A stretch of DNA of 64,000 bases from Variovorax sp. TBS-050B (GTDB lineage Bacteria > Pseudomonadota > Gammaproteobacteria > Burkholderiales > Burkholderiaceae_C): assembly GCF_029893635.1 (NCBI RefSeq), contig NZ_JARXYR010000002.1, positions 4,625,001 to 4,689,000 of the forward strand, read 5' to 3'. Shown here in pieces: positions 1-64,000 of this stretch (the first letter of the stretch is position 1; every line of letters starts with the position of its first letter). Under the pieces are notes generated by a model. The model was not told the DNA's origin and ran no database searches. It saw nothing but the letters and a program-made list of their open reading frames with translations. The position numbers and the translations under genes are program-made.

Positions 1-102
1 GGGGCGGCGTCCGTCGCGCCCGCGGACCTGCTGGCCCGGGCCGACGCGGCGCTCTACCGCGCGAAGTCGGCCGGCCGCAACACATTCGGGTTCTCGGATT
101 GA
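1..102 (+). CDS. C-terminal end of a GGDEF (diguanylate cyclase) protein, partial
   Basis: Only the last 33 codons lie in the window, in the frame starting at base 1 and ending at the TGA at 100-102. The sequence ADAALYRAKSAGRN is the hallmark of the last helix of GGDEF domains (consensus ADxALYxAKxxGRN). The active-site GGDEF motif lies upstream, outside the window, so catalytic competence cannot be judged. The next gene has a MshEN-like domain, a known c-di-GMP binding fold, and the one after that is an EAL protein, so the first three genes form a plausible c-di-GMP neighbourhood. Confidence 0.85.
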   Translation, partial: GAASVAPADLLARADAALYRAKSAGRNTFGFSD

Positions 103-212
103 AAACCGACTACTTTGGTATCCAGCCCGCGCCGCCGTGGTTCGCCAGCGCCCGGCGCCCGTGCTGACAAGGCCGCGCGCGCACCCCAGAATCACCAGAA
201 AGGAGAATCCTC

Positions 213-2132
213 ATGTCCCCCACCGAAGTCGTCACGCCCGAGCAGCTGCTGCACGCACTCGAAGTCCAGAGCCGCATGCCGATCCTGCGCATCGGCCAGG
301 CGCTGATGGCCATCGAGGCGATCACCGAGGAACAGCTGCGCGCCGCCCTCGAGCAGCAGCAGCTCGACCGCAACGTGCCGCTGGGCGAGACGCTGGTGCG
401 CATGGGCGTGGTCACGCGGGAACAGCTCCAGAACGCGCTGGTGCGCAAGATGGGCTATCCGCTCGTGAACCTGCACGTGTTCCCGGCCGCGGTGGAAGCC
501 CTGCGCAAGATCAGCCTCTCGGTCGCGCGGCGCCTGCAGGTGATGCCGCTGATGATCCATGACGGCCGGCTGGTGCTGGCGCTCGACGATCCCGCCGGCC
601 GGCATGCGGCCATCGACGAGGTCGAGTTCATCTCGCAGATGAAGGTGATCCCCGTGGTCGGGCAGTGCCTGCTGCTGGACCCGGTGCTCTACAAGGCCTA
701 CGCCAAGGTCGGCTCCGAGCTGCTCGATCCCACGCTGGCGCTGCAGCCCGACCTTCCCGCTGACCCCTCCCGGCCGATCGAGTTCGACATGGGTGCGAGC
801 ATCGGCACCAGCGAGCTGCTGGTGACCCTCGAGAAGGAGCGCCCCACGGCCCCGCCGGCCGAGGAGGAAGCCGTCGAGCAGTCCGACAACTCGCTGGTGC
901 GCATGATCAACAGCATGATCATCGACGCGCACCGCGAGGGCGTCTCGGACATCCACATCGAGAGCTACCCGGGCAAGGAGAAGACCCGCATCCGCTTCCG
1001 CCGCGACGGCCGGCTGCACACCCACCTGGAGCTGCCCGCCAGCTACCGCAGCGCCGTGGTGGCGCGCGTGAAGATCATGTGCGACCTCGACATCAGCGAG
1101 AAGCGCAAGCCGCAGGACGGCAAGATCAACTTCTCGCGCTATTCGCCGCAGCACCGGATCGAACTGCGGGTGGCCACCATCCCGACCAGCAACGGCCTGG
1201 AGGACGTGGTGATGCGGATCCTGGCCTCGGCCACGCCGATCGCGCTCGACAAGCTCGGCCTCTCGCCGCGCAACCTCGCCGAGTTCACCCAGGCCGTCGA
1301 GCGGCCCTACGGCATGGTGCTGTGCGTCGGCCCCACGGGCTCGGGCAAGACCACCACGCTGCACTCGGCGCTCATGCACATCAACACGCCCGAGCGCAAG
1401 ATCTGGACCGCCGAGGACCCGATCGAGATCACCCAGCCCGGCCTGCGCCAGGTGCAGGTCAATCCGCGCATCGAATGGACCTTCGCCAAGGCGCTGCGCG
1501 CCTTCGTGCGCGCCGATCCCGACGTGATCATGGTCGGCGAGATCCGCGACGAGGAAACCGCCAAGACCGCGATCGAGGCCTCGCTCACGGGCCACCTCGT
1601 GCTCTCGACGCTGCACACCAACAGCGCCCCCGAGACCGTGACCCGGCTGCTCGACATGGGCATGGACCCGTTCAACTTCGCCGATTCGCTGCTCGCCGTG
1701 CTGGCGCAGCGGCTGGTGCGGCGCCTGTGCACGCACTGCCTGCAGAGCCGGCCGCTGCGGCCCGAGGAAGCGGAAGAACTGCTCGCCGACTACATGCATG
1801 CCTTCGGCGCGGCGCACGACACGCCGGCCGAACGCGAAGCGGTGCGCAGCGACTGGCTCGCCCGCCATGCGCGCGACGGCCAGCTCCACAGCTATTCGAG
1901 CAAGGGCTGCCCGCATTGCGACAACACCGGCTTCAAGGGCCGGGTCGGCATCCACGAGCTGATGGTCATCTCCAGGACGCTGCGCCGGATGGTGCAAAGC
2001 GGCGCCCGTGCCGAGGAACTGCAGGAAGCCGCGCTGCGCGAGGGCATGCGCACGCTGCGCCAGGACGGCATCGAGAAAGTGCTCGCGGGGCAGACCACCA
2101 TCGAGGAAGTCCGCGCGACCAGCAACGTGTAG
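213..2132 (+). CDS. GspE/PilB-type secretion/pilus ATPase with MshEN-like N-terminus, orphan
   Basis: A 639-residue type II secretion/type IV pilus hexameric ATPase. The ATG at 213 follows a clear AAGGAG. Residues 1-100 carry two short repeats of the MshEN kind (RIGQAL..., PLGETLVRMGV..., each followed by an xxQLxxAL helix), a fold that binds c-di-GMP in MshE. The core has Walker A GPTGSGKT at residues 373-380, an Asp box and a conserved His box (LSTLHTN). A C-terminal four-cysteine zinc site (CTHC and CPHC) is present as in GspE and PilB. No other secretion or pilus genes are in the window, so it is an orphan here and its partner machine is unknown. It lies between a GGDEF and an EAL gene. 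A PilB paralogue or a GspE-like protein are both possible. Confidence 0.9.
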   Translation: MSPTEVVTPEQLLHALEVQSRMPILRIGQALMAIEAITEEQLRAALEQQQLDRNVPLGETLVRMGVVTREQLQNALVRKMGYPLVNLHVFPAAVEALRKISLSVARRLQVMPLMIHDGRLVLALDDPAGRHAAIDEVEFISQMKVIPVVGQCLLLDPVLYKAYAKVGSELLDPTLALQPDLPADPSRPIEFDMGASIGTSELLVTLEKERPTAPPAEEEAVEQSDNSLVRMINSMIIDAHREGVSDIHIESYPGKEKTRIRFRRDGRLHTHLELPASYRSAVVARVKIMCDLDISEKRKPQDGKINFSRYSPQHRIELRVATIPTSNGLEDVVMRILASATPIALDKLGLSPRNLAEFTQAVERPYGMVLCVGPTGSGKTTTLHSALMHINTPERKIWTAEDPIEITQPGLRQVQVNPRIEWTFAKALRAFVRADPDVIMVGEIRDEETAKTAIEASLTGHLVLSTLHTNSAPETVTRLLDMGMDPFNFADSLLAVLAQRLVRRLCTHCLQSRPLRPEEAEELLADYMHAFGAAHDTPAEREAVRSDWLARHARDGQLHSYSSKGCPHCDNTGFKGRVGIHELMVISRTLRRMVQSGARAEELQEAALREGMRTLRQDGIEKVLAGQTTIEEVRATSNV

Positions 2133-2135
2133 GGG

Positions 2136-2885
2136 TCAGACGCCCCGCGCAGCGTCCCAGGCCACGGCCGGCAGCGCGCCCACCGCGGGCGGGGCGAACA
2201 GGTAGCCCTGGAACAGGCCCACGCCGAGCGCGCGCAGCGCATGCAGTTCGTCGACGGTCTCCAGGCCTTCGGCCACCACGCGGATGCCGAGCTCGGCGCA
2301 GGTGCCGACCATGCCCTTGACGATGCTGAGCCGCACCGGATCGTTGTCGACGTTGCGCACCAGGCCCATGTCGATCTTCACCACGTCGGGCTGGAAGCCG
2401 GCCAGCAGCTCGAAGCCGGCATAGGCGGCGCCGAAATCGTCGATCGCCGAGGTCACGCCGCACTTCCGGTAGTCGTGGAACGCGGCCGAGAGCCCCGGCA
2501 GGTCGGCCACGCGCTCGCCCTCGGTGATCTCGAACATCAGGCGGTTCACCGGAAAGTTGCAGCGCTCGGCCGCGGCGATGGCGGTGCGGAAGCACTGGCT
2601 CCCGCCGACGTCGTTCGGCATGATGTTGAGGCTCAGCCTGGACGCCATGCCCAGCGCCGCGGCCGTCTCGATGGCCTTCACGCGGCAGGCCTCGTGGAAC
2701 GCGAAGCGCTGTTGCGGCGCCACGCGCGCCAGCACCTCGCCGGCGCTTTCGCCCGACGCGCCGCGCACCAGCGCCTCGTGCGCGAAGATCTCGCGGCGCT
2801 CGATGTCGACGATGGGCTGGAAGGCCATCACGAACCCTTCATCGAAGCCGGGCTCGGGGGCACCCGCCGTTGTTCCGGTGGTCAC
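2136..2885 (-). CDS. EAL-domain c-di-GMP phosphodiesterase
   Basis: A stand-alone EAL domain of about 249 residues. The visible motifs are EALVRG (the EAL motif), an Asn in SLNIMPN, EITE, the paired aspartates IDDFG, KIDMG, AEGLET and QGYLF. All the metal and catalytic residues of active EAL enzymes therefore appear present, and it probably hydrolyses c-di-GMP to pGpG in the cytoplasm. No ATG sits just before the domain; a GTG at 2885 was chosen because it leaves about 16 residues before the conserved MAFQPIVD. The ATG inside that motif is an alternative. It is convergent with the upstream ATPase gene, with only 3 bases between stop codons. Confidence 0.85.
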   Translation of the reverse strand: MTTGTTAGAPEPGFDEGFVMAFQPIVDIERREIFAHEALVRGASGESAGEVLARVAPQQRFAFHEACRVKAIETAAALGMASRLSLNIMPNDVGGSQCFRTAIAAAERCNFPVNRLMFEITEGERVADLPGLSAAFHDYRKCGVTSAIDDFGAAYAGFELLAGFQPDVVKIDMGLVRNVDNDPVRLSIVKGMVGTCAELGIRVVAEGLETVDELHALRALGVGLFQGYLFAPPAVGALPAVAWDAARGV

Positions 2886-2976
2886 GGTGAGAGGTTTTTC
2901 CGGGATGAGGGCGGCTGGTGGAGGATGCACGGTCAGTGCTGAATGTAACCTCCCCGCCCGCGCCCCGGTTCCGGCG

Positions 2977-3765
2977 TCATCCGGGCGCCGCCGGCAGCGC
3001 GAGTTCGATCCAGGTCGGCGCATGGTCGCTCGCGCCCGGACGGCCCCGTACTTCGCGGTCGACGTTCGCATCGACCAGGAAGGGTGCGAGCTCCGCGTTG
3101 AGCAGCAGATGGTCGATGCGCAGGCCCGCGTTGCGCGGCCAGCGGTTGCGCCAGTAGTCCCAGTAGGTGTAGATGGCCTCGTCCGGATGGCGCGCGCGGA
3201 TCGCGTCGGTCCAGCCCTGCGCGAGCAGGCGCGCGAAGGCGGCGCGGCTCTCCGGCTGCAGCAGCGCGTCGTCGCGCCAGGAGGCGGGGTTGTAGATGTC
3301 CGTGTCGGTGGGCACCACGTTGAAGTCGCCGGCCAGCACCACCGGCATGCCGCAGCCGTACAGCCGGCGCGCATGGGCGTTGAGGCGCTCGAACCATTCG
3401 AGCTTGTAGTCGAACTTGGGGCCGGGCTGCGGGTTGCCGTTGGGCAGGTACAGACAGCCGACGATCACGCCGTCGACCACCGCCTCGAGGTAGCGGCTCT
3501 GGTCGTCCGCGGAATTTCCCTCGAGCCCGCGGCCGGTCTCGATCGGCTCCCGCCCGCGCGCGAGGATCGCCACGCCGTTCCAGGAGCGCTGGCCGTGGAA
3601 CACCACGCCGTAGCCCGCCTCGCGGATCGCCGCGGCGGGAAAGTTCGCGTCGGGCGACTTGAGTTCCTGCAGGCAGGCCACGTCGGGCCGCGACTCGGCG
3701 AGCCACTCCAGCAGGCGCGGGAGGCGGCCGTTGATGCCGTTGACGTTGAAGGTCGCGATCTTCAA
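2977..3765 (-). CDS. xth: Exodeoxyribonuclease III family AP endonuclease
   Basis: A 262-residue EEP-fold nuclease of the ExoIII (Xth) family, expected to cut abasic sites and degrade 3' ends in base-excision repair. The motifs appear in order: KIATFNVNGI at the N-terminus, LQELK (metal-binding Glu), YLPNGNP, GDFNVVPTD (Asp/Asn pair) and the C-terminal SDHAP (catalytic Asp-His). The start is a TTG at 3765, which places KIATFNVNG directly after the initiator as in the family; no ATG fits nearby. It lies 91 bp upstream of the EAL gene on the same strand and is divergent from the Nudix gene. Burkholderiales often carry more than one Xth paralogue, so housekeeping status is not certain. Confidence 0.92.
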   Translation of the reverse strand: MKIATFNVNGINGRLPRLLEWLAESRPDVACLQELKSPDANFPAAAIREAGYGVVFHGQRSWNGVAILARGREPIETGRGLEGNSADDQSRYLEAVVDGVIVGCLYLPNGNPQPGPKFDYKLEWFERLNAHARRLYGCGMPVVLAGDFNVVPTDTDIYNPASWRDDALLQPESRAAFARLLAQGWTDAIRARHPDEAIYTYWDYWRNRWPRNAGLRIDHLLLNAELAPFLVDANVDREVRGRPGASDHAPTWIELALPAAPG

Positions 3766-3889
3766 GGGCGGTGCATGAATGCCTGGATGGTGCCGATCAT
3801 TGCCGCAAAGCACCCCGCCCCGTGTCGGAGAACACGCCCTCGGCGCTGCAGCGGCTTTCGCGGCCGCGATGGGCCGACAATCGGCGGCC

Positions 3890-5218
3890 ATGAATGCCCC
3901 GTCCCCGACGACCACGCCGCGTCCGATCCGCACCGCGGCCACCCTGATCCTGCTGCGCGACGGTGCCGACGGCATGGAAGTGCTGCTGCTGCGCCGCGCC
4001 GACAAGACCGACGACCAGAACAGCGGCGCCTGCGTGTTCCCCGGCGGCGTGGTCGACACCCACGACCGCAGCCTGCACCGCATGTGCCGCGGCCTCGACG
4101 ATCGCCGCGCGAGCGAACGCCTGGGCGTGGCCGAGGGCGGGCTCGACTACTACGCGGCGGCGGTGCGCGAATGCTTCGAGGAAGCCGGCGTGCTGTTCGC
4201 GAGCGATGCCGGGGACCGCCTGGTCGCGCTCGACCAGTTGCCGCCGGGCCGGCTCGCGGCGATGCGCCATGCCGCCGAACAGGGCACCGACGCGCTGCTC
4301 GCCCTGTGCGAGGCCGAGGGCTGGCAGCTCGCGGTGGACCGCCTCGCCTACTTCAGCCACTGGCTCACGCCGCCGGGGATGCCGCGGCGCTTCGACACCC
4401 GCTTCTTCGTCGCGCAGATGCCGCCCGGCCAGCGCGTGCAGCCCGACGGCCGCGAGACCGTCGAGCACCTGTGGCTGCGCCCGGCCGAGGCGGCGAGCGC
4501 GCGCCGCGGCCTCAAGCTCATGAACGTGACGCGGCGCACGCTCGAACAGCTCGCGGGCTTCGCGCGCGCGGACGAATGCATGGCATACGCCCGCGCACTG
4601 GCGCGCATGCCGCTCAACATGCCGCGCCTGGCCGACGGCCCCGGCGGACGCCGCGCGGTCAACATCGACGAAGCCGCCTACGAGGAGATCGGCCTCGTCG
4701 ACCCCGACGGCACCGGCCATGGCGGCCGCGCACGCTATGCGCTCTCGCCCGGCCTCGCGACGCAGCTCTCCGCACGCATCCGGCGCGTGGCGGGCGACGG
4801 CGGCGACGCGGGTCCGCACAGCTACTTCGTCGGCAGCGAGGAAGGCCCGCTGGCCCTGATCGACCCGGCGCCGCCCGGCTCGGCCGCGGCCGATGCGCTG
4901 CGCGCCGCGGCACCGGGCCCGGTGCGCTGGCTGCTCTCGACTGCGCCACGCACGCCCGCAGCGGCCGAGGCGCTCACGCATTGGCAGTCTGCGTGGCCCG
5001 GCGCCTCGGCCGCATGGCCCGCGCCCAGGGAGTCGATCGCGCTCGGCGGCGCCACGCTGAAGGTGGTGCCGGGGGCGGAAGGCGCGCCGCGCCAGTTCCT
5101 GCTGGCCGAGGAGCGCACCCTCTTCACCGGCACCGCCGACCCGGCGCCCGGCACCGGCGCGGAGTGGATCGCACCCGCGCGCGGCTTTCTCTTCAGGGCT
5201 TCCCGCGCGCAGCCCTGA
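3890..5218 (+). CDS. Nudix hydrolase fused to a degenerate metallo-beta-lactamase-like domain
   Basis: A 442-residue protein. Residues 13-230 form a Nudix domain of the NUDT19-like type, in which the Nudix box is split by an insertion: PGGVVD lies well before RECFEEAGVLF (residues 93-103), which holds the REcfEEaG core. Such enzymes hydrolyse CoA or nucleotide diphosphates. From about residue 310 the sequence follows the pattern of a metallo-beta-lactamase fold (HSYFVGSEEGPLALIDPAPPG). However, the expected HxHxDH zinc motif after the second strand is replaced by STAPRTPAAAE, so this half should not bind the usual two metals. The start ATG at 3890 precedes MNAPSP; upstream in-frame codons are low-complexity. 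Confidence 0.82.
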   Translation: MNAPSPTTTPRPIRTAATLILLRDGADGMEVLLLRRADKTDDQNSGACVFPGGVVDTHDRSLHRMCRGLDDRRASERLGVAEGGLDYYAAAVRECFEEAGVLFASDAGDRLVALDQLPPGRLAAMRHAAEQGTDALLALCEAEGWQLAVDRLAYFSHWLTPPGMPRRFDTRFFVAQMPPGQRVQPDGRETVEHLWLRPAEAASARRGLKLMNVTRRTLEQLAGFARADECMAYARALARMPLNMPRLADGPGGRRAVNIDEAAYEEIGLVDPDGTGHGGRARYALSPGLATQLSARIRRVAGDGGDAGPHSYFVGSEEGPLALIDPAPPGSAAADALRAAAPGPVRWLLSTAPRTPAAAEALTHWQSAWPGASAAWPAPRESIALGGATLKVVPGAEGAPRQFLLAEERTLFTGTADPAPGTGAEWIAPARGFLFRASRAQP

Positions 5219-5315
5219 GCGCCGCCGCGGCCCGGGCCGGGATTCGCGCCGCTCCTACAGGCGCTCGCGACCGCCGCTTTCGCCGACGGCCGAAAGCGCC
5301 GCGAGGATTCCGGCC

Positions 5316-6089
5316 ATGCGCCTGCACACCTCTTCCGTCTTCGCCCTCGCCCTCGGCGCGCTGCTCGCGGCGTGCGGCGGCAGCAACACCGCCTCGAACG
5401 TCGAGGCGCCCGGTACCGACACGCGCGCCAAGACCGCCGCACTCGACAAGGGCGCCGCGGCGCTGCAGGACAAGCCGCCGATCGAGGCGCTCAACGCCTA
5501 CCTCGACGGCTTCCACTTCTACAGCGGCAACCTGCAGGCCCAGATGGAGGCGCACCACTACTGCGCGGTGCTCAACGAGGAGCTGATCCAGTGCGTGATC
5601 TACGACGGCAACACGCGGGCCGCGAAGATCATGGGCGTCGAGTACATCGTGAGCGAGCGGCTGTTCCAGTCGCTCCCGCCGCAGGAGAAGGCCCTGTGGC
5701 ACAGCCATGTGCACGAGGTGAAGTCGGGGCAACTCGTGGCGCCGGGCATTCCGCAGGCGGCCGAGCATGCGCTCATGGAGAAGCTCGTCGGCACCTATGG
5801 CAAGACCTTCCACACCTGGCACACCGACCAGCAGAAGACGCTGCCGATCGGCGTTCCGCAGCTCATGATGGGCTTCACCGCCGACGGTCAGGCCCATGCC
5901 GCGATGGTGGCCGAGCGCGACAAGCGCTTCGGCATCGATTCGGCCGAGAAGAAAAAGAGCCGCGCGGACATTCCCGCGCCGCCGATCGCCGAGGGCGCGG
6001 ACAGCTGGCAGAAGGGGCCCGCCGTGCAGATCGCCGATCCCACGGGCGCAGCACACGCGCATCCGCAGGGCGCGCCGGCCGGCAGGTAG
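5316..6089 (+). CDS. OBAP/DUF1264 family lipoprotein
   Basis: A 257-residue protein with a lipoprotein signal peptide: the hydrophobic stretch ends in LLAACGG, with the lipobox Cys at about residue 19, so it should be a lipid-anchored envelope protein. The remainder matches the DUF1264 family related to plant oil-body-associated proteins, with landmarks FHFYSGNLQAQMEAHHYC, QCVIYDGN, KIMGVEYIVSERLF and WHSHVHEVKSGQLVAPG. Its biochemical function is not known. The C-terminus is rich in Ala, Pro and His and is probably disordered. It stands alone between the Nudix gene and a convergent small gene. Confidence 0.85.
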   Translation: MRLHTSSVFALALGALLAACGGSNTASNVEAPGTDTRAKTAALDKGAAALQDKPPIEALNAYLDGFHFYSGNLQAQMEAHHYCAVLNEELIQCVIYDGNTRAAKIMGVEYIVSERLFQSLPPQEKALWHSHVHEVKSGQLVAPGIPQAAEHALMEKLVGTYGKTFHTWHTDQQKTLPIGVPQLMMGFTADGQAHAAMVAERDKRFGIDSAEKKKSRADIPAPPIAEGADSWQKGPAVQIADPTGAAHAHPQGAPAGR

Positions 6090-6150
6090 GCGTGCATCCC
6101 ATGCCCATGGCCAGGTCCTCGCCGCCATGCGCACGGGCCGGGCGCCGCGC

Positions 6151-6411
6151 TCAGCCGCCGCCCACGCCCACGTTGATCTTGCCGGTGCCGCCGCATGCCT
6201 CGCAGGGCGCGCCGCCCTCGGCACGCCCGCTGCCGCCGCAGACGCGGCAGATCGCCTCGCCGGTGCCGGGCACGCCGCGCGGTACCTCGTCGCCGGGCTG
6301 CCCCGCGGGCGGCTGCACCAGGTCCACCGATGCGCCCGGATCTTCCTCGCCCGCGACCGATTCCGCGAAGGCGCCGGGCTGGATCTGCCTGACCGAATCC
6401 TTGTTGTTCAT
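6151..6411 (-). CDS. Small DnaJ-type zinc-finger protein (CxxCGGxG x2)
   Basis: An 86-residue protein beginning MNNKDSVRQIQPGAF. The last third holds CRVCGGSGRAEGG followed by CEACGGTGK, two CxxCxGxG motifs like those of the DnaJ central zinc finger, so it probably binds one zinc. The N-terminal half is acidic and Pro/Gly-rich and is probably flexible. It has no J domain, so it is not a DnaJ. It is divergently arranged with the SIR2-like gene across about 117 bp. A role as a small chaperone adaptor or stress protein is only a guess. Confidence 0.75.
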   Translation of the reverse strand: MNNKDSVRQIQPGAFAESVAGEEDPGASVDLVQPPAGQPGDEVPRGVPGTGEAICRVCGGSGRAEGGAPCEACGGTGKINVGVGGG

Positions 6412-6528
6412 GGCCTCTGCCCTTGAAGAGTGGAACATCGCGCCAGCATCGGCCGCCTGCGGGCGCGGTGCGACGGCAGGCGTCCACAGGCGCCGTGGGA
6501 AAGCACCCACGCCGCGCGGTCCGCGCGA

Positions 6529-7437
6529 ATGCCGATGACCGCCCGCAGCACCACGCCCCGCGGCAGCGCCCGCACCCGCCGCGCCCCGACGCGGAAGGAA
6601 GCCGTGCCCCCGCGCGCCGCGGTCGTGCGGCCCGACGACGAGAAGCTCGCCCAGCTGCGCGAGGCGCACCGCCGCGGCAAGGTCGTGCTCTTCGTCGGCG
6701 CCGGCATCTCCATGGGCCTGGGCCTGCCGCCGTGGTCCGCGCTGATCGAGCACATGGCGCGCGAACTGGGCATCGACGCGCGCTCCTTCAGCGGCAAGGG
6801 CGGCTACCTCACGCTCGCCGAGTACTTCCGGCTGCGGCACGGCAGCATCGGGCCGCTGCGCAGCTGGATGGACCGCGAATGGCACCGCGGCGACGTGCGC
6901 GTGGAGAACTCGCGCATCCACGAGCTGCTGGCCAAGGGCCGCTTTCCGATCATCTACACCACCAACTACGACCGCTGGCTCGAGACCGCCTTCGAGCACC
7001 ACAAGGTGAAGTACACCAAGATCGTGAGCGTGGCCGATCTCGCCAAGCTGCGGCCCGGCGCCACGCAGATCATCAAGTTCCACGGCGACCTCGAGGACGA
7101 CGCCTCGATCGTGCTCGACGAGAGCAGCTACTTCGCGCGCCTCGACTTCGAGTCGCCGCTCGACATCAAGCTGCGCGCCGACGTGCTCGGGCGTTCGGTG
7201 GTGTTCATCGGCTACAGCCTCGCGGACGTGAACATCCGCTACCTGTTCTACAAGCTCTCGCGGCTGTGGAAGCAGTCGGTGCCCGACGTGGCGCAGCCGG
7301 TCTCCTACCTGTTCTCGCCCTCGGCCAACGAGGTGCAGCAGGCGGTGCTCGCGCAATGGGGCATCGAGATGATCCCGCTCGCGCGCGACGATCCGTCGAA
7401 GGCGCTGGTGGAGTTCCTGGAGGGCGTGGTCGGCTGA
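6529..7437 (+). CDS. SIR2-like (SIR2_2) domain protein, candidate NADase
   Basis: A single-domain SIR2-family protein of about 302 residues. After a basic, Pro-rich N-terminal tail come VVLFVGAGISMGLGLPPWSALI (the GAGxS NAD-binding loop), IYTTNYDRWLE (catalytic Asn region) and IIKFHGDLED (catalytic His). These are the signatures of bacterial SIR2 NAD-hydrolysing domains seen in anti-phage systems such as Thoeris ThsA and DSR proteins. There is no fused sensor, SLOG or STAND module and no obvious partner gene, so a defence role is not established. The start is uncertain: ATGs at 6529 and 6535 are close together, and an upstream in-frame start at 6430 would add a low-complexity stretch. Confidence 0.8.
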   Translation: MPMTARSTTPRGSARTRRAPTRKEAVPPRAAVVRPDDEKLAQLREAHRRGKVVLFVGAGISMGLGLPPWSALIEHMARELGIDARSFSGKGGYLTLAEYFRLRHGSIGPLRSWMDREWHRGDVRVENSRIHELLAKGRFPIIYTTNYDRWLETAFEHHKVKYTKIVSVADLAKLRPGATQIIKFHGDLEDDASIVLDESSYFARLDFESPLDIKLRADVLGRSVVFIGYSLADVNIRYLFYKLSRLWKQSVPDVAQPVSYLFSPSANEVQQAVLAQWGIEMIPLARDDPSKALVEFLEGVVG

Positions 7438-7469
7438 GCCGCCGCGCCGTTCGTTCGTTCGTTCGCCGC

Positions 7470-7700
7470 TCAGCGGTCGGCTTCGGGCTCGTCCGCGGCC
7501 TTGCGTGGCGCGTCGGACGGCGGCGGCTTCTCGCCCACCTGCATGCTCTGCGCGGCGTTGGTGCCGATGTCGCGCGAGCCCGGATAGCCGTGGCGCTTGT
7601 TGGCTTCGCGGCCCATGCGGCTCCCCTCGGTGGGGCTGTCCTGGCCGACGGCGCGGTTCTGGTCGATGTTGACCGGTGATTGTTCGGGGGTTCGGGTCAT
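7470..7700 (-). CDS. Small hydrophilic protein of unknown function
   Basis: A 76-residue, very polar protein (MTRTPEQSPVNIDQNRAVG...) without Cys, hydrophobic segments or a recognised domain; it is probably intrinsically disordered. A good ribosome site (AGGAG) precedes the ATG at 7700. An 18-bp motif, almost identical to one upstream of the orphan dimerisation-domain gene at 11961, lies 32 bp ahead of its start, suggesting that it is really transcribed and belongs to the stress island. The function is unknown. Confidence 0.6.
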   Translation of the reverse strand: MTRTPEQSPVNIDQNRAVGQDSPTEGSRMGREANKRHGYPGSRDIGTNAAQSMQVGEKPPPSDAPRKAADEPEADR

Positions 7701-7731
7701 GGCTGCTCCTGGCGGCGGTGTCGTGCGCGCA

Positions 7732-7749
7732 TCGCAAAACTTGCCGCAA
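7732..7749. promoter_or_regulatory. 18-bp motif, copy 1 (operator or activator-site candidate)
   Basis: TCGCAAAACTTGCCGCAA matches 16 of 18 positions of a second copy at 12010-12027. Its core TTGCCGCAA is a perfect hyphenated palindrome, and a further TTGCG follows. It lies 32 bp upstream of the small gene starting at 7700 on the minus strand. It could be the site of a dimeric regulator such as the NtrC-type protein encoded nearby. Confidence 0.45.
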
Positions 7750-7798
7750 ATTGCGGGGGCCCGTGACGAAAGCCGCCACGGGCGCCCCGCTCAGTGGC

Positions 7799-8014
7799 TC
7801 ACTCCGGCTGCGGCTCGGGCGGCGCGGCCGAGGCCGCAGCGCGTGCGGCGAGGCTCTTGGCGCGTGCGTCGCGTGCTTCCTCCGGGGTGAATTCATGGGC
7901 GAGGCCGAGGCGGTGCGCGGCGCGCCCGCCCTGCCGGGCGATCTCGCGCTGGCGCTCGGGGTCCATCCTGGCAAAACCGCGCCGGGCGCGCGTGCGCTCT
8001 TCTTGATCGTTCAT
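7799..8014 (-). CDS. KGG-motif stress protein (YciG-like)
   Basis: A 71-residue protein with the KGG-repeat signature of small general stress proteins: RRGFARMDPERQREIARQGG followed by RAAHRLGLAHEFTPEEARDA. In this copy the first Lys-Gly-Gly is replaced by RQGG. Such proteins (YciG in enterobacteria, GsiB in Bacillus) are small hydrophilic stress proteins of unknown mechanism. The ATG at 8014 is preceded, about 80 bp away, by a near-perfect sigma-54 promoter on the same strand. It lies downstream of the DUF892 gene, in the same order as yciG and yciF of Salmonella, although the intervening sigma-54 promoter implies separate control. Confidence 0.82.
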   Translation of the reverse strand: MNDQEERTRARRGFARMDPERQREIARQGGRAAHRLGLAHEFTPEEARDARAKSLAARAAASAAPPEPQPE

Positions 8015-8091
8015 CGAGATGCTTTCCTTCGTCGATCCGCGAAACAGTGCGGGGCTGTGCGCGCAACCTCTGCGCGCAGACCCTGGTTCGG

Positions 8092-8106
8092 GCAAACGGC
8101 GTGCCC
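8092..8106 (-). promoter_or_regulatory. Sigma-54 (-24/-12) promoter for the KGG gene
   Basis: Read on the minus strand the sequence is GGGCACGCCGTTTGC. The GG (-24) and GC (-12) doublets are separated by exactly 10 bases and the flanks match GGCACG-N4-TTGC. Transcription should start near 8080, leaving a leader of about 65 nt before the ATG at 8014. The sequence is almost the same as the manganese catalase promoter. Confidence 0.75.
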
Positions 8107-8157
8107 GGCCGCGGCGCACCCCGGGGCGCGCCCGGGTGCGCGGAAAGCAGCATCCGC

Positions 8158-8655
8158 TCAGTCGGCCAGCGCGGCGTCCGCCACCGCATGCGCCTCGGCC
8201 AGCGCGCCGAGCTTGCCGTCGGTCGCGGTTTCCTCGGCGAGCGAGGCCTCGAGCAGTTCGAGCGCCTCCATGTGGCCCAGCTGCCGCGCGAGCGTGCACA
8301 GCGAGTGGTAGCCCGCGATCTCGTAGTGCTCGACCTTGCGCGCGGCGCCGATCAGCGCCGCATCGAGCACCGGTCCCTGCTCGATCTGGTCGATCAGCGA
8401 ATCGCCCTCCTCGACCAGGCCGGCCATGCCCTCGCACTTGATGCGCTTGAGCTTGATCTGCAGCAGCTCGGCGATCTGCTCGATGCGCTCGACCTGCCCG
8501 CGGGTTTCCTCCAGGTGCGTCTCGAAGGCGGAGGCAAGGCCTTCGTCCGTGGCGGCACGCGCGAGCTTCGGCAGCGAGCGCGTCATCTGCTTTTCCGCGC
8601 TGTAGGTGTCGGAGAGTTCGTGGATGAAGAGGTCGGAAAGGTTCTTGACGGGCAT
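8158..8655 (-). CDS. DUF892 / YciF-like ferritin-fold stress protein
   Basis: A 165-residue protein of the YciF family (DUF892), a ferritin-like four-helix fold with a di-iron-type site. It begins MPVKNLSDLFIHELSDTYSAEKQ, and the Glu-rich helices (HELSDTYSAEKQM, THLEETRGQVERIEQ, KVEHYEIAGYHSL, EETATDGKL) are where the metal ligands fall. It is associated with oxidative and envelope stress in other bacteria. AAGGA precedes the ATG at 8655. It is divergent from the manganese catalase, and homologues of this pair (yciF, katN) share one operon in Salmonella. A possible sigma-54 element upstream on its own strand keeps only the GG and GC doublets and is weak. Confidence 0.92.
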   Translation of the reverse strand: MPVKNLSDLFIHELSDTYSAEKQMTRSLPKLARAATDEGLASAFETHLEETRGQVERIEQIAELLQIKLKRIKCEGMAGLVEEGDSLIDQIEQGPVLDAALIGAARKVEHYEIAGYHSLCTLARQLGHMEALELLEASLAEETATDGKLGALAEAHAVADAALAD

Positions 8656-8784
8656 CTGTGGTCCTTGGAAAGAAAGTTGGGAGAAGAAAAAAACACGCTG
8701 ACACCCAGCCATGTTTGGGACGCCCGCGCGCCGGCCGGGCAAGGCCGTTTCGCGTCGGCTTGTCAGCCATCGCCGCACTGCAGA

Positions 8785-8799
8785 GGGCACGCCGCTTGC
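8785..8799 (+). promoter_or_regulatory. Sigma-54 promoter for manganese catalase
   Basis: GGGCACGCCGCTTGC has GG and GC doublets 10 bases apart and matches GGCACG-N4-TTGC at every conserved position. The predicted transcript start is near 8811, about 75 nt before the catalase ATG, which has its own AAGGAG. Confidence 0.75.
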
Positions 8800-8885
8800 C
8801 CGTGAAGAAGTGCGGCGCGCCGATGGCGCAGCCGTTCATTTCGATCGACACACATCCGACCCATCCCACACAAGGAGTAGTCCCC

Positions 8886-9815
8886 ATGTTCTCTCACAAC
8901 AAGCGCTTGCAATACACGGTGCGCGTCAGCGAGACCAACCCCGGCCTCGCCAATCTCATGCTCGAACAGTTCGGCGGTCCGCAGGGCGAGCTCGCGGCGG
9001 CCTGCCGCTACTTCACCCAGGCGCTCGGCGAGGACGACCCCGGCCGCAAGGACATGCTGTTCGACATCTCCACCGAGGAACTGAGCCACCTCGAGATCAT
9101 CGGCACCATCGTCGGCATGCTCAACAAGGGCGCCAAGGGCCGGTTGGCCGAAGGCGTGGAAGAGGAAGGCGAGATGTACCGCACCATCACCGGCGCGGGC
9201 AACGACAGCCACATCACGCAGGTGCTCTACGGCGGCGGCCCGCCGCTGGTCAACTCGGCCGGCGTGCCGTGGACCTCCGCGTACATCGACACCATCGGCG
9301 AGCCCACCGCCGACCTGCGCTCCAACATCGCGGCCGAGGCGCGCGCGAAGATCGTCTACGAGCGGCTGATCAACTGCACGGACGACCCGGGCGTGAAGGA
9401 TGCGCTGACCTTCCTGATGACGCGCGAGATCGCGCACCAGAAGTCGTTCGAGAAGGCGCTCTATGCGATCGAGCCGAACTTCCCGCCGGGCAAGCTGCCG
9501 GGCGATCCGCGCTTCACGAGCGTGTACTTCCGCATGTCCAAGGGCGACGCGGACCTGCGCGGCCCGTGGAACCAGGGCGAGCGCTGGGAGTTCGTGCCCG
9601 TCACGCAGGACTCGGGACCGGTGGACGGCGGCGACGGACTCGCGACGGTCGAACTCGACGATGCCGACGCCGAGACGCTGCAGCAGATGGCCGAGCGCAC
9701 GCAGTCGCTGCCCGACGGCGATCCGCTCACCGGCGCCGAACTCGGCATGGGCGAAGGACCGGCATCGGGCCCGGCCGACGCCGCGCCGGCCAGCGCGAAG
9801 ACCAAGAAGAAGTGA
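8886..9815 (+). CDS. Manganese catalase
   Basis: A 309-residue non-haem manganese catalase, which dismutates hydrogen peroxide in the cytoplasm with a di-manganese centre. The start MFSHNKRLQYTVRVSETNP, the ligand-bearing segments (LMLEQFGGPQGELAAACRYFTQA, ISTEELSHLEIIGTIV, the AEARAKIVYERLI helix and TREIAHQKSFEKAL) and the length all fit the family (KatN). The C-terminal 60 residues are acidic, then Ala/Lys-rich, as in many family members. The ATG at 8886 follows AAGGAG. A sigma-54 promoter lies upstream, which is unusual because the enterobacterial gene uses sigma-S. Confidence 0.95.
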   Translation: MFSHNKRLQYTVRVSETNPGLANLMLEQFGGPQGELAAACRYFTQALGEDDPGRKDMLFDISTEELSHLEIIGTIVGMLNKGAKGRLAEGVEEEGEMYRTITGAGNDSHITQVLYGGGPPLVNSAGVPWTSAYIDTIGEPTADLRSNIAAEARAKIVYERLINCTDDPGVKDALTFLMTREIAHQKSFEKALYAIEPNFPPGKLPGDPRFTSVYFRMSKGDADLRGPWNQGERWEFVPVTQDSGPVDGGDGLATVELDDADAETLQQMAERTQSLPDGDPLTGAELGMGEGPASGPADAAPASAKTKKK

Positions 9816-9867
9816 GCTGCGAGGCGCGCCGCGGGACTGGCGCCCGCGGCGGCGCCTTCATGCGGGG

Positions 9868-9882
9868 CGGCACGCTGTTTGC
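9868..9882 (+). promoter_or_regulatory. Sigma-54 promoter for a small gene
   Basis: CGGCACGCTGTTTGC has GG and GC doublets 10 bases apart and matches GGCACG-N4-TTGC. Transcription would begin near 9894, 19 nt before the ATG at 9913. Confidence 0.7.
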
Positions 9883-10136
9883 CGTGTAGCCCTCGCGCAC
9901 CTGGAGGTCTGCATGAACGAACTCAACAGCTACTTCGCCCGCCACCCGCTCGAGAATCCGGCGAACTACCTGGGGACCGAATTCGACCCGGCCGGCGCAG
10001 CGGCCTACCGGCTGCGCCTGCGAAGCTGGAAGGAACGCTACCGTGCCCGGCTGCGCGCCGCGCAGCGCGCGCAGAAGCCTTCGGGCGCGGTCTCACAGCG
10101 GCAGCGCCAGGGGCCGATGCAGCCGCCCCCGGCGGC

Positions 10137-11531
<1,395 letters not shown>

Positions 11532-11616
11532 TTTCGTCCCCGGCTTGCAGCCTGATCTCTCCGCTCGACTCCCTGAAGCGTCATCCTGCCGCGCCCGCAG
11601 GCGCGCTCCGGACGGC

Positions 11617-11961
11617 TCAATCGTTCATGCCTTGTGCGAATTCATGCACTCGCTCTGTCAGAGACGTCATACGTGCCACCTGCCGCTCCAGCACCGCGAT
11701 GGCCTCGTTGCGCGTCGCGTCGTCGTCGCAGCTGCGCAGCAGCTCCAGCGCCACGGCCATCGCGCCCACCGGGCTTCGCAGATCGTGCTCCAGGCGCCGC
11801 GCCAGCGCCGCGCGCCGCGCCTGGCGCACCTGCTGCGCAGCCAATGCCTGCCGCGCCATGCGGGCCGAGCGCGCCTGCTGCGCGCATGCGAACGCGGCGC
11901 CCAGCAGCGCCGCGCATGCGCCGGCCAGGGCCGCGCTGCCCGTGCTCATTGAATTTTTCAT
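11617..11961 (-). CDS. Membrane-anchored orphan histidine-kinase dimerisation (DHp) domain
   Basis: A 114-residue protein. Residues 8-28 are a hydrophobic Ala-rich segment, probably a membrane anchor. A basic coil leads to RRLEHDLRSPVGAM, an H-box with the phospho-acceptor His at about residue 59, and a second helix ends near residue 110. There is no ATPase (HATPase_c) domain, which in a normal sensor kinase would follow, and none is encoded separately in the window. It is 85 bp upstream of the response-regulator gene on the same strand. It may be a phosphotransfer partner, a dimerisation competitor for another kinase, or a phosphatase. An internal ATG at 11949 is an alternative start. Confidence 0.75.
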   Translation of the reverse strand: MKNSMSTGSAALAGACAALLGAAFACAQQARSARMARQALAAQQVRQARRAALARRLEHDLRSPVGAMAVALELLRSCDDDATRNEAIAVLERQVARMTSLTERVHEFAQGMND

Positions 11962-12009
11962 GTGACGGAGTGTGCGGCAAGCGCCAGCGGCTGTCTGCAG
12001 CGGGGCCTG

Positions 12010-12027
12010 TCGCAAGATTTGCCGCAA
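12010..12027. promoter_or_regulatory. 18-bp motif, copy 2 (enhancer or operator candidate)
   Basis: TCGCAAGATTTGCCGCAA matches 16 of 18 positions of the copy at 7732-7749. It is 83 bp upstream of the rpoN sigma-54 promoter, a normal distance for an enhancer-binding-protein site, and 49 bp ahead of the start of the minus-strand dimerisation-domain gene. It could therefore serve either transcript. Confidence 0.45.
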
Positions 12028-12109
12028 GGCTTTCAGGCCGCTGCACGGCGCAGGCCGGGGTTTAAGAACTTTCGCGGTACTTATTCGGCCCATTCCGCGC
12101 GAAAGGCGC

Positions 12110-12124
12110 TGGCACGACCGTTGC
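12110..12124 (+). promoter_or_regulatory. Sigma-54 promoter in front of rpoN (autoregulation)
   Basis: TGGCACGACCGTTGC agrees with the sigma-54 consensus TGGCACG-N4-TTGC at every fixed position, with 10 bases between GG and GC. Transcription should start near 12136, 45 nt ahead of the rpoN ATG. A sigma-54 gene driven by sigma-54 gives positive feedback. Confidence 0.8.
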
Positions 12125-12180
12125 GCAGCACCAGGTCCCCGGCCGCCCTCGGCCGGCCGGCCAATCCATCACGGAGGACC

Positions 12181-13614
12181 ATGAACACTTCGATTGCCTT
12201 GCACGCCCGCCAGGTCCAGGCGCCGGTCTTTTCGCGCCGGCTGCAGCAGGCGGTGCGGCTGCTGCAGATGTCGTCGCAGGAATATGCGCAGGCGCTGCGC
12301 GAAGCGGCCGAGCTCAATCCCTTCCTCGAGGTGGAAGCCGCCTCGCAGGACGGCATCGTCGAAGCCGCCACCGCCGATGCGCTGCCCGCGCTGGCGGACA
12401 ACGACATCGACGGCGCCGCCGCCTTCGACCACCTCACGGCCGCGCCCGCCGCCGGCGAGCGGCACCTGTCGCACGACGAAAGCTTCGACCTGATGCAGCG
12501 CGTGCCGCTGCCCGACTCGCTGCATGCGCACCTGCACGCGCAGCTCGGCGTGCTGCGCCTGTCCGCGCGCGAGGCCGCCTTCGCGCATGCACTGATCGAC
12601 GCGCTCGACGAGGACGGCTACCTGCGCATCTCGCTCGACGAGGTCGGCGCCGCGCTCGGCGAATGCGGTGCCGAGGCCGAGGACGAACTGCGCACTGCGC
12701 TGCGCCGCGTGCAGGCGCTCGACCCCGCGGGCGTGGCGGCACGCGACCTGGCCGAGTGCCTGTGCCTGCAGCTCGACGCGGTGGCCGACGAAGGCACGCG
12801 AGCACTCGCGCGCCGGATCGTGACCGCGCACATCGACCTGCTCGCCACGCGCGACAGCGGCCGGCTCGCACGTGCGCTCGGCGTCGCGCGGCGCGAGGCG
12901 CAGGCCGCGGTCGACGCCATCCGCCGCCTCGACCCGCGGCCGGGCTGGCAGCGCGGCGAGAGCACGGCGCGCTTCGTGGTGCCCGACGTGACGGTGCGCA
13001 AGGTGGCCGGCGCATGGCGCGCCGCGCTCACGCCGGAGGCCGTGCCGCGCGTGAAGGTCCATGCCGACTACGCCCGGCTGTTCGAGAAGCACGGCACCAA
13101 CCGGAGCCCGGCGATGAAGGAATGCCTGGAGCAGGCGCGATGGCTGGCGGGCAACGTCTCGCAGCGCGCCGCCACCATCCTCGGCGTGGCGCGCGCCATC
13201 GTGGCGCGGCAGAAGCTGTTCCTCGAGCACGGCCCGCTCGCCATGAAGCCGCTCGGCCTGCGCGAGATCGCCGACGAGGTGGGCGTGCATCCCTCGACCG
13301 TCTCGCGCACCGTGCACAACAAGTACATCGCCACGCCGTCGGGCGTGTTCGAGCTGCAGCACTTCTTCTCGCGCGGGCTCGCGCACGCGGCCGGCGGCGC
13401 CAGCGCGCCGGTGGCGCTGCAGGGGCTGATCCGCGAGCTCATCGCGGTGGAGAAGCCGCTGGCGCCGCTCAGCGACGCCGCGCTCGCGCGCCAGCTCGCG
13501 CAGCAGGGCTTCCGCATCGCGCGCCGCACCGTCACCAAGTACCGCCAGAGCATGAACATCGATCCCTTCGAACGCCGCCGCATGCCCCCGGGCTCCCTGG
13601 GCGCATCGGCCTGA
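12181..13614 (+). CDS. rpoN: RNA polymerase sigma-54 factor
   Basis: A 477-residue sigma-54. Region I is Gln/Leu-rich as expected (SRRLQQAVRLLQMSSQEY, then LREAAELNPFLE). The core-binding domain follows, with DEDGYLRI and LDPAGVAARDLAECL. The DNA-binding part has an HTH (LREIADEVGVHPSTVSRTVHNKY) and the RpoN box ARRTVTKYR at residues 447-455. The ATG at 12181 starts MNTSIALHARQ after a GGAGG. The usual Burkholderiales rpoN sits beside lptB and hpf, which are absent here, so this is probably a second rpoN dedicated to the surrounding stress genes. It is preceded by a sigma-54 promoter and followed by two small genes in a likely operon. Confidence 0.95.
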   Translation: MNTSIALHARQVQAPVFSRRLQQAVRLLQMSSQEYAQALREAAELNPFLEVEAASQDGIVEAATADALPALADNDIDGAAAFDHLTAAPAAGERHLSHDESFDLMQRVPLPDSLHAHLHAQLGVLRLSAREAAFAHALIDALDEDGYLRISLDEVGAALGECGAEAEDELRTALRRVQALDPAGVAARDLAECLCLQLDAVADEGTRALARRIVTAHIDLLATRDSGRLARALGVARREAQAAVDAIRRLDPRPGWQRGESTARFVVPDVTVRKVAGAWRAALTPEAVPRVKVHADYARLFEKHGTNRSPAMKECLEQARWLAGNVSQRAATILGVARAIVARQKLFLEHGPLAMKPLGLREIADEVGVHPSTVSRTVHNKYIATPSGVFELQHFFSRGLAHAAGGASAPVALQGLIRELIAVEKPLAPLSDAALARQLAQQGFRIARRTVTKYRQSMNIDPFERRRMPPGSLGASA

Positions 13615-13667
13615 GCGCCGGCGCTTCCGCTTCTTCTTCCCATCATTTCGCCAAAGGAGACGATCCC

Positions 13668-13919
13668 ATGTCCATCGACCCCGAGAAGTCCTTCAGGTAC
13701 CTGGCACGGCTGGCCCGGCAGCGCATGCCGGCCTTCGTCGCGCGCCCGTCGAAGGTGCGCGTGCTGCGCCGGCTCGCCGCCGCCGGCCATGTGGATGTAC
13801 GCTTCTACCCGCCCGACGCCTGCGACGAGCAGTTCGGCGAAGTGCGCGGACTCACGCCCGACGGCTGGAAGGCGGTCCGCGGCATCGACACCCCCTTGCG
13901 CATGGAGTACACACGATGA
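13668..13919 (+). CDS. Small protein of unknown function in the rpoN operon
   Basis: An 83-residue protein (MSIDPEKSFRYLARLARQRM...) with a basic N-terminal helix and a predicted mixed alpha/beta C-terminus (VDVRFYPPDACDEQFGEVRGL). No family is recognised. AAAGGAGA stands well before the ATG at 13668, 53 bp after rpoN. Its last four bases (ATGA) overlap the next start, so the two are translationally coupled. Confidence 0.7.
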   Translation: MSIDPEKSFRYLARLARQRMPAFVARPSKVRVLRRLAAAGHVDVRFYPPDACDEQFGEVRGLTPDGWKAVRGIDTPLRMEYTR

Positions 13920-14227
13920 ACGCATTCGACGCCACCGACGGTCCCGAGGGCGCACCGAAGACGAGCGCCGCCGCCGGCGCCGACGAATGCCACGACTTCA
14001 ACTACCGCGGCTGGCGCTTCATCTACAGCGCGCGCCGCATGGCGAGCGGCGTGTACCGCCCGGTGGTGGTCTGCCTCGGCCAGGGGCCGGGCCACCGCGA
14101 GCAGGCCCTGCCGGACGACACCGACGAGATCGGCTACGCCACCGAGGCCGAGGCGCTGCGCCACGCGCAGCAGCAGGCGATGCGCTGGGTGCACGACCGC
14201 ACCGGCGACGGCCAGGGCCAGTTCTGA
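13916..14227 (+). CDS. Small protein of unknown function, coupled to the preceding gene
   Basis: A 103-residue protein with an acidic, disordered N-terminus and a compact C-terminal part (DFNYRGWRFIYSARRMASGV, then a helix EALRHAQQQAMRWVHDRT). No family is recognised. It begins at the ATGA overlap with the gene before it. The pair plus rpoN make a probable three-gene operon under the sigma-54 promoter at 12110. Confidence 0.7.
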   Translation: MNAFDATDGPEGAPKTSAAAGADECHDFNYRGWRFIYSARRMASGVYRPVVVCLGQGPGHREQALPDDTDEIGYATEAEALRHAQQQAMRWVHDRTGDGQGQF

Positions 14228-14266
14228 AGCACGCGCGGCGCGGGCGCTGCGGGCGCCGCGCCGCAC

Positions 14267-14557
14267 TCAGCGTCGCGAGGACGGAAAGGCCGCCCCGCGC
14301 AGCGCGCAGGCGGCGCGGCCTTCGGCGGTGATCGCGGTGACGATCGCGCGCTCGATGCGGCGCTCGCCCGTGCGCAGCACCACCGGCGGCTCGGTCTGCG
14401 CCTGCAGCAGCGAGGCGCTGCGCAGCGCGAGGATCTTGTCGATCTCGTCGGGCGCCGAGCACACCACCGGCAATGGCCGGCGCGAAAGCGATTCGAGCAG
14501 TTCGTAGCAGTCGTTGGCGCGGCCTGCGCGCCGCCGCGAAGTTTTCATGAGGGTCAT
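14267..14557 (-). CDS. Small protein of unknown function, sigma-54 controlled
   Basis: A protein of about 96 residues (from MTLMKTSRRRAGR) with a basic start, then CYELLESLSRRPLPVVC and IDKILALRSASLLQAQ. The sequence ERRIERAIVTAITAEGRAAC resembles a small winged-helix or recognition segment, but no family is recognised. Both 14557 and 14548 are possible ATG starts and neither has a strong ribosome site. A sigma-54-like promoter on its strand lies about 30 bp upstream, facing away from the DUF4142 promoter. Confidence 0.6.
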   Translation of the reverse strand: MTLMKTSRRRAGRANDCYELLESLSRRPLPVVCSAPDEIDKILALRSASLLQAQTEPPVVLRTGERRIERAIVTAITAEGRAACALRGAAFPSSRR

Positions 14558-14587
14558 CCAGCGTTGAGGAACAGCCGTTCCGGGGCG

Positions 14588-14602
14588 GCAAGCGGCATGC
14601 CC
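14588..14602 (-). promoter_or_regulatory. Sigma-54-like promoter, minus-strand half of a divergent pair
   Basis: The minus strand reads GGGCATGCCGCTTGC: GG and GC doublets 10 bases apart, with one departure (T for C) from GGCACG-N4-TTGC. The predicted start is near 14576, 19 nt before the ATG at 14557. Confidence 0.6.
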
Positions 14603-14612
14603 GCCGACCCGC

Positions 14613-14627
14613 GGGCATGCGCGTTGC
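14613..14627 (+). promoter_or_regulatory. Sigma-54-like promoter for the DUF4142 gene
   Basis: GGGCATGCGCGTTGC has correct GG/GC spacing and one departure (T for C) from GGCACG-N4-TTGC. Transcription would begin near 14639, 55 nt before the ATG at 14694. Confidence 0.6.
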
Positions 14628-14693
14628 CATGTATCCGGTGGGTACCCCGCCCGTCGGGCGGGGCCGCAAGACACTTCCTTCAAGGAGCAACCG

Positions 14694-15284
14694 ATGAACA
14701 TCCAGACCACCGCGTTCCGACTCGCCGCCGCCGCCGTTGCCGCGGCCGCCTTCACCGCCCTGCCCGCCGCCGCTCAGAGCGCGGCTTCGCGCGGCGACCA
14801 GGCCGTCAGCAGCGAATCGCGCAGCGGCGCCGATGCGGCCGCCAGGCTGACCAAGGCCGACGAACGCATGATGAAGAACCTCGCGCAGGCCAACATCGCC
14901 GAGGTCGAGACCGGCAAGCTGGCGCAGGAGAAGGCCGCCAAGGACGAGGTGAAGAAGTTCGGCCAGACCATGGTGGAGGACCACACCAAGTCGCTCGGCG
15001 AACTCCAGGAGCTGGCTTCGAAGAAGGGCGTGACGCTGCCCACCGAGCCGGATACGAAGCACAAGGCCACCGCCACCGCGCTCAAGGCGCTCGACGGCGA
15101 TGCCTTCGACAAGCGCTACATGGCGATGGTCGGCGTTGCCGACCACAAGAAGACGCACGAAATGCTGCAGAAAGTACAGCGCGAAGCCAAGGACCCCGAC
15201 CTGAAGGCCTATGCGGCCAAGACGCTGCCGGTGGTGCACGGCCACCTGACCACCGCGCAGCAGATCTCCCCCGCGCGCAAGTAG
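14694..15284 (+). CDS. DUF4142 family periplasmic protein
   Basis: A 196-residue exported protein. Residues 1-27 form a signal peptide ending in LPAAAQS. The mature part is the DUF4142 ferritin-like helical domain: KADERMMKNLAQANIAEVETGKLA, KKFGQTMVEDHTKSLGELQEL, then VADHKKTHEMLQKV. Homologues are found across stress-tolerant Proteobacteria and are often upregulated by stress; no activity is proven. The ATG at 14694 follows AAGGAG. A sigma-54-like promoter is upstream, and the gene is convergent with the DUF1003 gene, 7 bp away. Confidence 0.9.
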   Translation: MNIQTTAFRLAAAAVAAAAFTALPAAAQSAASRGDQAVSSESRSGADAAARLTKADERMMKNLAQANIAEVETGKLAQEKAAKDEVKKFGQTMVEDHTKSLGELQELASKKGVTLPTEPDTKHKATATALKALDGDAFDKRYMAMVGVADHKKTHEMLQKVQREAKDPDLKAYAAKTLPVVHGHLTTAQQISPARK

Positions 15285-15291
15285 CCGCCGG

Positions 15292-15882
15292 CTATCGCCC
15301 CTCCTCGTCCTCCCGGCGCTCGATGCTGTCGAGGACGCGGTCGGGCGAGACGTTGGTGCGCAATTCGTCGAGTTCCGGGTCGCGCGCCGCGGGGATGTCC
15401 ATGCGCTTCGCGATCTCGGCGACCAGCACCACCAGCTTGGTGATCTCGTGCTCGCCGAGCAGGCTGATCTGCAGGTCGAGATCGGCGCGCCGATCGGCCA
15501 TGGCCGCCATGCGGTTCTGGCTGATCATCACGAAGGTCGAGATGAAGATCGCCTCCACCGACGCGACCATCGCCAGCACCACGAAGGTGGGATCGAAGGC
15601 GCGCACCATCGGCACCCAGCCGAGGTTGACCACGATCCAGCCGCCGTAGATCAGCAGGTGCAGGTACACGAACTTCATGCTGCCCGCAAAGCGGGTGATG
15701 GCGTCGGCCACCCGGTCCTGCAGCCCGCCCGCCACCTTCTGCTGCTGGCGCCGCCGCACCAGCGCCGCGATGTTGCGGTCGACCACCCCGGCCACGGGCG
15801 GCTCGCCGCCGCGCGTGGCGGGGTTCGCGGATTCATCCGTGGCGACGGATGGCTCCGGTGGCGGCGTCGTACTGCGAGCCAT
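15292..15882 (-). CDS. DUF1003 family inner-membrane protein
   Basis: A 196-residue protein of the DUF1003 family. A Pro-rich N-terminus leads into ADAITRFAGSMKFVYLHLLIYGGWIVVNL, a first membrane segment, and then FVVLAMVASVEAIFISTFVMISQNRM, the second. A helical cytoplasmic tail (ADLDLQISLLGEHEITKLV) is typical of the family. The function is unknown. The ATG at 15882 puts its first 50 bases inside the end of the methyltransferase gene, an unusually long same-strand overlap; a start further downstream is possible. Confidence 0.88.
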   Translation of the reverse strand: MARSTTPPPEPSVATDESANPATRGGEPPVAGVVDRNIAALVRRRQQQKVAGGLQDRVADAITRFAGSMKFVYLHLLIYGGWIVVNLGWVPMVRAFDPTFVVLAMVASVEAIFISTFVMISQNRMAAMADRRADLDLQISLLGEHEITKLVVLVAEIAKRMDIPAARDPELDELRTNVSPDRVLDSIERREDEEGR

Positions 15883-16648
15883 GGATCGCCCGCGCCTCCT
15901 GCGCCTGCGCATCGGGCACGCACAGGTAGATCTCGTGCCCCGGCCGCGCCTCGACGCGCAGGCCGCTCGAACGCAGCATCGCCTCCACGCCCGCATGGTT
16001 GGGCGCCCACCAGTTGGTCGGGTCGCCCGCGAGCCGGTGCTCGATGAAGGCCATGCGCGGCCAGCCGCTTTCGAGCAGCGGCGTGCGGTCCTCGATGCTG
16101 CAGTCGGCGGTGTCGGTGTAGACCGAGTCGCCGGGCATGGTGAGCGTCTGGAACATCATGATGCGGCCGGTGCGCGCGGCCAGCAGGTCGAGCGCGAGCA
16201 GCGGATAGCGCAGGTGGTAGAAGACCCCCATGAACCACACGAGGTCGAAGGTCTCGTCGCTCTTCGCGAGGTCGTAGACCTGCATCTCGCGGAACTCCAC
16301 CTTCGAGTCCAGCCCCAGCTGGCGCGCCGCCCAGCGGGCCTGCGCGAGGTAGTGCGCATCGACGTCGATGCCGAGCACCGAGGCGCCGCGCCGCGCGAGC
16401 TCGAAGCTGTAGAAGCCGGCGTTGCAGCCGACGTCGAGCACGCGCCAGCCGCTCAGGTCCTCGGGCACGAAGGGCTTGATCTCCTGCCACTTGAAGTTCG
16501 GAAAATCGCCGCCCAGGAAATGATGGGGCAGCGTCTGCACCCCGCCCGGCAGGTGCAGGTTGTGGAACCAGGGGCCGAGGGCCTCGATCTGCTTGCGGAG
16601 CGCGTCCGCGTCGCCGCGGGCGTCCGTCTTGGCTCGTGCTTCTTGCAT
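15833..16648 (-). CDS. SAM-dependent methyltransferase of the glyco-cluster (TIGR04290-like)
   Basis: A 271-residue Rossmann-fold methyltransferase. It has the CmoB-like N-terminal extension (ALGPWFHNLHLPGGVQT, PNFKWQEIKPFVPEDL), motif I VLDVGCNAGFYSFELARRGA, motif II VLGIDVDAHYLAQAR and VWFMGVFYHLRYPL. This matches, from memory, a family named for its occurrence beside glycosyltransferase genes (TIGR04290). Its substrate is unknown and is probably a sugar or the glycoside made by this locus. The ATG at 16648 is 6 bases after AAGGAGG; an in-frame ATG two codons earlier is less well placed. It is the last biosynthetic gene of the minus-strand cluster, 19 bp after a glycosyltransferase. Confidence 0.85.
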   Translation of the reverse strand: MQEARAKTDARGDADALRKQIEALGPWFHNLHLPGGVQTLPHHFLGGDFPNFKWQEIKPFVPEDLSGWRVLDVGCNAGFYSFELARRGASVLGIDVDAHYLAQARWAARQLGLDSKVEFREMQVYDLAKSDETFDLVWFMGVFYHLRYPLLALDLLAARTGRIMMFQTLTMPGDSVYTDTADCSIEDRTPLLESGWPRMAFIEHRLAGDPTNWWAPNHAGVEAMLRSSGLRVEARPGHEIYLCVPDAQAQEARAIHGSQYDAATGAIRRHG

Positions 16649-16667
16649 GCGCATCCTCCTTGGTTGC

Positions 16668-17777
16668 TCAGGCTGCCTCGCGCACGGGCAGCTGCGCGCG
16701 CGCATAGGCTTCGAGTTCCGCGGCGCGGTGGGCGGCCGTGTGGTCCGAGAGGATGCGCTGGCGCGCGCGCTCGCCCACGGCGCGGCGTTCGTCCTCGGGC
16801 AGCTCGCGCAGGAGCTGCAGCACCTGTGCGGGCGAATCGGCGAGGAAGATCTCCTGCCCCGGCACCAGCAGGGTCTCGATGCCGTCCCAGCGGTCGCTGA
16901 TGATCGGCGTGCCGCAGGCGGCGGCCTCGAAGATGCGCACGCTCGGAGACCAGCCGGCTTCGATCATGTCGGCGCGCGTCACGTTGAGCGTGAAGCGCTG
17001 CCGGCTGTAGAAGGCGCGGTGCTCCGCGGGCGGCAGGTGCGCGGTGTAGCGCACGTTGTCCGGCCAGACGATGTGCGCCGGGTACTGCGCGCCGGCCACC
17101 TCGAAGCGGCCCTCCGGCCAGGCGCGCGCCGGCGCGAGCAGCAGCGCCTCCAGCGTGGGCTGGCGGTCGTCGCTGTAGGTGCCCATGTAGCCCAGGTCGC
17201 AGTCCTGCGCCACCGGCGCCGGGTGATAGAGCGCCGGATCGACCGAGCAATAGAGCACGCGCGCCGCCGGCGAGCCGTATTCGCGTTCGAGGCGCTCGAG
17301 CGTCGGGCCGCCGGTGAACGACAGGTACATGTCGTAGCCCGCGATCTGGCGCGCCTGCAGGTAGGTGGTGCCGCCGCGCGCGAGCGCGGCCAGCGTGACC
17401 GGCGTGTCGATGTCGTAGAACGCGGTGCAGCCCGACGCCTGCGTCTGCACCCAGTCGCCCACCGCCACCCCGTCGGGCACGAAGGAGCCGACGATCACCA
17501 GGTCGGCCTCGGCGACGTCGGCCGCATGGTCGCGCTGCAGGCCCGCGAGGTCGGCATAGAGCGCGGTGCGGCCGAACGGCGGATTCGGCAGGTCGCGGTG
17601 GCCGGCGTACCAGGGCACGTCGCGCTCGAGGAAGAGCACGTCGTGGCCGCGGCGCACGAGCTCGCGCACGAGGCCGCGGTAGGTGGTCGCGTGGCCGTTG
17701 CCCCAGGACGAGGTGATCGAGAGCCCGAGGATCACGATCCGCAGCGGCGCGCCGGTGGTGATGGCGGTCGCGCTCAC
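16668..17777 (-). CDS. CgeB-like glycosyltransferase (third of three)
   Basis: A 369-residue glycosyltransferase with a GT-B fold in the CgeB/DUF3880 style. The N-terminal half begins IVILGLSITSSWGNGHATTYRGLVREL. The C-terminal half has the nucleotide-sugar binding region TRADMIEAGWSPSVRIFEAAACGTPIISD, with the conserved Glu of the ExxACG signature, followed by a C-terminal helix rich in Arg and Ala. The start is a GTG whose TGA overlaps the previous stop (GTGA), so translation is coupled. It is paralogous to the next two upstream genes, suggesting successive sugar additions to the same acceptor. Confidence 0.82.
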   Translation of the reverse strand: MSATAITTGAPLRIVILGLSITSSWGNGHATTYRGLVRELVRRGHDVLFLERDVPWYAGHRDLPNPPFGRTALYADLAGLQRDHAADVAEADLVIVGSFVPDGVAVGDWVQTQASGCTAFYDIDTPVTLAALARGGTTYLQARQIAGYDMYLSFTGGPTLERLEREYGSPAARVLYCSVDPALYHPAPVAQDCDLGYMGTYSDDRQPTLEALLLAPARAWPEGRFEVAGAQYPAHIVWPDNVRYTAHLPPAEHRAFYSRQRFTLNVTRADMIEAGWSPSVRIFEAAACGTPIISDRWDGIETLLVPGQEIFLADSPAQVLQLLRELPEDERRAVGERARQRILSDHTAAHRAAELEAYARAQLPVREAA

Positions 17778-18892
17778 GACAGCACCTCCAGCGCCTGCGC
17801 CGCATCGGCGCCTTCGAGCAGCGCCTCCAGCTGCGCCGCGCGGTGCGCATAGGTGTGCTCGGCGAGCACGCGCCGGTAGGCGGCCTCGCCGATGCGGCGC
17901 GCCTTCGCCTCGTCGAGCGCGACCAGGTGGGCCGCCACCGCTTCGCCGCCGGCGGCCACCAGCACTTCGCTGTCCGGTTCGAGGAACTGCTCGATCCCCT
18001 CCCAGGCGTCGGTGATGAGGCAGGCAGCCGAACCCGCGGCCTCGAACACGCGCGTGGCCGGCGAGAAGCCGTAGCGCGCCATGCTGTCGCGGCTCACGTT
18101 GAGCACCGCCATCGGCGTGCGGTTGAAGGCGTTGTGGTCGGCGGTGTAGACGTGGCCGACGTAGCCCACGTTGCTCGGCATGGCCTTGTCGCTCCAGCCG
18201 CTGCCGCCGAGCAGGAAGCGCCGCCCGGGCAGCAGGCTCGCGGCATGGAGGAAGAACTCGTCCACCCGCGCTTCGCGGTCGGGCAGGCGGTTGCCGAGAA
18301 AGCCGAGGTCGGCCGCGAAGCGCGGATCGGGCCCCACGGGATGGTGCGTCGAGGGATCGAGCGCGTTGTAGATCGGCACGCAGTCGCGCGCGCCGATGCG
18401 CCGGTAGGCCTGCACCACCGGATCGCCGCCGCCGTAGGTCAGCACCATGTCGTAGCGTGGCACCAGCGCATGGAAGGGATCGCCGGCATCGGCCTGCAGG
18501 CGGTCGAGCGTGGCGGGCGCATCGACGTCCCAGAACACCACGCGCGTGCCGGGGCCCTGCAGGTCGAGCACGGCCTTCTCGAGCAGCGCGTCGAACACGC
18601 CCACGCCGCTGGCCTTGACCACGAGGTCGGCGCCGCGCGCATGCTCGACCATGCGCAGCGCGTTCTCCTCGCCCTCGCCCGGGTAGACGATCACCTCGGC
18701 CCAGTCGGGGTCGTCCATGTCGCGGTGCTGCTGGCGGCCGAAGGCGTCGGGTTCGTAGAAGCGCACGCGGTGGCCGCGCTCCGCGAGCGCGCGCACGATG
18801 CCGCGGTAGTAGGTGGCGGCACCGTTCCAGTAGGCCGAGACCAGGCTCGATGCGAAGAAGGCGATGTCCATTTTTCGTTGTTGACTCTTCAT
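17774..18892 (-). CDS. CgeB-like glycosyltransferase (second of three)
   Basis: A 372-residue paralogue of its neighbours: MDIAFFASSLVSAYWNGAATYYRGIVRAL at the start, then DVDAPATLDRLQAD, a central DLGFLGNRLPDREARVDEFF and the C-terminal TRVFEAAGSAACLITDAWEGIEQFLEP. It is probably a GT-B enzyme acting on the same product as the flanking genes. It begins at 18892 in an ATGA overlap with the previous gene. An internal ATG at 18871 (MDIAFF) is an alternative start. Donor and acceptor are unknown; UDP-xylose or UDP-glucuronate are possible donors, since their synthases are encoded nearby. Confidence 0.82.
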   Translation of the reverse strand: MKSQQRKMDIAFFASSLVSAYWNGAATYYRGIVRALAERGHRVRFYEPDAFGRQQHRDMDDPDWAEVIVYPGEGEENALRMVEHARGADLVVKASGVGVFDALLEKAVLDLQGPGTRVVFWDVDAPATLDRLQADAGDPFHALVPRYDMVLTYGGGDPVVQAYRRIGARDCVPIYNALDPSTHHPVGPDPRFAADLGFLGNRLPDREARVDEFFLHAASLLPGRRFLLGGSGWSDKAMPSNVGYVGHVYTADHNAFNRTPMAVLNVSRDSMARYGFSPATRVFEAAGSAACLITDAWEGIEQFLEPDSEVLVAAGGEAVAAHLVALDEAKARRIGEAAYRRVLAEHTYAHRAAQLEALLEGADAAQALEVLS

Positions 18893-20007
18893 GCGGCAAT
18901 GCTCCGGGGTTGGTCGTTCTCTTCGAGCGCGGCGTGGATGGCGAGCAGTTCGTCCACCCGGTGGGCGCAGGTGTGGCGCGCGAGCACCGTGTCCAGCCCC
19001 TGTTCGCGCAGCGCGCGCGCGAGGGCCTTGTCGTTGAGCACGTCACGCAGGTGGCGCTGCATCGCGGCGCCGTCCTCGGCCACGAGGAAGTCGCGGCCCG
19101 GCGTGAACAGGCCCTCGGCGTCGTTCCACGGGGCCGAGACCAGCGGAATGCCGCAGGCCAGCGCCTCGAACACGCGGATGGTCGGAATGCCGGGCAGCGC
19201 CTGCACGTAGGGCCGGCGCGGCACGTGCACCGTCACGCGGTGGCGCGCGAAGACGCGCGGGGCGCGGTGGTTCGGCAGCCAGCCCGCATAGCGGATGCCG
19301 GCGGCGCGCAGGCGCTCGAGCGCATGGTCGGGATAGCGCACGCCGTGCACGCGGGCGCGCAGCCGCAGCGCGCGCACGGGGGCGAGCAGGAACTCGTCGA
19401 GCTCGGCCTCGCGTTCGTCGTCGCCCCAGTTGCCGATCCAGACCAGGTCGCCCTCCTCCGTCTCGTCCGGAAGCGGATGGAAGTGCCGCGTGTCGGCCGC
19501 CTCGTGCCAGGTCCAGGCACGGCGCGCCCAGCCGCGGCGTTCGTAGAGATCGCGGATCACCTCGCCGAAGGCCAGCACGCCGTCGTAGTGCGCGAGGTCG
19601 TAGGCGGCCATGCTCGCCGCGTCGGTCACGCTGCGGTGGTGGGTGTCGTGGAAGAAGAGCCGGTAGCGCCCGCCGTCGCGCCGGTGCCGGCCGATGCGGC
19701 TCACCAGCGCATGGTCGTTCCACTCGTGCACGAGCACCACGTCGGCATCGGCGAGCGCTTCATCGAGGTCGAGCGTGGCGGGGTCGCAGGCGATGCTCTG
19801 CAGCTCGGGATAGACGCGCGCGAACTCCTCGATCGGCGCATGCCCGTGCTCGGCTTCGAGGTTCACGCGGCTCCAGGCGTCCGCGGGTTCGTACACCGCC
19901 AGTTCGTGGCCGCGCGCGAGCAGCTCGCTGCAGATGCCGCGAAGAAAATGGGCGTTGCCGTGGTTCCAGTCGGACACCAGCGAATGGCAGAACATCACGA
20001 AGCGCAT
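18889..20007 (-). CDS. CgeB-like glycosyltransferase (first of three)
   Basis: A 372-residue GT-B-like protein opening MRFVMFCHSLVSDWNHGNAHFLRGICSELLARGH. The middle has VWIGNWGDDEREAELDEFLL, and the donor-site region is IPTIRVFEALACGIPLVSAPW. AAGGAAC lies just before the ATG at 20007. It overlaps the GT4 gene by 13 bp and the next gene by 4 bp. The three CgeB-like genes in a row share length and layout and probably arose by duplication. Confidence 0.82.
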   Translation of the reverse strand: MRFVMFCHSLVSDWNHGNAHFLRGICSELLARGHELAVYEPADAWSRVNLEAEHGHAPIEEFARVYPELQSIACDPATLDLDEALADADVVLVHEWNDHALVSRIGRHRRDGGRYRLFFHDTHHRSVTDAASMAAYDLAHYDGVLAFGEVIRDLYERRGWARRAWTWHEAADTRHFHPLPDETEEGDLVWIGNWGDDEREAELDEFLLAPVRALRLRARVHGVRYPDHALERLRAAGIRYAGWLPNHRAPRVFARHRVTVHVPRRPYVQALPGIPTIRVFEALACGIPLVSAPWNDAEGLFTPGRDFLVAEDGAAMQRHLRDVLNDKALARALREQGLDTVLARHTCAHRVDELLAIHAALEENDQPRSIAA

Positions 20008-21143
20008 GCAGGTTCCTTGGTGTTGCTGTGCGCGCGCGGCAGCGGTGCCGCGCACAGGCGGCGGTAGGCGCCGAGGTAGGCATCGGCCATGCGCGCCGGG
20101 CTGAAATGCCGCGCGCGCGCCAGCGCCTTCTGCGCCATCCGCGCCCGCAGCGCGTCGTCGCCGATCAGGCTCAGCAAGGCGGCATGCAGCGCCTCGTGGT
20201 CCTCGGGCGGCACGTAGAGCGCGGCATCGCCCCAGACCTCGCGCAGGCTCGGCAGGTCGCCGAGCACCAGCGCGCAGCCCGAGAGGCCCGCTTCGAGCGC
20301 ACTGAGCCCGAAAGGCTCGTAGCGCGCGGGCAAGGCGTAGATCGCGGCCTGCGCGAGCTGCGCGGCGAGCGCCTCGGGCGCGAGTTCGCCGAGCCACTGC
20401 ACGGCCGATGCATGCGCGGCGGTTAGCGCCGCATCGCCGGGCGCCGCCGTGGCGCCTGCCACGCGCACCGGCCAGGGCAGCCGCGGCGCGACGGCTTCGA
20501 GGGCCGAGAGGTTCTTGGCCGCGTCCCAGAGCCGGCCCGCCGAAAGGATGAACGGCGCCTTCGCACCCGCCGCGAAGCGCGCGGGATCGCGGCCATTGGG
20601 CAGCACGAGGCCGCCGCGCCGGTACCGGTGATCGAGCGCGAGCGCGGCGAGCATGGCCTCGGTCGGCGCGCCCACGAGGTCGGCCCCCTCGAGCCCGCGC
20701 CGCACCACGTCGCGGTAGGTGTTCCATTCGGCCGGCGCGGCGCAGCGGTGCACCGCGCGCCACCACGAAGCCACGCAGGAATGCGCCACCACCAGCTTGG
20801 CCGCGGCGAAGGGCAGCGCACCGAAGGCGAACTGGTTGAGATGGACGACGTCGGGCCGCAGCACGGCTTCGAGTTCGAGCAGCCATTCGCCGGCGGCGCG
20901 CACCTCGTCCCAGGGGGCGTCCATCCATTCGAGCTTCCAGCGGCTCTCGTGCAGCGACATGCCATCGCCCGCGAGCGCGGCCGCCTGCGCGCGCTGCGCG
21001 GGCGAAAGCGCCCTGCCCATGGTGGCGAGCGACACGCGCATGCCGCGTTCGCGCAGCGCGCCCGCGAGCTCGATCGCATGCGTCCAGACGCCGCCGACCG
21101 TGTCGGCCGTCATCAGCACTTGGCGCGGTGCTTCAGCGCGCAT
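19995..21143 (-). CDS. GT4-family glycosyltransferase
   Basis: A 382-residue GT-B glycosyltransferase. The N-terminal domain starts RQVLMTADTVGGVWTHAIELAGAL (the GGVWTHA glycine loop) with PDVVHLNQFAFGALPF. The C-terminal domain has FILSAGRLWDAAKNLSAL and YEPFGLSALEAGLSGCALVLGD, the EPFGLxxxEAxxxG signature of GT4 enzymes. A retaining mechanism is expected. The start at 21143 overlaps the preceding oxidoreductase by 11 bp; an ATG three codons upstream is also possible. The C-terminus reads 13 bp into the next gene. Confidence 0.88.
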   Translation of the reverse strand: MRAEAPRQVLMTADTVGGVWTHAIELAGALRERGMRVSLATMGRALSPAQRAQAAALAGDGMSLHESRWKLEWMDAPWDEVRAAGEWLLELEAVLRPDVVHLNQFAFGALPFAAAKLVVAHSCVASWWRAVHRCAAPAEWNTYRDVVRRGLEGADLVGAPTEAMLAALALDHRYRRGGLVLPNGRDPARFAAGAKAPFILSAGRLWDAAKNLSALEAVAPRLPWPVRVAGATAAPGDAALTAAHASAVQWLGELAPEALAAQLAQAAIYALPARYEPFGLSALEAGLSGCALVLGDLPSLREVWGDAALYVPPEDHEALHAALLSLIGDDALRARMAQKALARARHFSPARMADAYLGAYRRLCAAPLPRAHSNTKEPACAS

Positions 21144-22173
21144 AGATCGCATCCAGCACCGCCGCCACCTCGGCCAGCCGCTCGATCGCCGGGTCGTAGC
21201 GCCCGCCGCGCGCGAGCGCGCGCGCCCAGTGCGTGGCCGCGCGCCCGCCCCAGTCGTCGGGCGGCGCGGCAAGCGGCAGCGCGCGCGTGCCTTCGAAGCG
21301 CTCGGCCGTGAAGTCGTAGAAGGAACCGCCCACGTTGCGGAACGCGGCGCCGCCCTGCGTGCCGTGGAACGCGGCCTCGATCACCGCATCGCGGCCGGCC
21401 GGCAGGTTCCACGAACAGGCGAGCCGCACCACGCAGCCGCCTGCCAGGTCGATCTGCGCGACCGCATGGTCCTCGACCACGCCCGAGGGCAGCGCGAGCC
21501 GGCGCCCGCCCGCATGCAGGCGGCTCGAGACCGCCTCCACGCGGGGAAAGTCCAGCGTCCAGAGCGCGAGGTCGACCAGGTGGATGCCGAGGTCGATCAC
21601 GCAGCCGCCGCCCGACAGCACCGGATCGCGGAACCACGGCTTGTCCGGCCCGTAGGCGTTGTGGAACACGAGGTCGATCGCATAGACCTCGCCGATGCCG
21701 CCGGTCGACACCAGTTCGCGGATGCGCTGCATGCCCTGGGTCCGGCGGTAGGACAGGTCCACGTCGAGCAGCCGGTCGGCGCGGCGCGCCGCGTCGATCA
21801 CGCCGCGCGTCTCGGCCGCCGTGCGCGCGAGCGGCTTCTGGCAGAACACCGCCACCCCACGCGCGAGCGCCGCCTCGGCCTGCTGCGCATGAAGCGCGCT
21901 GGGCGTGGCGATGACGAGGCCGTCGAGGTCCTGGTCCAGCAGCGCATCGAGCGAGTCCACGCCCGCCGCGTCCGGCGCAATGGCACAGGCGGCCTCGCGC
22001 GCCGCGGGCTCGGCGTCGGCGATGGCGGCGATCTCGGCCGCGCCGTCGCGCGCGATCGCCTCCATGCGGTTGCGGCCGATCCAGCCCACGCCGAGGAAGC
22101 CCAGGCGCGGCCTGCGCACCGGCGCGGCCGCGGCGCCCGCATCGCGCACGCTGAAAGCGCCTTCGGCCCTCAC
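21133..22173 (-). CDS. Gfo/Idh/MocA family oxidoreductase
   Basis: A 346-residue NAD(P)-dependent sugar oxidoreductase. The Rossmann loop is GFLGVGWIGRNRMEAI; the family EKP motif appears as QKPLA, with Gln in place of Glu. The catalytic-region sequence GGCVIDLGIHLVDLALW holds the conserved Asp and His. It may oxidise or epimerise a sugar or inositol intermediate. The GTG start at 22173 overlaps the stop of the previous gene (GTGA), giving translational coupling inside the minus-strand operon. Confidence 0.87.
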   Translation of the reverse strand: MRAEGAFSVRDAGAAAAPVRRPRLGFLGVGWIGRNRMEAIARDGAAEIAAIADAEPAAREAACAIAPDAAGVDSLDALLDQDLDGLVIATPSALHAQQAEAALARGVAVFCQKPLARTAAETRGVIDAARRADRLLDVDLSYRRTQGMQRIRELVSTGGIGEVYAIDLVFHNAYGPDKPWFRDPVLSGGGCVIDLGIHLVDLALWTLDFPRVEAVSSRLHAGGRRLALPSGVVEDHAVAQIDLAGGCVVRLACSWNLPAGRDAVIEAAFHGTQGGAAFRNVGGSFYDFTAERFEGTRALPLAAPPDDWGGRAATHWARALARGGRYDPAIERLAEVAAVLDAIYAR

Positions 22174-23123
22174 GTGGTCACCACCGCTTTGAGAAAACCG
22201 TCGGGCCGCGTGCGCGTGAGCTCGAGCGCCTCGCCGAGCCGGTCGAGCGGCAGGCGGTGGGTGAAGAGCGGCGCCGGATCGAGCCGGCCCTCCGCCATCA
22301 GCGCCACCGCCTCGCGGATGCCCTGCACGTACATGCGCGGATCGCGCTCGTGCGCGTTGATCACGTCGATGCCGCGCCAGTTCCACATCTGCATGTTGAC
22401 CTGGCGCGTGCCGTCCTGGTGGTAGCCGGCGATCACGAGCCGCCCCCGCTCGCCGGTGAGCTCGCCCGCGAGGTCGAGCGGCCACTGCAGGCCGACCGCC
22501 TCGATGGTGCGCTCGCACATGCGCTCGCCCGTGAGGCGCTTCACCTCGTCGAGGATGCGCCAGTGGTCGTCCATGACGATGGTGTGGGCCGCGCCCGCCG
22601 CGCGCGCCACCTCCAGCGCGAAGGGCCGGCGCGAGATCGCGATCACCCGCGCGCCGGCGTCGGCCGCCAGCCGCGTGAGGATCGCGCCGAGAAAGCCGAT
22701 GCCCACGATCGCCACCGTCTGCCCCGCGCGGATCTCGCTGCGGCGGAAGATGTTGACCGCGCAGCCCAGCGGCTCGCCGGGCATCGCCGCCTTGGCGAGC
22801 GAGGCCGGCAGCGGCACCACGGCCGCGGCATCGGCCACGTCGTACTCGGCATGCGCGCGGTAGGTGAGCGCGGCCACGCGGTCGCCGACCGCGAGGCCTT
22901 CGACGCCCTCGCCCAGCGCCGCCACGCGGCCCCAGCCCTCGTGGCCCGGCGCGCCCGCGGGCTGCGGGTATTCGAACCAGGACCGGCCTTCCCACAACGG
23001 CAGGCTCGAGGCGCACACGCCCGAGCCTTCGAGCTGCAGCAGCACCTGGCCCGCGCCCGGCTCGGGGCGGTCCACGCGCTGCAGGATCGCCTGTCCGGGC
23101 GATGCAATCACGCTGGCGAGCAT
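22170..23123 (-). CDS. Zinc-type medium-chain alcohol dehydrogenase
   Basis: A 317-residue MDR protein. The catalytic-zinc region is SGVCASSLPLWEG followed by GAPGHEGWGRV (Cys and His-Glu ligands), and the NAD(P) loop is VAIVGIGFLGAILTRLA. The four-Cys structural zinc loop seen in classical alcohol dehydrogenases is missing, in keeping with the short length. GGGAGG precedes the ATG at 23123, two bases after the preceding stop. In the cluster it probably oxidises or reduces a hydroxyl of the sugar or polyol being assembled. Confidence 0.88.
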   Translation of the reverse strand: MLASVIASPGQAILQRVDRPEPGAGQVLLQLEGSGVCASSLPLWEGRSWFEYPQPAGAPGHEGWGRVAALGEGVEGLAVGDRVAALTYRAHAEYDVADAAAVVPLPASLAKAAMPGEPLGCAVNIFRRSEIRAGQTVAIVGIGFLGAILTRLAADAGARVIAISRRPFALEVARAAGAAHTIVMDDHWRILDEVKRLTGERMCERTIEAVGLQWPLDLAGELTGERGRLVIAGYHQDGTRQVNMQMWNWRGIDVINAHERDPRMYVQGIREAVALMAEGRLDPAPLFTHRLPLDRLGEALELTRTRPDGFLKAVVTT

Positions 23124-23125
23124 GC

Positions 23126-24259
23126 TCACCTCCCGCTCATCGCGAGCAGCGGGCTGTGCCGGTCGGCCTTGCGCGGCGCCGCCGCGGGCTCGGCGCGCAT
23201 CTGCTGCAGCCAGCGGTAGAGGCGCTCGACGCCCTGGCGCGCATCGATGGCGGGGCGCCATCCGGTCGCGGCCTCGAAGCGCCGCGTGTCCGAGACGTAG
23301 TAGCGCTGGTCGCCGGTGCGCCAGTCCTCGTGCGCGGTCGCGGGCCGCCGGCCGTCGAGGCGCTCGATCTGGTCCAGCAGGTCGAGCAGGCTGATCACGT
23401 TGCGCGGGCCGCCGCCGATGTTGAAGGCGCTGCCCGCGAGCTTGTCGATGTGATGCTGCGCGAGCACGAAGGCATCCACCAGGTCGTCGACGAAGAGGAT
23501 GTCGCGCACCTGCTTGCCGTCGCCGAAGAGCGTGATCGGCTCGCCGTCGAGCGCGCGCAGCAGGAAGTGCGCGACCCAGCCCTGGTCCTCGGTGCCGAAC
23601 TGCCGCTGCCCGTAGATGCAGCTCATGCGGAACACGACGGTCTTCATGCCGTAGCTGCGCGCATAGTCGTGCACGTACTGGTCGGCCGTGCCCTTGGAGC
23701 AGCCGTAGGGGCTGTGGAAGTCGAGCGGCCGCGCCTCGGAGATGCCGTGCGCCGCGATGTCGGCCGCCACGGGGCGGTAGCGCTGGTCCTCGAGCTTCAG
23801 GCCCACGTCCTCCAGGCCGCCATAGACCTTGTTGGTCGAGGTCACGAGCACCGAGGGCGGCACCGGCTGCGCGCGCGCCGCCTCGAGCACGTTGAGGGTG
23901 CCGAGCGCGTTGATCGCGAAGTCCTCGCGCGGATCGACGAGGCTCGTGGTCACCGCGACCTGGGCCGCGAAGTGGAACACGTGGCCGGCCCTGGCGACCG
24001 CCCGCTCCACCGCCGCGGCGTCGCGGATGTCGGCCACCATCACGTCGAGGCCGGTCGGATGGTTCTGCTCCAGCCAGGCCAGGTTGCGCTCCACGCCCGG
24101 ACGCGAGAGGTTGTCCAGCACCAGCACGCGCTGGCCTTCGGACAGCAGCCGGTGCGCGAGGTTCGCGCCGACGAAGCCCGCGCCGCCCGTGATGAGCGTG
24201 ACCCGGTCCTTGCCGTTGAGCGCGCGCCGGGGGGTGAGTACCGCGTCCCTGCTGTTCAT
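23126..24259 (-). CDS. NAD-dependent sugar epimerase (CDP-paratose-2-epimerase-like)
   Basis: A 377-residue extended SDR. It has the TGGAGFVGANLAHRLL dinucleotide loop, HFAAQVAVTTSLVDP, STNKVYGG and the catalytic SPYGCSKGTADQYV (Tyr-x-x-x-Lys), followed by FRMSCIYGQRQFGTEDQGWVAHF, a segment typical of CDP-tyvelose/CDP-paratose 2-epimerases. The true nucleotide sugar is unknown. It overlaps the preceding epimerase gene by ATGA. The pair of different epimerases suggests that the final glycoside contains an unusual sugar. Confidence 0.87.
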   Translation of the reverse strand: MNSRDAVLTPRRALNGKDRVTLITGGAGFVGANLAHRLLSEGQRVLVLDNLSRPGVERNLAWLEQNHPTGLDVMVADIRDAAAVERAVARAGHVFHFAAQVAVTTSLVDPREDFAINALGTLNVLEAARAQPVPPSVLVTSTNKVYGGLEDVGLKLEDQRYRPVAADIAAHGISEARPLDFHSPYGCSKGTADQYVHDYARSYGMKTVVFRMSCIYGQRQFGTEDQGWVAHFLLRALDGEPITLFGDGKQVRDILFVDDLVDAFVLAQHHIDKLAGSAFNIGGGPRNVISLLDLLDQIERLDGRRPATAHEDWRTGDQRYYVSDTRRFEAATGWRPAIDARQGVERLYRWLQQMRAEPAAAPRKADRHSPLLAMSGR

Positions 24260-25374
24260 ATGGCCAACCCGCGCGCCGAGAGTTCCGCGCTCGCCTGCGC
24301 CACGCGGTCCACCGCGGCCTGCCCTTCGAGCCAGGCCGCGAGTTCGGCCAGGCCGTCGTCCAGCGTCACGCGCGGCGTGTAGCCGAGCACGCGGCGCGCC
24401 TTGGAGATGTCGGCGTAGCAGTGGCGGATGTCGCCGACCCGGTACTTGCCCGTGATCTCGGGCAGCAGGTCCTGCTTGCCCACGGCCTGGGCCACGCGCT
24501 CGGCGATGTCGCGCACGCTGTGCGCCTCGCCGCTGCCGATGTTGAACACCTCGCCGGCCGCCGCCGGCATCTCGAGCGCGAGCCGGCAGGCGCGCGCGAT
24601 GTCGTAGACGCTCACGAAGTCGCGCTGCTGGTGACCGTCCTCGAAGATCTTCGGCGGGCTGTCGTTGAGCAGCCGCGAGGCGAAGATCGCGAGCACGCCG
24701 GTGTAGGGATTGGACAGCGCCTGGCGCGGACCGTAGGCGTTGAAGAAGCGCAGCGCGGCCGTCGGGATGTTGTAGGCGCGGCCGATCATCAGGCACATGC
24801 GCTCCTGGTCGAACTTGGACAGCGCGTACACCGAGGCCAGCGCCGGCGGCTTGTCCTCGGGCGTGGGCGCGGGCACGAGGGCGATGCCGTCCTCGTCGCG
24901 CCATTCCCAGTCGCCGCGGCGCAGCTGCTCCAGCGTGCGCTCCTGCACCGTGCGCAGCTCGCCGGCCGCGGTGCGGTAGAGGCCTTCGCCATAGAGGCTC
25001 ATGCTCGATGCCACCACCAGCCGCTTCACGGGCCGTTCGATCAGCGCCTCCAGCAGCACCGCGGTGCCGAGGTTGTTGACGCGCGTGTAGTGCGCCACCT
25101 CGTACATGCTCTGGCCCACGCCGACGGCCGATGCGAAGTGGTAGACCGCATCGATGCCCTTGAGCGCCGCGCGCACCGCCTGCGGGTCGCACACGTCGCC
25201 GACCATGAGTTCCACGTCGGCCTCGAGGTAGTCGGGCCTGCGGCCCGAGTCGCCATGCACCTGAGGCGCGAGGTTGTCGAGGACGCGCACGCGATAGCCG
25301 TGGGAAAGAAGCTCGTCCGCCAGATGCGAGCCGATGAAGCCGGCACCGCCGGTGATGAGAATGTGCTGAGACAT
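24256..25374 (-). CDS. NAD-dependent nucleotide-sugar epimerase/dehydratase
   Basis: A 372-residue extended SDR: HILITGGAGFIGSHLADELL loop, HFASAVGVGQSMYEVAHYTRVN, SSMSLYGEG, catalytic YALSKFDQE (Tyr-x-x-x-Lys), RFFNAYGPRQALSNPYTGV and DGHQQRDFVSVYDIA. It has a longer than usual insertion between the Ser and Tyr segments. The specificity cannot be read from sequence. AAGGGG precedes the ATG at 25374. This is the first gene of the nine-gene minus-strand cluster, so the promoter should lie in the 298-bp region up to 25672. Confidence 0.88.
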   Translation of the reverse strand: MSQHILITGGAGFIGSHLADELLSHGYRVRVLDNLAPQVHGDSGRRPDYLEADVELMVGDVCDPQAVRAALKGIDAVYHFASAVGVGQSMYEVAHYTRVNNLGTAVLLEALIERPVKRLVVASSMSLYGEGLYRTAAGELRTVQERTLEQLRRGDWEWRDEDGIALVPAPTPEDKPPALASVYALSKFDQERMCLMIGRAYNIPTAALRFFNAYGPRQALSNPYTGVLAIFASRLLNDSPPKIFEDGHQQRDFVSVYDIARACRLALEMPAAAGEVFNIGSGEAHSVRDIAERVAQAVGKQDLLPEITGKYRVGDIRHCYADISKARRVLGYTPRVTLDDGLAELAAWLEGQAAVDRVAQASAELSARGLAI

Positions 25375-25672
25375 GAAACCCCTTCTTGTTTGATTTCGCC
25401 GGCGGCTCCGCAACGGAGGAACGGCGTGCGTCCAACGCCTTGGCGAAGCGCAAAAGTCGGCGAAAAGCGGCCGCCTTGATGTGCGAAGGTACTTACCTGC
25501 GTGTAGGCAAGATGCCCTGTTACGCCACTGCTGAGTTGGCTGCGCGCATAGAGCGCGTTTCGCGTGCGCGCAGCGCTTCAAACCGGCGTAGATTGCAAAG
25601 GAACAAAGCAGCGGCTTTGTGCAACATCACGTCCGCCGCGCGCATGCGGCGGCACTCGCAAAGGCTTCCAAC
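25375..25672. other. Divergent intergenic region between the two arms of the glycoside locus
   Basis: A 298-bp region, clearly less GC-rich than its flanks, with no convincing reading frame. It must hold the promoters of the nine-gene minus-strand operon and of the inositol-phosphate synthase operon. No sigma-54 motif with correct spacing is seen on either strand. Two inverted repeats stand near the plus-strand start: ACAAAGC-agcg-GCTTTGT at 25603-25620 and a GC-rich one (CCGCC...GGCGG) near 25632-25651. Both would lie in the leader or promoter of the inositol-phosphate synthase gene. Confidence 0.6.
25603..25620. repeat. Perfect 7-bp inverted repeat upstream of the inositol-phosphate synthase gene
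   Basis: ACAAAGC and GCTTTGT are separated by 4 bases and flanked by TTGCAAAG on the left and TGCAAC on the right. It ends 52 bp before the ATG. It is either a regulator site or a leader hairpin; there is no T-run, so it is not a terminator. Confidence 0.45.
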
Positions 25673-26827
25673 ATGAGCAAGATACGTGTCGCAATCGTCG
25701 GTGTGGGCAACTGCGCCTCCTCGCTGGTGCAGGGTGTGCACTTCTATGGCAACGCCCAGGGCACCGACTTCATCCCGGGCCTGATGCATCCCGACCTCGC
25801 CGGCTACCGCCCCTCGGACATCGAGTTCAGCGCGGCCTTCGACGTGCATGCGAGCAAGGTGGGCCGCGACCTCGGCGAGGCCATCTACGAGGAACCCAAC
25901 AACACGATCCGCTTCGCCGAGGTGCCGAAGCTCGGCGTGACGGTGCACCGCGGCCCGACGCACGACGGCGTCGGCACCTACCTCAAGGGCGTGGTGCCGC
26001 TCTCGCCCGCGAAGGCGCAGAACGTGGCGAAGATCCTGAAGGAGACGAAGACCGACGTGGTCGTCTCGTACCTGCCGGTGGGCTCCCAGAAGGCGACCGA
26101 GTGGTATGCCGAGCAGGTGCTCGAGGCCGGCTGCGCCTTCATCAACTGCGTGCCGGTGTTCATCGCCTCGAAGCCCGAATGGGAGCGCCGCTTCGCCGAA
26201 CGCGGGCTGCCGATCATCGGCGACGACATCAAGTCGCAGGTGGGGGCGACCATCGTGCACCGCATCCTGACCGACCTCTTCCGCAAGCGCGGCGTGCGGC
26301 TCGACCGCACCTACCAGCTCAACTTCGGCGGCAACACCGACTTTCTCAACATGCTGGAGCGCGAGCGCCTGCAGTCGAAGAAGATCTCGAAGACGCAGGC
26401 CGTCACGAGCCAGCTCGGCCATCCGATGAAGGTGTCCGACGTGCACGTGGGGCCGAGCGACCACGTGCCCTGGCTCGCCGACCGCAAGTGGTGCTACATC
26501 CGCATGGAGGGCACCACCTTCGGCAACGTGCCGCTGCACTGCGAGGTGAAGCTCGAGGTCTGGGATTCGCCCAACTCGGCCGGCGTGGTGATCGACGCGG
26601 TGCGCTGCGCCAAGCTCGCGCTCGACCGCGGCGTGGGCGGTGCGGTGCTGGCGCCGTCGAGCTACTTCATGAAGTCGCCGCCGCAGCAGTTCACCGACGA
26701 CGAGGCGCGCGAACTGGTCGAAGCCTTCATCCGCGGCGATGCGGAGGCCACCGCACCGCCCGAATCCAGACCGCGCGCGCACAAGCCCGCCGTCCGCCAC
26801 GCCGCCGCCAGGAGCAAGCTCGCATGA
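25673..26827 (+). CDS. Inositol-3-phosphate synthase family protein
   Basis: A 384-residue NAD-dependent enzyme of the myo-inositol-1-phosphate synthase family, in the shorter prokaryotic form. The landmarks are [74 protein letters not shown] and [16 protein letters not shown], which carry the cofactor and active-site residues. It converts glucose-6-phosphate to inositol phosphate. This is uncommon in Betaproteobacteria and suggests that an inositol-containing glycoconjugate or solute is made here. Its last four bases overlap the next gene (ATGA). Confidence 0.9.
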
Positions 26828-27698
26828 TCGAAGCCGTCAAGTTCTGGAACGAGCCCAACAACAAGTCGCACTGGGACCTCGAGCTCGACCCCGACTGGTC
26901 GGCCTATGCGCAGATGGTGAAGCTGGCCTCCGCCGCGGTGCGGGCCGAGAACGCGGGGCTGACGCAGGTGCTCGGCGGCATCTCGCCGATCGACGCGCAC
27001 TTCATGGCGGGGCTGCGCGACCGCGGCGTGCTCGACGGGCTCGATGCGGTCGCGGTGCACGGCTTCCCGCTGGACTGGAACAACTGGCTGATCCACGAAT
27101 GGCCGCAGCGCATCGCCGAGATCGAGGCCGTGACGCACCTGCCGGTGTGGGTGACCGAGGTCGGCGTGTCGACCTTCGGCGCCGAGGAGGTGCAGGAGTT
27201 CGGCCTGCGCCGCACGGCCGAGCTGCTGATCGGCCGCGTGCCGCGCATCTTCTGGTACTCGCTCTACGACCTGCCGCAGGCCTGGCCCGCCACCACGCGG
27301 CACCGCGAGGCAGAGGGGTCGAGCTACTACCGGCACTTCCACATGGGCCTGCTGCGCGAGGACGGCACGCCCAAGATCGCCTGCGAGCAGTTCGCGGCCT
27401 ACACGCCCGCGATGGGCATCTGCCAGTGGTTCCACTTCGAGGACCACCGCCTCGACGACGCGGTGCGCTGGCTCGAGCGCCTGGGCGTGCGCCAGCTGCG
27501 CACCGGCCTGAGCTGGGCCGACAGCTTCCGCCCCGGTGCCGACGAATGGTTCGACCGCCAGATGCGCGCGCTGGAGGACTTCGACGTGACGCTGACCTTC
27601 TGCTTCACGCCCGAGCACCGCGGCATCGCGCCGCACCACACCAGCCCGCCGCAGCAGCCGGAGGAGTTCGCCGAGTTCTGCGCGCGGACGGTGCGGCG

Positions 27699-28751
<1,053 letters not shown>

Positions 28752-28798
28752 GTTGTTCTCCTTTTGTTCCTTGGTTGTTCCTGGCTGTCCGTTTCGTC

Positions 28799-30184
28799 TC
28801 ACCGCCCGATGGCCAGATAGTCGAAGCCCTGCGAGCGGATGTCCGGGTCGTAGAGGTTCCGTCCGTCGAAGATCAGCGGCTGCCGCAGCACCGTCTTCAG
28901 CGCGCTGAAGTTCGGGCTCTTGAAGGCCTTCCAGTCGGTGAGGATCACGAGCGCGTCGGCGTCCTCCGCCGCCTGCATCGGGTTGTCGACGTAGCGCAGC
29001 CGCGCCACGAGCTCGGGCATGCCGTCGAGGTCGCCCGCGAGCACCTTGCGCGCCTCGGCGATCGCGACCGGATCGTGCGCGACCACCTCGGCGCCGCGCA
29101 CCAGCAGCGCCTTGATGACGATGCGGCTCGGCGCCTCGCGCATGTCGTCGGTGTCGGGCTTGAAGGCCAGGCCCCAGACGCCGAAGCGGCGCCCGCGCAG
29201 GTCCTCGCCGAAGCGGCGCACGATCTTCTCGACCAGCACGAGCTTCTGCGCGTCGTTGACGGCGCGCACGGCTTCGAGCACCTGCAGCCGCTGGCCGTGG
29301 GTGGCGGCCGTGTGGACCAGCGCCTGCACGTCCTTCGGAAAGCAGCTGCCGCCGTAGCCGAGGCCCGCGTAGAGGAAGCTGTAGCCGATGCGCGGATCGG
29401 AGCCCACGCCGCGGCGCACCTGCTCGATGTCCACGCCCACCTTCTCCGCGAGGTTGGCGAGCTCGTTCATGAAGCTGATGCGCGTGGCGAGCATCGCGTT
29501 GGCCGCGTACTTGGTGAACTCGGCCGCCTTCACGTCCATGTGGATCATGCGGTCGCGCTGGCGGTTGAAGGGCGCGTAGAGCCGGGTCATGATCTCGCGC
29601 GCCTGCCGCCCCGGCTCGCCGGGCTCGGTGCCGACGACGATGCGGTCCGGCCGCATGAAGTCGTCGACCGCCGCGCCCTCCTTCAGGAACTCGGGGTTCG
29701 AGACGATGGTGACGGGAATGCCCTGCAGGCCGCTGCCGGCCGCGTGGTCGCCGTCGGCGCGCCGCTGCGACAGCTCTTCCTCGATGGCCGCGCGCAGCTT
29801 GCCCGCGGTGCCCACCGGCACGGTGGACTTCTCCACCACCACCTTGAAGCCCTGCATGTGCCGCCCGATGCTGCGGCCCGCGGCCAGCACGTACTGCAGG
29901 TCGGCGCTGCCGTCCTCGCCGGGCGGCGTGCCGGCCGCGATGAAGATCAGGTCGCCATGGTGCACCGCGCGCGCCACGTCGGTGGTGAAGTCCAGCCGCC
30001 CCATACGCACGTTGCGCTCGATGAGCTGCGGCAGCCCCTCCTCGTGGATCGGCACGCCGCCCGAGCGGAGGATGTCGACCTTGCGTTCGTCGACGTCGAA
30101 GCAGATGACTTCGTTGCCGATCTCCGCGAGGCAGCTGCCCGTGACGAGACCCACGTAGCCGGTACCGAGGACTGAGATTTTCAT
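28799..30184 (-). CDS. ugd: UDP-glucose 6-dehydrogenase
   Basis: A 461-residue enzyme that oxidises UDP-glucose to UDP-glucuronate in two NAD-dependent steps. The Rossmann loop is [19 protein letters not shown]. The active-site Cys is in [18 protein letters not shown], and the C-terminal domain has [16 protein letters not shown] and the [10 protein letters not shown] ending. The length fits the family. It starts at 30184 and is followed by the UDP-xylose synthase gene after 47 bp, so the two form a UDP-xylose supply operon for the glycosyltransferase cluster. Confidence 0.95.
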
Positions 30185-30332
30185 GGAGGCGTGAGAGAGA
30201 GGAGGTGAAGCGGGATGGCGTGTGTGTCAGCGTTGAAAAAACCTAGCAGAAATTTTTCAGCGAAGGAACAGGACAGCGCCGTGGCGCGCCGCGGACTGCA
30301 TTGATGAGCGGGAACCGCGCCACACTCGCGCC

Positions 30333-30863
30333 ATGACGACCTGGACACCCAACTTCAACTGGATCACGCACCAGCTCGCCGTGGGCGGCAGCTTTCCCTC
30401 GGAGCGCGCCGAAGAGCTCGCGAGCGCGCACGGCATCCGCGCGGTGATCGACCTGCGCGAGGAAGGCAAGGACGACGAGGCCGTGCTGCAGCGGCACGGC
30501 ATCACCCTGCTGCACCTGCCGACGGAAGACATGTGCGGTGTGGATGCGGCCCAGCTCGAAGACGGGGTGGTGTTCGCCAACGCCTCGCTCGACCGCGGCG
30601 AGCGCCTGCTCATCCATTGCGAGCACGGCATCGGCCGCTCGGCCACGCTCGCGCTCTGCGTGATGGTGTCGCGCGGCGAGGCGCCGCTCGATGCGCTCGA
30701 ACGCATGAAGACGCAGCGCGCGCTGGTCTCGCCCTCGCCGGCACAGTTCGCATGCTGGAGCGGCTGGCTCGCACGCCACCGCGAACAGCGCGGCGCCGCC
30801 TGGGCGCTTCCCGACTTCGATGCCTTCCAGGCCATCGCCTACCGCCACCTGCAGTCCGGCTGA
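30333..30863 (+). CDS. Dual-specificity protein-phosphatase-like enzyme
   Basis: A 176-residue protein with the Cys-dependent phosphatase P-loop HCEHGIGRSAT (HCxxGxxRS/T) and an upstream general-acid candidate Asp in LPTEDMCGVD. AVIDLREEGKDDEAV is typical of DSP/PTP domains. The TGATG at 30861 overlaps the next gene, so the two proteins are translationally coupled and probably act together. The substrate could be a phosphoprotein or a phospho-sugar or nucleotide made by the partner. Confidence 0.88.
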   Translation: MTTWTPNFNWITHQLAVGGSFPSERAEELASAHGIRAVIDLREEGKDDEAVLQRHGITLLHLPTEDMCGVDAAQLEDGVVFANASLDRGERLLIHCEHGIGRSATLALCVMVSRGEAPLDALERMKTQRALVSPSPAQFACWSGWLARHREQRGAAWALPDFDAFQAIAYRHLQSG

Positions 30864-32620
30864 TGCTCGTCTACGGCGACGCCACGCGGCGCGAGGCCGT
30901 CGCGCACAAGCTCGCGCGGCTGCGCGGGCAGCTCGCGGCCGCGCGGGACCTGCCGCCGGGCGTGGGGCGACATGCCCTGCTGGTGGATGCGCTGATCGAA
31001 GCCGGCGAGATCGCGCAGGGCATCGCCGATGCGCGTTTCGCGGCCGCCGGGCGGCGCGACGGGCGCTGGCCCGACGCCGAGGCCGCGATGGCCCTCACCT
31101 GCGCGATGGCCCGGCGCTGCGCGCGCTCCTGGCAGCGCGGATTCGCCGACCTGCCGGCCGACGAGGAAGCGCGCGTCGAAGCGAGCGCATCGCGGCTTCC
31201 GGCCATCGAGCTCGAAGTGAAGCAGCCGGAGGGCTACGCCTTCTACGCGCTGTACCCCGAAGCCTTCTTCGCGGCGGCGCAGCAGCTCGGCGGGCCGCCA
31301 TGGCGCGTGATCGGCCTGCGCAGCATCGGCACCAGCCTGGCCGCGATGGTGGCGGCCGCGCTCGGCGACGACGCGCCGCTGACGCTGCGGCCCATCGGCC
31401 ATCCCTTCGACCGCCGCGTCGCGTGGCAGCACGGCGCGCTCGCGATGGCCGGCGCGCGGCATGCGGTGGTCGACGAAGGCCCCGGTCTCTCTGGCTCGTC
31501 GGTGGCGGGCGTGGTGCGGCAGCTGCGCGCCGAAGGCGTGGCGCCCGCGCGCATCCACCTGTTCCCCGGCCACGGCAACGGCCCCGGCGCACAGGCCGGC
31601 GACGCGACGCGCGCGCTCTGGGCCGAGACCGCCTCGCACGTCGTCGGCTTCGATGCGCTGATCCTGCATGCGCGCGAACCGGTGCATCGGCTGCGCACCT
31701 GGGTCGAGGAGATCGTCGGGCCGCTGCGCGCGCCGCTGCAGGAGATCACGGGCGGCGGATGGCGCGCCGCCCACGGTGCGCGCGATGCCGGCGCGCTGCC
31801 CGCGCATCCCTGGCAGGAGCGCCGCAAGTTCCTCGCGCACGCGGCCGCGGGCACATGGCTGGTGAAGTTCATCGGCCTCGGGGATGCGGCGCGGCAGCGC
31901 CACGCCTGCGCGCGGCAGCTCGCGGCAGCGGGTTTCTCGCCCTCGGTGGCGGGCCTCTGCCATGGCTTCATCGTCGAGCGCTGGCACGGGGAACTGGCGC
32001 CGCTGTCGCCGGCGCGGCTCGGCGAGCCGGCGCTGCGCGCGCGGCTGGTGGCACGGCTCGCGGACTACATCGCCTTTCGTGCGCGTGCTTTCGCGCTGCC
32101 GGACCAGCCCGGCGCGTCGCTGCAGGCACTGCACGAGGCCGGCCGGCACAACGCCGCCGAGGCGCTCGGCGAAGCGGTCGGCGCGCAGGCATGGGTCCGC
32201 CATGCGCGCGAGGCGGCGCGCATGCAGCCGCGGGTGCGTGCGGTGCGCACCGACAACCGCATGCATGCCTGGGAATGGCTCGACGACGGCGAACGCCTGC
32301 TGAAGACCGATGCGGTGGACCACCATGCGGGCCACGACCTCGTCGGATGCCAGGACGCCGCCTGGGACGTGGCGGGCGCCGCGGCCGAGTTCGGCCTCTC
32401 GGACGGCGAGCAGCGCGAACTGCTCGACGACCTCGCGCGGCGCGGCTGCGCGGTCGACGCGGAACTCGCGGCCTTCTACCTGCCGGCCTACCTCGGGTTC
32501 CAGCTCGGCCACTTCAGCCTCGCGGCGCAGGACGCGCCGGCATCCGAAAGCGCGCGCCTTTCACGCGAGGCCGGGCGCTATGCCCGCCTGCTGCAACGCC
32601 GGCTCGCGGGCGCCGGCTGA
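30863..32620 (+). CDS. Phosphoribosyltransferase-like/kinase-like fusion protein of unknown function
   Basis: A 585-residue protein, not assigned to a named family. Around residues 202-213 is VVDEGPGLSGSS, which matches the PRPP loop of type I phosphoribosyltransferases (acidic pair then GxxGSS/T). The N-terminal 200 residues include LEVKQPEGYAFYALYPEAF. The C-terminal half (from about residue 310) reads like an aminoglycoside/choline-kinase fold: KFLAHAAAGTWLVKFIGLG (a possible ATP-binding Lys), HGFIVERWHGELAPLSP, and late acidic motifs LLKTDAVDHHAGHDLVGCQDAAWDVAGA (read in two parts) resembling the metal-binding Asp region. It begins at the TGATG overlap with the phosphatase gene. Confidence 0.7.
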   Translation: MLVYGDATRREAVAHKLARLRGQLAAARDLPPGVGRHALLVDALIEAGEIAQGIADARFAAAGRRDGRWPDAEAAMALTCAMARRCARSWQRGFADLPADEEARVEASASRLPAIELEVKQPEGYAFYALYPEAFFAAAQQLGGPPWRVIGLRSIGTSLAAMVAAALGDDAPLTLRPIGHPFDRRVAWQHGALAMAGARHAVVDEGPGLSGSSVAGVVRQLRAEGVAPARIHLFPGHGNGPGAQAGDATRALWAETASHVVGFDALILHAREPVHRLRTWVEEIVGPLRAPLQEITGGGWRAAHGARDAGALPAHPWQERRKFLAHAAAGTWLVKFIGLGDAARQRHACARQLAAAGFSPSVAGLCHGFIVERWHGELAPLSPARLGEPALRARLVARLADYIAFRARAFALPDQPGASLQALHEAGRHNAAEALGEAVGAQAWVRHAREAARMQPRVRAVRTDNRMHAWEWLDDGERLLKTDAVDHHAGHDLVGCQDAAWDVAGAAAEFGLSDGEQRELLDDLARRGCAVDAELAAFYLPAYLGFQLGHFSLAAQDAPASESARLSREAGRYARLLQRRLAGAG

Positions 32621-32816
32621 TCGCCCGTCGTCCGCGTGCGAACCAAAGCGTTCAGCGCCGCGGCCGCGCCGCCGCCGCCCGCGGACCGCATGTAGTCTGC
32701 GCTCGCGCTCCACACGAGAAACGCTCCTACGCGGCGCGGCCCGCGGCAACGCGAATCTGCCGCCAGGGTGAACAACACTGGCTCGACAACCTTTTTTTCT
32801 CGTGGGTGCGAGTTGG

Positions 32817-32848
32817 GCGGCGGCCGTGACGGTCGCCGCTCCTTTTTT
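32817..32848 (+). terminator. Terminator-like hairpin in front of the ZIP gene
   Basis: Two 10-base arms (32817-32826 and 32830-32839) pair fully, counting one G-T wobble, around a 3-base loop, and six T residues follow. It may end the phosphatase/kinase transcript. Because it finishes only 23 bp before the ZIP start codon, it may equally be a leader attenuator. The remaining bases from 32621 hold no convincing gene. Confidence 0.65.
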
Positions 32849-32871
32849 GCGGGCACTTTTCTGGTTTCAAG

Positions 32872-33777
32872 ATGACGACTCTCGAACTGCTGTTCGCGCG
32901 CGCCGGCCGCCGGCGCTCCTGGCGCCGGATGATCGGCTTCTGCATCGTCACGGCCGGCCTCGCCTTCCTGGTGCTGCAGGCGATCGAAGCCGTGGCCACG
33001 GGCGATGCCCGCGTGCGCGGCGCGCTGCTCGGCGGCAGCCTGGCCGCGCTGGCGACGGCCCTCGGCACGCTGCCGGTGCTGCTGTCGCACCAGTTCTCCC
33101 AACGCAGCTTCGACAGCATGCTCGGCTTCGGCGCGGGCGTGATGCTCGCGGCCACCTCCTTCTCGCTCGTGATCCCCGCGCTCGATGCGGCGCAGACGCA
33201 GGGCTTCGGCGCCTGGGGCGCGGGCGGCATCGTCGGCGCGGGCGTGCTGCTGGGCGCCGCGCTGCTGCTCGCGATCGACCGGCTCGTGCCGCACGAGCAT
33301 TTCATCAAGGGGCACGAGGGGCCGAAGGCCGTCAAGCTCAAGCGCGTGTGGCTGTTCGTGCTCGCGATCGCGCTGCACAACCTGCCCGAGGGCCTGGCGA
33401 TCGGCGTGGCCTTCGCGGGCTCCGACCCGGTGGCGGCCACCGCGCTGGCCACCGGCATTTCGATCCAGGACGTGCCCGAGGGCATGGTGGTGGCGCTCGC
33501 GCTGCGCGGCGTGGGCTACGGCCGGCTGCTGTCCGCGGGCCTGGGCGTGGCCTCGGGGCTGGTCGAGCCCGCGATGGCGGTGCTCGGCGCGACGGTGGTC
33601 ACGCTGACTGCGAGCCTGCTGCCCTGGGGCCTCGCGCTCGCGGCCGGTGCGATGCTGTTCGTCATCAGCCACGAGATCATTCCCGAATCGCACCGGCAGG
33701 GACACGAGGCCTTCGCGACCGGCGGGCTGATGCTCGGCTTCGTCGTGATGATGGTGCTCGACACGGCGCTGGGCTGA
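32872..33777 (+). CDS. ZIP family metal transporter
   Basis: A 301-residue inner-membrane protein with eight predicted hydrophobic segments. The metal-binding signatures of ZIP transporters are present: ALHNLPEGLAIGVAFAG in TM4, GISIQDVPEGMVVALALRG in TM5 and FVISHEIIPESHRQGHE in the next segment. The cytoplasmic loop DRLVPHEHFIKGHEG adds further His residues. It probably imports zinc, manganese or iron. The ribosome site is weak and a terminator-like hairpin lies just upstream. It is followed after 14 bp by a small gene with a good ribosome site. Confidence 0.93.
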   Translation: MTTLELLFARAGRRRSWRRMIGFCIVTAGLAFLVLQAIEAVATGDARVRGALLGGSLAALATALGTLPVLLSHQFSQRSFDSMLGFGAGVMLAATSFSLVIPALDAAQTQGFGAWGAGGIVGAGVLLGAALLLAIDRLVPHEHFIKGHEGPKAVKLKRVWLFVLAIALHNLPEGLAIGVAFAGSDPVAATALATGISIQDVPEGMVVALALRGVGYGRLLSAGLGVASGLVEPAMAVLGATVVTLTASLLPWGLALAAGAMLFVISHEIIPESHRQGHEAFATGGLMLGFVVMMVLDTALG

Positions 33778-33791
33778 ACCGGAGGACGGCC

Positions 33792-34058
33792 ATGACCGCA
33801 CTGGACCTGCTGAACCTCGACGTGCTGCTGGCGCGCAGCGTGCTGCTGCGGGCCGACTACATGTCGGTGCAGCGCCGCATCCGCGACGCGATCACGCGCG
33901 AGCGCGAGACGGGCGACGTGGAGGACGGCGCCTCGGAGTACGACTTCGACGAACTCGTCGCCGCGATGAGCCGCTCGCTCTCGGCCGATGCGCGCTACCT
34001 CTGCACCCTGTCGCTGATCGTGCGGCGGATCATCGAGCAGGCGCGCGCCGCGGCCTGA
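33792..34058 (+). CDS. Small protein of unknown function
   Basis: An 88-residue mostly helical protein (MTALDLLNLDVLLARSVLLRADYMSVQRRIRDAI...) with an acidic middle and a Leu/Ile-rich end. GGAGG precedes the ATG at 33792. It lies 14 bp after the ZIP gene and is probably co-transcribed with it. No family is recognised. Confidence 0.65.
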   Translation: MTALDLLNLDVLLARSVLLRADYMSVQRRIRDAITRERETGDVEDGASEYDFDELVAAMSRSLSADARYLCTLSLIVRRIIEQARAAA

Positions 34059-34065
34059 AGCGCGC

Positions 34066-34545
34066 TCAGCCGCCGCCCCCCAGCGCGGGCTTGGCGATCA
34101 TGAGCCAGAAGAGCGCGAGGAAGAGAAAGAACGCCGGCACGCCGAGCGCCACCCACCACTTGAAGAACAGCCAGTAGCGCGGCGGCAGCGCCGTGCCGTC
34201 GCGTGCGGCCTCCGCCGCGAGGTCGCGCAGCCGCATCTGCAGCCACACTACCGGCAGCCAGCAGGCGATGGCGAGCGCATAGCAGATCAGCGAGGCCTCG
34301 ATCCACGGCGTGGAGAGCGGCAGGCCCATGCGATGCACGAGCATGAAGCCCGTGAGCGGCTGCAGCACGGCGGTGGTGGCGGTGAAGAGCCAGTCGGCGC
34401 GCACCACCATGCGGGCCACCACCGCCACCGCGCGCACGTCGCGCGACAGGGTGGTGGCGAGCAAGTAGAAGGCCGATCCGATCCCGGTGCCGAACAGCAG
34501 CGTGGACGAGATCACATGCAGGTATTTCAGGACGAGGTATTCCAT
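34066..34545 (-). CDS. DUF2269-like integral membrane protein
   Basis: A 159-residue protein with four predicted membrane helices. It begins MEYLVLKYLHVISSTLLFGTGIGSAFYLLA, which matches the conserved start of DUF2269 proteins (a His and a Gly-rich first helix). It ends with a hydrophobic GVPAFFLFLALFWLMIAKP. The function is unknown. The ATG at 34545 lies inside the last codons of the upstream SDR-DoxX gene (19-bp overlap), and homologues of the pair are often neighbours. Confidence 0.85.
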   Translation of the reverse strand: MEYLVLKYLHVISSTLLFGTGIGSAFYLLATTLSRDVRAVAVVARMVVRADWLFTATTAVLQPLTGFMLVHRMGLPLSTPWIEASLICYALAIACWLPVVWLQMRLRDLAAEAARDGTALPPRYWLFFKWWVALGVPAFFLFLALFWLMIAKPALGGGG

Positions 34546-35873
34546 CGGTGGCGTGTCTCCTTGGGTCGGACCGGCGGCTCCATGCACCACAGCAGCAGGA
34601 TGGCCGCGGCCATCGGCAGGTTCTTGGACAAGGGGCCGAACGGATGCAGCCAGAACTCGGGCATCGCCCAGGTGATGGCCGCGGTGTAGAAGGCCATGAG
34701 CCCGAGCTGCAGCGGCCACAGCAGGCGGGCGCGCCAGGCGGCCGACAGCGCGATCGTGCCGATGCCGAGTGCCAGGTCGAACAGCGCGGCGCCGTTCAGC
34801 AGCCATTCGGCGAGCGGGCCCTCGGCGCCCACGCGCGCGAGCAGCGCCAGGCTCTGGTCGCGCGGATAGAGCCCGATCGAGACGACGAAGGTCCAGATCC
34901 ACACCAGCGCCACCGACCAGCGCAAAAGCGGCAGCATCCAGCGCAGCCACGCGCCACGGCGCAGCGCTTCCGCGCCCTGCGCAGGCACGAAGGCACGGTG
35001 CGAACGCGGTGCGCGGCCGAGCCACTGCGTGAAGTCGTCGGCCGGCGCGGCATTGCCGTCGAGCAGCATGCCGGCGGTTTCGGCATCGAGGAAGCTGCCC
35101 TTCCAGTGCCCTGCGATCCGCGCCGCGAAGCGGAACAGCCCCTCGGGCAGCGGCAGCACCCAGGCGCGGCGCGCATGGCCGAGCTGGCGGCGCAGGTCGA
35201 ACAGGTAGTCGTCGAAGCGCACCGGCGCCGGACCGACGAAGGCGATGGTGCGGCTGCGCGCGGGCCGCGCCTCGGCCAGCGCCACCACGCCCGCCACCAC
35301 GTCGTGCAGATGCACCGGCTGCAGCGGCTGGCGCCCGCCGCCCGGCAGCGCGAGCAGCGGCATCACGGCCAGCATGGCGAAGAGCTGCGCGCTCGCGCCT
35401 TCGTCGCCCCACACCAGCGAAGGCTGAACGATCGCCGATGCGACGCGGCACTGCCGCAGGTGCCGGTCGGCCTCGCCCTTGCTGCGGTGGTAGGCGCTGC
35501 GCGCATCGACCGCGGCGCCGAGGGCGGAGACCTGGATGACGAGCGCGACGCCCGCCGCCGCGCAGGCATCGAAGAGCTGCACGGGCGCGCGATGGTGAAC
35601 GGCATCGAACTCGCCAGCCGCGCGCTCGCGCAGCACGCCCGCCGCATTCACCACCACGTCGCCGGCACGCAGGTGCGCGGCCCAGAACGAGGCCGGCGGC
35701 ACCTGCATCAGGTCGGCGGCGAGCCATGCGGTGTGCGCCTGCGGCCAGGTGGCTTCGGCGGATGCCCGCACCGGGTCGCGCGCGGTGCAGAGCAGCGACG
35801 TGCCGCGTTCGGCGAAGGCTTCGGCGAATGCGCGGCCGAGAAAACCGGAAGCGCCGACGATCACCACCCGCAT
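34527..35873 (-). CDS. SDR-type NAD(P)-binding protein fused to a DoxX-like membrane domain
   Basis: A 448-residue fusion. The N-terminal 300 residues are an atypical SDR with the loop MRVVIVGASGFLGRAFAEAF, VVVNAAGVLRER, and SALGAAVDARSAYHRSKGEAD (Tyr-x-x-x-Lys as YHRSK). The C-terminal 150 residues contain four hydrophobic segments (LRWSVALVWIWTFVVSIGLYP, LLNGAALFDLALGIGTIAL and others) of the DoxX-like type. It may act on a quinone or lipid at the inner membrane. It overlaps the DUF2269-like gene. Confidence 0.85.
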   Translation of the reverse strand: MRVVIVGASGFLGRAFAEAFAERGTSLLCTARDPVRASAEATWPQAHTAWLAADLMQVPPASFWAAHLRAGDVVVNAAGVLRERAAGEFDAVHHRAPVQLFDACAAAGVALVIQVSALGAAVDARSAYHRSKGEADRHLRQCRVASAIVQPSLVWGDEGASAQLFAMLAVMPLLALPGGGRQPLQPVHLHDVVAGVVALAEARPARSRTIAFVGPAPVRFDDYLFDLRRQLGHARRAWVLPLPEGLFRFAARIAGHWKGSFLDAETAGMLLDGNAAPADDFTQWLGRAPRSHRAFVPAQGAEALRRGAWLRWMLPLLRWSVALVWIWTFVVSIGLYPRDQSLALLARVGAEGPLAEWLLNGAALFDLALGIGTIALSAAWRARLLWPLQLGLMAFYTAAITWAMPEFWLHPFGPLSKNLPMAAAILLLWCMEPPVRPKETRHRWNTSS

Positions 35874-35902
35874 CGCGCGCCCTCCTCTTCCGTGCCGCCG
35901 CC

Positions 35903-36439
35903 TCAGCGCCGCGCCGGGCGGTTGGCCACCGCGCAACCGAGCGCGAGGCCGAGCGCGAAACTGGCGTAGACCGCCACCATCGCGGTGCGCGAGAGGTGAT
36001 GCTCGAAGCCGGGCTTCAGGCGCCGCGGCGTGGCGAGGTAGTCCACCGCGCAGGCGGTCGCCGCCGCCACGCCCGCGCCGGACAGCGCAGCCGGCACCGA
36101 CTGCGCCGGCCGCCGGTTGGCATGCAGCCAGGCGTAGAGCACGGCCCAGAAGGTCGCGGAGCCGTGGTGGATGACATAGCCGAGCAGCGTATGGCGCAGC
36201 GACGGCGATCTCTGGAACAGCGCCTTGCGGTCCCACACCCAGTGGCTGATCGCGTTGGTCGGCGCGCTCGAACTGCCGGCCTCGTAGCGCCCGCAGACCG
36301 AGAGCGCGATGGTCGAGGCCACGCTCGCGAAGGCGCCCGCGATCAGGCCGGTCCGCAGCGCCGATCGCGTGGTGGTGTCTGCCGTGCCGGGCGGCGCGGC
36401 TTGCGGGTGGTGGTCGTCGTTTTCTGTGTTCGTTGGCAT
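35903..36439 (-). CDS. Integral membrane protein of unknown function
   Basis: A 178-residue protein: a hydrophilic N-terminal 35 residues (MPTNTENDDHHPQAAPPG...), then ALRTGLIAGAFASVASTIALSV, a loop, LLGYVIHHGSATFWAVLYAWLH, SGAGVAAATACAVDYLA and TAMVAVYASFALGLALG, giving about four membrane helices. No family is recognised and the ribosome site is weak. It lies 29 bp upstream of the SDR-DoxX gene and may be co-transcribed with it. Confidence 0.65.
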   Translation of the reverse strand: MPTNTENDDHHPQAAPPGTADTTTRSALRTGLIAGAFASVASTIALSVCGRYEAGSSSAPTNAISHWVWDRKALFQRSPSLRHTLLGYVIHHGSATFWAVLYAWLHANRRPAQSVPAALSGAGVAAATACAVDYLATPRRLKPGFEHHLSRTAMVAVYASFALGLALGCAVANRPARR

Positions 36440-36593
36440 GCGCGGAGCTTGGCCGCTCCCGTGCGGTGCGCGCGTGCGACGCGGAGCACGGCGGCGTAGG
36501 CTGGTGTCGCCAGCGCGCCGAGCCGCTGTCCGACACCTCGCGGCCGGTTGCGGGCGCAGCGTCGGTGCATTGCATGGAAAGGGTGAACCGAGC

Positions 36594-36896
36594 ATGAAGG
36601 CTCAACAAGCAAAGAGCGACGAACGCGACAACCGGCGGGTGTTCCGTTGGGGCATCGGCGCGGCGATCGTGGTGTTCCTGCTGGCGCTGCTCTACAACCT
36701 GCTGATACAGACGCGCGAGGAAGGCCCCGTCAAACCCGACACGCCGACGCAGAGCGCACCGCAGGTCACGCCGCAGAGTACCCCCGGCGGCTCCGCAAGT
36801 GGCACGGCCGGCGGCAATGCCCCGCCCGACAGCGGCAGCGGCCCCACCGGCTCGCGGCCCGCCGAACCCTCGGCCGGCAACGCCACGGGCCGATAA
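36594..36896 (+). CDS. Small single-span membrane protein
   Basis: A 100-residue protein: a charged cytoplasmic start (MKAQQAKSDERDNRRVFRW), one membrane helix (GIGAAIVVFLLALLYNLLI), and a Pro/Thr/Gly/Ser-rich tail that is probably disordered in the periplasm. AAAGGG lies 10 bases before the ATG. Its function is unknown; such proteins are common next to envelope genes. Confidence 0.6.
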   Translation: MKAQQAKSDERDNRRVFRWGIGAAIVVFLLALLYNLLIQTREEGPVKPDTPTQSAPQVTPQSTPGGSASGTAGGNAPPDSGSGPTGSRPAEPSAGNATGR

Positions 36897-36920
36897 CCGG
36901 CGCCAGGTTCCGGGGGCGCC

Positions 36921-37850
36921 TCAGCGTCGTGCCGCGCGCCGCAGACAGTCGATCAGCTGCTGCGTGCTCGGCGTGCGGCGCCGCCCGCGCAGCGTGATCA
37001 GGCCCACGGGCGGCAGCTCGATCGGCACCGCGATCGGCAGCACCTTCAGCATGCCCTGCTGCTGGAAATGGCGCGCCACCGAACGCGCCATGAAAGCCAC
37101 CGCGTCGCGCTGCTGCACGAAGCTGACCTGCGCAAGGAACGAGGCCGATTCGATGATGTCGGCCGGCGGATGCACGCCGTCGCGGAAGAACATCTGGTCG
37201 AGCTTGACGCGCAGCGACGCCCACGGCGGCGGCATCACGCAGCGCTCCTTCGCGAGCCCGGCGAAGTCGAGGCGGCGCTTCGACGCGAGCGCATGGCCGG
37301 GCCGCACCACCACGGCCATCGGCTCGGCGAGCAGCGCCTCGGTCTCGAGGTCGGGCGCCGCATAGCCGGGTTCCAGCCGCCCCACGAAGAGATCGAGTTC
37401 GCCCAGGCGCAGCTTGGGCAGCAGCCGCGTGAGGTCGCCCTCCTCCACGAGCACCGTGGTCTGGGAGGAGTGCGCCTTGAGCATCTCGACCGCGCGCGCG
37501 AGCAGCACCGGCGTCGCGACCACCATCGCGCCCACGCTGGTGCGGCCTGCGGCGCCGCTCGCCACCGCGGCGATCTCGTCGCGCGTGCGGTCGTAGTCGG
37601 CGAGCACCGAGCGCGCGAAGCGCACCACGCTGGCGCCGTAGGGCGTGGGCTCGGTGCCGCGCGTGGAGCGCTCGAACAGCGCGAGGCCGAACATGCGCTC
37701 GATCTCGGCGAGGGACTTTGAGACCGCCGGCTGCGTGACCGACAGGAACTCGGCAGCCCGGCCCAGGTGGCGGAACTGGTCGAGCGCCACGAGCATCTGC
37801 AGGTGGCGCAGCTTGAGGTTGGAACGCAGGACGCGGTCGATCTGGCTCAT
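36921..37850 (-). CDS. LysR-type transcriptional regulator of the sugar-acid operon
   Basis: A 309-residue LysR protein. The HTH is in HLQMLVALDQFRHLGRAAEF and SVTQPAVSKSLAEIERMFG. The effector domain contains VGRLEPGYAAPDLETEALLAE and other typical segments. This type resembles GbpR/PcaQ-like regulators of sugar-acid and aromatic pathways. It is divergent from the Bug-protein gene across a 147-bp region, so it probably controls that operon. The intergenic region contains several TT-rich stretches but no operator that I could define. Confidence 0.92.
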   Translation of the reverse strand: MSQIDRVLRSNLKLRHLQMLVALDQFRHLGRAAEFLSVTQPAVSKSLAEIERMFGLALFERSTRGTEPTPYGASVVRFARSVLADYDRTRDEIAAVASGAAGRTSVGAMVVATPVLLARAVEMLKAHSSQTTVLVEEGDLTRLLPKLRLGELDLFVGRLEPGYAAPDLETEALLAEPMAVVVRPGHALASKRRLDFAGLAKERCVMPPPWASLRVKLDQMFFRDGVHPPADIIESASFLAQVSFVQQRDAVAFMARSVARHFQQQGMLKVLPIAVPIELPPVGLITLRGRRRTPSTQQLIDCLRRAARR

Positions 37851-37997
37851 CGTGGTTCTCGGTTTTTCTGCGGAATGCTTCTGTTCGGGGTACATAACCT
37901 CCAGGCCATGAAGCGAGTCCGCTATTTCATTGGATTGCAATGATTGTCTGCTGAAGAATGCGCTCGGTCCTTCGAACAACGAAAGCAGGAGACACGC

Positions 37998-38993
37998 ATG
38001 CCCTTCGATCACGCCTCTTTTCAGCGGCGCCAGCTGGTGCTGGGCGGCCTCGGCGCCGCCGCGCTCGCGGCTGCGCGTCCGGCGGCCGCGGCCGACTATC
38101 CCGAGCGGCCGATCACCTTCATCTGCCCCTGGCCGGCCGGCGGCACCGCCGACCGCTCGATGCGCGCCATCTGCCAGATCGCGGCCCGGGAACTGGGGCA
38201 GCCGATCGCGCTGGAGAACCGCGCCGGCGCCTCCGGCATGATCGGCACCAAGGCGCTCGCCTCGGCCCGGCCCGACGGCTACACCATCGGCCAGATCCCG
38301 ATCTCGGTCACACGCTTCTCGCAGATCGGCACGGTGCAGATCGATCCGCTCAAGGACCTGAGCTTCATCGCGCGCACCTCGGGCCAGACCTTCGGCATCG
38401 CCGTGCCGGCGAACTCGCCCTTCAAGACCCTGCGCGACCTGGTGGCGCAGGCCAAGGCGAAGCCCGGCACCATCAGCTACGCGCACGCCGGCATCGGCGG
38501 CGCCACGCACGTGGGCATGGAGCAGTTCGCGCAGGCCGCAGGCGTGAAGTTCAACGCCATCGCCTACAAGGGCGGCTCGGCCGCGCTGCAGGACGTGCTC
38601 GGCGAACAGGTCGACGTGCTCGCGGACAGCAGCTCCTGGGCGCCGCACGTCGAAAGCGGCAAGCTGCGGCTGCTCGCCACCTGGGGCGAGCAGCGCACGC
38701 CGCGCTTCAAGGACACGCCCACGCTCAAGGAGCTGGGCTACGACGTGGTGGTGGAAGCGCCCAACGGCATCGGCGCGCCGCAGGGCCTGCCGCCCGCGGT
38801 GGAGAAGAAGCTGCGCGACGCCTTCCGCGTGGCGGTGAACAGCGAGGAGTTCAGGAAGGTCGCCGACAGCATCGATGCGCCCGTGATGTACCAGGACGGC
38901 CCCGACTACCGCAAGTACGTCGAAGCCACCTACCGGCAGGAGACCGACCTGATCCGCAAGCTCAACCTCAAGGAGCTGATGGCGAAGGGCTGA
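37998..38993 (+). CDS. Bug-type (tripartite tricarboxylate) periplasmic binding protein
   Basis: A 331-residue solute-binding protein. The N-terminus has a twin-Arg-like FQRRQLVLGGLGAAALAA signal, which could use the Tat route. The mature part starts YPERPITFICPWPAGGTADRSMR, typical of Bug proteins (P-W-P-x-G-G). It probably binds a sugar acid used by the next three genes. The ATG at 37998 is well placed after AGGAG. No TctA/TctB membrane genes are present, a common situation for Bug proteins in Burkholderiales. Confidence 0.92.
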   Translation: MPFDHASFQRRQLVLGGLGAAALAAARPAAAADYPERPITFICPWPAGGTADRSMRAICQIAARELGQPIALENRAGASGMIGTKALASARPDGYTIGQIPISVTRFSQIGTVQIDPLKDLSFIARTSGQTFGIAVPANSPFKTLRDLVAQAKAKPGTISYAHAGIGGATHVGMEQFAQAAGVKFNAIAYKGGSAALQDVLGEQVDVLADSSSWAPHVESGKLRLLATWGEQRTPRFKDTPTLKELGYDVVVEAPNGIGAPQGLPPAVEKKLRDAFRVAVNSEEFRKVADSIDAPVMYQDGPDYRKYVEATYRQETDLIRKLNLKELMAKG

Positions 38994-39027
38994 GCCGCTT
39001 CGCCACGCCTCCGCACGAACGCCCTTC

Positions 39028-40551
39028 ATGAACGACAGCCCCCTGATCCGCCTGCATCCGAACGACAACGTGCTGGTGGCCAAGCGCCCGATCGCACTCG
39101 GCGAGACCATCGCTGGCTTCGGCGTGCGCGCGCGGGCGCAGATTCCCGCGGGCCACAAGATCGCGGCGCGCGCGATCGCGGCCGGCGAGCGGGTGCTGAA
39201 GTACGACACGCTGATCGGCGTGGCGTCGCGCGCGCTCGATGCCGGCGACTACGTGCACAGCCACAACCTCGCGCTGGTCGAGGCCTACCGCGACCCCGGC
39301 TTCTGCCAGGACGTGCGCCCGGTGGACTACGTGCCCGAGGCCGAGCGCGCGGGCTTCATGGGCTTCGTGCGACCGGGCGGCGGCGTGGGCACGCGCAACT
39401 TCATCGGCATTCTTTCCTCGGTCAACTGCTCGGCCACGGTGATCAAGCGCATCGCGGCGCACTTCACGCCCGAGCGGCTCGCGGCCTTCCCCAACGTGGA
39501 CGGCGTGGCCGCCTTCGCGCAGACCAGCGGCTGCGGCATGTCGTCGCCGAGCGAGCACTTCGACGTGCTGCGGCGCACGCTCGCGGGCTATGCGCGCCAT
39601 CCCAACCTCGCGGGCGTGCTGATCGTGGGCCTGGGCTGCGAGCGCAACCAGGTCGATGCGCTGGTCGACTCGCAAGGGCTCGAACAGGGCCGGCTGCTGC
39701 GCACGCTGGTGATGCAGGAGGTGGGCGGCACGCGCCAGACCATCGAGGCCGGCATCCGTGCGGTGGAAGACATGCTGCCCGAGGCCAACGCCGCGGTGCG
39801 CACGCGCGTGGGCGCGCAGCACCTCAAGATCGGCCTCGAATGCGGCGGCTCCGACGGCTTCTCGGGCATCACCGCGAACCCCGCACTCGGCGCCGCGATG
39901 GACCTGCTGGTGCGCCATGGCGGCACGGCCATCCTCAGCGAGACGCCCGAGATCCACGGCGTCGAATACATGCTCACGCGGCGCGCGGCCACGCCCGAGG
40001 TCGGGCAGAAGCTGCTCGACCGCCTCGCCTGGTGGGCGCGCTACGCCGCGGGCCAGAACGCGCAATTCAACGGCGTGGTCGGCCATGGCAACCAGGCCGG
40101 CGGGCTCGCGAACATCTTCGAGAAGTCGCTCGGCTCGGCGATGAAGGGCGGCACCACGCCGCTGCAGGCGGTGTACGAATACGCGGAGCCGATCGACAAG
40201 GCCGGCTTCGTCTTCATGGACTCGCCGGGCTACGACCCGGTCGCCGTCACCGGGCAGATCGCGAGCGGTGCGCAGCTGATCTGCTTCACCACCGGGCGCG
40301 GCTCGATGTTCGGCAGCAAGCCGGCGCCCACGATCAAGCTCGCGAGCAACACGCCGATGTTCCGCCGCCTCGAAGAGGACATGGACATCAACTGCGGCGT
40401 GGTGCTCGACGGCGAGCTCTCGGTGCCCGAGCTCGGCGAGCGGATCTTCCAGCAGATCCTGCGCCATGCCTCGGGCGAGCGCACACGCAGCGAGGCGCTC
40501 GGGCTCGGCGACCACGAATTCGTGCCCTGGCACCTCGGCATCGTCAGTTGA
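39028..40551 (+). CDS. UxaA-family sugar-acid dehydratase (altronate/galactarate type)
   Basis: A 507-residue protein with an N-terminal SAF domain (about residues 1-95: LIRLHPNDNVLVAKRPIALGE) joined to the UxaA catalytic part. This part has SSVNCSATVIKRI, QTSGCGMSS, VGLGCERNQVDAL and LECGGSDGFSGITANPALG, with the Cys residues and the conserved CGGSDxxSG. The family removes water from altronate or galactarate with an iron centre. Neighbouring aldolase and semialdehyde dehydrogenase genes favour an aldarate (galactarate/glucarate) pathway. The gene starts 34 bp after the Bug gene. Confidence 0.92.
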   Translation: MNDSPLIRLHPNDNVLVAKRPIALGETIAGFGVRARAQIPAGHKIAARAIAAGERVLKYDTLIGVASRALDAGDYVHSHNLALVEAYRDPGFCQDVRPVDYVPEAERAGFMGFVRPGGGVGTRNFIGILSSVNCSATVIKRIAAHFTPERLAAFPNVDGVAAFAQTSGCGMSSPSEHFDVLRRTLAGYARHPNLAGVLIVGLGCERNQVDALVDSQGLEQGRLLRTLVMQEVGGTRQTIEAGIRAVEDMLPEANAAVRTRVGAQHLKIGLECGGSDGFSGITANPALGAAMDLLVRHGGTAILSETPEIHGVEYMLTRRAATPEVGQKLLDRLAWWARYAAGQNAQFNGVVGHGNQAGGLANIFEKSLGSAMKGGTTPLQAVYEYAEPIDKAGFVFMDSPGYDPVAVTGQIASGAQLICFTTGRGSMFGSKPAPTIKLASNTPMFRRLEEDMDINCGVVLDGELSVPELGERIFQQILRHASGERTRSEALGLGDHEFVPWHLGIVS

Positions 40552-40596
40552 TCGAGGCCCACCCTCTCCCTCGGTCACATCAACTTCACGCCACAC

Positions 40597-42066
40597 ATGC
40601 TCACGCTTTCCCGCCCCGATCTGCAACACACGGCCCACTTCATCGCCGGCGAATGGCGCGCCGGCGCCGACGGCCGCCTGCTCGACGTGAGCGATCCCGC
40701 GAGCGGCGCGTTGATCGCGCAGGTGCCCGACGCCGACGCCGGCACCGCGCGCGCGGCCGTCGATGCGGCGCACGCCGCCTTCCCGGCCTGGCGCCGCACG
40801 CCGGCCAAGGAGCGGGCCCGGATCCTCAAGCGCTGGAACGACCTGGTGCTCGCGAACCAGCAGGACCTGGGCCGCCTGATCTCGCGCGAACAGGGCAAGC
40901 CGCTGGCCGAAGGCATCGGCGAGGTCGCCTATGCGGCGAGCTACATCGAATGGTTCGCCGAAGAGGCCACGCGCGCGAATGGCGACCTCATTCCCGCGCC
41001 GGTGCCGGGGCGGCGCATGTTCGCGGTGCGCGAACCCGTGGGCGTGGTGGCCGCGATCACGCCGTGGAACTTTCCGGCCGCGATGATCGCGCGCAAGATC
41101 GCGCCCGCGCTCGCGGCGGGCTGCACCGTGGTCTGCAAGCCGGCCGAGGACACGCCGCTGACCTCGCTCGCGCTCGTGGCGCTGGCCGCCGAGGCCGGCG
41201 TGCCCGCGGGCGTGCTCAACATCGTGACCGCCTCGCGCGAGCGCACGCCCGAACTGGTGGACGCGTGGCTCGACGATGCGCGCGTGCGCAAGATCACCTT
41301 CACCGGCTCGACGCCCGTGGGCAAGCACCTCGCGCGCCGTTCGGCCGACACGCTCAAGAAGCTCTCGCTCGAACTCGGCGGCAATGCGCCTTTCGTCGTG
41401 TTCGAGGACGCCGACGTCGAGGCCGCGGTCGAGGGCCTGATGGCCGCCAAGTTCCGCAACGGCGGACAGACCTGCGTCTGCCCGAACCGCGTGTTCGTGC
41501 ACCAGGCGGTGCATGCGCGCTTTGCCGAACTGCTGGTGGCGCGCGTCGCTTCGCTGCGCGTGGGCGCGGCCTCGAACGAGGCATCGCAGATCGGCCCGAT
41601 GATCAATGCGCGCGCGGTCGAGAAGATCGAGCGCCACGTGCAGGACGCCGCTGCGCGCGGCGCGCGCGTGCTCACGGGCGGCACGCGGCTGCCCGCGCTC
41701 GGCCCCAACTACTTCGCGCCCACCGTGCTGGAAGATGCCGACGCGACGATGGCCTGCGCCTGCGAGGAGACCTTCGGCCCGGTGGTGCCGCTCACGCGCT
41801 TCACCGGCGAGGCCGAGGTGGTGGCCCAGGCCAATGCCACGCCCTTCGGCCTGGCCGCGTACTTCTACACGCAGGACGTGCGCCGCATCTGGCGCGTGGC
41901 CGACGCGCTCGAAGTCGGCATCGTCGGCATCAACGAAGGCGCGCTCGCCGCGGAGGCTGCGCCCTTCGGCGGCGTGAAGGATTCGGGCTACGGCCGCGAA
42001 GGCTCGGTGCACGGACTCGACGACTACCTGCACACCAAGTACCTGTGCCAGGGCCAGCTGGACTGA
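40597..42066 (+). CDS. NAD(P)-dependent semialdehyde dehydrogenase (GabD-like)
   Basis: A 489-residue ALDH-superfamily enzyme of the succinate-semialdehyde or 2-oxoglutarate-semialdehyde type. It has [22 protein letters not shown], the Lys in [15 protein letters not shown], the catalytic Glu in LELGGNAPF, and the catalytic Cys in [11 protein letters not shown]. The ending [11 protein letters not shown] is family-typical. In this operon it may oxidise 2,5-dioxopentanoate or a similar semialdehyde from a sugar acid. It starts 45 bp after the dehydratase gene. Confidence 0.93.
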
Positions 42067-42094
42067 CAACCACCACCCGGAGCAACACCCAACC

Positions 42095-42898
42095 ATGCCC
42101 GCACACAACCCCTTCAAGACCGCGCTCGCCGCGCAGCAGCCGCAGGTCGGCCTCTGGCTCTCGATGGCCGATCCGTACATGGCCGAGGTCAGCGCCACCG
42201 CCGGCTTCGACTGGCTGCTGATCGACGGCGAGCATGCGCCCAACGACCTGCGCTCCACCCTCGCCGCCCTGCAGGCCGTGGCGCCGCACCCCGCGCAACC
42301 CGTGGTGCGCGCGGTGCAGGGCGAGACCGCGCTGATCAAGCAGCTGCTCGACATCGGCGCGAAGAACCTGCTCGTGCCCATGGTCGACACGCCGGAGCAG
42401 GCGCGTGCGCTGGTCGCCGCCACGCGCTATCCGCCGCTCGGCGTGCGCGGCGTCGGCAGCGCCGTCGGCCGCGCCTCGCAGTGGAGCGGACGCACCGATT
42501 ACCTCGACGTCGCCGACGACGAGGTCTGCCTGCTGGTGCAGGCCGAGACCGTGAAGGCGCTCTCGAACCTCGAGGCGATCTGCGCGGTGGACGGCATCGA
42601 CGGCGTCTTCATCGGCCCGGCCGACCTCGCCGCCTCCATGGGCCACCGCGGCCGGCCCGGCCATCCCGAGGTGCAGGCCGCGATCGAATCGGCCATGCGC
42701 ACCATCGTCGCGTCCGGCAAGGCCGCGGGCACGCTGACCTCGGACCCGAAGCTCGCGCGGCGCTATCTCGACCTCGGCTGCACCTTCGTCGCCGTGGGGG
42801 TCGACCTGCTGCTGTTCGCGGGCGCGGCGCGGCGGCTGGCGGGGGAGTTCAAGGACACGGCAGGGGCCGCGGAGAGCGGACCGCGCGCGGCGTATTGA
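42095..42898 (+). CDS. HpaI/GarL-type class II aldolase
   Basis: A 267-residue metal-dependent aldolase of the 2-keto-3-deoxyglucarate/4-hydroxy-2-oxoheptanedioate family. It has [18 protein letters not shown] (metal Glu), [45 protein letters not shown] and [19 protein letters not shown]. It cleaves a 2-keto-3-deoxy sugar acid to pyruvate and an aldehyde, which fits a UxaA-family dehydratase upstream. It is the last gene of the LysR-linked operon. Confidence 0.93.
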
Positions 42899-43037
42899 AT
42901 CGAAGCCACGCGCAGGAAGCCATCTCCTCGCAAGGGTGATGCGCAGCGCCCGACCGAGGCGCTCATAATGCTGAGCGGCCAAGCCAGGGGCCGCCCCGCA
43001 CGCACATCCCCACTCCTGGCGTTCACGGGACGACATC

Positions 43038-43259
43038 ATGAGCGCATTGCACATGTTTCTACCGGCATCCGAGCCCGCACGCAGCGAAATGCTCGCGCAG
43101 TTGCTCAAGACACATCACATCCCGCGACATCTGGTCCGAGGCATCGCGCTGCGAAAACAGGGCGAGCGCGAGAAGGCAATGATGGTCGGCCCGATGCCGC
43201 TCAAGCCGCAGGGCGTGCCGTCGCCGCAAGACATCCGGATCCCCGCCTCGCAGAAGTGA
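43038..43259 (+). CDS. Small protein of unknown function
   Basis: A 73-residue protein (MSALHMFLPASEPARSEMLAQLLK...) with a helical middle containing HHIPRHLVRGIALRKQGEREK and a Pro-rich tail. GGACG is placed before the ATG at 43038. It stands alone between the aldolase gene and the tRNA. No family is recognised. Confidence 0.5.
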   Translation: MSALHMFLPASEPARSEMLAQLLKTHHIPRHLVRGIALRKQGEREKAMMVGPMPLKPQGVPSPQDIRIPASQK

Positions 43260-43350
43260 TCAGCGTTGCGCCCTCCTCAGGGCAAACAGGCGCCGCAAAG
43301 AAAAACGGGCTGGAGCTTGTGGCTCCAACCCGTTGTTCCATCTGACGATT

Positions 43351-43427
43351 TGGTCGGTGTGAAAGGATTCGAACCTTCGACCCCTTGCACCCCATGCAAG
43401 TGCGCTACCAGGCTGCGCCACACACCG
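43351..43427 (-). tRNA. tRNA-Pro (GGG anticodon)
   Basis: The minus strand folds into a standard tRNA. The acceptor strands CGGTGTG (43427-43421) and CACACCG (43361-43355) pair. The D-arm holds AGCCTGGTA, and the anticodon stem CTTGC/GCAAG closes the loop ATGGGGT, giving anticodon GGG. The T-arm contains GGTTCGAATCC, and the discriminator A and an encoded CCA (43353-43351) follow. It lies 26 bp downstream of the MerR gene on the same strand. Confidence 0.97.
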
Positions 43428-43453
43428 AAGCCAGCGATTATAGCCGGCAGAAA

Positions 43454-43936
43454 TCAACGTCCGACGGTCAGCAGCTCACGAATTTCAAAAAGCTCGCGTC
43501 GCAGATGCATCAGCTGCAGGGGATCGATGGTGCTCGGGGCACGGTGATTCGCAGCAGGCGCTTCGATGTGCTGCTCTTCGTCCTGGTGGATGGCGGCCTC
43601 GAAGGCTTCCTGATCGATCTCGACGGCCTCCATGCCCTCGAGCGGCACCACGCCGGCCTTGCGGCGGTCGCGCTCGCCCTGCACGATTTCCTGGAGCTTG
43701 TTGCGCGCACCGCTGATCGTGAAGCCCTGGTCGTAGAGCAGGTCGCGGATGCGGCGGATCATCAGCACCTCGTGATGCTGGTAGTAGCGACGGTTCCCGC
43801 GCCGCTTCATGGGGCGCAGCTGCGTGAATTCCTGCTCCCAATAACGAAGCACGTGCGGCTTGACGCCGCAGAGCTCGCCGACCTCACCGATGGTGAAGTA
43901 GCGTTTGACGGGAATGGGCGGGAGCGTTTTCTCCAT
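43454..43936 (-). CDS. MerR-family transcriptional regulator
   Basis: A 160-residue MerR protein. The winged HTH is RYFTIGEVGELCGVKPHVLRYWEQEF followed by the wing RRGNRRYYQHHEVLMIRRI; a dimerisation helix and a His/Glu-containing tail follow. It has no metal-binding Cys cluster. The gene lies 71 bp after ihfA, an arrangement conserved in Burkholderiales at the end of the pheST-ihfA operon. The ATG at 43936 (MEKTLPPIPVKRYF) was chosen; an in-frame ATG at 43957 is possible. Confidence 0.92.
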   Translation of the reverse strand: MEKTLPPIPVKRYFTIGEVGELCGVKPHVLRYWEQEFTQLRPMKRRGNRRYYQHHEVLMIRRIRDLLYDQGFTISGARNKLQEIVQGERDRRKAGVVPLEGMEAVEIDQEAFEAAIHQDEEQHIEAPAANHRAPSTIDPLQLMHLRRELFEIRELLTVGR

Positions 43937-44007
43937 TGAAATCAAGACCGTGCGCACGAAACCTTAGAGATTACTCTACGCACGCGCACTGCACCAAGCA
44001 CTATTAC

Positions 44008-44400
44008 TCACTTGGCGCCCAGGCTCCACTCGACCTCCGGCGCGCCGTCCGGCTGCGGCGGCTGTTGCTGCTGCTCGATGCTGCCGTGGATCTGTTCCTT
44101 CAGCTTGGCGCTCGCATGAAAGGTGGCCACGCGGCGCTCGCCGATGGGGATCGCCTCGCCGGTGCGCGGATTGCGGCCGGGCCGTGGCGCCTTCACGCGG
44201 ATCTGGAAGTTGCCGAAGCCCGAGATCTTGACGTCGGAACCTTCGATCAGGCTGTTGGCGATCAGGTCGAAGAAGGCCTCGACCATGTCCTTGGATTCGC
44301 GCTTGTTGAGGCCGATCTGCTCGAACAGCAGGTCGGCCAGGTGCGCCTTGGTGAGCGCGGGCGTTTCGAGGGCTTCGAGCGTGAATTCCGCGGCGTTCAT
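44008..44400 (-). CDS. ihfA: Integration host factor alpha subunit
   Basis: A 130-residue HU/IHF-fold DNA-bending protein. The core has LTKAHLADLLFEQIGLNKRESKDMV, the conserved GFGNFQIRVKAPRPGRNPRTGEAIPI and RRVATFHASAKLKEQI. The tail is extended, with a Gln/Pro run (IEQQQQPPQPDG), longer than in E. coli (99 residues). It lies 5 bp after pheT, as in E. coli. IHF commonly assists sigma-54 promoters, of which there are several in this window. Confidence 0.96.
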   Translation of the reverse strand: MNAAEFTLEALETPALTKAHLADLLFEQIGLNKRESKDMVEAFFDLIANSLIEGSDVKISGFGNFQIRVKAPRPGRNPRTGEAIPIGERRVATFHASAKLKEQIHGSIEQQQQPPQPDGAPEVEWSLGAK

Positions 44401-44405
44401 TCTCG

Positions 44406-46847
44406 TCACCCCCTCAGGCGCGCGCCGAGTCTGGCGCTCAGTTGTTCGATGATGGCGCGCACGGCCGGCTCCACCTGCTCGTCGGTGAGCGTGGCGCTGT
44501 CGTCCTGGAAGCTCAGGCGCACCGCCATGCTCTTCTCGCCTTGGGCGAGCCCGCCCGAAGCCGCTGCCGAACCGTCGCGCGCCGCTTGCGGGCGATAGAT
44601 GTCGAACAGCGTGGCGTCGCGCAGCAGGCCCTGGGCGGCTGCCGCCGAACGGATGGCCTGCATCAGCGCATCGTGCGTGACCGCTTCGGCGACGACCACG
44701 GCAATGTCGCGCTCCACCGCCTGGTGCTTCGGTACCGGCTGCGCCACCGGAACGGGGCGCGCCGTGACGGCGTCGAGCTCGAGTTCGAACACCACGGGCG
44801 CGACCGCGAAGTCCCACTTCTGGCGCCAGCGCGGATGCAGCTCGCCGACGAAGCCGATCGCCTTGCCGTCGACCAGCACGCGGGCGGAGCGGCCCGGATG
44901 CAGCGCGGGGTGCTCGGCGGCCTCGAAGCTCGGCACCACGGGCGCCAGCAGCGCCTCGACGTCGCCCTTGGCATCGTAGAAGTCGACGCGCTGCGGCTTG
45001 CCGTCCCAGCGCGCTTCCTCGGCGTCGCCCCAGGCGAGGCCGGCGACGCGCATCGGCTGGTGCACGCCGCGCACGGTGGTGTCGGTGGTGGCCACGCTGT
45101 CGTCGCGCAGGAACACGCGGCCCACTTCGAACACGCGCACGCGCGGCGCCTTGCGGTCGAGGTTGAACTTGAGCACCTGCAGCAGCGAGCCGATCAGCGA
45201 CGAGCGCATCACGCTCATCTGGCTGGCGATCGGATTGAGCAGCTTGACCGGGTTGGCGTTGCCCGCGAGATCCTGCTCCCAGTGCGCCTCGACGAAGCTG
45301 AAGTTGATGGTTTCCTGGTAGCCGAGCGCCGCCAGGCTGCGACGCACCGCGAAGCGGCTGCGCTGGGCCTCGGGCCGCACCCGGGCGGTGATCGGCGCGA
45401 GCGGCGCAGTGGTCGGCAGGTTGTTGAAGCCGATCAGGCGCGCCACTTCCTCGATGAGGTCTTCCTCGATCAGCAGGTCGAAGCGGTGCGGCGGCGGCGT
45501 GACGGTCAGGGTGCCCTCGCCTTCACTGAGCGCAAAGCCGAGGCGGCGCAAGGCATCGGCGCACTGCGCCTGCGTGAGCGGCATGCCGATGACGCGCGCG
45601 GCGCGGGCGACGCGCAGCGTGACGGGCATGGCTTCGGGCACGCGCAGGATCTGGTCGTCCATCGCGCCGGCCTGGCCGCCGCAGATGTCGAGGACCAGCT
45701 GCGTGATGCGCTCGATGATCTCCACCGTGCGGCTCGGGTCGACGCCGCGCTCGTAGCGGTGGCCGGCATCGGTCGAGAAGTTGAAGCGGCGCGAGCGGCC
45801 CTGCACGGCCTCGGGCCACCAGAAGGCGGCTTCGATGTAGATGTTGCGCGTGTCGTCGGACACCGCGGTGGCGTCGCCGCCCATGATGCCGGCGAGCGAT
45901 TCGACGGCTTGGGCATCGGCGATCACGCCGACTTTGTCGTCGACGCCGATGGTGTTGCCATTGAGCAGCTTGAGCTGCTCGCCCGCCCTGCCCCAGCGCA
46001 CGCAGAGGCCGCCGTGGATCTTGTCGAGGTCGAAGATGTGGCTGGGCTGGCCGTACTCGAACATCACGTAGTTCGAGATGTCGACCAGCGGCGTCACGCT
46101 GCGCTGGCCGCAGCGGGCGAGACGCTCGACCATCCACGCCGGCGTGGCGACCTTGGTGTTCACGCCGCGCACGATGCGGCCGGAGAAGCGGCCGCAGAGC
46201 TCGGGCGCCTCCACCTTGACGGGCAGCTTGTCGGCGAAGGACGACGCCACCGGCGTGATCGCCGGCTTTTTCAGCGGCGCGCCGGTGAGCGCGGCGAGTT
46301 CGCGCGCCACGCCGTACACGCTCAGGCCGTGCGCGAGGTTGGGTGTGAGCTTGAGCGTGAGCAGCGCGTCGTCGAGCTTGAGCACTTCGCGCACGTCGGC
46401 GCCGATGGGCGCATCGGCCGCCAGTTCGAGCAGGCCGCCGTGGTCTTCGCTGAGTTGCAGTTCGCGTGCGGAGCACAGCATGCCCTGGCTCTCGACGCCA
46501 CGCAGCTTGCCGAGCTTGATGACGAAGGGCTTGCCATCCTCGCCGGGCGGCAGCTCGGCGCCGACCAGCGCGCACGGCACCTTGATGCCGACGCGCGCGT
46601 TCGGCGCACCGCAGACGATGTTGAGCAAGGCGCCCTGCCCCGCATCGACCTGGCAGACGCGCAGGCGATCGGCGTTGGGGTGCTGCACCGCTTCCTTGAT
46701 CTCGCCGACGACGATGCGGCTGAAGGGCGGCGCGACGGGGCGACGCTCCTCGACCTCGAAGCCGCCCATGGTGAGCGTTTCGGCCAGTGCGGCGCTGTCG
46801 AGGGGCGGGTTGCAGAACTCGCGCAGCCAGGATTCGGGAAATTGCAT
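44406..46847 (-). CDS. pheT: Phenylalanyl-tRNA synthetase beta subunit
   Basis: An 813-residue subunit of PheRS. Its order is the EMAP/tRNA-binding domain (VGEIKEAVQHPNADRLRVCQVD), the B3/B4 editing domain (CVRWGRAGEQLKLLNGNTIGVDDKVG then MGGDATAVSDDTRNIYIEAAFW), B5 (LEEDLIEEVARLIGFNNLP-like), and a C-terminal FDX-ACB anticodon-binding domain. The length is normal for the family. It starts 56 bp after pheS and is followed by ihfA. Confidence 0.98.
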   Translation of the reverse strand: MQFPESWLREFCNPPLDSAALAETLTMGGFEVEERRPVAPPFSRIVVGEIKEAVQHPNADRLRVCQVDAGQGALLNIVCGAPNARVGIKVPCALVGAELPPGEDGKPFVIKLGKLRGVESQGMLCSARELQLSEDHGGLLELAADAPIGADVREVLKLDDALLTLKLTPNLAHGLSVYGVARELAALTGAPLKKPAITPVASSFADKLPVKVEAPELCGRFSGRIVRGVNTKVATPAWMVERLARCGQRSVTPLVDISNYVMFEYGQPSHIFDLDKIHGGLCVRWGRAGEQLKLLNGNTIGVDDKVGVIADAQAVESLAGIMGGDATAVSDDTRNIYIEAAFWWPEAVQGRSRRFNFSTDAGHRYERGVDPSRTVEIIERITQLVLDICGGQAGAMDDQILRVPEAMPVTLRVARAARVIGMPLTQAQCADALRRLGFALSEGEGTLTVTPPPHRFDLLIEEDLIEEVARLIGFNNLPTTAPLAPITARVRPEAQRSRFAVRRSLAALGYQETINFSFVEAHWEQDLAGNANPVKLLNPIASQMSVMRSSLIGSLLQVLKFNLDRKAPRVRVFEVGRVFLRDDSVATTDTTVRGVHQPMRVAGLAWGDAEEARWDGKPQRVDFYDAKGDVEALLAPVVPSFEAAEHPALHPGRSARVLVDGKAIGFVGELHPRWRQKWDFAVAPVVFELELDAVTARPVPVAQPVPKHQAVERDIAVVVAEAVTHDALMQAIRSAAAAQGLLRDATLFDIYRPQAARDGSAAASGGLAQGEKSMAVRLSFQDDSATLTDEQVEPAVRAIIEQLSARLGARLRG

Positions 46848-46903
46848 TCTTCGATCTCGTTCGTATTCGTTTCGCTAGGGACGGTTCGGGCGTGCAGGCC
46901 CGC

Positions 46904-47980
46904 TCACTGGAACTGCGACAGGAAGCGCAGGTCGCCGTCGAAGAACAGGCGCAGGTCGTTCACCCCGTAGCGCAGCATCGTGAGCCGGTCCGGGCCCATG
47001 CCGAAGGCGAAGCCGATGTAGCGCTCGGGGTCAAGCCCCATGTTGCGCACCACGTTCGGATGCACCTGGCCCGAGCCCGCCACCTCGAGCCAGCGGCCGG
47101 CCAGCGGGCCGCTCTGGAACTGGATGTCGATCTCGGCGCTCGGCTCGGTGAACGGGAAGAAGCTCGGGCGGAAGCGCAGCACGAGGTCATCGCGCTCGAA
47201 GAAGGTCCGGCAGAAGTCGGAGAAGACGACCTTCAGGTCCTTGAAGCTCACGTTCTCGCCGAGCCACAGGCCTTCGCACTGGTGGAACATGGGCGAATGC
47301 GTGGCGTCGCTGTCGACGCGGTAGGTGCGGCCCGGTGCGATCACGCGGATCTCGGGCGCCTTGATGGCGCCGGTGACATCGGCGGCGGCCGCCTCGAACT
47401 CGGCGGCGTACTTCTTGATGTGCTGGTGGGCGTAGCGCACCTGCATCGGGCTGGTGTGCGGACGCAGGTTGTACGGAATGCCGTCCTCGCCGTTGAGGTC
47501 GACATAGAAGGTGTCCTGCATCGAACGCGCCGGATGGTTCGGCGGGTTGTTGAGCGAGGTGAAGCTGTGCCAGTCGCTCTCGACCTCGGGGCCGTCGGCC
47601 ACGTCGAAGCCCATGCTCGAGAAGATCTGCTCGATGCGTTCGAGCGTGCGGCTCACGGGATGCAGACCGCCGGGGATGCGGCGGCGGCCGGGCAGGCTCA
47701 CGTCGAGCGCCTCGGCGCGCAGCTGCAGCGCGAGTTCCTCGTCGGCCAGCTGCTGGCGGCGCTCGGTCAGGGCGGACTCGATGGCCTGCTTGGCCACGTT
47801 GATCGCGGCGCCGCGGGACTTCTTCTCTTCGACGCTCAGTGCGGCCATGCCCTTCATCAGCTCGGTGATGCGGCCCGACTTGCCGAGGAACTGGGCCTTG
47901 GCGTTCTCGAGCTCGGCGGGCGTTTTTGCGGTGGCGAAGGCAGCGCCTGCAGTGGCGACCAGGGAGTCCAACTCGTTCAT
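46904..47980 (-). CDS. pheS: Phenylalanyl-tRNA synthetase alpha subunit
   Basis: A 358-residue catalytic subunit. It has an N-terminal coiled coil (residues 1-90) and class II motifs: motif 2 in FRADEF-like [29 protein letters not shown], and motif 3 near [25 protein letters not shown]. It pairs with PheT to charge tRNA-Phe. It starts 111 bp after rplT; a terminator-like hairpin lies in this gap. Confidence 0.98.
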
Positions 47981-48006
47981 AGCAACAAAAATCTTCGAGG
48001 GGAAAT

Positions 48007-48040
48007 AAAAAAGAGCTGGAGCCTTTTCAAGCGCCAGCCC
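48007..48040 (-). terminator. Terminator/attenuator-like hairpin between rplT and pheS
   Basis: On the minus strand a 7-bp stem (GGGCTGG with CCAGCTC, one G-T pair) closes a 14-base loop and is followed by six T residues. It lies 26 bp before the pheS ATG, so readthrough would be needed for thrS-promoted transcripts to reach pheST. Confidence 0.55.
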
Positions 48041-48091
48041 TTGAGCCGTGGTCGCAGGAGCCGCCCGAAGGCAGCATCCCGCTCGGCAGAA

Positions 48092-48451
48092 TCAAGCAGC
48101 CAGCTTGGCCTTGACCTGCTCCACGATGCCGGCAAAAGCGGCCTTGTCGTGCACGGCGATGTCCGCAAGCATCTTGCGGTCGATCTCGATTCCGGCCTTG
48201 CGGATGCCGTTGGCGAACTGGCTGTAGGTCAGGCCCAGTTCACGCGAGGCGGCGTTGATACGCGCGATCCACAGTTGACGGAACACGCGCTTCTTGGTGC
48301 GGCGGTCACGGTAGGCGTATTGGCCCGCCTTCATCACCGCCTGCTTGGCGATGCGGAAGACGTTGCCGCGGCGACCGCGGAAACCCTTGGCGAGTGCGAG
48401 AACCTTCTTGTGGCGGGCGCGAGCCGTTACACCACGTTTGACGCGAGGCAT
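48092..48451 (-). CDS. rplT: 50S ribosomal protein L20
   Basis: A 119-residue protein with the conserved start [60 protein letters not shown] and [11 protein letters not shown]. It is an early assembly protein of the large subunit, and in E. coli it represses its own operon by binding the rpmI leader. It lies 26 bp after rpmI. Confidence 0.99.
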
Positions 48452-48477
48452 GTGATTACTCCTTGTTCGTCAGTTGA

Positions 48478-48681
48478 TCAAATGCCCATGCCGGGCAACA
48501 TGGCGGCCATCGAAACCATGTTGGTCTCGTGAACTGCCGTTGCACCACGCAGGTGACGCTTGTTCTTGGTGGTCTTCTTGGTCAGGATGTGACGCTTGAA
48601 GGCTTGACCGCGCTTGACGGTGCCACCGGGACGAACGCGGAAACGTTTCTTCGCGCTGCTCTTGGTCTTCATTTTGGGCAT
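48478..48681 (-). CDS. rpmI: 50S ribosomal protein L35
   Basis: A 67-residue basic protein starting [16 protein letters not shown], with [24 protein letters not shown], family-typical throughout. The ATG at 48681 has a good ribosome site. The 172 bp between it and infC has no gene. In other bacteria the equivalent stretch holds the L20-binding translational operator, but I could not fold one by eye. Confidence 0.98.
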
Positions 48682-48853
48682 GTGAATGCTCCTTTAGTTT
48701 GTGCTCGTGAGGCGCCGCGGATACTCCACGGACTTGTTGGCCCCGAGACACTTCTTCATCCCGCTGCTGCCGGCCCTTCTTGCGAAGCGCCGGCAACGGC
48801 GAAATCCCTTCGATACGACTCGCTCTGTCACGCCCTTGCGGGCTTTTTTGCCG

Positions 48854-49456
48854 TCAGGCCGACGCGGGCGCCGGCGTTTCCGACGAAGCCGGCTTGGGGC
48901 TGGCCCCCGGCTTCTTGCGGCCCGGCGCGATCATCATGATCATCTGCCGGCCTTCGAGCTTCGGGAACTGCTCGACGACGATGGTGTCGCCCAGCTCGTC
49001 GCGAATGCGCTGCAGCAGGGCCAGACCGAGTTCCTGGTGCGTGATCTCGCGGCCGCGGAAGCGAAGCGTGATCTTGCACTTGTCACCGTCTTCAAGAAAG
49101 CGCCGGATGTTGCGCATCTTGATGTTGTAGTCGCCGTCGTCGGTGCCGGGCCGGAACTTGATTTCCTTGACCTCGATGACCTTCTGCTTCGACTTCGCTT
49201 CGGCCGCCTTCTTCTGCTCGTGGTACTTGAACTTGCCGTACTCGATCAGGCGGCACACCGGCGGGTTGGCCGCCGCGACGACCTCCACCAGATCCACGTC
49301 GGCCTCACCCGCCAGGCGCAAGGCCTCGGAGAGACTCATGACGCCTAGTGGCTCGTTCTCCGGGCCGACAAGGCGGACTTCCGGGGCCATGATTTCCCGG
49401 TTCAGGCGGTGTTGGCGTTCCTCGCGGTGGCGGCGGTCGCGAAATGCAGTAGCGAT
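48854..49456 (-). CDS. infC: Translation initiation factor IF-3, ATC start
   Basis: A 200-residue IF-3 when started at the ATC codon at 49456. AAGGA stands 8 bases before it, and the added N-terminus ([22 protein letters not shown]) is the conserved IF-3 start. An ATG at 49390 would delete this segment. Most bacteria begin infC with AUU, AUC or AUA, and IF-3 discriminates against these codons to regulate itself, so the rare start is expected. The linker with [32 protein letters not shown] and the C-domain ([17 protein letters not shown]) are normal. Confidence 0.95.
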
Positions 49457-49470
49457 GGTCAGAATCCTTC

Positions 49471-49494
49471 AAAAATAGCTACAAAATCTGTAGC
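49471..49494 (-). terminator. Hairpin and T-run in the infC leader
   Basis: On the minus strand GCTACA and TGTAGC pair around a 5-base loop, followed by TATTTTT. It lies just before the infC ribosome site, 14 bp from the start. Its sequence also looks like short hairpin repeats common in Comamonadaceae, so it may be a repeat rather than a terminator. The rest of the 112-bp thrS-infC gap holds no gene. Confidence 0.45.
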
Positions 49495-49568
49495 GGACGC
49501 CGGTCAGTCCTCGCGGACAAGCGGCAAGATCGGTCGAGAAGCACATGTGGGGGTGCTTGCGGGACAAA

Positions 49569-51476
49569 TCAACGCTTGTCGGCAACGTCCTGGACGAGCC
49601 GTTGCACGAACGATTCGAGGGACATTGCACCGAGGTCCTGGTTGCCCCGGGCGCGCACTGCGACGGCACCAGCTTCCTTCTCTTTGTCGCCCACGACAAG
49701 GATGTAGGGAAGCTTTTGCAACGAATGCTTGCGTATTTTATACGTAATCTTCTCGTTGTGCAGGTCGAGCTGAACCCTAAGCCCTTGATTTTGCAGCGTT
49801 TTCGCAACTTGTGCCGCGTAATCCGCCTGTCCTTCGCTGATATTGAGCACCGCCACCTGCACCGGAGCGAGCCAGGCGGGCAGCGCGCCGGCATGGTGTT
49901 CGATCAGCATGCCGATGAAGCGCTCCAGGCTGCCGACGATGGCACGGTGCAGCATCACCGGATGGGCGCGGCCGCTCGATTCGGTCACGTACTCGCCGCC
50001 GAGGCGCTCGGCCGTGTTGAAGTCGACCTGCATCGTGCCGCACTGCCACTGGCGGCCCAGCGCGTCCTTGAGCGTGTACTCGATTTTCGGGCCGTAGAAC
50101 GCGCCGTCGCCGGGGGCGATGACGAAGTCCACCCCCGAGCGGCGCAGCGCCTCCATGACGGCATGCTCGGCCTTGTCCCAGAGCTCGTCGGAGCCGACGC
50201 GGTTGTCCGGCCGCGTCGCGACCTTGTAGAGGATGTCGGTGAAGCCGAAGTCGGCATACACCTTCTGCAGTTGGGCCGTGTAGGCCACGCATTCGTCGAG
50301 GATCTGGTCTTCGGTGCAGAAGATGTGGCCGTCGTCCTGCGTGAAGCCGCGCACGCGCATGATGCCGTGCAGCGCGCCGCTCGGCTCGTTGCGGTGGCAC
50401 TGGCCGAACTCGCCGTAGCGCAGCGGCAGGTCGCGGTAGCTGCGCAGGTCGCTCTTGAAGATCAGCACGTGGCCGGGGCAGTTCATCGGCTTGAGCGCGT
50501 AGTCGCGCTTTTCCGATTCCGTCGTGAACATGTTGTCGCGGTAGTTCTGCCAGTGGCCCGTCTTCTCCCACAGGCTGCGGTCGAGGATCTGCGGGCCCTT
50601 CACTTCCCAGTAGCCGGTGTCGCGGTAGATGGCGCGCATGTACTGCTCGACCGCCTGCCAGATCGCCCAGCCCTTGGGATGCCAGAACACCACGCCCGGC
50701 GCCACCTCGTCGATGTGGAACAGGTCGAGTTCCTTGCCGAGCTTGCGGTGGTCGCGCTTCTCGGCCTCTTCGATGCGCTGGATGTACTGGTCGAGCTGCT
50801 TCTTGTCGGCCCAGGCCGTGCCGTAGATGCGCTGCAGCTGCTCGTTCTTGGCGTCGCCGCGCCAGTAGGCCCCGGCCAGCTTGGTGAGCTTGAAGACCTT
50901 CAGGAAGCGCGTGTTCGGCACGTGCGGGCCGCGGCACATGTCGACGTATTCCTGGTGGTAGTAGAGGCCCATCGCCTGCTCGTCGGGCATGTCCTCGACC
51001 AGGCGCAGCTTGTAGTCCTCGCCGCGCGACTTGAAGACCTCGATCACCTCGGCGCGCGGCGTCATCTTCTTGACCACGTCGTAGTCCTGCGCGATCAGCT
51101 CGCGCATGCGCGCCTCGATGGCGGCCATGTCCTCGGGCGTGAAGGGGCGCTCGTAGGCGATGTCGTAGTAGAAGCCTTCCTCGATCACCGGGCCGATCAC
51201 CATCTTCGCGGTCGGATAGAGCTGCTTCACCGCATGGCCGACCAGGTGGGCCGTGGAGTGGCGGATGATCTCCAGGCCCTCTTCGTCCTTGGGCGTGATG
51301 ATCTGGAGCTTGGCGTCATGGTCGATGAGGTCGCTGGCGTCGACCAGCCGGCCGTCGACCTTGCCGGCCACCGTCATCTTGGCAAGGCCCGGTCCGATGG
51401 ACTGGGCCACTTCGGCCACCGAAACCGGGCCGGGGAACTCGCGGCGCGAGTTGTCGGGAAGCGTGATCTGGATCAT
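49569..51476 (-). CDS. thrS: Threonyl-tRNA synthetase
   Basis: A 635-residue class II synthetase. Order: TGS domain (residues 1-60), editing domain with [16 protein letters not shown] (HxxxH) and [14 protein letters not shown], catalytic domain with [28 protein letters not shown], motif 2 [14 protein letters not shown] and motif 3 [17 protein letters not shown]-terminal anticodon domain follows ([23 protein letters not shown]). It is the first enzyme gene of the translation operon and is preceded by an attenuator. Confidence 0.99.
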
Positions 51477-51491
51477 GGAAAACCTCTGGAG

Positions 51492-51524
51492 AAAAACAAA
51501 AAAGCGCGGTGGGTGCCGCGCTTT
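51492..51524 (-). terminator. Intrinsic terminator (attenuator) in the thrS leader
   Basis: On the minus strand AAAGCGCGG and CCGCGCTTT form a perfect 9-bp stem with a 6-base loop, then TTTGTTTTTC. It ends 16 bp before the thrS ATG, so it must be bypassed for expression. The upstream CGCGCT (complement of 51551-51556) could pair with AGCGCG of the first arm as an antiterminator. Confidence 0.8.
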
Positions 51525-51562
51525 GCTTGGTTCGGATGCTGGAAGAAACCAGCGCGCGCAGG

Positions 51563-51625
51563 CTACCGGCGCTTTTCCTCGAAGAAAAAGCCGCTCGTTC
51601 CTTGCGGAGTAGTTCGCGGTGTCAT
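51563..51625 (-). CDS. Thr/Phe-rich leader peptide of the thrS-pheST operon
   Basis: A 20-codon reading frame between the presumed promoter and the attenuator. Thr codons are at positions 2, 5, 6 and 10, and three Phe codons in a row (TTT TTC TTC) at 13-15; it ends in EEKRR and TAG. AAAGG precedes the ATG by 10 bases; an in-frame TTG two codons earlier is better spaced. A ribosome at the stop would cover the antiterminator strand at 51551-51556, and one stalled at Thr or Phe codons would leave it free. A TAGAAT -10-like hexamer is about 50 bp upstream. Confidence 0.7.
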
Positions 51626-51703
51626 AACCAAGATGCCTTTCTCGCTCTTGTTGGGTGCGGAGCTTTCGATTCTATCCGTTGCGTGTCGGGCGCCGGTCCG
51701 GCA

Positions 51704-51732
51704 GAAAAAAGCCCGGCGCGCGGCCGGGCTTG
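51704..51732 (-). terminator. Intrinsic terminator of aceA
   Basis: On the minus strand AAGCCCGGC and GCCGGGCTT pair around a 5-base loop and are followed by TTTT. It lies 37 bp after the aceA stop codon and separates aceA from the thrS operon promoter. Confidence 0.85.
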
Positions 51733-51768
51733 GAATGACGGCGAGCGCCGTCGGGGGTGTCTCCCGGA

Positions 51769-53094
51769 TCAGTGGAACTGCTCTTCCTCGGTCGAGCCGG
51801 TCAGCGCGGTCACGCTCGACTTGCCGCCCTGGATGACCGTGGTCACTTCGTCGAAGTAGCCGGTGCCCACCTCCTGCTGGTGCGACACGAAGGTGTAGCC
51901 GCGGTCGCGCGCCGCGAATTCGGGCTCCTGCACCTTCTCGACGTATGCCGACATGCCGCGCTTCACGTAGTCCTGCGACAGGTCGAACATGTTGAACCAC
52001 ATCGAGTGGATGCCCGCCAGCGTGATGAACTGGTACTTGTAGCCCATGGCGCCCAGTTCCTTCTGGAACTTGGCGATCGTCGCGTCGTCGAGGTTCTTCT
52101 TCCAGTTGAAGGACGGCGAGCAGTTGTAGGCCAGCAGCTTGCCCGGATGCACCTTGTGGACCGCCTCGGCGAACTTGCGGGCGAATTCCAGGTCGGGCGT
52201 GCCGGTCTCGCACCACACCATGTCGGCAAAGTGGGCGTAGGCGACGGCGCGGCTGATGGCCTGGTCCATGCCCTTCCTGGTCTTGTAGAAGCCCTCCGCC
52301 GTGCGCTCGCCGGTGAGGAAGGGCTTGTCGTTCTCGTCGTAGTCGCTGGTGATGAGGTCGGCCGCCTCGGCGTCGGTGCGGGCAATCACGAGCGTGGGCA
52401 CGCCGCACACGTCGGCCGCCATGCGCGCGGCGATGAGCTTCTGCACCGCCTCGGTCGTGGGCACGAGCACCTTGCCGCCCATGTGGCCGCACTTCTTGAC
52501 CGAGGCCAGCTGGTCCTCGAAGTGCACGCCGCCGGCACCGGCCTTGATCATGGCCTTCATCAGCTCGAAGCCGTTCAGCACGCCGCCGAAGCCGGCTTCG
52601 GCGTCCGCGACGATCGGGGCGAAGTAGTCGACGTAGCCCGCATCGCCGGGGTTCACGTTCTTCGACCACTGGATCTCGTCCGCGCGGCGGAAGGTGTTGT
52701 TGATGCGCTCGACCACCTGCGGCACCGAGTCCACCGGGTAGAGCGACTGGTCGGGGTACATCGAGGCGTAGCTGTTCGCATCGGCGGCCACCTGCCAGCC
52801 CGAGAGGTAGATCGCCTTCACGCCGGCCTTCACCTGCTGCATGGCCTGGCCGCCGGTGAGCGCGCCGAGGCAGTTGACGTAGGGCTCGTTGTTGACCAGC
52901 TCCCAGAGCTTCTCGGCGCCGCGGCGCGCGAGCGTGTGCTCGATGGGGAAGGAGCCGCGCAGGCGCACGACGTCGGCGGCGCTGTAGCCGCGCTTGATGC
53001 CCTTCCAGCGGGGATTCGTGGCCCATTCTTTCTCGAGGGCGGCAATCTGTTGTTCGCGGCTCAGTTGTTCGGTGAGGGTCTGGGGCATGGTCAC
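51769..53094 (-). CDS. aceA: Isocitrate lyase
   Basis: A 441-residue enzyme that splits isocitrate into glyoxylate and succinate in the glyoxylate shunt. It has [10 protein letters not shown], the catalytic KKCGHMGGK (Cys in the K-K-C-G-H motif), the metal/acid-binding FEDQLAS, and [11 protein letters not shown]. The C-terminal [16 protein letters not shown] is family-typical. Two ATGs (53094 and 53088) are possible starts. A 20-bp palindrome 69 bp upstream is a candidate operator. Malate synthase is not in the window. Confidence 0.98.
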
Positions 53095-53162
53095 TCCGTG
53101 AGGTTGTTGAATCGATCGGCCTCGCTGGCCTTGGCATCCACTCTAAACCGATGCACCACTCT

Positions 53163-53182
53163 TATGTCTTATAGAAGACATA
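53163..53182. promoter_or_regulatory. Palindromic operator candidate upstream of aceA
   Basis: A perfect 8-bp inverted repeat, TATGTCTT-ATAG-AAGACATA, set in an AT-rich stretch (53150-53290) 69 bp upstream of the aceA start. A dimeric repressor or activator of carbon flux, for instance of the GntR type, would fit. The AT-rich stretch has no gene. Confidence 0.6.
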
Positions 53183-53325
53183 TTTTTAAACGAGTAAAAT
53201 CAATGGTTTAGCCTCTTCATTCCTCAATGCAAAATTATTTTTCTCATATCGAGAAAAAATATTGCGCCGCAGCAGTCGGCGTTTTCGCAATGCGCAACGG
53301 CTCTTTCAGTGTGAAAAACAGTCGT

Positions 53326-53757
53326 TCAGCGCGTCACGAAATGCGCCATCCAATCGCCGCATTCGATGACCGCACGTCCTTCGATGCGCGACGGATGGAT
53401 CTCGTAGACGAGGCAGTCGAAGCGCCGCCCGCCCGCCCGCACCACCACATGCCGGCGGATGTATTCGCCGCTGTCGTCCGCGGCCACGCCTTCGAGCAGA
53501 TCGAGTTCGGCCTCGACCGCCGCATCGATGCGGTAGATCTCGCCCGCCACGCGGCCGGCTCCGCCTAGCACCACGCCCGGGTAGGCGCCGAGGTCGTAGA
53601 GCGTGCCCGCGATGGCCGCGTCGGCCACATGGACCGGCGCCGGACGGTAGCGCGCGATGTCGTTGCGGCCGCCGCGCCGCAGCGTGCCGTAGACGAAGAC
53701 GTGGCGCTGCCCGCGCGCATCGCTCGGGTCATCGGCAACGGGCGGCTGGGGCATCAT
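53326..53757 (-). CDS. Gamma-glutamylcyclotransferase-like (AIG2/GGCT) protein
   Basis: A 143-residue protein of the GGCT fold. The signature VFVYGTLRRGGRND binds the gamma-glutamyl group, and LYDLGAYPGVVLGG and VAGEIYRID follow in the usual places. LDLLEGV marks the segment where the catalytic Glu lies. Its substrate could be a gamma-glutamyl peptide or amine. Two adjacent ATG codons give the start. It is divergent from the EamA gene, 32 bp apart. Confidence 0.88.
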   Translation of the reverse strand: MMPQPPVADDPSDARGQRHVFVYGTLRRGGRNDIARYRPAPVHVADAAIAGTLYDLGAYPGVVLGGAGRVAGEIYRIDAAVEAELDLLEGVAADDSGEYIRRHVVVRAGGRRFDCLVYEIHPSRIEGRAVIECGDWMAHFVTR

Positions 53758-53789
53758 CGAACTCCTTTTCGAACAAGCCGCCCAGTCTA

Positions 53790-54719
53790 TTGAACGCCGC
53801 CGCCCCGCACTCCAGCCGCCTCGTGGCCTACGGCTGCCTGGCCTTGAGCATGTCGCTCGTCGGCGCCTACGTCGCCCTGTCCAAGCCCCTGACCGCCGCA
53901 TTGCCGGTGCTGCTGCTCGCATGGCTTCGCTTCGGCATCGCCGCGCTCGCGATGCCGCACTGGCTGCGGCGCGCACCGGACGAGCCGCCGATGAGCCGGC
54001 GCACGCGTGGGCTGGTGTTCCTCGAATCCTTTCTCGGCAACTTCCTGTTCTCGATCTGCATGCTGTTCGGCGTCAGCATGACCAGCGCGGTGTCGGCGGG
54101 CGTGATCATGGCGTCCATCCCCGCCGCGGTGGCGGTCGCGAGCTGGCTCTTCCTGCGCGAACGCATCACGGCGCGCATCGCGCTCGCCATCGGCTGCGCC
54201 GTGCTCGGCATCGGGCTGCTGGCACTCCCGCCCGCGCATGCGCCGGCCGCGGCGCCCGATGGCGCTGCGCGAGTGGCGATGCCCTGGCTGGGCAACCTGC
54301 TGGTGTTCTGCGCCGTGCTTTGCGAGGCGGCGTATGCGGTGATCGGCAAGTCGCTCACGGGGCGGCTCGGGCCGAAGCGAATCTCCTCGCTCATCAACCT
54401 CTGGGGCTTCGCGCTCTCGACGCCCTTCGGCATCTGGTTCGCATGGCGCTTCGACTTCTCCGCCGTGGGCGTCGGCATCTGGATGCTGCTCGTGGTCTAC
54501 GCGCTCGCAGCGAGCATCTGGACCGTGTGGCTGTGGATGACCGGCCTGCGCCACGTGCCCGCCGCGCAGGCCGGCGTGTTCGCCGTGATGCTGCCCGTCA
54601 GCGCGGCCCTGGTGGGCGTTCTGGTACTCGGGGAGAGCCTCTCCGGGGTACAGCTGATTGCGTTCGCGCTGGCGCTTCTCGGCGTGGTGCTTGCCACCTG
54701 GCCCCCACGCCAGAGCTGA
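53790..54719 (+). CDS. EamA/DMT-family permease
   Basis: A 309-residue membrane protein with ten hydrophobic segments in two EamA repeats. Repeat 1 begins YGCLALSMSLVGAYVALSKPL with PVLLLAWLRFGIAAL; repeat 2 ends GVFAVMLPVSAALVGVLVLGESLSG. Such proteins export or import metabolites, often amino acids. The start is a TTG at 53790 (MNAAAPHSS), as no ATG fits upstream; a later start is possible but would cut into the first helix. Confidence 0.88.
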   Translation: MNAAAPHSSRLVAYGCLALSMSLVGAYVALSKPLTAALPVLLLAWLRFGIAALAMPHWLRRAPDEPPMSRRTRGLVFLESFLGNFLFSICMLFGVSMTSAVSAGVIMASIPAAVAVASWLFLRERITARIALAIGCAVLGIGLLALPPAHAPAAAPDGAARVAMPWLGNLLVFCAVLCEAAYAVIGKSLTGRLGPKRISSLINLWGFALSTPFGIWFAWRFDFSAVGVGIWMLLVVYALAASIWTVWLWMTGLRHVPAAQAGVFAVMLPVSAALVGVLVLGESLSGVQLIAFALALLGVVLATWPPRQS

Positions 54720-54760
54720 AGACACGCAGACGCCCCTCTGAAAAAACAACAGCGCCCAAT

Positions 54761-54797
54761 GAAAAAACGTCTTTTTCCCTTGGAAACGCGTTTTTTC
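54761..54797. terminator. Inverted repeat with T-runs after the EamA gene
   Basis: GAAAAAACG and CGTTTTTTC pair as 9-bp arms separated by 19 bases, with extra T-runs inside and after. It probably terminates the EamA transcript, and the AT-rich stretch also lies where the promoter of the histone-like gene should be. Confidence 0.5.
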
Positions 54798-54873
54798 TCC
54801 TTTAGCATCCGCAGTGCCACTGGAGACGACAGTCTTTCATTGGTGAACGTTCAACCAAAAAAGGAAATCAACC

Positions 54874-55311
54874 ATGGCAACTGCAAAGAAGGCTCCGGCC
54901 AAGAAAGCTCCTGCGAAAAAGGCCGCACCGGCGAAGAAGGCAGCCCCCGCGAAGAAGGCTGCTCCTGCCAAGAAGGCGGCTCCCGCGAAGAAGGCCGCAC
55001 CGGCCAAGAAGGCTGCTCCGGCGAAGAAGGCACCTGCCAAGAAGGCTGCTCCCGCCAAGAAGCGCACGCCCAACGCCGCGTTCATGAAGGCCCTGACCCC
55101 CAGCCCGGCACTCGCCGCCGTCGTCGGCTCCACGCCGCTGCCGCGCACCGCCGTCGTGAGCAAGCTGTGGGACTACATCAAGAAGAACAACCTGCAGGAC
55201 AAGGCCAACAAGCGCAACATCAACGCCGACGCCAAGCTGAAGGAAATCTTCGGCAAGCCGCAGGTGTCGATGTTCGAACTGGCCGCGCTGATCGGCAAGC
55301 ACGTCAAGTGA
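54874..55311 (+). CDS. Histone H1-like tail fused to a SWIB domain
   Basis: A 145-residue protein. Residues 1-65 are a Lys/Ala/Pro repeat (about ten copies of KKAAPA or KKAPA), like bacterial histone H1 homologues, which bind and condense DNA. Residues 70-145 are a SWIB/MDM2-type domain (LAAVVGSTPLPRTAVVSKLW, NIDADAKL-like NINADAKLKEIFG, MFELAALIGKHV). SWIB is mainly eukaryotic, but bacterial H1-SWIB fusions are known in Chlamydiae and Burkholderiales. The promoter region is AT-rich and the gene has its own terminator, so it is probably strongly expressed and nucleoid-associated. Confidence 0.93.
   Translation: MATAKKAPAKKAPAKKAAPAKKAAPAKKAAPAKKAAPAKKAAPAKKAAPAKKAPAKKAAPAKKRTPNAAFMKALTPSPALAAVVGSTPLPRTAVVSKLWDYIKKNNLQDKANKRNINADAKLKEIFGKPQVSMFELAALIGKHVK
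54889..55062 (+). repeat. In-frame tandem repeat (AAG/GC(N)-rich) encoding KKAAPA units
   Basis: About ten 15-18 bp units encode Lys-Lys-Ala-Ala-Pro-Ala. Such tracts expand and contract by slippage, so the tail length may vary between strains. Confidence 0.8.
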
Positions 55312-55342
55312 GCGCCCGGGAGCTTCGCGCTCCTGCCTCAGG

Positions 55343-55369
55343 AAAGCCCGCAGCCGCGGGCTTTTTTTT
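55343..55369 (+). terminator. Intrinsic terminator of the H1-SWIB gene
   Basis: AAGCCCGC and GCGGGCTT pair around a short loop, followed by an 8-base T-run. It lies 32 bp after the stop codon. Confidence 0.85.
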
Positions 55370-55389
55370 CGCCTGCGCGCGGCGCGCGC

Positions 55390-57117
55390 TCAGGCCCTCG
55401 CCTGCTGCTGCCTGGCCGTGCGCGTGATCGACGCCAGCGTGCCGCGCGTGGTGATCACCTCGGGGTCGAGCGGTATCTCGATCAGCGTGCCGGTGTCGGC
55501 GGCCAGTGCGCGCATCAGCGCGGCCTCGAACTGCGCCGTTTCGGTCACGCGCTCAGCCGCATAGCCGTAGGCGCGCGCGAGGCCGCAGAAGTCGGGATTG
55601 CGCAGCGCCGTGCCACTGGTGCGTTCGGGGTACTCGCGCTCCTGGTGCATGCGGATGGTGCCGAACATGCCGTTGTTCAGCAGCACGATGATGCTCTTGC
55701 CGCCATGCTGCGAGGCCGTGGCGAGCTCCTGCCCGGTCATCAGGAAATCGCCGTCGCCCGCGATGGTGAAGGCCACCCGCCCCGTCGCGAGGCTGGCCGC
55801 GATGGCAGCGGGCACGCCGTAGCCCATCGCGCCGCTGGTGGGCGCCAGCTGCGTCTTCGCGCCCTTGGCCAGGCCGTGGTAGCGGAAGTAGCGATGCACC
55901 CAGCTCGCGAAGTTGCCGGCGCCGTTGGTGATCGCGGCATCGGCCGGCAGATGCTTCTGCAATGCCGCCACCACGGCCGCCATGTCGACCGCGCCGCGCG
56001 GCGTTTCGGCCGGCATGCCGGCGAGCGGCTGCGGCACGAGCCAGGCTTCGTAGTCGGCATGCGCTTGGCGCGTCCAATCCTCCCACGGCAGCGTCGGCGG
56101 CGCGCTCAGCACTTCGAGGCTGCGCGCGGCGGCGCTCATGCCGGCGTTGATCGCCAGGTCGGCGCGGTACACGCGGTTGAGCTCCTCGGCGCTGGCATGG
56201 ATGTGCACCAGCTTCTGCCGGGCCTTCGGCGCCTCGAGCAGCGTGTAGCCGCCGGTCGTCATCTCGCCCAGGCGCGGGCCGATCGCAATGACCAGGTCGC
56301 TGTCCTTCACGCGCTGCGCGAGCTGCGGATTGATCGCGATGCCCACGTCGCCCACGTACAGCGGATGGTGGTTGTCGAAGGTGTCCTGGAAGCGGAAGGC
56401 GTTGGCCACCGGCAGCCGCCAGTTCTCGGCGAAGCGCTGCAGCGCCTGCGCGGCCTGCGGGGTCCAGCCGCCGCCGCCCGCGATCACCAGCGGCCGCTCG
56501 GACTGCAGCAGCAGTTCGCGCAGCGTGCGCAGCGCGCCCGGATCGCTCCAGGGCTGCACCGCCTCCACGCGCGGCAGCGGGCGCGCAGCGGTCTCTCGGC
56601 GCAGCATGTCCTCGGGCAGCACCAGCACCACGGGTCCGGGGCGTCCGTTCATCGCGGTCGCGAAGGCGCGCGAGACGTACTCGGGAATGCGGTCCGCCTC
56701 GTCGATGCGCTCGACGCGCTTGGCGAAGCCCTTGGTGCTCGGACCGAAGAAGCTCGCGTAGTCGACCTCCTGGAAGGCCTCGCGGTCGCGGAAGTCGCTG
56801 CCCACGTCGCCGACGAAGAGCACCATCGGCGTCGAATCCTGGAATGCGTTGTGCACGCCGATCGATGCATTGGTCGCACCCGGGCCGCGGGTGACGAAGC
56901 ACACGCCCGGCCGGCCGGTGAGCTTGCCGTGCGCCTCCGCCATGAAGGCCGCCCCGCCCTCCTGGCGGTTGACGATGAAGCGGGCCCGGTCGCGGTAGGC
57001 GTGGAAGCCGTCGAGCACCGCGAGAAAGCTTTCGCCTGGCACGCCGAACGCGATCTCCATGCCCTGTTCGATCAGGCACTCGACGATCAGGTGGCCTGCG
57101 GGTTGTGATGTACTCAT
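55390..57117 (-). CDS. Thiamine-diphosphate-dependent acetolactate-synthase-like enzyme
   Basis: A 575-residue ThDP enzyme in three domains. The N-terminal Pyr domain has VECLIEQGMEIAFGVPGESFLAVLDG with the catalytic Glu in a NRQEGGAAFMAEA segment. The middle domain has SERPLVIAGGGGWTP. The C-terminal PP domain has the GDG...NN motif as TIAGDGDFLMTGQELATASQHGG and VLLNNGMFGTIRMHQ. It may act in degradation of a keto acid rather than in isoleucine biosynthesis, as no small subunit follows. It is divergent from the TetR gene, whose operator lies in the gap. Confidence 0.88.
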   Translation of the reverse strand: MSTSQPAGHLIVECLIEQGMEIAFGVPGESFLAVLDGFHAYRDRARFIVNRQEGGAAFMAEAHGKLTGRPGVCFVTRGPGATNASIGVHNAFQDSTPMVLFVGDVGSDFRDREAFQEVDYASFFGPSTKGFAKRVERIDEADRIPEYVSRAFATAMNGRPGPVVLVLPEDMLRRETAARPLPRVEAVQPWSDPGALRTLRELLLQSERPLVIAGGGGWTPQAAQALQRFAENWRLPVANAFRFQDTFDNHHPLYVGDVGIAINPQLAQRVKDSDLVIAIGPRLGEMTTGGYTLLEAPKARQKLVHIHASAEELNRVYRADLAINAGMSAAARSLEVLSAPPTLPWEDWTRQAHADYEAWLVPQPLAGMPAETPRGAVDMAAVVAALQKHLPADAAITNGAGNFASWVHRYFRYHGLAKGAKTQLAPTSGAMGYGVPAAIAASLATGRVAFTIAGDGDFLMTGQELATASQHGGKSIIVLLNNGMFGTIRMHQEREYPERTSGTALRNPDFCGLARAYGYAAERVTETAQFEAALMRALAADTGTLIEIPLDPEVITTRGTLASITRTARQQQARA

Positions 57118-57182
57118 GAGAAGTCGAACCTCGTTGCAATGTCTCCGGCGATTATGTGCGTCCCCTCTCCGCGCCTTGCGTT

Positions 57183-57203
57183 AATTCACCAAATGGTTAA
57201 ATT
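57183..57203. promoter_or_regulatory. TetR operator, copy 1
   Basis: AATTCACC-AAAT-GGTTAAATT lies 7 bp before the TetR ATG and in front of the divergent ThDP-enzyme gene. It shares its left arm and spacing with the perfect copy at 57950-57969, so one repressor probably binds both. Confidence 0.65.
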
Positions 57204-57209
57204 CTCGCC

Positions 57210-57866
57210 ATGAAGGCCCCCAAGGATTCCCCGCCCGAAGCGATCGAGCCGCGCTCGCGCGATGCCGACCGCTCGCAGCTCGCCATCCTGGCGTCGGCGC
57301 GCGACGAGTTCGCACAGCGGGGCCTGGCCGGGGCGCGCATGGACAGCATCGCCGCGCGCGCAGGGCTCAACAAGCGCCTCATCTACTACTACTTCGGCAG
57401 CAAGGACGACCTCTTCCTCGCGGTGCTCGAACGCACCTACGCCGACATCCGCGAAGCCGAGCAGCGGCTGCATCTCGACGAGATCGACCCGGTCGAAGCC
57501 ATCCGCCAGCTGGTCTCGTTCACCTGGCACTACTACCTCGAGCACCCGGAGTTCATCACGCTGCTCAACAGCGAGAACCTCCACGGCGCGACGCACCTCA
57601 AGCGCTCGGAGCGCATCCAGGAGATGAACTCGCCGCTGGTGCAACTGCTCGACACGGTGCTCGAGCGCGGGCGCCGCGCCAACCTGTTCCGCGCCGGCGT
57701 GGACCCGGTGCAGCTCTACATCTCCATCGCGTCGCTCTGCTACTTCTATCTCTCGAACAGCCACACGCTCTCGGCCGTGTTCGGGCGCGACCTGCGCGCA
57801 CCGAAGGCCATGGCGCAGCGGCTCTCGCACATGACCGACCTCGTGCTGGGCTACGTCCTGCACTGA
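57210..57866 (+). CDS. TetR-family transcriptional regulator
   Basis: A 218-residue TetR protein. The HTH is in ILASARDEFAQRGLAGARMDS and IAARAGLNKRLIYYYFGSKDDLF. The ligand domain is helical, with VSFTWHYYLEHPEFITLL and MTDLVLGYVLH. A C-terminal TetR_C type domain is likely. It is set between two copies of a palindrome, one before itself and the ThDP gene and the other before the Bug gene, which suggests it controls all three units. Confidence 0.92.
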   Translation: MKAPKDSPPEAIEPRSRDADRSQLAILASARDEFAQRGLAGARMDSIAARAGLNKRLIYYYFGSKDDLFLAVLERTYADIREAEQRLHLDEIDPVEAIRQLVSFTWHYYLEHPEFITLLNSENLHGATHLKRSERIQEMNSPLVQLLDTVLERGRRANLFRAGVDPVQLYISIASLCYFYLSNSHTLSAVFGRDLRAPKAMAQRLSHMTDLVLGYVLH

Positions 57867-57949
57867 GCGCTGCCTGGCCGGCCGGGCCACTCCGGGTATC
57901 CACCGATGCGCAGCGGTTGCGCTGCTCGCACAGGCTTTTTAGAATCCAC

Positions 57950-57969
57950 AATTCACCCGATGGTGAATT
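57950..57969. promoter_or_regulatory. TetR operator, copy 2
   Basis: A perfect 8-bp inverted repeat, AATTCACC-CGAT-GGTGAATT, 41 bp before the Bug-gene start. It has the same left arm and spacing as the site before the TetR gene. Confidence 0.75.
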
Positions 57970-58009
57970 AATCGATTCGACAAGGCGGCCCGGCCGCACG
58001 GAGACAACC

Positions 58010-58990
58010 ATGAAGCAACTTGCTCGCACCACCGCACTGGCCACGCTTACCTGCCTCGCCGCCCTGCTGCCGGGTCTGGCGTCCGCGCAGAACGGCTATC
58101 CCACCAAGCCGATCCGCGTGATCGTGCCGTTCGCAGCCGGCAGCACCACCGACATCATTGCGCGCGCCATCACCGACAAGATGGGCCAGAGCATGGGCCA
58201 GACGCTGGTGGTGGACAACCGCGGCGGCGCCAGCGGCACCATCGGCCAGCAGGCGGTGGCCACGGCCGCGCCCGACGGCTACACGATCATGATCCACTCG
58301 TCGTCGCACACGGTCAGCCCCTCGACCTTCGCCAAGCTGCCCTTCGACACGGTGAACGATTTCGCCGCCGTGACGCCGATCTCCTCGCTGCCCAATGCGC
58401 TGGTGATCTCGCCGGCAAAGGGCATCAAGACGCTGCAGGAGCTGGTGGCGGCGGCCAAGGCCAAGCCGGGCACCATCAATTTCGCCTCGGCCGGCCAGGG
58501 CAGCGCGACGCACCTGAACGCCGAGAAGTTCAAGCTCGCGGCCAAGATCGACGCCACCAACATCCCGTTCAAGGGCTCGGCCGAGGCGGTGACCGAGGTG
58601 CTCTCGGGCCGCGTCGACTACTACTTCTCGCCCATCGCGCCGGTGATCGGCCAGATCAAGGAAGGCCAGCTGCTGGCGCTGGCCGTGGGCTCGCCCAAGC
58701 GCGCCGCCGCCTTGCCCGAGGTGCCGACCACGGCCGAAGCGGGCGTGCCCGGCTCCGAGTTCAACTTCTGGATCGGCATGATGGCGCCCGCCAAGACCCC
58801 GCGCGAGATCGTCAACCGGCTGCACGACGAGGTCGCCAAGGCACTCGCGTCGCCAGAGGTCAAGGAGCGCTTCCTGAAGCTCGGCGCCGACGCATGGACG
58901 CTCAAGCCCGAGCAGTTCGACGCCTACATCAAGGACGAGATCAAGGCCAACGCGACGCTCGTCAAGGCCGCCGGCCTGGCGCCGCAGTGA
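58010..58990 (+). CDS. Bug-type periplasmic binding protein
   Basis: A 326-residue solute-binding protein with a Sec signal peptide (LATLTCLAALLPGLASA, cleavage near residue 26). The mature start is YPTKPIRVIVPFAAGSTTDIIARAI, a Bug-family hallmark, with VVDNRGGASGTIG. It is the first gene of a four-gene operon and probably captures the substrate of the following enzymes. It is expected to be under TetR control. Confidence 0.93.
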   Translation: MKQLARTTALATLTCLAALLPGLASAQNGYPTKPIRVIVPFAAGSTTDIIARAITDKMGQSMGQTLVVDNRGGASGTIGQQAVATAAPDGYTIMIHSSSHTVSPSTFAKLPFDTVNDFAAVTPISSLPNALVISPAKGIKTLQELVAAAKAKPGTINFASAGQGSATHLNAEKFKLAAKIDATNIPFKGSAEAVTEVLSGRVDYYFSPIAPVIGQIKEGQLLALAVGSPKRAAALPEVPTTAEAGVPGSEFNFWIGMMAPAKTPREIVNRLHDEVAKALASPEVKERFLKLGADAWTLKPEQFDAYIKDEIKANATLVKAAGLAPQ

Positions 58991-59045
58991 ACCGCCTCCC
59001 GTCGTTTCGTTTCCTCCGCTTTCCCACTCCCTTTCGGCTCAACAC

Positions 59046-60209
59046 ATGGCTACACAACGACTCGGACTGATCATGCACGGCGTCACCGGACGCATGGGCA
59101 TGAACCAGCATTTGATCCGCTCCATCTGCGCAATCCGCGCGCAAGGCGGCGTCACCCTCTCCAACGGCGACAAGGTCATGCCCGACCCGATCCTCATCGG
59201 CCGCAACGCCGAGAAGATGGAAGCGCTCGCCAAGGCCCACAACATCGCGCGCTGGGGCACCGACCTCGACAAGGCGCTGGCCAACAAGGAAGACACGATC
59301 TTCTTCGACGCCGGCACCACGCAGATGCGCCCGTCGCTGCTCGCCAAGGCGATCCGCGCCGGCAAGCACGTGTATTGCGAGAAGCCGATCGCCACCAACC
59401 TCAACGAGGCGGTCGAGATCGCGCGTCTCGCGCAGGGCTCGGGCCTGAAGCACGGCGCGGTGCAGGACAAGCTGTTCCTGCCCGGGCTGCGCAAGCTCGA
59501 CATGCTGCGCCGCGCGGGCTTCTTCGGCCGCATGCTCAGCGTGCGCCTGGAGTTCGGCTACTGGGTGTTCGAGGGCGACCTGCAGCCGATCCAGCGCCCG
59601 AGCTGGAACTACCGCAAGGAAGACGGCGGCGGCATGATCCTCGACATGATGTGCCACTGGCGCTACGTGCTCGACAACCTCTTCGGTGAGGTCAAGTCGG
59701 TGTCGTGCATCGGTGCCACCCACATCCCCACGCGCTGGGACGAGGCCGGAAAGCCCTACCAGGCGACCGCCGACGATGCCGCCTACGCCACCTGCGAACT
59801 CACCGGCCACAACGGCGAGCCCGTGATCGCGCAGCTCAACATGAGCTGGGCCACGCGCGTGCGGCGCGACGACCTCGTGACCTTCCACGTCGACGGCACC
59901 GACGGTTCGGCCGTGGCCGGCCTGTCGAGCTGCCGCGCCCAGTCGCGCGTGGCCACGCCGCGCCCGGTGTGGAACCCCGACGAGAAGCAGATGATGAACT
60001 TCTTCGACCAGTGGCAGGAGATCCCGGACTCGCAGGTCTACGACAACGGCTTCAAGATCCAGTGGGAGCACTTCATCCGCCACGTGGTCGAGAACGAGCC
60101 GTACAAGTGGACGCTGCCCGAAGGCGCCAAGGGCGTGCAGCTGGTCGAGGCCGCGCTCGAATCGTGGAAGGACCGCCGCTGGATCGACGTGCCCGCGCTC
60201 GAGGTCTGA
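59046..60209 (+). CDS. Gfo/Idh/MocA family oxidoreductase
   Basis: A 387-residue NAD(P)-dependent oxidoreductase beginning LGLIMHGVTGRMGMNQHLI, with the family EKP motif as YCEKPIATNLNEAV, and the catalytic-region His in MILDMMCHWRYVLDN. It has a long N-terminal segment with RAQGGVTLSNGDKVMPDPILIGRN, an unusual extension between the first strands. With a DUF993 protein and an isomerase downstream, it probably oxidises a sugar or polyol. Confidence 0.9.
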   Translation: MATQRLGLIMHGVTGRMGMNQHLIRSICAIRAQGGVTLSNGDKVMPDPILIGRNAEKMEALAKAHNIARWGTDLDKALANKEDTIFFDAGTTQMRPSLLAKAIRAGKHVYCEKPIATNLNEAVEIARLAQGSGLKHGAVQDKLFLPGLRKLDMLRRAGFFGRMLSVRLEFGYWVFEGDLQPIQRPSWNYRKEDGGGMILDMMCHWRYVLDNLFGEVKSVSCIGATHIPTRWDEAGKPYQATADDAAYATCELTGHNGEPVIAQLNMSWATRVRRDDLVTFHVDGTDGSAVAGLSSCRAQSRVATPRPVWNPDEKQMMNFFDQWQEIPDSQVYDNGFKIQWEHFIRHVVENEPYKWTLPEGAKGVQLVEAALESWKDRRWIDVPALEV

Positions 60210-60219
60210 GGCAGGCAGC

Positions 60220-61404
60220 ATGGCACTTTCACTGACCCTTCCCACCGCGGGCGGCTCGCTCGCGTCCTATGCGCTGCGCGGCGCGGCACCGGTCAAGCCC
60301 GATGCCGGCCTCAGGTTCAACCGCATCGCCTATTCGGCCGCGCACGTGGTGGCCGACCCGCTCGCGGCCATCGACCCATGGCTGCAGTGCGCGGTCGACT
60401 GGGACGCCACCATCGCCTACCGCCGCCACCTGTTCTCGCTCGGGCTCGGCGTGGCCGAGGCCATGGACACGGCGCAGCGCGGCATGGGCCTCGACTGGCC
60501 GACCTCGCTCGAACTGATCCGCCGATCGCTCGACGCGGCCAAGGATGTGCCGGGCGCGCTCGTCGCCTCGGGCTGCGGCACCGACCACCTGAACATCGAC
60601 GACGTGAAGAGCGTGGACGACGTGATCCGCGGCTACGAGGAGCAGATGGCCGCGATCGAGGCGCTCGGCGGCAAGCTGATCGTGATGGCGAGCCGCGCGC
60701 TGGCCCGGGTCGCGAAGAGCCCCGCCGACTACGAGCGCGTGTACGACCGCATCCTGCGCCAGGCCAAGCAGCCCGTGGTGCTGCACTGGCTCGGCGACAT
60801 GTTCGACCCCGCGCTCGCGGGCTACTGGGGCAGCAGCAACGTCGATGCCGCGATGGACACCGCGCTCGCGGTCATCGCGGCGCACCCCGAGAAGGTCGAC
60901 GGCATCAAGATCTCGCTGCTCGACAAGGACAAGGAGATCGCGATGCGCCGGCGCCTGCCCGCGGGCGTGCGCATGTACACGGGCGACGACTTCAACTACG
61001 CCGAGCTGATTGCGGGCGACGGCTTCGGCAGCGAACCGACGCATGGCCGCAGCGATGCGCTGCTCGGCATCTTCGACGCCATCGCACCGGCGGCGAGCGC
61101 CGCGCTCGGCGCGCTGGCGCAGGGCAACACCGAGAAGTTCCACGCCATCCTGGGGCCCACGGTGCCGCTGTCGCGCCACATCTTTGCGGCGCCGACGCGC
61201 TTCTACAAGACCGGCGTGGTGTTCATGGCCTGGCTCAACGGGCACCAGAAGCACTTCACGATGGTGGGCGGGCAGCAGAGCACGCGCTCGCTCGCGCACT
61301 TCGCCGAACTGTTCCGGCTTGCCGATGCGGCGAACCTGCTGGAGCAGCCGGAACTCGCGGTGCGGCGCATGAAGACGCTGCTGTCGCTGCACGGCGTGGA
61401 GTGA
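60220..61404 (+). CDS. DUF993 family protein
   Basis: A 394-residue protein of DUF993, annotated as a dihydrodipicolinate-synthase-like TIM barrel. It opens MALSLTLPTAGGSLASYALRG, with AAHVVADPLAAIDPWLQCAVDWDATIAYR, LVASGCGTDHLN, PVVLHWLGDMFDPALAGYWG and KVDGIKISLLDKDKE, where a Schiff-base Lys would lie. It is commonly found with Gfo/Idh oxidoreductases and sugar isomerases in catabolic operons, as here. The chemistry is not proven. The gene starts 10 bp after the preceding one. Confidence 0.88.
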   Translation: MALSLTLPTAGGSLASYALRGAAPVKPDAGLRFNRIAYSAAHVVADPLAAIDPWLQCAVDWDATIAYRRHLFSLGLGVAEAMDTAQRGMGLDWPTSLELIRRSLDAAKDVPGALVASGCGTDHLNIDDVKSVDDVIRGYEEQMAAIEALGGKLIVMASRALARVAKSPADYERVYDRILRQAKQPVVLHWLGDMFDPALAGYWGSSNVDAAMDTALAVIAAHPEKVDGIKISLLDKDKEIAMRRRLPAGVRMYTGDDFNYAELIAGDGFGSEPTHGRSDALLGIFDAIAPAASAALGALAQGNTEKFHAILGPTVPLSRHIFAAPTRFYKTGVVFMAWLNGHQKHFTMVGGQQSTRSLAHFAELFRLADAANLLEQPELAVRRMKTLLSLHGVE

Positions 61405-61412
61405 GCCCGTCC

Positions 61413-62291
61413 ATGCGCGACTTCTCGCAGAACCACGACTGGCTCTCGATCAACACCGCCACCGTGCGCAAGCAGTCGGGCGCCGAGGTGCCGCTCGACC
61501 GCATCGTCGACCAGTGTGCCGAGCGCGGCATCCGCGCCATCAGCCCCTGGCGCGACCAGGTGGCGGCGGTCGGACTCGACAAGATCGCGCGGCAGCTCAA
61601 GGCGCACGGCATCGGGCTTTCGGGCTACTGCCGCGGCGGCTTCTTTCCGGCCGCCGACGCCGCGGGACTGACGGCGGCGCTCGACGACAACCGCCGCGCC
61701 ATCGACGAGGCGAAGGCGCTCGGCGCGCCCTGCCTCGTGCTCGTCGTCGGCGCGTTGCCCGGCGCGCTCGACGGCAAGGCCGCCTACAAGGACATCGGCC
61801 GCGCGCGCGGCGAGGTGCGCGACGGCATCGCCGCCTCGCTCGAGTACGCGCGCGAAGTCGGCATGCCGCTCGCCATCGAGCCGCTGCATCCGATGCAGGC
61901 GGCCGACCGCGCCTGCATCAACACGCTCGAACATGCGCTCGACCTCTGCGACGAGCTCGATGCGGACAGGAGCGGCATGCTCGGCGTGGCGCTCGACGTC
62001 TACCACGTGTGGTGGGATCCGAAGCTCGCGCAGCAGATCGCGCGCGCCGGCCGCGAGCGCCTGCTCGCCTACCACGTCTGCGACTGGCTCACGCCCACGC
62101 GCGACCTGCTCTCCGACCGCGGGATGATGGGCGACGGCGTGGTCGAGCTGAAGAAGATCCGCGGCTGGGTCGAGGCCGCGGGCTTCGCGGGCTTCAGCGA
62201 GGTGGAGATCTTCTCGAACCTCGACTGGTGGCAGCGCCCGGGCGCGGAGACGCTCGACGTCTGCATCGAACGGCACCGCACGGTCGTCTAG
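61413..62291 (+). CDS. Sugar-phosphate isomerase/epimerase (xylose-isomerase-like TIM barrel)
   Basis: A 292-residue barrel. It has INTATVRKQSG near the start and the metal-ligand segments PLAIEPLHPMQAADRACI, GVALDVYHVWWDPKL, YHVCDWLTP and FSEVEIFSNL, which give the Glu/Asp/His quartet of the family. A GTG at 61401 overlaps the previous stop (GTGA) and is an alternative start. It is the last gene of the TetR-linked operon. The substrate is unknown. Confidence 0.9.
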   Translation: MRDFSQNHDWLSINTATVRKQSGAEVPLDRIVDQCAERGIRAISPWRDQVAAVGLDKIARQLKAHGIGLSGYCRGGFFPAADAAGLTAALDDNRRAIDEAKALGAPCLVLVVGALPGALDGKAAYKDIGRARGEVRDGIAASLEYAREVGMPLAIEPLHPMQAADRACINTLEHALDLCDELDADRSGMLGVALDVYHVWWDPKLAQQIARAGRERLLAYHVCDWLTPTRDLLSDRGMMGDGVVELKKIRGWVEAAGFAGFSEVEIFSNLDWWQRPGAETLDVCIERHRTVV

Positions 62292-62308
62292 GCTGTCGGA
62301 AAGCGGGA

Positions 62309-62436
62309 GCGGACAGCCGAACGCAGAAGGAAGACAAAGATCACGCAGAAGTCGCAGAAGAATCCAGAAAGCCTTTTTCTGTTTTCCTTCTGCGACTTCC
62401 GCGCCACCTTCGCGACTTCCGCGTTCGGCTGTCCGC
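62309..62436. repeat. Long imperfect inverted repeat
   Basis: The left arm starts GCGGACAGCCGAACGC and the right arm ends GCGTTCGGCTGTCCGC, a perfect 16-bp match. The pairing continues inward with interruptions (GTCGCAGAAG on the left with CTTCTGCGAC on the right) to a loop near 62375-62380. The AGAAG/GCGAAG-rich units resemble repeats scattered through Comamonadaceae genomes. It fills the gap after the catabolic operon and may act as a terminator or be a mobile repeat remnant. Confidence 0.8.
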
Positions 62437-62457
62437 AGCCTGTGCTGCAATCCGCGC

Positions 62458-63549
<1,092 letters not shown>

Positions 63550-63655
63550 GCCGCGCGCTGCCCGCCCCGGACGACGAGGGGCTTTGGCTCGTGCGTGACA
63601 GCACGCGGCGGCCGTCCTGCCTAGAATCGCCACCGCTCCGGCGCAAGCCGGGGCA

Positions 63656-63822
63656 GCGTTCTCAGGGCGGGGCGAAATTCCCCACCGGCGGTCATGGCGG
63701 TTCTCTTCGCAAGAAGGGCCGTACGAGCCCGCGAGCGCCCGCGGCCTGCCACAGGCTGCGGGGTCAGCAGATTTCGGTGCGATTCCGAAGCCGACGGTCA
63801 CAGTCCGGATGAAAGAGAGCGC
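63656..63822 (+). promoter_or_regulatory. FMN riboswitch (RFN element)
   Basis: The element has the conserved core in order: TTCTCAGGGCGGGG, GAAATTCCCCACCGGCGGT, a variable arm, TCAGCAGATTTCGGTGCGAT, GAAGCCGACGGTCACAGTC and GGATGAAAGAGAGC. The terminal arms GCGTTCTC and GAGAGCGC pair as P1. It senses FMN. A strong GC hairpin (about 63840-63870) follows without a T-run, so control is probably translational or Rho-dependent. The 383 bp between 63549 and 63932 otherwise hold no gene. Confidence 0.96.
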
Positions 63823-63931
63823 GAAATGCGGGGTCGCCCCGCGTGCTGCGCCATGGCGCGGCACGCGGCGGCTGCCTTGCGGTTTCGTGCGCCCTGATTC
63901 AGGAAACCTGCTTTCAACCAAGAGGCACACC

Positions 63932-64000
63932 ATGAGTCAGATCAACGACCTTCCCCTTTCCGCCATCGCCAGCGCGGATTCCCCGCGCGGCCAGCGCATC
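63932..64000 (+). CDS. Start of an FMN-riboswitch-controlled gene (probably ribB-like), truncated
   Basis: Only 23 codons (MSQINDLPLSAIASADSPRGQ...) lie in the window before its edge. An AAGAGG precedes the ATG at 63932. Its place behind an RFN element suggests a riboflavin gene. In Burkholderiales this is commonly ribB (3,4-dihydroxy-2-butanone 4-phosphate synthase), which often has a short variable N-terminus like this one. A riboflavin transporter cannot be excluded. Confidence 0.6.
   Translation, partial: MSQINDLPLSAIASADSPRGQRI

Follow-up and report, generated by a model that had tools for sequence, protein, structure and literature searches.

A predicted stress regulon under sigma-54, with a sigma factor of its own, in Variovorax sp. 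TBS-050B

A 64-kb stretch of the Variovorax sp. TBS-050B genome, referred to here as the window, carries six sigma-54 promoter-like sites clustered around a second rpoN gene (rpoN2) and a set of stress-type genes. Motif statistics and conservation across related genomes give good support to the prediction that this island is a stress regulon under sigma-54, with an rpoN of its own and an NtrC-type activator. Our preferred reading, to which we assign a probability of about 60%, is that of a local regulon with its own sigma factor, organised as a cascade in which the housekeeping sigma-54 (RpoN1) would switch on rpoN2 and RpoN2 would prefer promoters with C at position -11. Sigma-54 is a factor type commonly tied to nitrogen use. 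If the reading is true, stress functions elsewhere assigned to sigma-S would here be under sigma-54 control, and the locus would show, in nature, sigma-54 paralogues sharing out promoters according to a single base.

Sites and genes of the island

The features of the island are as follows.

7799..8014, minus strand: KGG-repeat protein, yciG-like (Pfam PF10685, 1.8e-9)
8092..8105, minus strand: sigma-54 promoter-like site with C at -11 (GGGCACGCCGTTTGCC), 77 bp before the KGG gene
8158..8655, minus strand: DUF892 protein, yciF-like (PF05974, 4.8e-54)
8786..8799, plus strand: sigma-54 promoter-like site with C at -11, 86 bp before the Mn catalase gene
8886..9815, plus strand: predicted manganese catalase, katN-like, 309 aa (PF05067, 5.3e-85; PDB Alr3090, 3e-40)
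9869..9882, plus strand: sigma-54 promoter-like site with C at -11, 30 bp before the 84-aa gene
9913..10167, plus strand: 84-aa protein, adjoining the activator gene (ORF)
10137..11531, minus strand: NtrC-type activator with receiver, sigma-54 activation AAA+ and Fis-type HTH domains (PF00072, PF00158, PF02954)
11617..11961, minus strand: HisKA-only protein (PF00512, 1.3e-7)
12012..12029, plus strand: upstream element GCAAGATTTGCCGCAAGG, with the dyad TTGC-N-GCAA at 12019-12027, 83 bp before the sigma-54 site of rpoN2
12111..12124, plus strand: sigma-54 promoter-like site of rpoN2, TGGCACGACCGTTGCG (T at -26, G at -11), 56 bp before the gene
12181..13614, plus strand: rpoN2, second sigma-54 factor, 477 aa (PF04552, PF04963, PF00309)
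13668..13919, plus strand: 83-aa protein downstream of rpoN2 (ORF; no Pfam match)
13916..14227, plus strand: 103-aa protein that occurs in relatives (ORF)
14267..14548, minus strand: 93-aa protein that occurs in relatives (ORF)
14588..14601, minus strand: sigma-54 promoter-like site with C at -11, 39 bp before the 93-aa gene
14614..14627, plus strand: sigma-54 promoter-like site with C at -11, 66 bp before the DUF4142 gene
14694..15284, plus strand: DUF4142 protein (PF13628, 4.1e-43)

All six strict matches to GGCAYG-N4-TTGC in the window fall within 8.1-14.6 kb. Each has the GG-N10-GC core with GGCAYG and TTGC (6/6) and is oriented toward the start codon of the downstream gene, 30-86 bp away. 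An earlier sequence-only reading of the window had described six correctly spaced sites, each ahead of a gene, and we found them at the places it gave, with spans one base too long at the 5' end. It had estimated fewer than one chance match per 64 kb; 100 dinucleotide shuffles of the window gave a mean of 0.86 matches and a maximum of 5, with none reaching six. It had also proposed a whole-genome matrix scan and a count of rpoN genes; a pattern scan of the genome yielded 60 matches versus 8 to the same pattern reversed, and the genome has two rpoN genes, scored as Sigma54_DBD matches. On the main contig (C2), which holds 56 sites, the window cluster is the densest 6.6 kb; motif density is not equal elsewhere, as the rest of the contig has at most two sites per any 6.6 kb, and 20,000 random placements of its sites put no more than four in one such interval. 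The cluster is confirmed as real.

The base at -11 is C in five of the six sites, G in one, and A or T in none. The sigma-54 promoter consensus carries W at this position, and A or T was present there in 21 of the 30 intergenic sites from other parts of this genome.

Domain matches (sigma-54, receiver-AAA-Fis and HisKA) bore out the presence of a local sigma factor, an NtrC-type activator and a phospho-acceptor protein. The product of 8886..9815 is a predicted Mn catalase; PDB relatives were found for it, and its NCBIfam equivalog score of 154.9 lies below the cut-off of 350. KGG genes of relatives are preceded by similar sigma-54-type sites, and ten C(-11) sites precede the 84-aa gene across the 35 loci compared below; the 84-aa protein itself had no match in Pfam or NCBIfam. 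In the window scan the yciF-like gene was not preceded by a strict site belonging to it, and we therefore do not infer sigma-54 control for it. The proposal that homologues of yciG, yciF and katN all stand under sigma-54 is retained only in part, as the window has all three genes but a dedicated site only at the KGG and katN genes.

Two promoter classes and two sigma factors

We compared the window with rpoN2 loci from 30 further Variovorax genomes and from four other Burkholderiales, which gave 35 loci. Many relatives retain much of the gene arrangement; Variovorax sp. DXTD-1 (locus L033), for example, carries katN, KGG, DUF4142 and rpoN2 together with such sites. The 30 loci of other Variovorax contained 105 strict sites in 544 kb versus 1 for the backward pattern, and ten rpoN1 loci had one orthologous site each. 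The comparison revealed two promoter classes and a conserved element upstream of rpoN2, neither of which the earlier picture had included. The site of rpoN2 itself is mostly TGGCAYG-N4-TTGC(G/A), often with an upstream TTGC-N-GCAA element, and the remaining sites are mostly (G/A/C)GGCAYG-N4-TTGCC. Immediately ahead of rpoN2, C stood at -11 in 1 of 34 sites, versus 91 of 98 among the others (Fisher 4e-23 across 35 loci of related, not independent, sequences), and the lone rpoN2 exception is a second, upstream site. Because the two-class idea arose from 13 loci whose genomes, like the window, belong to the 35, the count was repeated on the 21 loci outside that set, again related and not independent, with a similar split (C in 46/50 other sites versus 1/20 before rpoN2; 2.6e-12). 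When distinct 16-mers were counted once, the proportions were 52/59 and 1/21, respectively.

Most sites outside the rpoN2 promoter (94 of 98) lie outside genes as called by a simple gene caller. A gene start was found within 250 bp ahead of 80 of 92 C sites, at a median distance of 67 bp, with 47 sites having a start in the forward direction only versus 4 in the reverse direction only. These data bear on whether the sites are promoters at all. GGCA-N7-TGCC is near a dyad, C at -11 raises its symmetry and the spacer bases also show preference, as they might if the repeats were operators of another dimeric regulator. The strong orientation to gene starts, the promoter-typical distance, the asymmetric flanking bases and the location beside a sigma-54 gene and its activator all argue against operators, and we regard that explanation as very improbable.

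The three RpoN2 domains (PF00309, activator-interacting; PF04963, core-binding; PF04552, DNA-binding) all exceed the cut-off. The usual RpoN box, RRTVAKYRE, is a family-defining feature. In the window RpoN2 it reads RRTVTKYRQ, and RRTITKYRQ also occurs among RpoN2 proteins; T and Q were present in 35/35 RpoN2 proteins and A and E at those positions in 10/10 RpoN1 proteins. In our preferred reading, RpoN2, with its altered RpoN box and recognition helix, would together with an activator favour the neighbouring (G/A/C)GGCAYG-N4-TTGCC promoters, and transcription from them would yield the Mn catalase, the KGG and DUF4142 proteins and small conserved proteins.

Alternatively, the six sites may be ordinary sigma-54 promoters read by RpoN1, with RpoN2 redundant or otherwise employed and C at -11 tolerated or favoured, for example for tighter melting control. 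katN is preceded by a C(-11) site in two Variovorax genomes (G151 and G204) that lack both RpoN2 and an activator ortholog, representing 2 of the 5 katN loci of RpoN2-lacking genomes, and two further TBS-050B genes, encoding a 925-aa protein and a phasin, have upstream 16-mers that recur in genomes without RpoN2. The C(-11) class is not confined to RpoN2-bearing genomes, and because of these katN sites and recurring 16-mers, RpoN1 may be the reader of some C(-11) promoters. Published work points the same way: R. solanacearum rpoN2 mutants showed no specific phenotype (PMC4371752), and an E. coli rpoN mutant regains amino-acid use when given B. pseudomallei rpoN2, so that an RpoN2 can act at the sigma-54 promoters of another organism (PMC4745423). 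The sharp split of promoter classes within the locus, the RpoN2-specific substitutions in the DNA-binding domain and the joint conservation of rpoN2, the sites and the activator speak against RpoN1 as the reader, and we consider this alternative credible but rather unlikely.

Mn catalase was present in 24 of 31 RpoN2-bearing versus 5 of 70 RpoN2-lacking Variovorax genomes. In the former, 12 of 25 katN loci had a strict site (10/15 near rpoN2, 2/10 elsewhere). Apart from GC-rich words and the sites themselves, dyad and word counts revealed no enhancer-like element shared by the C(-11) promoters. For Burkholderia the C(-11) rule was rejected, as the two RpoN2 loci examined had C in only 1 of 9 strict sites despite the same altered RpoN box (T and Q). 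The density of VGGCAYG-N4-TTGCC averaged 4.08 per Mb in RpoN2-bearing versus 2.69 in RpoN2-lacking genomes. This genome-wide count was dropped as an RpoN2 marker and treated as background: in the one RpoN2-bearing genome inspected (G183; 30 of 46 sites retrieved), 18 of the 22 sites listed outside the locus fall inside genes.

The activator and the HisKA-only protein

The translated activator has the loop GSFTGA, of the GAFTGA type. Its ortholog was found in 30 of 31 RpoN2-bearing versus 6 of 70 RpoN2-lacking Variovorax genomes; no activator match was found in the rpoN2 locus of G193 or within the 21 kb of the Rhizobacter locus. Dyads occur upstream of rpoN2 (23/33 and 24/33), and the TTGC-N-GCAA element is a candidate activator-binding site. 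We propose that the NtrC-type response regulator would bind this element and activate RpoN1 at the T(-26), G/A(-11) promoter of rpoN2.

The HisKA-only protein has an N-terminal hydrophobic stretch, judged by eye, and a phospho-acceptor domain; no ATPase domain match was found in it. The phospho-acceptor histidine is kept in all 29 loci that have the protein. It probably gives phosphate to the activator or takes it away, and in relatives the phosphate source may be an adjoining CheB/CheR hybrid kinase. Histidine phosphotransferases of the ChpT type likewise have a HisKA-like dimerisation domain without kinase activity, and Spo0B is another such comparison. ChpT is also the best NCBIfam model for the HisKA-only protein, which nevertheless scores far under the cut-off (27.6 versus 225 bits, with positions 6-56 of 204 matched). 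A stricter version of the scheme would have RpoN1 and RpoN2 split promoters by -11 (and -26), RpoN1 and the two-component activator produce RpoN2, RpoN2 alone read a private C(-11) class, and the ATPase-less HisKA protein act as phosphotransferase between the CheB/CheR hybrid kinase and the activator in a four-step phosphorelay; taken as a whole, this version is doubtful.

The best match in the TBS-050B genome to the locus kinase of relatives is a CheB/CheR kinase on contig C1, which has a C(-11) site. It was rejected as the ortholog: it is 41% identical to the locus kinase and 49% to another kinase, and so is probably not orthologous.

Known systems and the RpoS question

Precedents are known for RpoN2-dependent catalase, for discrimination at -11 and for rpoN1-dependent rpoN2. 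B. pseudomallei has a second sigma-54, RpoN2, on chromosome 2 that is needed for katE expression at 48-72 h, and katE is preceded by a predicted RpoN box (PMC4745423). As proposed for the window, a second sigma-54 is tied to catalase expression; that catalase is KatE rather than a Mn catalase, and the excerpted report mentions neither an island of promoters around the gene nor a -11 class or an activator (PMC4745423). R. solanacearum rpoN2 also has a sigma-54 site upstream and is expressed only when rpoN1 is present; we compare it with the window gene without assigning orthology (PMC4371752). RpoN1 and RpoN2 of that species are 44% identical and not redundant; a specific phenotype was not found for rpoN2, and its role was termed enigmatic (PMC4371752). 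In Cereibacter (Rhodobacter) sphaeroides, RpoN1 and RpoN2 tell promoters apart at -11 (PMC11999139), and the paralogues RpoN1-RpoN4 have regulons of their own and work with cognate activators (PMC11999139, PMC3162934). Those paralogues belong to a different lineage and serve nitrogen fixation, flagella and a motility-system repressor, as opposed to a stress-gene island (PMC11999139, PMC3162934).

A second rpoN is present in 26 of 150 family genomes sampled. For such a gene the island offers a concrete job in an environmental genus, the control of local stress-type genes. It also supplies C at -11 as a promoter signature, T and Q of the RpoN box as candidate specificity residues, a candidate activator and a candidate enhancer.

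The enteric yciGFE-katN operon resembles the window in its yciG (KGG), yciF (DUF892) and katN homologues. A 2001 Salmonella paper is reportedly the source for the enteric katN operon and its RpoS requirement. The window differs in having separate genes with sigma-54-type sites, whereas enteric katN lies in one operon and requires RpoS (PMC5363993). The island could represent an RpoS substitute, in which sigma-54 took over yciG-yciF-katN stress functions after sigma-S was lost. katN in EHEC needs RpoS (PMC5363993), and the TBS-050B genome had no RpoS match above the cut-off of profile TIGR02394, its best match (279 bits) scoring about as high as RpoD-like matches do in other genomes. The suggestion that sigma-54 replaces sigma-S is thus supported for this genome only. 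As a general rule it was rejected, since an RpoS-level match was present in 23 of 31 RpoN2-bearing Variovorax versus 55 of 70 without RpoN2, and we judge the substitute explanation improbable. The family sample gave a similar result, with an RpoS-level match in 15 of the 26 genomes having at least two Sigma54_DBD matches; the RpoN2 system and RpoS therefore usually coexist.

Sigma-54 sites and genes of the stress locus

All six GGCAYG-N4-TTGC sites named in the sequence-only reading were recovered: the window holds six, all within 8092-14627, and each faces a gene start, as had been claimed, at a distance of 30-86 bp. Shuffled window sequence gave a mean of 0.86 such strict sites and never reached six, and the looser pattern GGNAYN-N5-TTGC added one site in the whole window. 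Across the 5.54-Mb genome (two contigs), the strict pattern matched 60 times versus 8 when read backwards. On the contig that carries the window (C2), at most two sites per 6.6 kb were found outside the window; the densest 6.6 kb has six, every one in the stress locus, and 20,000 random site placements gave a maximum of four. A crude scan of 7400-15300 detected no sigma-70-like promoters (0.2 in shuffles).

Profile matches in the locus comprise KGG, DUF892, a receiver-AAA-Fis activator, a HisKA-only protein, sigma-54, Mn catalase (katN) and DUF4142; an 84-aa unknown and further small unknowns complete it. Homologues of yciG, yciF and katN, which had been placed under sigma-54, are indeed present, but no strict site precedes the yciF homologue. 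Genes referred to by position are:

6430-7437 (+), SIR2-like domain protein, adjoining the stress island
7470-7700 (-), gene without a strict sigma-54 site
10137-11531 (-), NtrC-type activator
11617-11961 (-), HisKA protein, beside the activator
12181-13614 (+), rpoN2, sigma-54

The SIR2-like protein has a close homologue on the border of locus L035. There are two sigma-54 matches in the genome; the second (rpoN1, C2:1913001) is 41% identical to the window copy in one comparison and 36% in another.

An RpoN2 ortholog (at least 385 bits; next match below, 272) was found in 31 of 101 Variovorax genomes, with G210 scored as lacking it on the strength of a C-terminal fragment only. The surroundings of rpoN2 were taken from all 30 other positive genomes (up to 20 kb each, minimum 7.4 kb at contig ends), and these 544 kb contain 105 strict sites, while the backward pattern occurs once. 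In ten rpoN1 loci there is a single orthologous strict site apiece. The activator has an ortholog in 30/31 genomes with RpoN2 versus 6/70 without; it is missing from G193, where rpoN2 sits on a 13.9-kb contig. Mn catalase follows a similar distribution (24/31 versus 5/70), in part through physical linkage. Site statistics and conservation together bear out a sigma-54 stress locus with its own rpoN as a real, recurrent gene island.

Four loci from Rhizobacter, Aquabacterium and Rhodoferax brought the set, window included, to 35; nine more loci gathered alongside them came from Variovorax genomes that the set already contained. The Rhizobacter locus has no activator match within 21 kb. In Burkholderia multivorans (L209, NZ_CP143553.1 298350-319660), a second-replicon rpoN also lies amid stress-type genes (two DUF892, DUF4142, PRC-barrel, CBS, DUF1328, DUF3008, Ku and LigD), with six strict sites in 21 kb, one of them with C at promoter position -11, C(-11).

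Promoter classes and the two sigma-54 proteins

Across the 35 loci, 34 strict sites are found in the 150 bp ahead of rpoN2. At -11 they carry G in 29, A in 4 and C in 1, the sole C belonging to the second, upstream site of one locus, and T stands at -26 in 27; in L118 and L126, rpoN2 is not preceded by a strict site. Of the other 98 sites, 91 show C(-11) and 5 have T at -26. The idea of two classes was drawn from the first loci examined, and a recount was made on the 21 loci outside that set. C(-11) separated the classes over the 35 loci pooled (Fisher 4e-23) and in the recount (46/50 versus 1/20; 2.6e-12), P values that overstate the evidence because related genomes are not independent. When distinct 16-mers were counted once, the figures were 52/59 versus 1/21.

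Of these 98 other sites, a simple gene caller places 94 outside genes. For the 92 C(-11) sites (the 91 plus the second rpoN2 site), a gene start lies within 250 bp ahead in 80 (median 67 bp), only behind in 4 and on neither side in 8; 47 were forward-only versus 4 reverse-only. The spacer of the target class favors C as first base (82%) and G as third (80%). The rest of this genome has 54 sites. Of these, 30 are intergenic and have a gene start no more than 250 bp away, and their base at -11 is A in 14, T in 7, C in 5 and G in 4. The genes that follow the five C(-11) sites encode a CheB/CheR hybrid kinase (on C1, the smaller contig), a 172-aa unknown, a 925-aa protein that looks adhesin-like by eye and has no Pfam match, a phasin and, called from the protein start only, a putative lipoprotein.

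In the RpoN box, which contacts -24, T and Q occur in 35/35 RpoN2 (RRTVTKYRQ) versus A and E in 10/10 RpoN1 (RRTVAKYRE). The helix-turn-helix, which contacts -12, is STVSRTVHNKY in the window RpoN2 versus STISRVTTAKY in RpoN1 of the same genome, and STVCRVTNNK in Rhizobacter and Rhodoferax RpoN2. The T/Q box is also found in two Burkholderia RpoN2 and is absent from Xanthomonas sacchari RpoN. A 31-protein tree sets the T/Q proteins apart (support 92/90), with a midpoint root and a long-branch warning.

Judged from these sequences, a sigma-54 cascade with a division of promoters between the paralogues is likely. In C. sphaeroides, RpoN1 and RpoN2 are reported to be told apart by position -11 and cognate activators (PMC11999139, PMC3162934). 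In R. solanacearum, a sigma-54 site accompanies rpoN2, whose expression depends on rpoN1 and whose role was termed enigmatic (PMC4371752). A plasmid RpoN in Bradyrhizobium DOA9 has been tied to stress adaptation (PMC13207237), and katE expression is lost in B. pseudomallei rpoN2 mutants (PMC4745423). Among the literature matches listed, titles and abstract openings describe neither this Variovorax locus nor a C(-11) class.

Upstream regions of katN (400 bp, 30 loci out of 37 matches) contain a strict site in 14, with C(-11) in 14/14. These fall in 12/25 loci of genomes with RpoN2 (10/15 near rpoN2, 2/10 elsewhere) and 2/5 of genomes without. The latter two are in G151 and G204 (L199, L201), genomes lacking both RpoN2 and the activator ortholog, and their sites may be relics or be read by RpoN1. 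In two Burkholderia RpoN2 loci, just 1/9 strict sites has C(-11). C(-11) thus marks the locus strongly without proving exclusive use by RpoN2. In L116 and L119 (G241, G244), katN lies immediately 3' of rpoN2 on the same strand with no strict site of its own, and may therefore be transcribed by read-through from the rpoN2 promoter.

Sigma-S, rpoN2 control and signal input

EHEC katN is reported to require RpoS (PMC5363993), and the locus had been read as replacing sigma-S control. RpoS in the genus was defined as a TIGR02394 match of at least 349 bits, the curated cut-off of 378.7 being reached by none of its genomes. Such matches occur in 78/101 Variovorax genomes, plus one 297-bit fragment. 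The best match in this genome (279 bits) is at the level of the approximately 280-bit matches found in most genomes, which we took for RpoD. As a general claim, replacement fails: RpoS is present in 23/31 genomes with RpoN2 versus 55/70 without. In a family sample (n=150; RpoS at least 350 bits), 59 have RpoS, including 15/26 with at least two Sigma54_DBD matches versus 44/124 others. RpoN2 is therefore generally no replacement for RpoS.

Mostly about 70-100 bp upstream of rpoN2's sigma-54 site lies a GCAAGATTTGCCGCAAGG-like element, a candidate activator-binding site whose spacing suits that role. Of 33 rpoN2 upstream regions, 23 contain the dyad TTGC-N-GCAA and 24 contain GCAA-N3-TTGC. The TTGCCGCAA dyad is also present at 7741-7749, where it precedes the 7470-7700 gene by about 40 bp.

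In 29/35 loci a HisKA-like protein is encoded close to one of the two regulatory genes, activator or rpoN2, and usually between them, and the phospho-acceptor His is kept in 29/29 (23 by pattern, 6 by eye). Domain searches gave no ATPase match for the window protein; its best NCBIfam model, far under cut-off, is the phosphotransferase ChpT, and it is possibly a phosphotransferase or phosphatase. It is plausible that a phosphorelay would feed the activator, and we infer no more than this. The L099 locus encodes a hybrid kinase (CheB, CheR, PAS, HisKA, ATPase and receiver domains) that is matched at 50% identity or more in 22/34 loci besides the window; it is absent from the window. The CheB/CheR/PAS hybrid kinase on C1 (C1:43851-48076; L204:13852-18077) is a different one of this type. 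Its C(-11) site lies 90 bp upstream, and it is possibly a distant member of the regulon.
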